Positions 1-13,494 of a DNA stretch of 13,494 nt are shown here, piece after piece (positions within the stretch are counted from its first letter, which is position 1; the number at the start of each line of letters is the position of its first letter). The stretch comes from Burkholderiales bacterium (GTDB lineage Bacteria > Pseudomonadota > Gammaproteobacteria > Burkholderiales > Usitatibacteraceae). Location: NCBI GenBank assembly GCA_017880705.1, contig JADGRS010000036.1:1-13494 (forward strand), given 5' to 3'. The notes below the pieces were generated by a model. That model did not search any database. It was not told where the DNA came from and saw only the letters and a program-made list of their open reading frames with translations. A program made the position numbers and the translations under genes.

Positions 1-494
1 CCGTATCGCGACGCGAGCGTCTTCAGCAGGCGGAATTCCACGGGGGTGAGGTCGAGGAGCGCGCCATCGAGCAGGGCCTCGTAGCGCGACTCGTCGAGCG
101 TGAGCCCGGCCACCTTTTCCTCGCGACCGCGCGCGCCGCGGCGCAGCACCGCCTTCACCCGCGCCACCACTTCGCGCGGGCTGTAGGGCTTGCAGATATA
201 GTCGTCGGCGCCGAGCTCGAGCCCCACGAGCCGGTCCACTTCCTCGACGAGCGCCGTCACCATCACGATGGGAATGTCGGCGAACGCGCGCACCGCCTTG
301 AACACCTCGAGGCCGCCCAGGCCGGGGAGCATCAGATCGAGGAGGATGAGGTCGGGAGGGTTTCGCTGGACGGCGGCGACGACGTCGCGCCCGTCGTCGA
401 CGCACTCGGTCTCGTATCCGGACGCCCTCAGGTAGTCGTCGAGGAGCTTCGCGAGCTTCGGCTCGTCCTCGACGATAAGCACGCGCGCATTCAC
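1..494 (-). CDS. baeR: BaeR-type response regulator (3' end cut off by window)
   Basis: OmpR/PhoB-class two-component regulator, the partner of the kinase just upstream. The visible 164 residues contain a receiver domain (about 4-118) with acidic pocket E9/D10, phospho-acceptor D53 in LLDLMLPG, T80 and K102 in [15 protein letters not shown], then the start of the winged-helix DNA-binding domain ([15 protein letters not shown], 146-160). [15 protein letters not shown] and IPIVMVTA closely resemble what I recall of E. coli BaeR, which controls the envelope-stress and drug-efflux regulon. The rest of the C-terminal domain lies outside the window. I chose the GTG at 494: it keeps the conserved [10 protein letters not shown] frame and overlaps the kinase stop codon (GTGA), which suggests translational coupling. 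The ATG at 490 is in the wrong frame. Target genes cannot be seen here. Confidence 0.9.
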
Positions 495-1921
495 GCCGCG
501 TCCCCGACGGCAAGTGGCAGGCGCAGCACGATGCGAAGGCCGCCCAGCTCGGAGTCGCGCGCTTCGACCGAGCCGCCATGCGCCTCCGCGATGCTGCGGC
601 AGATCGCGAGCCCGAGGCCCGAGCCGCCGCGGCCGCGGTTGCGCGAGCTGTCGACGCGGAAGAGGCGCTCGAAAAGGCGCGGCAGCGCGTCGGGGGGAAC
701 GCCGGGCTTCGAATCCTCCCAGTCGATCACCGCCTGGTTGGCTTCGCGGCGCATCGACACCCGCAGCGCGCCGCCGGGATCCGTGTAGCGCAGCGAATTC
801 TCGACGAGGTTGCCGAGAAGCTGCGCGAGACGCTCCTCGTCGCCGCGCACCGGCATCGCGCCCGACGGCAGGCGCAGCTCGATCGCCAGCGCGCGATCGA
901 TGAAGCGCGGCTGCGCGATCCGCACCGCGTCGCGCACGATGCCCCCGAGGTCGGCGGGCTTGAAGTGATAGGCGAGGCCGCCCACGTCGGCGAGCGAAAG
1001 GTCGTGGATGTCGTTCACCAGTTTCGCGAGGAGGCCCACCTCCGCCTGGAGCGACTGGATCCTCTCGCGCGAGATCGGGCGCACGCCGTCCTCGAGCGCT
1101 TCCAGCTCGCCCTTCAGCACCGCGAGCGGCGTGCGCAGCTCGTGGGAGACGTCGGCCATGAAGTTGCGCCGCGACACCTCGTGCTTCTCGAGCGCGTTGC
1201 CGAGGCGGTTGAAGTCGTCGACGAGGCGGCCCAGCTCGTCGTTGGACGTCGGGGTCACGCGGGTCGCGTACTCGCCGTCGGCGAGCCTGCGGGTGGCCAT
1301 CGCCAGGCGCTTCACCGGCGCGATCAACCCTCGCGAAAGGAACCACGCGACCACCGCGGCGAGCGCCATCGCGGCGAGCGCCACGCTCGCGCTCGCGCGC
1401 CATTGCTGTTGCTGGAAGCGATGGTCGACGAAATCGAACGCCGTCTGCTGGATGGGCGCGGCGAGCCACCCGACCACGACCCCGTTCGACTGGATCGGGC
1501 GGCGATCGAGCTGCGATGCGGGATCGGCGTCGCCGACGATCACCTTCTGCGCGGCATCGAACACCACTGCGCGCGGCGGTCGCGGCTCGCGCGGCGCGCG
1601 GCGAATGGCGCTGTTCGGGTCGTTGCGGTCGGGAGGCGGCCCCTGCGGGACCGGGCCGTATCGGCGCTCGGAACGCACCGCGCGATTCATCTCGAGCCAC
1701 ATCGCGTCGTTGTCCCTGAGGAAGTCCCAGCCCTGCTTCTCGCGGTAGGCGTCGCCGAGCGCTGCCGCGAGGCGGGCGAGGCGCTGCGCCTCGCGCTCCT
1801 GGACGTAGGCCTCGAAGCCGGAGTTGAAGGTCGCCCGTACGCCGAGCCCCACGGCGAACGCGGTGATGACGTTCGTCACGAGGAAGGCGATGAACAGCTT
1901 CGAGGTGATGCCGAGGGACAC
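491..1921 (-). CDS. baeS: BaeS-type sensor histidine kinase
   Basis: Inner-membrane sensor kinase of 476 residues; E. coli BaeS is about the same size. Order of parts: TM1 about 8-29; periplasmic sensor region 30-174 with a Pro/Arg-rich stretch (88-116); TM2 about 176-196; HAMP 197-250; dimerisation helix with phospho-acceptor H260 in the H-box [20 protein letters not shown]; ATPase domain with N-box NLVENSLRY (371-379), [13 protein letters not shown] (417-429) and G-box GGSGLGLAI (432-440). The D-box position reads WEDSKPGVP rather than DxGxG; BaeS proteins typically carry this DSxPGV variant, which supports the name. The start is GTG at 1921 with no clear Shine-Dalgarno site. It is the first gene of a kinase-regulator operon. 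Neither MdtABC nor Spy genes are next to it in this window, so what it controls is not shown. Confidence 0.9.
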
Positions 1922-2073
1922 CGGAAATAGTTACGGCTGATGAAAAGAGAGGCCCATTTTCGTGCATCGGGCGCGAATGGGGCAACGCAAATCTCGGCGG
2001 AGCGTCGCAATCTCCAGAATCCCTTCACATTTGGATACAAATCGCGGCAATCCGCGAATCAGTTTTCACGAAC
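1922..2073. promoter_or_regulatory. Divergent intergenic region with a small inverted repeat
   Basis: These 152 bases separate the kinase gene from the plus-strand glycosyltransferase-like gene and should hold both promoters. A perfect 6-bp inverted repeat with a 4-base loop (TCGCGG-CAAT-CCGCGA, 2042-2057) lies 16 bases before the plus-strand ATG and could be an operator or mRNA hairpin. The stretch is less GC-rich than the flanking genes. I see no convincing -35/-10 pair and no clear BaeR box. Confidence 0.35.
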
Positions 2074-3132
2074 ATGAAGCGTAGGGTGGCGGTCGACGAT
2101 ATCGACATGGCGCACGTTCCTCACATCCGCTTCGTCCTCGATCCGCGCGCCGTCGCGTGGCCCGACCTCGAAGACCTCGACGAGAGCGACATCGAGCGCG
2201 AGCCGCGGCGCTTCGTCGGCGGGCGCAACTCGTGGATCGCGCAATCGTTCCTGCGCCTGCGCGGGTCGATCGAGGCCCGCGGATGGCGCGCGAGCGCGGG
2301 ACCGGATTTCATGCCCGGCACCATCAGCATCGTCCACCGCGACGACATGAACCGCTTCGCGAGCGACGGTCACGCGAGCTACCTCCTGGTGGTGCGCGCC
2401 GACCGCGCGCCCGTGGCCGCGTGCGACCTCGCCATCGCGCAGAACGCGTTGAGCCTTTCCAGAAACGAGCGCTTCGTTCCGCTCTGGCCGCAGCCGGGGC
2501 TGGTGCCGCGCGACGCCTCCCGTGGAGCGCGCGTCGAGCGCATCGCCTATCACGGGCGAACGGGCACGGCGCCGGCATGGTTTCGCGATCGCGAATTCCA
2601 TCGCAGCCTCGCCCGGCGTGGAATCGAGTTCGCCGTGCGCGATGCGGGTTGGGAGCTCTACCGCGACGTCGACGTCGCGCTCGCGGTGCGCGAGGAGCTG
2701 CCGGGCGTGCTCGCGACCAAGCCCGCGACCAAGATCTACAACGGCTGGCTGTCGCGGGTCGCGGTGCTCGCATCTCCCGAGCCCGCCTATCGCGAGCTGC
2801 GCCGCGCGCCCCTCGATTTCCTCGAGGTGAACGACGCGCGCGATCTTCTCCAGGCGGTGGACCTGCTGCGCGCGAATCCCCGGCTCTATGAAGCGATGGT
2901 CGCCAACGGCTGGAGGAGAAGCCTCGAATTCAATGTCGAGGCGACGCGCGCGCGGTGGCTCGCGCTGCTCGACTCGGAAGTGGTGCCCGCTTTCCTGCGC
3001 TCGGGTTCCAGGCTCGCGTCGCGCCATTCGTGGTTCATCGGCGCGATGCTGCGCCAGAAGATCGCGAGTCGCGTGCACCGCTCGCGTCTCGCCTACCAGC
3101 ACATCGCCGGCCTTCGCGCCGCGGTGACCTGA
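2074..3132 (+). CDS. Glycosyltransferase-like protein of unknown function
   Basis: A 352-residue soluble protein with no signal peptide or membrane helix. The region 153-245 resembles the C-terminal half of a GT-B glycosyltransferase: a strand-turn start (VERIAYHGR), then DVDVALAVR, then KPATKIYNGWLSRVAVLASPEPAYRELR. In related proteins this last segment is the nucleotide-sugar-binding part ('KPxTKxxNAW...GPExAxRE'). The helical end (255-300) also fits. The N-terminal half shows no motif I recognise. It stands alone, with no polysaccharide or LPS genes nearby, so the acceptor is unknown. The start at 2074 is uncertain: an in-frame ATG at 2107 gives MAHVPHIRFVLDPR, a more natural N-terminus, and neither start has a good Shine-Dalgarno site. 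The fold assignment rests on motif resemblance only. Confidence 0.6.
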   Translation: MKRRVAVDDIDMAHVPHIRFVLDPRAVAWPDLEDLDESDIEREPRRFVGGRNSWIAQSFLRLRGSIEARGWRASAGPDFMPGTISIVHRDDMNRFASDGHASYLLVVRADRAPVAACDLAIAQNALSLSRNERFVPLWPQPGLVPRDASRGARVERIAYHGRTGTAPAWFRDREFHRSLARRGIEFAVRDAGWELYRDVDVALAVREELPGVLATKPATKIYNGWLSRVAVLASPEPAYRELRRAPLDFLEVNDARDLLQAVDLLRANPRLYEAMVANGWRRSLEFNVEATRARWLALLDSEVVPAFLRSGSRLASRHSWFIGAMLRQKIASRVHRSRLAYQHIAGLRAAVT

Positions 3133-3137
3133 GGGCT

Positions 3138-5009
<1,872 letters not shown>

Positions 5010-5012
5010 GGT

Positions 5013-5018
5013 GATAGT
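5013..5018 (+). promoter_or_regulatory. Possible -10 element of a near-leaderless FUSC transcript
   Basis: The short gap between the two divergent starts contains GTGATAGTCT followed by TCATCGCC and the ATG at 5028. GATAGT sits about 10 bases before the start codon, so transcription would begin at or close to the ATG. The only Shine-Dalgarno-like run (GGAGCAGGGG, about 4997-5006) is too far upstream to serve the ATG. This is an inference from spacing alone. Confidence 0.3.
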
Positions 5019-5027
5019 CTCATCGCC

Positions 5028-6149
5028 ATGGAAAGCGGCGTTGAACGGACGAAGCATAACGCGCACCTCGCGGCGGCGCTGCGGTGGTCCACCCGCGCCG
5101 AGGTTGATTGGGCGCAGATGGCCGCCGCGAGCCTCGGCATGGCGGGGCCGATCGTCGCCGGAATCGCCGCGGGCCACGTCGAGTCCGGCTTCGCGGCCTC
5201 CATCGGCGGCCTCATGCTGGGCGGAGTCGGATCGTGCGCCAGCGCGCGCGAGCAGTTGCGCGAAATTGCACTGGCGATCGCGCCCGCCATCGCGGCGATT
5301 GTCGCGGCCGCGGGCCTCGCGGGCCACGGATTCGGGAGCGCGATCGTGCTGCTGCTCGTAGGCGCCGCCTGCCTTCTCGGCGGGCTCGATCGCCGCGCCG
5401 CCGTCGCCGCGAAGCGTTTCTCGCTATTTGTTTTCGTCCTTGCTGCAGCGATGGCGGGCGCATCGATGCAGCCGTGGAGAGTTGCGCTGCTGGCCGCGCT
5501 GGGCATCGGTTGGTGCGCGATCATGAGCGTCGCGTGCGGCGCCTTCGCGAGAATGAAGAAATCGCCGGCGGCCGATGCTCCTTCCACCCGCTACACGATG
5601 GCGCAGCGATTCGCGCGTTGGCGGCGGTCCTTGCGCGGGCTGGCGGGTTGGCAGTACGCGCTGCGCATTTCGCTTTGCCTCGCGGCCGCGGCGATGCTGC
5701 GCTCGCTTTGGCCGGCCCATCACCTCCATTGGGTCGCGATCACCGTCGTGCTGCTCACGGAGCGGAAGGTGGACGCGTCGCCGGTAAAGATCACCCAGCG
5801 CGGGGCCGGCACTCTCGCGGGCGTGATCGCCGCCGGCCTGCTCGCCGAATGGAACGTGGGTGTATGGACCATCGCGGCGGCCGTGGCCGTGCTCGCGGGG
5901 CTGCGGCCGCTGCTTCGCGCCCGCAACTACCTCGCCTACACCGCGGTGACGACACCGCTCATCCTCGTGCTCCTCGATGCGGGCGAGTCGCAAGGGCCGG
6001 GCATTCTCGTCGATCGACTGGTCGCGACGCTCGCGGGCGCGGCGCTGGTGGTCGCGGCCAATGCGCTCTTCCGCGTTTCGTCTCGGGAGAGGCCATCGGT
6101 GGTAGTCTCTTCGCAGCCTTCGCCACCAGGGGAGTCGGATGCGTCCTGA
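5028..6149 (+). CDS. FUSC-family inner-membrane protein
   Basis: A 373-residue polytopic membrane protein with roughly ten to twelve hydrophobic segments in two blocks (about 31-172 and 208-346), separated by a basic cytoplasmic stretch (about 174-206). The second block carries the FUSC/aromatic-acid-exporter signature: WVAITVVLLTERKVDASPVKITQRGAGTLAGVIAAGL (236-271), then a basic loop RPLLRARNYLAY (293-304). Family members include parts of fusaric acid and p-hydroxybenzoic acid efflux systems and YccS-like proteins of unknown substrate. No membrane-fusion or outer-membrane partner is seen, so a tripartite pump cannot be claimed. The frame is open far upstream, but that part is antisense to uup; the ATG at 5028 is the sensible start. 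The divergent uup start is only 18 bases away. Confidence 0.82.
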   Translation: MESGVERTKHNAHLAAALRWSTRAEVDWAQMAAASLGMAGPIVAGIAAGHVESGFAASIGGLMLGGVGSCASAREQLREIALAIAPAIAAIVAAAGLAGHGFGSAIVLLLVGAACLLGGLDRRAAVAAKRFSLFVFVLAAAMAGASMQPWRVALLAALGIGWCAIMSVACGAFARMKKSPAADAPSTRYTMAQRFARWRRSLRGLAGWQYALRISLCLAAAAMLRSLWPAHHLHWVAITVVLLTERKVDASPVKITQRGAGTLAGVIAAGLLAEWNVGVWTIAAAVAVLAGLRPLLRARNYLAYTAVTTPLILVLLDAGESQGPGILVDRLVATLAGAALVVAANALFRVSSRERPSVVVSSQPSPPGESDAS

Positions 6150-6213
6150 AGGCACGACGAGGTATCCCGCAGCCGCGCGCCCTGCCTATTCCACGCTTGG
6201 ACTAGGCGCTTAG
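6139..6213 (+). other. 24-codon ORF with a good ribosome-binding site at the FUSC 3' end
   Basis: AGGGGAG (6128-6134) stands 4 bases before an ATG that opens a 24-codon frame ending in TAG, overlapping the last codons of the FUSC gene. The peptide is Ala/Pro/Arg-rich with no recognised motif. About 25 bases upstream, GGTAGTCTCTTCGC resembles the segment before the FUSC start. It may be a true leader peptide, or the surviving start of a decayed gene that once preceded the broken regulator downstream. Nothing shows that it is translated. Confidence 0.25.
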
Positions 6214-6268
6214 GCCTATGGATCGCCGCCCGCGCTCGCACCATGATCGTGCTTCGACGGGAGGGCCG

Positions 6269-6541
6269 ATGAACGTCCTGCTGGTGGACGACCATCCGCT
6301 GTTCCGCGAGGGCCTGCGATCGCTGCTCGAGCGGATGGAAGTGAAGGCGCGCTTCGCGACGACCCCGGTGGTGATCGTCTCGGCGAGCTACGAGGCGAGC
6401 CACGTGAAGCAGGCGATCGATCGCGGCGCGCGGCCGCGGTTTCCTGATCGAACCGCGCAGACCCTCCCCTTGATGTGAATCAATCTCGCGAGCCCGTTGA
6501 CCGATACGCTGCGATGGACGAGTAACTTGGCAAGGCGGCGA
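6269..6541 (+). pseudogene. Decayed LuxR/NarL-type response regulator
   Basis: The ATG at 6269 has a good ribosome-binding site (GGGAGG, 6260-6265) and begins a typical receiver, MNVLLVDDHPLFREGLRSLLERM. The sequence then jumps to TPVVIVSASYEASHVKQAIDRGA, so the middle of the receiver with the phospho-acceptor aspartate is missing. The next part, which should read like RGFLIxKSAQTLPLM, is frameshifted (RPRFPDR) but recovers at TAQTLPLM and stops at 6478. In the same frame, 6497-6541 encodes LTDTLRWTSNLARRR. This looks like a shrunken LuxR-type helix-turn-helix (pattern LTxRQxxxLRWxxxGxSNKEIARRL). It is best explained as a NarL-family regulator reduced by several deletions. The remaining peptide could not be phosphorylated normally and has no intact DNA-binding domain. 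Confidence 0.7.
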
Positions 6542-6544
6542 ACG

Positions 6545-7297
6545 ATGAATTGCAGCGTCTATGCGGGGCGTGAGATGGCGCGTGCGCGCGCCTTCGAATC
6601 CATCTGGGACCATGAGCTCGAGGATGTTTTTGCCGACGTGGCTCGATACTACGATCGGGCGAACATCTTCGCCACCCTCGGGCTGCTGAACAACCTGCGC
6701 GGGCGATTCCTCTCCACCGTCGCGGTCAAGCCGAACGACAAGGTTCTCGACGTATGCGCCGGGACGAATGTCATCGGCATCGGCCTGCTCCAGCGGGAGC
6801 CGACCCTGCGGGTCCAGGCGATCGACCGCAGCCGCGCCATGCAGGAAGTCGGAGGGGCGGCGGCGAGGAGCCAGGGCCTGCACATCGAGTCTGCGATCGA
6901 CGACGTGCATCGCCTTCCGTTCCCGGACAATTCCTTCGACGTCGTGACGCTGCAATGGGCAACGCGGCACCTGCGCGTGATCGAGGTGTTCTCCGAGATC
7001 CAGCGGGTCCTCAAGCCCGGCGGCCATTTCTATCACTGCGACATGCTGCGGCCCGCGAACAAGTTCATCGAGAACGCGTATTGCCTCTACCTCACGGCGT
7101 GCACCTGGGCGGTGTCCCGCGCATTCCGCAGCCAGGCGGCGGCGCTGCGATGCCGGCGCTACTTCACCGACGCGATCCGCATGTTCTATTCAACCGAAGA
7201 GCTGTCGCACCTGCTGGGCGAGCTCGGCTATGCGGATGTTGCCGGGAAATCCGTCCTGTTCGGGACCGTGGCTTTTCACAGGGCGCGCAAGGCGTAG
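6545..7297 (+). CDS. UbiE/COQ5-like SAM-dependent methyltransferase
   Basis: A 250-residue class I methyltransferase resembling UbiE. It has an N-terminal YYDRANIFATLGLLNNLR (35-52), motif I KVLDVCAGTNVIGIGLL (66-82), acidic ribose-binding position AID (92-94), LPFPDNSFDVVTLQWATRHL (124-143) and RVLKPGGHFYHCDMLRP (154-170). Motif I reads CAGTNVIG where UbiE has the GxG-type glycine loop (ACGTGD), and the family's GLRN becomes ATRH. So I would not call it the ubiquinone/menaquinone C-methyltransferase; the substrate is unknown. The start is uncertain: ATG 6545 follows AAGGCGG, ATG 6575 is also in frame, and a TTG at 6497 falls in the pseudogene remnant. It lies directly after that remnant and converges on a small membrane-protein gene. 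Confidence 0.8.
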   Translation: MNCSVYAGREMARARAFESIWDHELEDVFADVARYYDRANIFATLGLLNNLRGRFLSTVAVKPNDKVLDVCAGTNVIGIGLLQREPTLRVQAIDRSRAMQEVGGAAARSQGLHIESAIDDVHRLPFPDNSFDVVTLQWATRHLRVIEVFSEIQRVLKPGGHFYHCDMLRPANKFIENAYCLYLTACTWAVSRAFRSQAAALRCRRYFTDAIRMFYSTEELSHLLGELGYADVAGKSVLFGTVAFHRARKA

Positions 7298-7315
7298 CGC
7301 GGCCATCCGGGGCCT

Positions 7316-7504
7316 TCAGCTGCCTGGCAGGCGATTGCCGCGAGTTCTCGCGGCGAAGGCTATCAGCACCAGGGCCAGGGCATTCAGCTGGGTGGTCCAT
7401 CTCGGCGCGCCCATCCCGAACAATGCAAAAAGCGACACCAAGCTGCAGAGGATCGCGGCGATCGCGAGCCCATCGCCGATCCAACGCTTCCCTTGTGAAG
7501 TCAT
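7316..7504 (-). CDS. Small membrane protein, 62 residues, unknown function
   Basis: The frame is open upstream, but the ATG at 7504 has a strong ribosome-binding site (GAGGAGG 5 bases before it) and gives a sensible protein: a short basic N-terminus (MTSQGKRWIG), one hydrophobic helix (about 11-31, GLAIAAILCSLVSLFALFGMG), a short WTT turn, a second helix (about 39-53), and a basic tail. I do not recognise a family. It converges on the methyltransferase with 18 bases between stop codons, without a clear terminator. Confidence 0.65.
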   Translation of the reverse strand: MTSQGKRWIGDGLAIAAILCSLVSLFALFGMGAPRWTTQLNALALVLIAFAARTRGNRLPGS

Positions 7505-7650
7505 TGCGGCCTCCTCGAATGTCCGCCCGTGCCTCGGGCGACAGCTGAACATTACGCGACGACCGGAAGAATAGCGCAACAACGGCAATGCCGCGATGTG
7601 TAAGAAATTGTTCGACGGGGCTTGATTGGCCGCCATCGCTTGCCGCGCTC

Positions 7651-7656
7651 TAGAAT
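7651..7656 (+). promoter_or_regulatory. Possible -10 element (TAGAAT) for the cupin gene
   Basis: TAGAAT lies 27 bases before the cupin ATG, a normal place for a -10 box. The upstream candidates fit poorly: TTGATT (7622-7627) has a 23-base spacer and TTGGCC (7626-7631) a 19-base spacer. The 179-base gap before the cupin gene shows nothing else I can support. Confidence 0.3.
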
Positions 7657-7683
7657 GGCACTGCCATCAACCACGAGGTGAAT

Positions 7684-8304
7684 ATGAAAACGACCACTTG
7701 GAGACTCGCGGCGGTTGTGTTTGCTGTCGTCGCGCTGCCTGTTGCCGCGCAGATAAGTCCTACCGATCCGCAGCCGACTTGCACGATGTGCCCAGGCACC
7801 TATATCCCGCTAGCAGAGCTTGATGGCTACACAAAGAAGGCGTTGGCTGAAAGACTCGTGGATCAACAGGTTCGCGACGTAAACATCGGCAAGGCACACA
7901 TCGGAATAGGAATGGTGCATCGCGGGAAGTTGGAAAGGCCTGCGCCGAATTCAGTCGCCGAACACGATCAGGTCAGCGAGGTTTATCACATCATCTCCGG
8001 CTCAGGGACCCTGGTGCTGGGACCGGACATCGCAAACAGACAACGGCGGCCGGCAACGATGCGTACCGTCGTCGAATTCAACGGGCCCGGCAACAATGGA
8101 TCAGAGGTTCGGGATGGCGTTGCGCACGAAATCAAGGCGGGTGATGTCGTTGTCATCCCGGCGGGGACCGGTCACTGGTTTACCAGGATTGAAGACCACA
8201 TCGACTACCTCATGATTCGGATCGACCCTGACAAGGTGACTCCGCTGAAGAGTGAAACCCAGTCCAGGGAATATCTGTCCAAGCCGGCGCCACGAGGCGA
8301 GTAA
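7684..8304 (+). CDS. Exported cupin-domain protein
   Basis: A 206-residue protein with a clear signal peptide (MKTTTWRLAAVVFAVVALPVAAQ, cut likely after A22), so it acts in the periplasm or beyond. After a CTMC cysteine pair (C33, C36) and a linker comes one cupin barrel. Motif 1-like EHDQVSEVYHIISGSG supplies H94, E99 and H102; motif 2 GDVVVIPAGTGHWF (153-166) supplies H164. Together these could bind a metal, as in cupin dioxygenases, isomerases or sensors; the reaction cannot be told. The start ATG at 7684 follows GAGGTG closely; a GTG two codons upstream is part of that site. The gene looks less GC-rich than the flanking core genes, which fits transfer. Its stop is 10 bases from the outer core of an attC-like site. 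Confidence 0.82.
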   Translation: MKTTTWRLAAVVFAVVALPVAAQISPTDPQPTCTMCPGTYIPLAELDGYTKKALAERLVDQQVRDVNIGKAHIGIGMVHRGKLERPAPNSVAEHDQVSEVYHIISGSGTLVLGPDIANRQRRPATMRTVVEFNGPGNNGSEVRDGVAHEIKAGDVVVIPAGTGHWFTRIEDHIDYLMIRIDPDKVTPLKSETQSREYLSKPAPRGE

Positions 8305-8314
8305 CGTGGCCCAT

Positions 8315-8371
8315 GCCTGACGACAGAGTTGAGCGGCCTGCAGCGACGTTCGCTCGAACGCGTTGTCACAC
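8315..8371 (-). repeat. attC-like site with variant GTC/GAC cores
   Basis: Read on the minus strand, this 57-base element has R''-like GTGTGAC, L'' GTTCGAGCG, a short central part, L' CGCTCAAC and R' GTCAGGC. L'' pairs with L' except for one extra C, the kind of unpaired base that marks attC hairpins. The usual GTT/AAC core triplets are replaced by GTC/GAC on both arms, so pairing is kept. The stop codon of the 84-residue membrane-protein gene falls inside R'', as in the site at 11068-11163. It is degenerate relative to consensus, and activity is not shown. Confidence 0.6.
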
Positions 8372-8620
8372 GTCATGTGTATCGGAGTCGCGTTCATGAC
8401 TTTCAGCATCTCCGGCGCTCCCCCCTTCGAGTGATTTGGAAGGTCTTCCCTCAACCGTGTGCGTCATCCACGCGCTAACAGCGGCGATGAGGCCAAGTAT
8501 GGCAAGCACGATTGGAACCGCATAGCCGGAACCGTCCTTCGGGTGGTGCACGAATGCGCCGGCAGCGGTTCCAAGCAAGAAGACGCTTGCAACCGCGAGC
8601 AGGTATTTTGCAGTGCCCAT
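8366..8620 (-). CDS. Small two-helix membrane protein, 84 residues
   Basis: An unrecognised protein: MGTAKYLLAVASVFLLGTAAGAF forms a first hydrophobic helix (about 5-23), HHPKDGSG a short loop, AVPIVLAILGLIAAVSAWM a second helix (34-52), and the tail is polar and acidic (about 57-84, rich in S, E, D, H). The ATG at 8620 has no convincing ribosome-binding site. The TGA lies inside the first core of the attC-like site downstream, which suggests a gene cassette. Homologues were not searched. Confidence 0.6.
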   Translation of the reverse strand: MGTAKYLLAVASVFLLGTAAGAFVHHPKDGSGYAVPIVLAILGLIAAVSAWMTHTVEGRPSKSLEGGSAGDAESHERDSDTHDV

Positions 8621-8623
8621 GAC

Positions 8624-8722
8624 GTTTGACGCTCGAGGTAAGTGGCTGCGGCCACGCTGTGTTGAAGATACCGTGCCAATCCGCCGCGGTCCACTTGCCT
8701 GAAAGGCAGGCCAGCGTCACGT
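8624..8722 (-). repeat. Weak structured site, possibly a third degenerate attC
   Basis: Between two small membrane-protein genes there are nested inverted repeats: TGACGCT (8627-8633) with AGCGTCA (8713-8719), and AAGTGG (8640-8645) with CCACTT (8691-8696). On the minus strand the outer ends read ACGTGAC and GTCAAAC; the latter fits a GTC-RRR-Y version of the R' core. The upstream gene's stop abuts the first core. The GTTGAGCG-type L arms of the other sites are absent, so this remains a suggestion. Confidence 0.3.
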
Positions 8723-8967
8723 CATCGCTGTCTCTTGCGTCGATCCCGTTCCAGCGCCCACATTGCCGTAGCCAGCGCAATCCAAGCGCCAAAGAATGCG
8801 ACCGCCCCATAGAGCCATAACGTCGGACTATCGAGGCTGTACCCGCTCCGCCCCGAAAAGTAGTCGCCCACGATCGTTCCGACCACGATTCCGAGCGACA
8901 CACCTGCCGCAATGAGAGCGGACTTCGCTGCTATGGGCAATCGCTTCCAGGCGTTGTCAGGTGTCAT
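8722..8967 (-). CDS. Small two-helix membrane protein, 81 residues
   Basis: An unrecognised protein. It has a short N-terminus (MTPDNAWKRLP), a helix about 13-34 (AKSALIAAGVSLGIVVGTIVGD), a polar loop about 35-48, a helix about 50-70 (LWLYGAVAFFGAWIALATAMW), and a strongly basic end (ERDRRKRQR) likely on the cytoplasmic side. The ATG at 8967 overlaps the stop of the ModA-like gene by one base (TGATG), so translation may be coupled; a GTG at 8970 is the alternative. The first codons lie within a half attC-like motif (8942-8962), so the ORF may have formed when that site decayed. Confidence 0.55.
   Translation of the reverse strand: MTPDNAWKRLPIAAKSALIAAGVSLGIVVGTIVGDYFSGRSGYSLDSPTLWLYGAVAFFGAWIALATAMWALERDRRKRQR
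8942..8962 (-). repeat. Half attC-like site (R''-L'' arm only)
   Basis: Immediately after the ModA-like stop codon, the minus strand reads ACCTGAC then AACGC then CTGGAAGCG. This aligns with the first arm of the strong site at 11163-11142 (ACCTAAC AACAC GTTGGAGCGG), differing mainly by the A-to-G core change and one gap. I find no matching R'-L' arm within the next 150 bases, so it would be a remnant or a chance match. Confidence 0.35.
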
Positions 8968-9737
8968 CACTTCGCGAGCGGCTCCATCCCGCCGCCCTTG
9001 ATTGCCGCCGACGCGTGCTCGGAGGCGAAGAATGCGATCAGGCGCTTCGCCGACTCGACCTCCTTCGATCCTTCCACCACTGCCGCCGCGAACACCTGAT
9101 TCAGCTGGATTTCCTCCGCGATCACGCCGGCGAGCTCGACACCCGGTGCGTGCACGATTTCGCTGACCGGCAGGAGCCCGACGTCCGCTTCACCGGACGC
9201 GACCATGGCCGCAGCACCTGTGCCGCGCGGCGCGACCTTGACGTTGACCTTGTCCGCGATGCCGAGCCGCGGAAGGACCTCCTTCGTGAGGAAGATGCCG
9301 CTCGTGCTGGCCGGGACCGCGACAGCTTTCGCGTTCAATACGACTTGCTTGAAAGCTTCGACGGTGGTGACGTCGGGTTTCGCGGCCCCGGAGCGCACTG
9401 CCACGCCGATGGGCGTTCGCGCCAGGTCCACATCGCTTCCGGGGACGATTCTGTGCGCGGCGATCTGCTCGGCGAGGCCTTCCCTGGAGAGAATCACCAC
9501 GTCGACGGGCACGCCGCGTGCGAGCTGCGCCCCGATGGTCTGCGGCCCCGTCCCCTGGGACGAGCCCGAGCTGGTGGTGACCTTGATGCCCGTCGTGCGC
9601 TCGAATTCCGGCAACAGCTTTTCGTATGGGCCGGAGAATCCGCCCGATATCATCACCTTCAATTGTGCCGACGCGGCGAGCGGGCCCATCAGCAGCGCGA
9701 CGACGACGATTGCATTCGCTGGCCTCCACATGCGCAT
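8967..9737 (-). CDS. ModA-like periplasmic substrate-binding protein
   Basis: A 256-residue class II binding protein related to the molybdate-binding ModA group. It has a signal peptide (MRMWRPANAIVVVALLMGPLAASA, cut near A24), then LKVMISGGFSGPYEKLLPEFERTTGIKVTTSSGSS (26-60), GVPVDVVILSREGLAEQI (75-92), TPIGVAVRSG (108-117) and GEADVGLLPVSEI further on. ModA proteins coordinate oxyanions with serines, but the ligand is not certain here. No permease (ModB) or ATPase (ModC) gene is in the window, so it is an orphan or works with a distant transporter. The ATG at 9737 has GGAG 8 bases upstream; an ATG two codons later is possible. It follows the GFA-family gene by 25 bases, likely in one transcript. 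Confidence 0.8.
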   Translation of the reverse strand: MRMWRPANAIVVVALLMGPLAASAQLKVMISGGFSGPYEKLLPEFERTTGIKVTTSSGSSQGTGPQTIGAQLARGVPVDVVILSREGLAEQIAAHRIVPGSDVDLARTPIGVAVRSGAAKPDVTTVEAFKQVVLNAKAVAVPASTSGIFLTKEVLPRLGIADKVNVKVAPRGTGAAAMVASGEADVGLLPVSEIVHAPGVELAGVIAEEIQLNQVFAAAVVEGSKEVESAKRLIAFFASEHASAAIKGGGMEPLAK

Positions 9738-9762
9738 GTCATTTCTCCGTATTCAATCTTCA

Positions 9763-10176
9763 TCACCCGGCTGGCGGTGGTTGCTTCTCCACGTGCGGCA
9801 ACTCCGCGTCGATGCTGGCCCAGCCGGGTGCGGACGACGTCCAGATCGTCATCGCAGGATTGGCGAGACTCGGATCGTCGAAAGTGCCGACGCGGACAAA
9901 GATCAGGTGGGGACGCGCCTCTGCCTCGCTGAAGAGTGGCGTCCCGCACGACGGGCAGAATCGCCGGTGCATTTCGTTGCCACTGTCCGCGACGCTTGAA
10001 TAGTCGCTGGTCTGGCCCGTCAGCCTGAACGCTTCCGTACGGAAGCAGGCGTTCACCGTTCCGCTGCCGGCACCGAGGTATTGGCAGTCCCTGCACCAGC
10101 ACACGCGCGTGACAATCGGGGGCGCTGAGCTCTCCCAGCGAATGGCCCCACAGAGGCATCGACCCGATATCGTCAT
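9763..10176 (-). CDS. GFA/CENP-V-family zinc protein
   Basis: A 137-residue cytosolic protein with the GFA-domain cysteine pattern: CLC (C7, C9), CWCRDC (C26, C28, C31) and CPSC (C74, C77), which bind structural and putative catalytic zinc. The C-terminal IWTSSAPGWASIDAELPHVEKQP is typical of the small proteins annotated as 'glutathione-dependent formaldehyde-activating', though few have been shown to act on S-hydroxymethylglutathione. No formaldehyde dehydrogenase is nearby, so I keep the family name only. The ATG at 10176 gives MTISGRCLCG, a normal N-terminus for the family. It is placed 31 bases after the methyltransferase and 25 before the ModA-like gene, same strand, so the three may be cotranscribed. 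Confidence 0.85.
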   Translation of the reverse strand: MTISGRCLCGAIRWESSAPPIVTRVCWCRDCQYLGAGSGTVNACFRTEAFRLTGQTSDYSSVADSGNEMHRRFCPSCGTPLFSEAEARPHLIFVRVGTFDDPSLANPAMTIWTSSAPGWASIDAELPHVEKQPPPAG

Positions 10177-10207
10177 GTGCGTATCCTAGAGCATCGTCAG
10201 GACCGGC

Positions 10208-11029
10208 CTAGCGGCGCGATGGTTTGACGATATTCCCGCGCATCTCGAGCGGCCTGGGATCAACCGGCGCTTCGCGCCCCGCGAGCACCCGCTCGCCCAG
10301 CCCGGCTTCGGCTCCCGCGGCGCGCTTCTCGATCACGCACATCGAATCGAAGAACGCGATCGCGAAAATGTCCGCGGCGAGGCTCGCTTCCATGGCCGCG
10401 CCCGGCGGCAGGAAAGGCGCCACCTGCGCCTCGAACGAGGCCTGGTCCTTCCAGTACGCGTGGTGCAGGCCATCGGCGAGCAGCTTGAGGAAACCCATCG
10501 CCCCCGCGGGCTCGGAGTATCCACCACCCCAGTCGCGGAAATAGGCGCAGTGCAGGTCTTCGACGATGTAGAGGCCGCCGGGCGCCACGTGCTGGAAGTA
10601 ATTGCAGAAGGAGTTGACGATGTCGCGCGAATGGTGCGAGCCATCGTCGATGAAGACGTCGATCTGCGGAGCCCGCGCGGTGAGCTCACTGTAAACCGGC
10701 GGCGAGTTGATGGGGCCGATCAAGAGCGCGATGCGCGGATCGTCGAAGCGCAGCGCGCCGCACGCTGGGTTGGCGTCGCAGCCGATGACCACGCGCGCAT
10801 CCGCAAAGTACTTCGCCCAGAGCTCCAGCGACCCGCCGTTCTGCACGCCCACCTCGACGAAAGCGATCGGCCGTTCACGATACGGCGCGAGCACGCGCTC
10901 GTAGACATCGAGGTAGAGGCTCCATTTGTCGGCGAGCTTGCCTTCATGCTTTTCGTATAGGGCGCGCAGGCTGTTAGCGGAAGGCATACGCGGAGCGTCC
11001 ACGGGGGCCAGGGTTCTTGCCCCGGACAT
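10208..11029 (-). CDS. Class I SAM-dependent methyltransferase, small-molecule/sugar type
   Basis: A 273-residue protein with a Rossmann-type methyltransferase core: IAFVEVGVQNGGSLELWAKYF (55-75; motif I EVGVQNGGS), VVIGCDANPAC (80-90, ribose-binding acidic D86), and IDVFIDDGSHHSRDIVNSF (123-141) followed by APGGLYIVEDLH (149-160). The FIDDGSHH...GGLYIVEDLH pair is typical of macrocin/mycinamicin O-methyltransferase-like and cephalosporin-hydroxylase-like enzymes that use a metal and act on sugars or natural products. The substrate is unknown. The frame extends to 11128, but that part overlaps the attC site, so it is excluded. ATG 11029 starts 39 bases after the attC core; ATG 10987 (MPSANSLRALYEKHEG) is equally plausible, and neither has a Shine-Dalgarno site. 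Confidence 0.75.
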   Translation of the reverse strand: MSGARTLAPVDAPRMPSANSLRALYEKHEGKLADKWSLYLDVYERVLAPYRERPIAFVEVGVQNGGSLELWAKYFADARVVIGCDANPACGALRFDDPRIALLIGPINSPPVYSELTARAPQIDVFIDDGSHHSRDIVNSFCNYFQHVAPGGLYIVEDLHCAYFRDWGGGYSEPAGAMGFLKLLADGLHHAYWKDQASFEAQVAPFLPPGAAMEASLAADIFAIAFFDSMCVIEKRAAGAEAGLGERVLAGREAPVDPRPLEMRGNIVKPSRR

Positions 11030-11067
11030 TTCGAAGGTATCGCGGATGCATCCGGTATGTTGATGCT

Positions 11068-11163
11068 GTCTAACGACCGAGTTGAGCGGCCGGCCACGAT
11101 GACCGTTCCGCGGCCAGACGCGGCCCACGGTGCCTCACGGTCCGCTCCAACGTGTTGTTAGGT
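11068..11163 (-). repeat. Integron attC site, both cores matching consensus
   Basis: Read on the minus strand, the 96-base element has R'' ACCTAAC (fits RYYYAAC), L'' TTGGAGCGG (11150-11142), a variable centre, L' CCGCTCAA (11089-11082) and R' GTTAGAC (fits GTTRRRY). L'' pairs with L' with a single extra G, the extrahelical base by which integron integrases recognise the folded strand. The TAA of the 99-residue membrane-protein gene lies inside R'' (11158-11160), the usual place for a cassette gene to end. Orientation relative to that gene is canonical. No integrase gene is in the window. A covariance-model search is needed to confirm it. Confidence 0.8.
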
Positions 11164-11457
11164 CTCATCGCTCCCACTATGCTGCGGTGGCCGCTTGAAG
11201 CGCGCCCAAACCCTGGTGAGTAGATACGACACAAGCGTTCCCGCGAGCCAGCCCATGATGATGTAGCCCACAACTACGGGGCCGCGACTGTCTGCTTCAA
11301 CAAAGGAACGACCGGTCTCTGCGGCAAGTCGCGACAGTTGCCCGCCTGCGAAGAACCATCCGGCCACACCTCCAAGAACCCCGCCAGCGATAACGGCGAG
11401 CGATTGCCCGAAGGTCAAACGCTCCTTCTTCACGCTGCCGTTTCGAGGTTCACTCAT
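11158..11457 (-). CDS. Small two-helix membrane protein in an integron-like cassette
   Basis: A 99-residue protein with a basic N-terminus (MSEPRNGSVKKERLTFG), a glycine-rich helix about 17-38 (GQSLAVIAGGVLGGVAGWFFAG), a polar loop 39-58, a second helix about 60-82 (PVVVGYIIMGWLAGTLVSYLLTR), and a polar tail. The glycine spacing may favour helix packing. I recognise no family. The TAA stop lies inside the attC core downstream, and a core-like GTCAGGT lies 9 bases before the ATG, so gene plus attC has the form of a single mobile cassette. The gene is less GC-rich than parC next door. No Shine-Dalgarno site is evident; cassette genes often depend on outside promoters. Confidence 0.65.
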   Translation of the reverse strand: MSEPRNGSVKKERLTFGQSLAVIAGGVLGGVAGWFFAGGQLSRLAAETGRSFVEADSRGPVVVGYIIMGWLAGTLVSYLLTRVWARFKRPPQHSGSDET

Positions 11458-11459
11458 TT

Positions 11460-11473
11460 CGATGAGACCTGAC
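11460..11473 (-). repeat. Core-like cassette boundary, inverted copy of the attC end
   Basis: On the minus strand this reads GTCAGGTCTCATCG. The plus strand at 11157-11170 (attC core plus outward sequence) reads GTTAGGTCTCATCG, 13 of 14 identical. The two copies face inward and enclose the 99-residue gene exactly. This could be the recombination junction where the cassette was inserted; the only difference is the core T/C, the same change seen in the 8315-8371 site. Confidence 0.45.
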
Positions 11474-11489
11474 TAGTATTAGGGCGACA

Positions 11490-11531
11490 GGTGTTATTGC
11501 GCAGTGATGAATAAAACTGCGAAATAACACC
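11490..11531. terminator. Long hairpin downstream of parC
   Basis: GGTGTTATTGCGCAGT (11490-11505) and ACTGCGAAATAACACC (11516-11531) form a 16-bp stem with one mismatch and a 10-base AT-rich loop, 25 bases past the parC stop. Its position suggests an end to parC transcription. No T-tract follows on the minus strand, so a pause, mRNA-protecting or recombination-related structure is also possible. The stem is unusually AT-rich for this genome. Confidence 0.45.
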
Positions 11532-11556
11532 GGCCGCTTGATTCGCGCAAATCCTA

Positions 11557-13494
11557 TCATCCCTCGAATCCTTCCACCCGCTTGAACGATCCCTGCAGAA
11601 CCCGCCCAGTGCGAGCGCGGGTTCCGCGATAGTGCTCGAGGTCGGAGGGCTTCACGTTGAGTGTCGTGCGCTTGTCGCCGCGGCCGAACGCGGCGATTTT
11701 CAGTCCCGCGTCGGCCACCTGGATGCCGAGCATCGGCTCGCCTTCGTGCAGCCGCATCGCCATCACGCCGCGGCCGCCGCTCGGAAGCTCGTTCACTTCC
11801 TCGAGCGGAAACACGAGCAGGCGGCCGTCGCGCGATAGGGCCGCGACTTCCTTCGCGTCGGCGCCAAGGATCGCGGGGGCGAGGAGCGATTCTCCTTCTC
11901 CCACCGCGACGAAGCTCTTCCCCGCACGCTGACGGGTCACGAATGCTTCGACCTTTGCGCGCAACGCATTCCCGCCGCTCGTTCCCATCAGGACCGGCGT
12001 TTCGGGCACGGCCGAGATCATTCCGACGATCGCGGTGCCGGCGGTTTCCGCAAGGGACGAAGCGGGCACGCCGTCGCCCTTGCCGCCGGGAAGCTCCGCG
12101 GCGCGCACGTTGAAGACGCGACCGTTCGCGCCGAAGAGCACGATGGGATGCACCGTGCGCGTCTCGACGATCGCGAGCGGGCCGTCGCCTTCCTTCCAGG
12201 CGAGGCCGGCGCGATCGATGCCGTGCCCGGAGCGCGAGCGCAGGAAGCCGTTGCGCGAAAGGACCAGCGTGACGGGCTCGTCGACCGTCGCCTGCACGTC
12301 GGACACGGTGATGCGCTCCGCCTCCTCGATGAAGGTGCGGCGCGCGTCGCCGAAGCGCCGCGCGTCCTCGCGCACCTCGGCCGCCGCGAGCTTGCGGCGC
12401 TCGGCGGGCGAGCCGAGGAGCTTCTTCAGCGAAGCCGATTCCTTCTTGAGCTCCGCGAGCTCGCGCTCGATCTTGATGCCCTCCAGCTTCGCGAGCTGGC
12501 GCAGGCGTATCTCGAGGATGTCCTCGGCCTGTCGTTCGGAGAGGCTGAATGCCTTGATCAGCTCGGACTTGGGCTCGTCCGCGTTGCGGATGACCTTGAT
12601 CACCTTGTCGATCGAGAGGAAGGCGATCATGCGGCCTTCCAGGATGTGCATGCGATCGGCGACTTCCTCGAAGCGATGGCGCAGGCGGCGCCCGATCACC
12701 ACGAGGCGGAACGCTGCCCACTCGGCGATGACCTCCGAGAGCCCCATCTGGCGCGGGCGCCCGTCGGTGCCGATCGCCACGAGGTTCATGGAGACGTTCG
12801 CCTCCATCGACGTGTGCGCGAGGAGGAACGCCATCAGCTCCTCGGAATCGACCTTGCTGGTGCGCGGCTCGAACACCACGCGCACCGGATGCTCGCCGTC
12901 CGAATCGTCGCGTTGGCTCTCGAGCAGGGCGAGGGCCGCCGCCTTCAGGTTCTGCTGGTCGGGCGTGAGCGATTTCTTGCCCGTCTTCGGCTTGGGATTG
13001 GTGAGCTCATCGATCTCCAGCAGGACTCTCGCGGCGGACGCATTCGGCGGCAGCTCGGTGACGGCGATGCGGTACTGGCCGCGCGCGAGGTTCTCCACTT
13101 TCCAGCGCGCGCGCACGCGGACGCTGCCGCGGCCGGTCTCGTAGGCGCGCTTGATCTCGTCGCGCGACGAGATGATCTGCCCGCCGCCCGGGAAATCCGG
13201 TCCCTTGATGGGGCGGATCACCGGCTTCGCATCGGGCTCGTTCTCGAGCGTCTGCGCGCAGGCTTCCGCGACTTCCTTCAAGTTGTGCGGCGGGATCTCG
13301 GTTGCCATGCCGACCGCGATGCCGGAGGCGCCGTTCAGCAACATCACCGGAAGGCGCGCGGGCAGCAGCTTCGGCTCCTGGAATTCGCCGTTGTAGTTGT
13401 CGATGAAGTCGACGGTCCCGCGATCGAGCTCCGACAGGAGCACGTGCTCCGCGAAAGCGGTGAGGCGCACCTCGGTATAACGGTAGGCCGCGGG
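11557..13494 (-). CDS. parC: Topoisomerase IV subunit A, N-terminus beyond window
   Basis: Catalytic A subunit of topoisomerase IV, which decatenates daughter chromosomes with ParE. The visible 645 residues lack roughly the first 115. The fragment opens with PAAYRYTE, placing the DNA-cleaving tyrosine (codon 13479-13477) after the conserved arginine, only six codons inside the edge. Then follow EPKLLPARLPVMLLNGASGIAVGMATEIPPHNLKE, the tower and coiled-coil region with FRLVVIGRRLRHRFEEVADRMHILEGRMIAFLSIDKVIKVIR and LSERQAEDILEIRLRQLAKLEGIKIERELAEL, and a C-terminal domain with degenerate beta-pinwheel repeats (SRNGFLRSRSGHG, NGRVFNVRAAELP, RDGRLLVFPLEEV). The length and the lack of a GyrA box indicate ParC rather than GyrA. 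The quinolone-resistance region is outside the window. The frame has no internal start that needs to be used. Confidence 0.95.
   Translation of the reverse strand, partial: PAAYRYTEVRLTAFAEHVLLSELDRGTVDFIDNYNGEFQEPKLLPARLPVMLLNGASGIAVGMATEIPPHNLKEVAEACAQTLENEPDAKPVIRPIKGPDFPGGGQIISSRDEIKRAYETGRGSVRVRARWKVENLARGQYRIAVTELPPNASAARVLLEIDELTNPKPKTGKKSLTPDQQNLKAAALALLESQRDDSDGEHPVRVVFEPRTSKVDSEELMAFLLAHTSMEANVSMNLVAIGTDGRPRQMGLSEVIAEWAAFRLVVIGRRLRHRFEEVADRMHILEGRMIAFLSIDKVIKVIRNADEPKSELIKAFSLSERQAEDILEIRLRQLAKLEGIKIERELAELKKESASLKKLLGSPAERRKLAAAEVREDARRFGDARRTFIEEAERITVSDVQATVDEPVTLVLSRNGFLRSRSGHGIDRAGLAWKEGDGPLAIVETRTVHPIVLFGANGRVFNVRAAELPGGKGDGVPASSLAETAGTAIVGMISAVPETPVLMGTSGGNALRAKVEAFVTRQRAGKSFVAVGEGESLLAPAILGADAKEVAALSRDGRLLVFPLEEVNELPSGGRGVMAMRLHEGEPMLGIQVADAGLKIAAFGRGDKRTTLNVKPSDLEHYRGTRARTGRVLQGSFKRVEGFEG

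Follow-up and report, generated by a model that had tools for sequence, protein, structure and literature searches.

An attI-headed cassette array without an integrase gene downstream of parC, a probable decayed satellite array in a Usitatibacteraceae genome

The window analyzed here is a 13,494-nt stretch of a draft genome from the Usitatibacteraceae (Burkholderiales). Within it, positions 8315–11543 constitute an integron-array stretch lying between the 3′ part of parC and a convergent cupin-domain gene, and the six ORFs of this stretch all run on the minus strand, as a first-pass annotation had described. The parC product is 78% identical to the proteins of the same-genus genomes G002 and G005. 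The cupin gene has a much narrower distribution: among 61 genomes it was matched only in the source genome and, weakly, in two genomes of other families, with no match in the other 27 genomes of the family that were searched. An Rfam search of the window returned nothing at the gathering score, and a scan of positions 11000–11700 found neither a promoter nor a terminator. The features of the locus are collected in Table 1.

Table 1. Features of the parC-proximal array and its neighbors, listed from parC to the cupin gene.
Feature	Position	Strand	Support
parC (topoisomerase IV subunit A, 3′ part), left neighbor of the array	11557..13494	-	Pfam DNA_topoisoIV 2.3e-74
attI-like site, crossover G at 11473	11469..11543	-	profile R3, 22.1 bits
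Intact cassette 1: 99-aa protein (ORF 11158–11457) and attC-A	11074..11472	-	ends complementary 12/13
attC-A, full length, 96 nt	11068..11163	-	R1 98.9 bits, E=1.6e-20
SAM-dependent methyltransferase (Methyltransf_24-like), middle block	10208..11029	-	Pfam 1e-5
GFA-family protein, middle block	9763..10176	-	Pfam GFA 3.6e-33
ModA-like substrate-binding protein, middle block	8967..9737	-	SBP_bac_11 1.7e-32
Putative relic half of an attC, R''L'' side only, following the ModA-like gene and extending into the 82-aa ORF	8939..8970	-	half-site matrix 2.3
82-aa small hydrophobic protein	8722..8970	-	6 homologues besides itself, all jgi records
Degenerate attC candidate, long stem, L'R' half at 8646–8617	8617..8727	-	half-site matrix 4.9
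Intact cassette: 84-aa small hydrophobic protein (ORF 8366–8620) and attC-B	8321..8629	-	ends complementary 11/13
attC-B, short	8315..8371	-	R1 44.5 bits, E=1.7e-8
Cupin-domain gene, right neighbor, convergent	7678..8304	+	Pfam Cupin_2 3.1e-6

Homologues of the array genes are scattered. The small hydrophobic 99-aa protein has 13, one from a Usitatibacter sp. (MAG) and the others from jgi, ena and lgn records; 17 pattern matches to this family among the named genomes yielded no confirmed member. The start codon of the methyltransferase is uncertain (its reading frame has a GTG start at 11128), and its homologue P0021, at 96% identity, comes from a source whose longest contig is 20 kb. The ModA-like protein scores under the cut-off of the modA model and has homologues in 29 of 150 genomes of the order. 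Homologues of the 82-aa protein begin M/V-A-N-x-W-K, whereas the window protein has P-D-N-A-W-K instead; the 5′ end of this ORF, which overlaps the ModA-like stop codon, looks rebuilt. When the cassette genes were compared with the loci available, the only match at E≤1e-3 was one GFA protein (locus L052, 29% identity, 1e-7). Seven ORFs from the left half of the window, compared with the relatives' parC regions and four contigs of the source genome, gave a single weak kinase match.

The first-pass annotation had proposed four attC-like elements, all in one orientation. The orientation holds for every att element of the window, and two of the four elements are significant by a covariance model (R1) trained on 52 attCs from relatives, none of them from the source genome, and distinct from the model of IntegronFinder. 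These sites, attC-A and attC-B, lie 2.7 kb apart and supply the two or more significant attC hits that the annotation had set as support for an array. The 96-nt length of attC-A matches many attCs of the genus. The core of attC-B reads GTC in place of GTT, with an R'' of TGAC, and three of the four crossover cores in the window are GTC rather than GTT. Gene ends also fit the sites as annotated: the TAA of the 99-aa gene falls within the R'' ACCTAAC (11163–11157), the TGA of the 84-aa gene falls within the R'' GTGTGAC (8371–8365), and the TGA of the 82-aa gene (8724–8722) directly adjoins a GTGAC core.

The other two elements are predicted to be relic half-sites. The R''L'' half behind the ModA-like gene lies near 8963–8939. 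In the long-stemmed candidate only the L'R' half stands out, and R1 gives 8624–8711(−) 10.1 bits (E=0.71). The null for the half-site scores comprised ~425,000 strand positions in 35 non-array loci that overlap in part, after masking of known attCs; it equaled each of the two scores once, on the parC contig of G003 (3.1) and at C403:11905 of the source genome (19.7). The C403:11905 match is itself an attC-like half. As a full-length attC, 8899–8975 was ruled out by its covariance score. The fold of 8616–8730 beats 199 of 200 shuffles (z −3.9), but this test does not discriminate here, since the two significant attCs have z-scores of −0.60 and +1.49.

Could the locus simply be ordinary chromosome with chance attC-like hairpins? 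The DNA is GC-rich and many hairpins occur in it, two of the four elements are weak, and both good attCs fold no better than shuffles. Against this stand the E-values of attC-A and attC-B, the complementarity of cassette ends, and the gene order of the stretch, whose conservation as ordinary chromosome the annotation had named as a refutation and which is absent from the parC regions of ten relatives. Chance is already refuted for attC-A and attC-B, and for the locus as a whole we regard it as having a negligible probability.

Cassette ends were used to set the borders of individual cassettes. In 185 array cassettes, the start complements the end at 72–96% over positions 5–12, versus 28–86% after shuffling. 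Two cassettes of the window have their own attC and a start complementary to its R''. The start of cassette 1 and the end of attC-A are reciprocal best partners over the region, a pairing equaled by 6 of 2000 mononucleotide shuffles, and the start of the 84-aa cassette and the end of attC-B are likewise reciprocal best partners (48 of 2000). The methyltransferase, GFA and ModA-like genes had been annotated as one unusually long cassette or a separate insertion; the single-cassette reading found no support. No end in the region complements the start that follows attC-A (9/13 at best), and the block ends in a half-site; when it was paired as one intact cassette, from that start to the half-site at the modA end, it gave 6 of 11 informative matches (P 0.39), at best equal to non-cognate ends. 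Because two of the four sites are predicted relic half-sites, the block cannot be shown to be a single cassette. The best partner of the half-site at the modA end is the start of cassette 1 (11/13), a pairing that the satellite-array model proposed below leaves unexplained.

At the parC end, the annotated core-like boundary was recovered as GTCAGGT at 11473–11467. The same annotation had seen no attI, and here our result departs from it. A profile (R3) derived from three attI sites in the genomes G010 and G018, with the window left out, matches an attI-like site at that boundary with E=1.5e-6 in the window and E=3.8e-4 genome-wide, the sole match in the source genome at E≤1. The match falls exactly at the array start set by cassette-end complementarity. 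By type the site resembles the attI of G010 and G018, unlike those of G002, G004 and G005, though the R3 score is modest (22 bits) and BLAST aligns only 27 nt with the attI of G010. A 23-nt attI core pattern (≤3 mismatches) occurred in 4 of 120 genomes, with 3 for the reversed control. The palindrome at 11484–11537 (z −5.9) overlaps the attI-like site; its GTT/AAC order is the reverse of that in an attC, which rules it out as one. From its sequence, the array would thus carry at its head a feature of complete integrons.

This boundary bears on a second alternative, implied by the annotation, in which an integrase placed the cassettes in a genomic site other than attI (attG) downstream of parC. 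Such integration has been described in the accessible parts of two reports (PMC12444791, PMC12901181), and cassette 1 begins 84 nt past a housekeeping gene. However, the left flank is attI-like at the genome-wide E-value given above, by a profile built without the window. We consider an attG deposit unlikely. Because the boundary is attI-like, the locus is better read as an integron platform without intI than as an arbitrary deposit.

No integrase accompanies this platform. As annotated, the window contains no IntI match, remnants included, at E≤0.1, so that the adjoining intI and attI of a complete integron are absent: only 83 nt separate the parC stop from the attI crossover, with no intI remnant. 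A search of the rest of the source genome, a draft of 509 contigs that is 87% complete, also found no intI above the cut-off, whereas five of five same-genus genomes have one. The gene may be unassembled, given this state of the draft. Matches to the IntI model on contig C129 were set aside as a probable generic tyrosine recombinase because they score far under the cut-off and all 14 control genomes match too. With two significant attCs close together and no intI nearby, the window classifies as a CALIN, and the two-attC threshold of IntegronFinder 2 (PMC9024848) is reached, with R1 in place of the program's own model. The annotated CALIN-like array was therefore upheld, except that its boundary is attI-like and the locus looks less like an arbitrary deposit beside a housekeeping gene; judged by its sequence features, it is an attI-headed CALIN. 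The clean empty site that the annotation had listed as support did not appear in relatives: none of the 10 parC loci compared carries the window sequence or a cassette-free version of it after parC.

How an attI might come to lie apart from its integrase gene is suggested by closed genomes of the same genus. G002 and G005 each have one intI match at E≤1e-40, yet among the matches listed attCs occur in at least two places in G002 and at least three in G005. The remote intI-less arrays in these genomes are each headed by a 141–153-nt attI copy, 78–89% identical to the main attI, upstream of which only scattered short matches to the main locus occur; five IntI proteins compared with these arrays found no remnant at E≤0.1. 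Satellite arrays are thus present in two of three closed same-genus genomes, the third (G004) having one attI match only and a single intI-attI platform. In G010, a second attI, of the window's type, heads an array on a contig where no intI was detected. Cassette sharing was examined in G002 and G005, since the source genome has no assembled main array. At 99.5–100% identity, 4 of 26 cassettes of the G002 satellite and 1 of 33 of the larger G005 satellite are common to the intI array; identity stops at the crossover points and the flanks are unlike.

The serious rival for the window is simple loss of intI: a complete intI-attI array would have stood here, a deletion would have removed intI and brought attI up against the region after parC, and the rest would have followed by slow decay. 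The window array is short and decayed, G004 has its single platform, and the 83 nt between the parC stop and the attI crossover are fewer than the 126–153 nt of homology among attI copies elsewhere. On the other side, in those closed same-genus genomes, two in number, where both genes are placed, ~1.5 and 1.6 Mb separate intI from parC; the window is without an intI remnant; and arrays headed by an attI copy but lacking intI occur elsewhere, three of them in closed genomes and one in G010. We give this rival perhaps one chance in four.

We favor, with somewhat better than even confidence, the reading of the window as a decayed satellite array of a system with one integrase and several attI sites. 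The attI-like site just after parC would be followed by the 99-aa cassette with its intact attC, the methyltransferase/GFA/ModA-like block ending in a half attC, a damaged 82-aa cassette with a degenerate attC and, last, the 84-aa cassette with an intact attC. With IntI supplied from elsewhere in the cell, cassettes would have entered this second attI at its G|TT crossover in the form of folded attC bottom strands, and the array would since have been eroded by deletions and point changes. We infer that the window's site is, or once was, served by IntI in trans; intI is present elsewhere in the genome in closed G002 and G005, and none was found in the 87%-complete source genome.

Extended to this betaproteobacterial family, and held only a little above even, the proposal is that integrons can be distributed: an attI module of ~140 nt is copied without intI to distant chromosomal sites, each copy founds an array, and one IntI moves cassettes between arrays in trans. 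On this view some CALINs, rather than wrecks, would be live satellites equipped with an attI of their own, the window being a small eroded member beside parC. If many CALINs carry an attI copy at their head and exchange cassettes with the main array, a cell would have several platforms per integrase, and views of cassette order and expression that assume a single platform would need revising. Such attI heads would be easily missed where attI outside the clinical classes is not modeled. Among the papers listed, judged on titles, abstract openings and excerpts, no description of attI-headed CALINs stood out; no paper combining Usitatibacter with integrons was found.

Among known systems, the window is nearest to the CALINs of IntegronFinder in having at least two attCs in one orientation and no intI nearby, and differs in its attI-like head, on which the CALIN definition, in the part available to us, is silent. 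That part counts 2,961 CALINs versus 2,760 complete integrons and proposes CALINs as degraded integrons (PMC9024848). With the chromosomal integrons of G002, G004 and G005 the window shares attC type and cassette-end complementarity; those integrons have intI beside one attI and some 40–74 cassettes in the stretches examined, whereas the window lacks intI, holds about four cassettes and has an attI-like site of another type. The remote CALINs of Xanthomonas likewise lack an integrase gene and occupy recurrent loci at a distance from that of intI, but a head attI goes unmentioned in the excerpted text (PMC12444791). Finally, the Delta-attI gene cassettes of mobile integrons, in the portion of the report available, also place attI outside its usual intI-attI position; in those cassettes a shortened attI stands in for the terminal attC, whereas the attI-like site of the window heads the array (PMC12901181).

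The run of six minus-strand ORFs that the first-pass annotation had described lies between parC and a convergent cupin gene of the window, and the parts of the array follow the order shown in the table. The window is one entire contig (C423) of a draft genome (G000; 3.28 Mb, 509 contigs, 87% complete) that is probably metagenome-assembled.

Features of the cassette array, in order from parC to the cupin gene
Feature	Position	Strand	Support
parC			
attI-like site	11469-11543		G010/G018 attI profile, E=1.5e-6 (window)
Cassette 1 (99-aa ORF)	11074-11472		start/end 12/13 complementary
attC-A	11068-11163	-	R1 98.9 bits, E=1.6e-20
Middle block (methyltransferase, GFA, ModA-like genes)			
R''L'' half-site	8970-8939	-	matrix score 2.3
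82-aa relic			
L'R' half-site	8646-8617	-	matrix score 4.9
84-aa cassette	8321-8629		start/end 11/13 complementary
attC-B	8315-8371	-	R1 44.5 bits, E=1.7e-8
Cupin gene			

An attC covariance model (R1) was built from an alignment of 52 attCs of relatives, none from G000, and run on the window with filters off. Four attC-like elements had been proposed there; two, attC-A and attC-B, are significant matches, whereas the others are half-sites, the next candidates being the plus-strand mirror of attC-A (E=0.0021) and 8624-8711(-) (E=0.71). Over all of G000, five sites reached E<=1 with the mirror set aside: these two, two on C403 and one on C43. By single-strand folding energy, attC-A and attC-B do not stand out (z -0.60 and +1.49). 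Of 61 genomes (G000 and 60 relatives), 29 contain the attC core pattern CCGCTCAACTCNNNCGTTAGRC (<=2 mismatches); the closed same-genus genomes G002, G004 and G005 have 90, 52 and 69 matches, and zero control matches. The 24-nt core searched for is also carried by CALMZR010000279.1 (L139), binned as an uncultured Chloroflexi MAG, through misbinning or transfer. The C403 sites (L088; 9945-10040 and 12580-12667), with about 2.5 kb between them, flank a TPP-enzyme gene and an ORF resembling a kinase (its Pfam match below cut-off); they have no matching cassette ends and perhaps make up a further small array.

When a cassette exists as a free circle, its start (after the crossover G) pairs with the R'' of the same cassette. 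Among 185 cassettes of relatives this pairing reaches about position 12-13, with 72-96% at positions 5-12 against 28-86% for shuffled ends, a high background whose source is the conserved position 9. PMC2727003 describes self-pairing that runs past the 7-nt boxes, to 9-11 nt. In the window, start 11472 with the attC-A end and start 8629 with the attC-B end are each reciprocal best among ~3,300 positions. When the region was shuffled 2,000 times by mononucleotide, 6 shuffles equalled the first pairing and 48 the second. Because of this reciprocity and rarity, the two are very probably genuine cassettes. The start following attC-A has no complementary partner in the region (best 9/13), and the middle block is therefore not supported as one unusually long cassette, one of the two options suggested earlier.

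One position matrix per attC half, derived from 210 attCs of relatives, in each case ranked a half-site third on the window minus strand, behind attC-A and attC-B; the attC-A mirror scores 3.7 on the plus strand with the R''L'' matrix. The control covered ~425,000 strand positions in 35 non-array loci, some of which overlap in part, after known attCs had been masked; there each score turned up a single time: 3.1 for R''L'' on the parC contig of G003 (L094), and 19.7 for L'R' at G000 C403:11905, itself an attC-like half. We read both half-sites as attC relics; parts of PMC12901181 describe a cassette class whose attC is truncated to little beyond R''. The half-site at the modA end pairs best with start 11472, that of cassette 1 (11/13); like the partnerless start after attC-A, this sits a little uneasily with the cassette scheme. 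Homologues of the 82-aa ORF start with M/V-A-N; the ORF itself has no such start and opens instead on the stop codon of the modA-like gene, which fits a deletion that would have joined the two.

Three of the four window crossover cores (8315-8321, 8624-8630, 11467-11473) read GTC, not GTT. Since the R'' of the 84-aa cassette carries the matching change (TGAC), decay alone does not explain the GTC reading. Elsewhere in G000, a lone cassette with an intact attC lies near a contig end (L089, C43:2961-3366), its start and end 12/13 complementary. It is preceded by CCCTGTCTTG/TTAG, matched by no attI profile, and is possibly a non-attI insertion or one at another attI type.

No attI had been visible at first pass; a candidate now heads the array. 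First cassette starts in relatives' integrons were located by cassette-end pairing; the G010 attI ends ...CCTGTCGCCCCAATACTAG/TTAG, and just before cassette 1 the window has ...CCTGTCGCCCTAATACTAG/TCAG. A 23-nt attI pattern (<=3 mismatches) occurs in 4 of 120 genomes (reversed control, 3): beside intI in G010 and G018, heading a further G010 array (C54), in the window, and once in G099 (3 mismatches). A profile of the three G010/G018 sites, window excluded, finds the window site (next best E=0.32), which is the sole match at E<=1 in all of G000 (E=3.8e-4). Its five best matches in 36 genomes all lie beside intI or attCs, namely the three training sites, the window site and one beside the intI of G020 (E=0.005); weaker matches, of E=0.01 and above, resemble noise. 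The array does adjoin a housekeeping gene, but the proposed deposit is headed by an attI-like site.

Of the 61 genomes, 28 have a match to the integron integrase model TIGR02249 above its cut-off, all five of the same genus among them. Draft G000 has no such match, its best (C129, two pieces, E=1.2e-22) being far below the cut-off; all 14 control genomes also give matches. Five IntI proteins matched nothing at E<=0.1 in the window, the G002/G005 satellite loci or the locus of the second G010 attI; one match at 0.051 fell in part of the G002 main array stretch (L100). The array is thus integrase-less (CALIN), as proposed, in the draft and not necessarily in the organism, because part of G000 is missing and arrays whose attCs resemble one another are harder to assemble (parts of PMC9024848).

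Two closed relatives, G002 and G005, carry satellites, arrays remote from the intI-bearing main array. Among the R1 matches listed, G002 attCs lie at 264.9-297.9 kb (intI at 262.8 kb) and 2438.6-2448.9 kb, and those of G005 at 732-749 kb (intI at 750.2 kb), 115.8-131.4 kb and, singly, 448.9 kb. The three remote groups start directly behind a copy of the main attI (13/13, 13/13 and 12/13 by end pairing), with homology over 153 nt (78%, G002) or 147 and 141 nt (86% and 89%, G005) and only scattered 11-18-nt matches upstream. The two G010 attI sites have 126 nt at 74% in common, and beyond that one 20-nt match plus several that are shorter or less good. A G002/G004/G005 attI profile recovers three copies in G005, two in G002 and one in G004, its own training set, and under strict filters no match below E=0.013 in the rest of 61 genomes. 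The result therefore says no more than that other close copies are lacking and that closed G004 has no satellite of the G002/G005 kind.

The G005 and G002 modules (L101, L145, L146, L099, L144) open with a 15-27-aa ORF starting M-Y/H/R-F-P-x-R-F-N, its ATG overlapping a TGA within GGTGATG. The ORF is closed in four of five copies, the G002 satellite being the one where it stays open, and may encode a leader peptide serving the first cassette; the G004 module showed no start of this kind. Near 131.9 kb on G005:C1 (L145), satellite 1 is preceded by a 534-aa open frame that by eye resembles a helicase or nuclease and whose end is the first TGA of the module. This may reflect insertion at a gene end, or the module may simply supply the stop, as the ORFs that precede the main attIs in G005 and G002 likewise end there.

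Cassettes were cut at crossover points and compared between arrays. Four of the 26 G002 satellite cassettes (2, 9, 11 and 12) match main cassettes 17, 13, 50 and 49/54 along their whole length at 99.5-100% identity. Of the 33 cassettes in the larger G005 satellite, number 3 is the same as main cassette 6 across 538 nt. In these pairs exact identity ends 3-27 nt past the left cut and 4-11 nt past the right, with flanking sequences that agree at 11-31%; identity is 91-97% in a few additional pairs. Because cassette order differs between satellite and main arrays, these look like single-cassette moves as by IntI, not a duplicated block, and provide good indirect evidence that satellites take part in cassette traffic, whichever way it runs.

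From the satellites of relatives, we infer that the window array would be a satellite and not an integron from which intI was lost. That CALINs are mobilised in trans is already stated in parts of PMC12444791 and PMC9668308; within limited literature coverage, the attI copy at the array head seems to be the new element.
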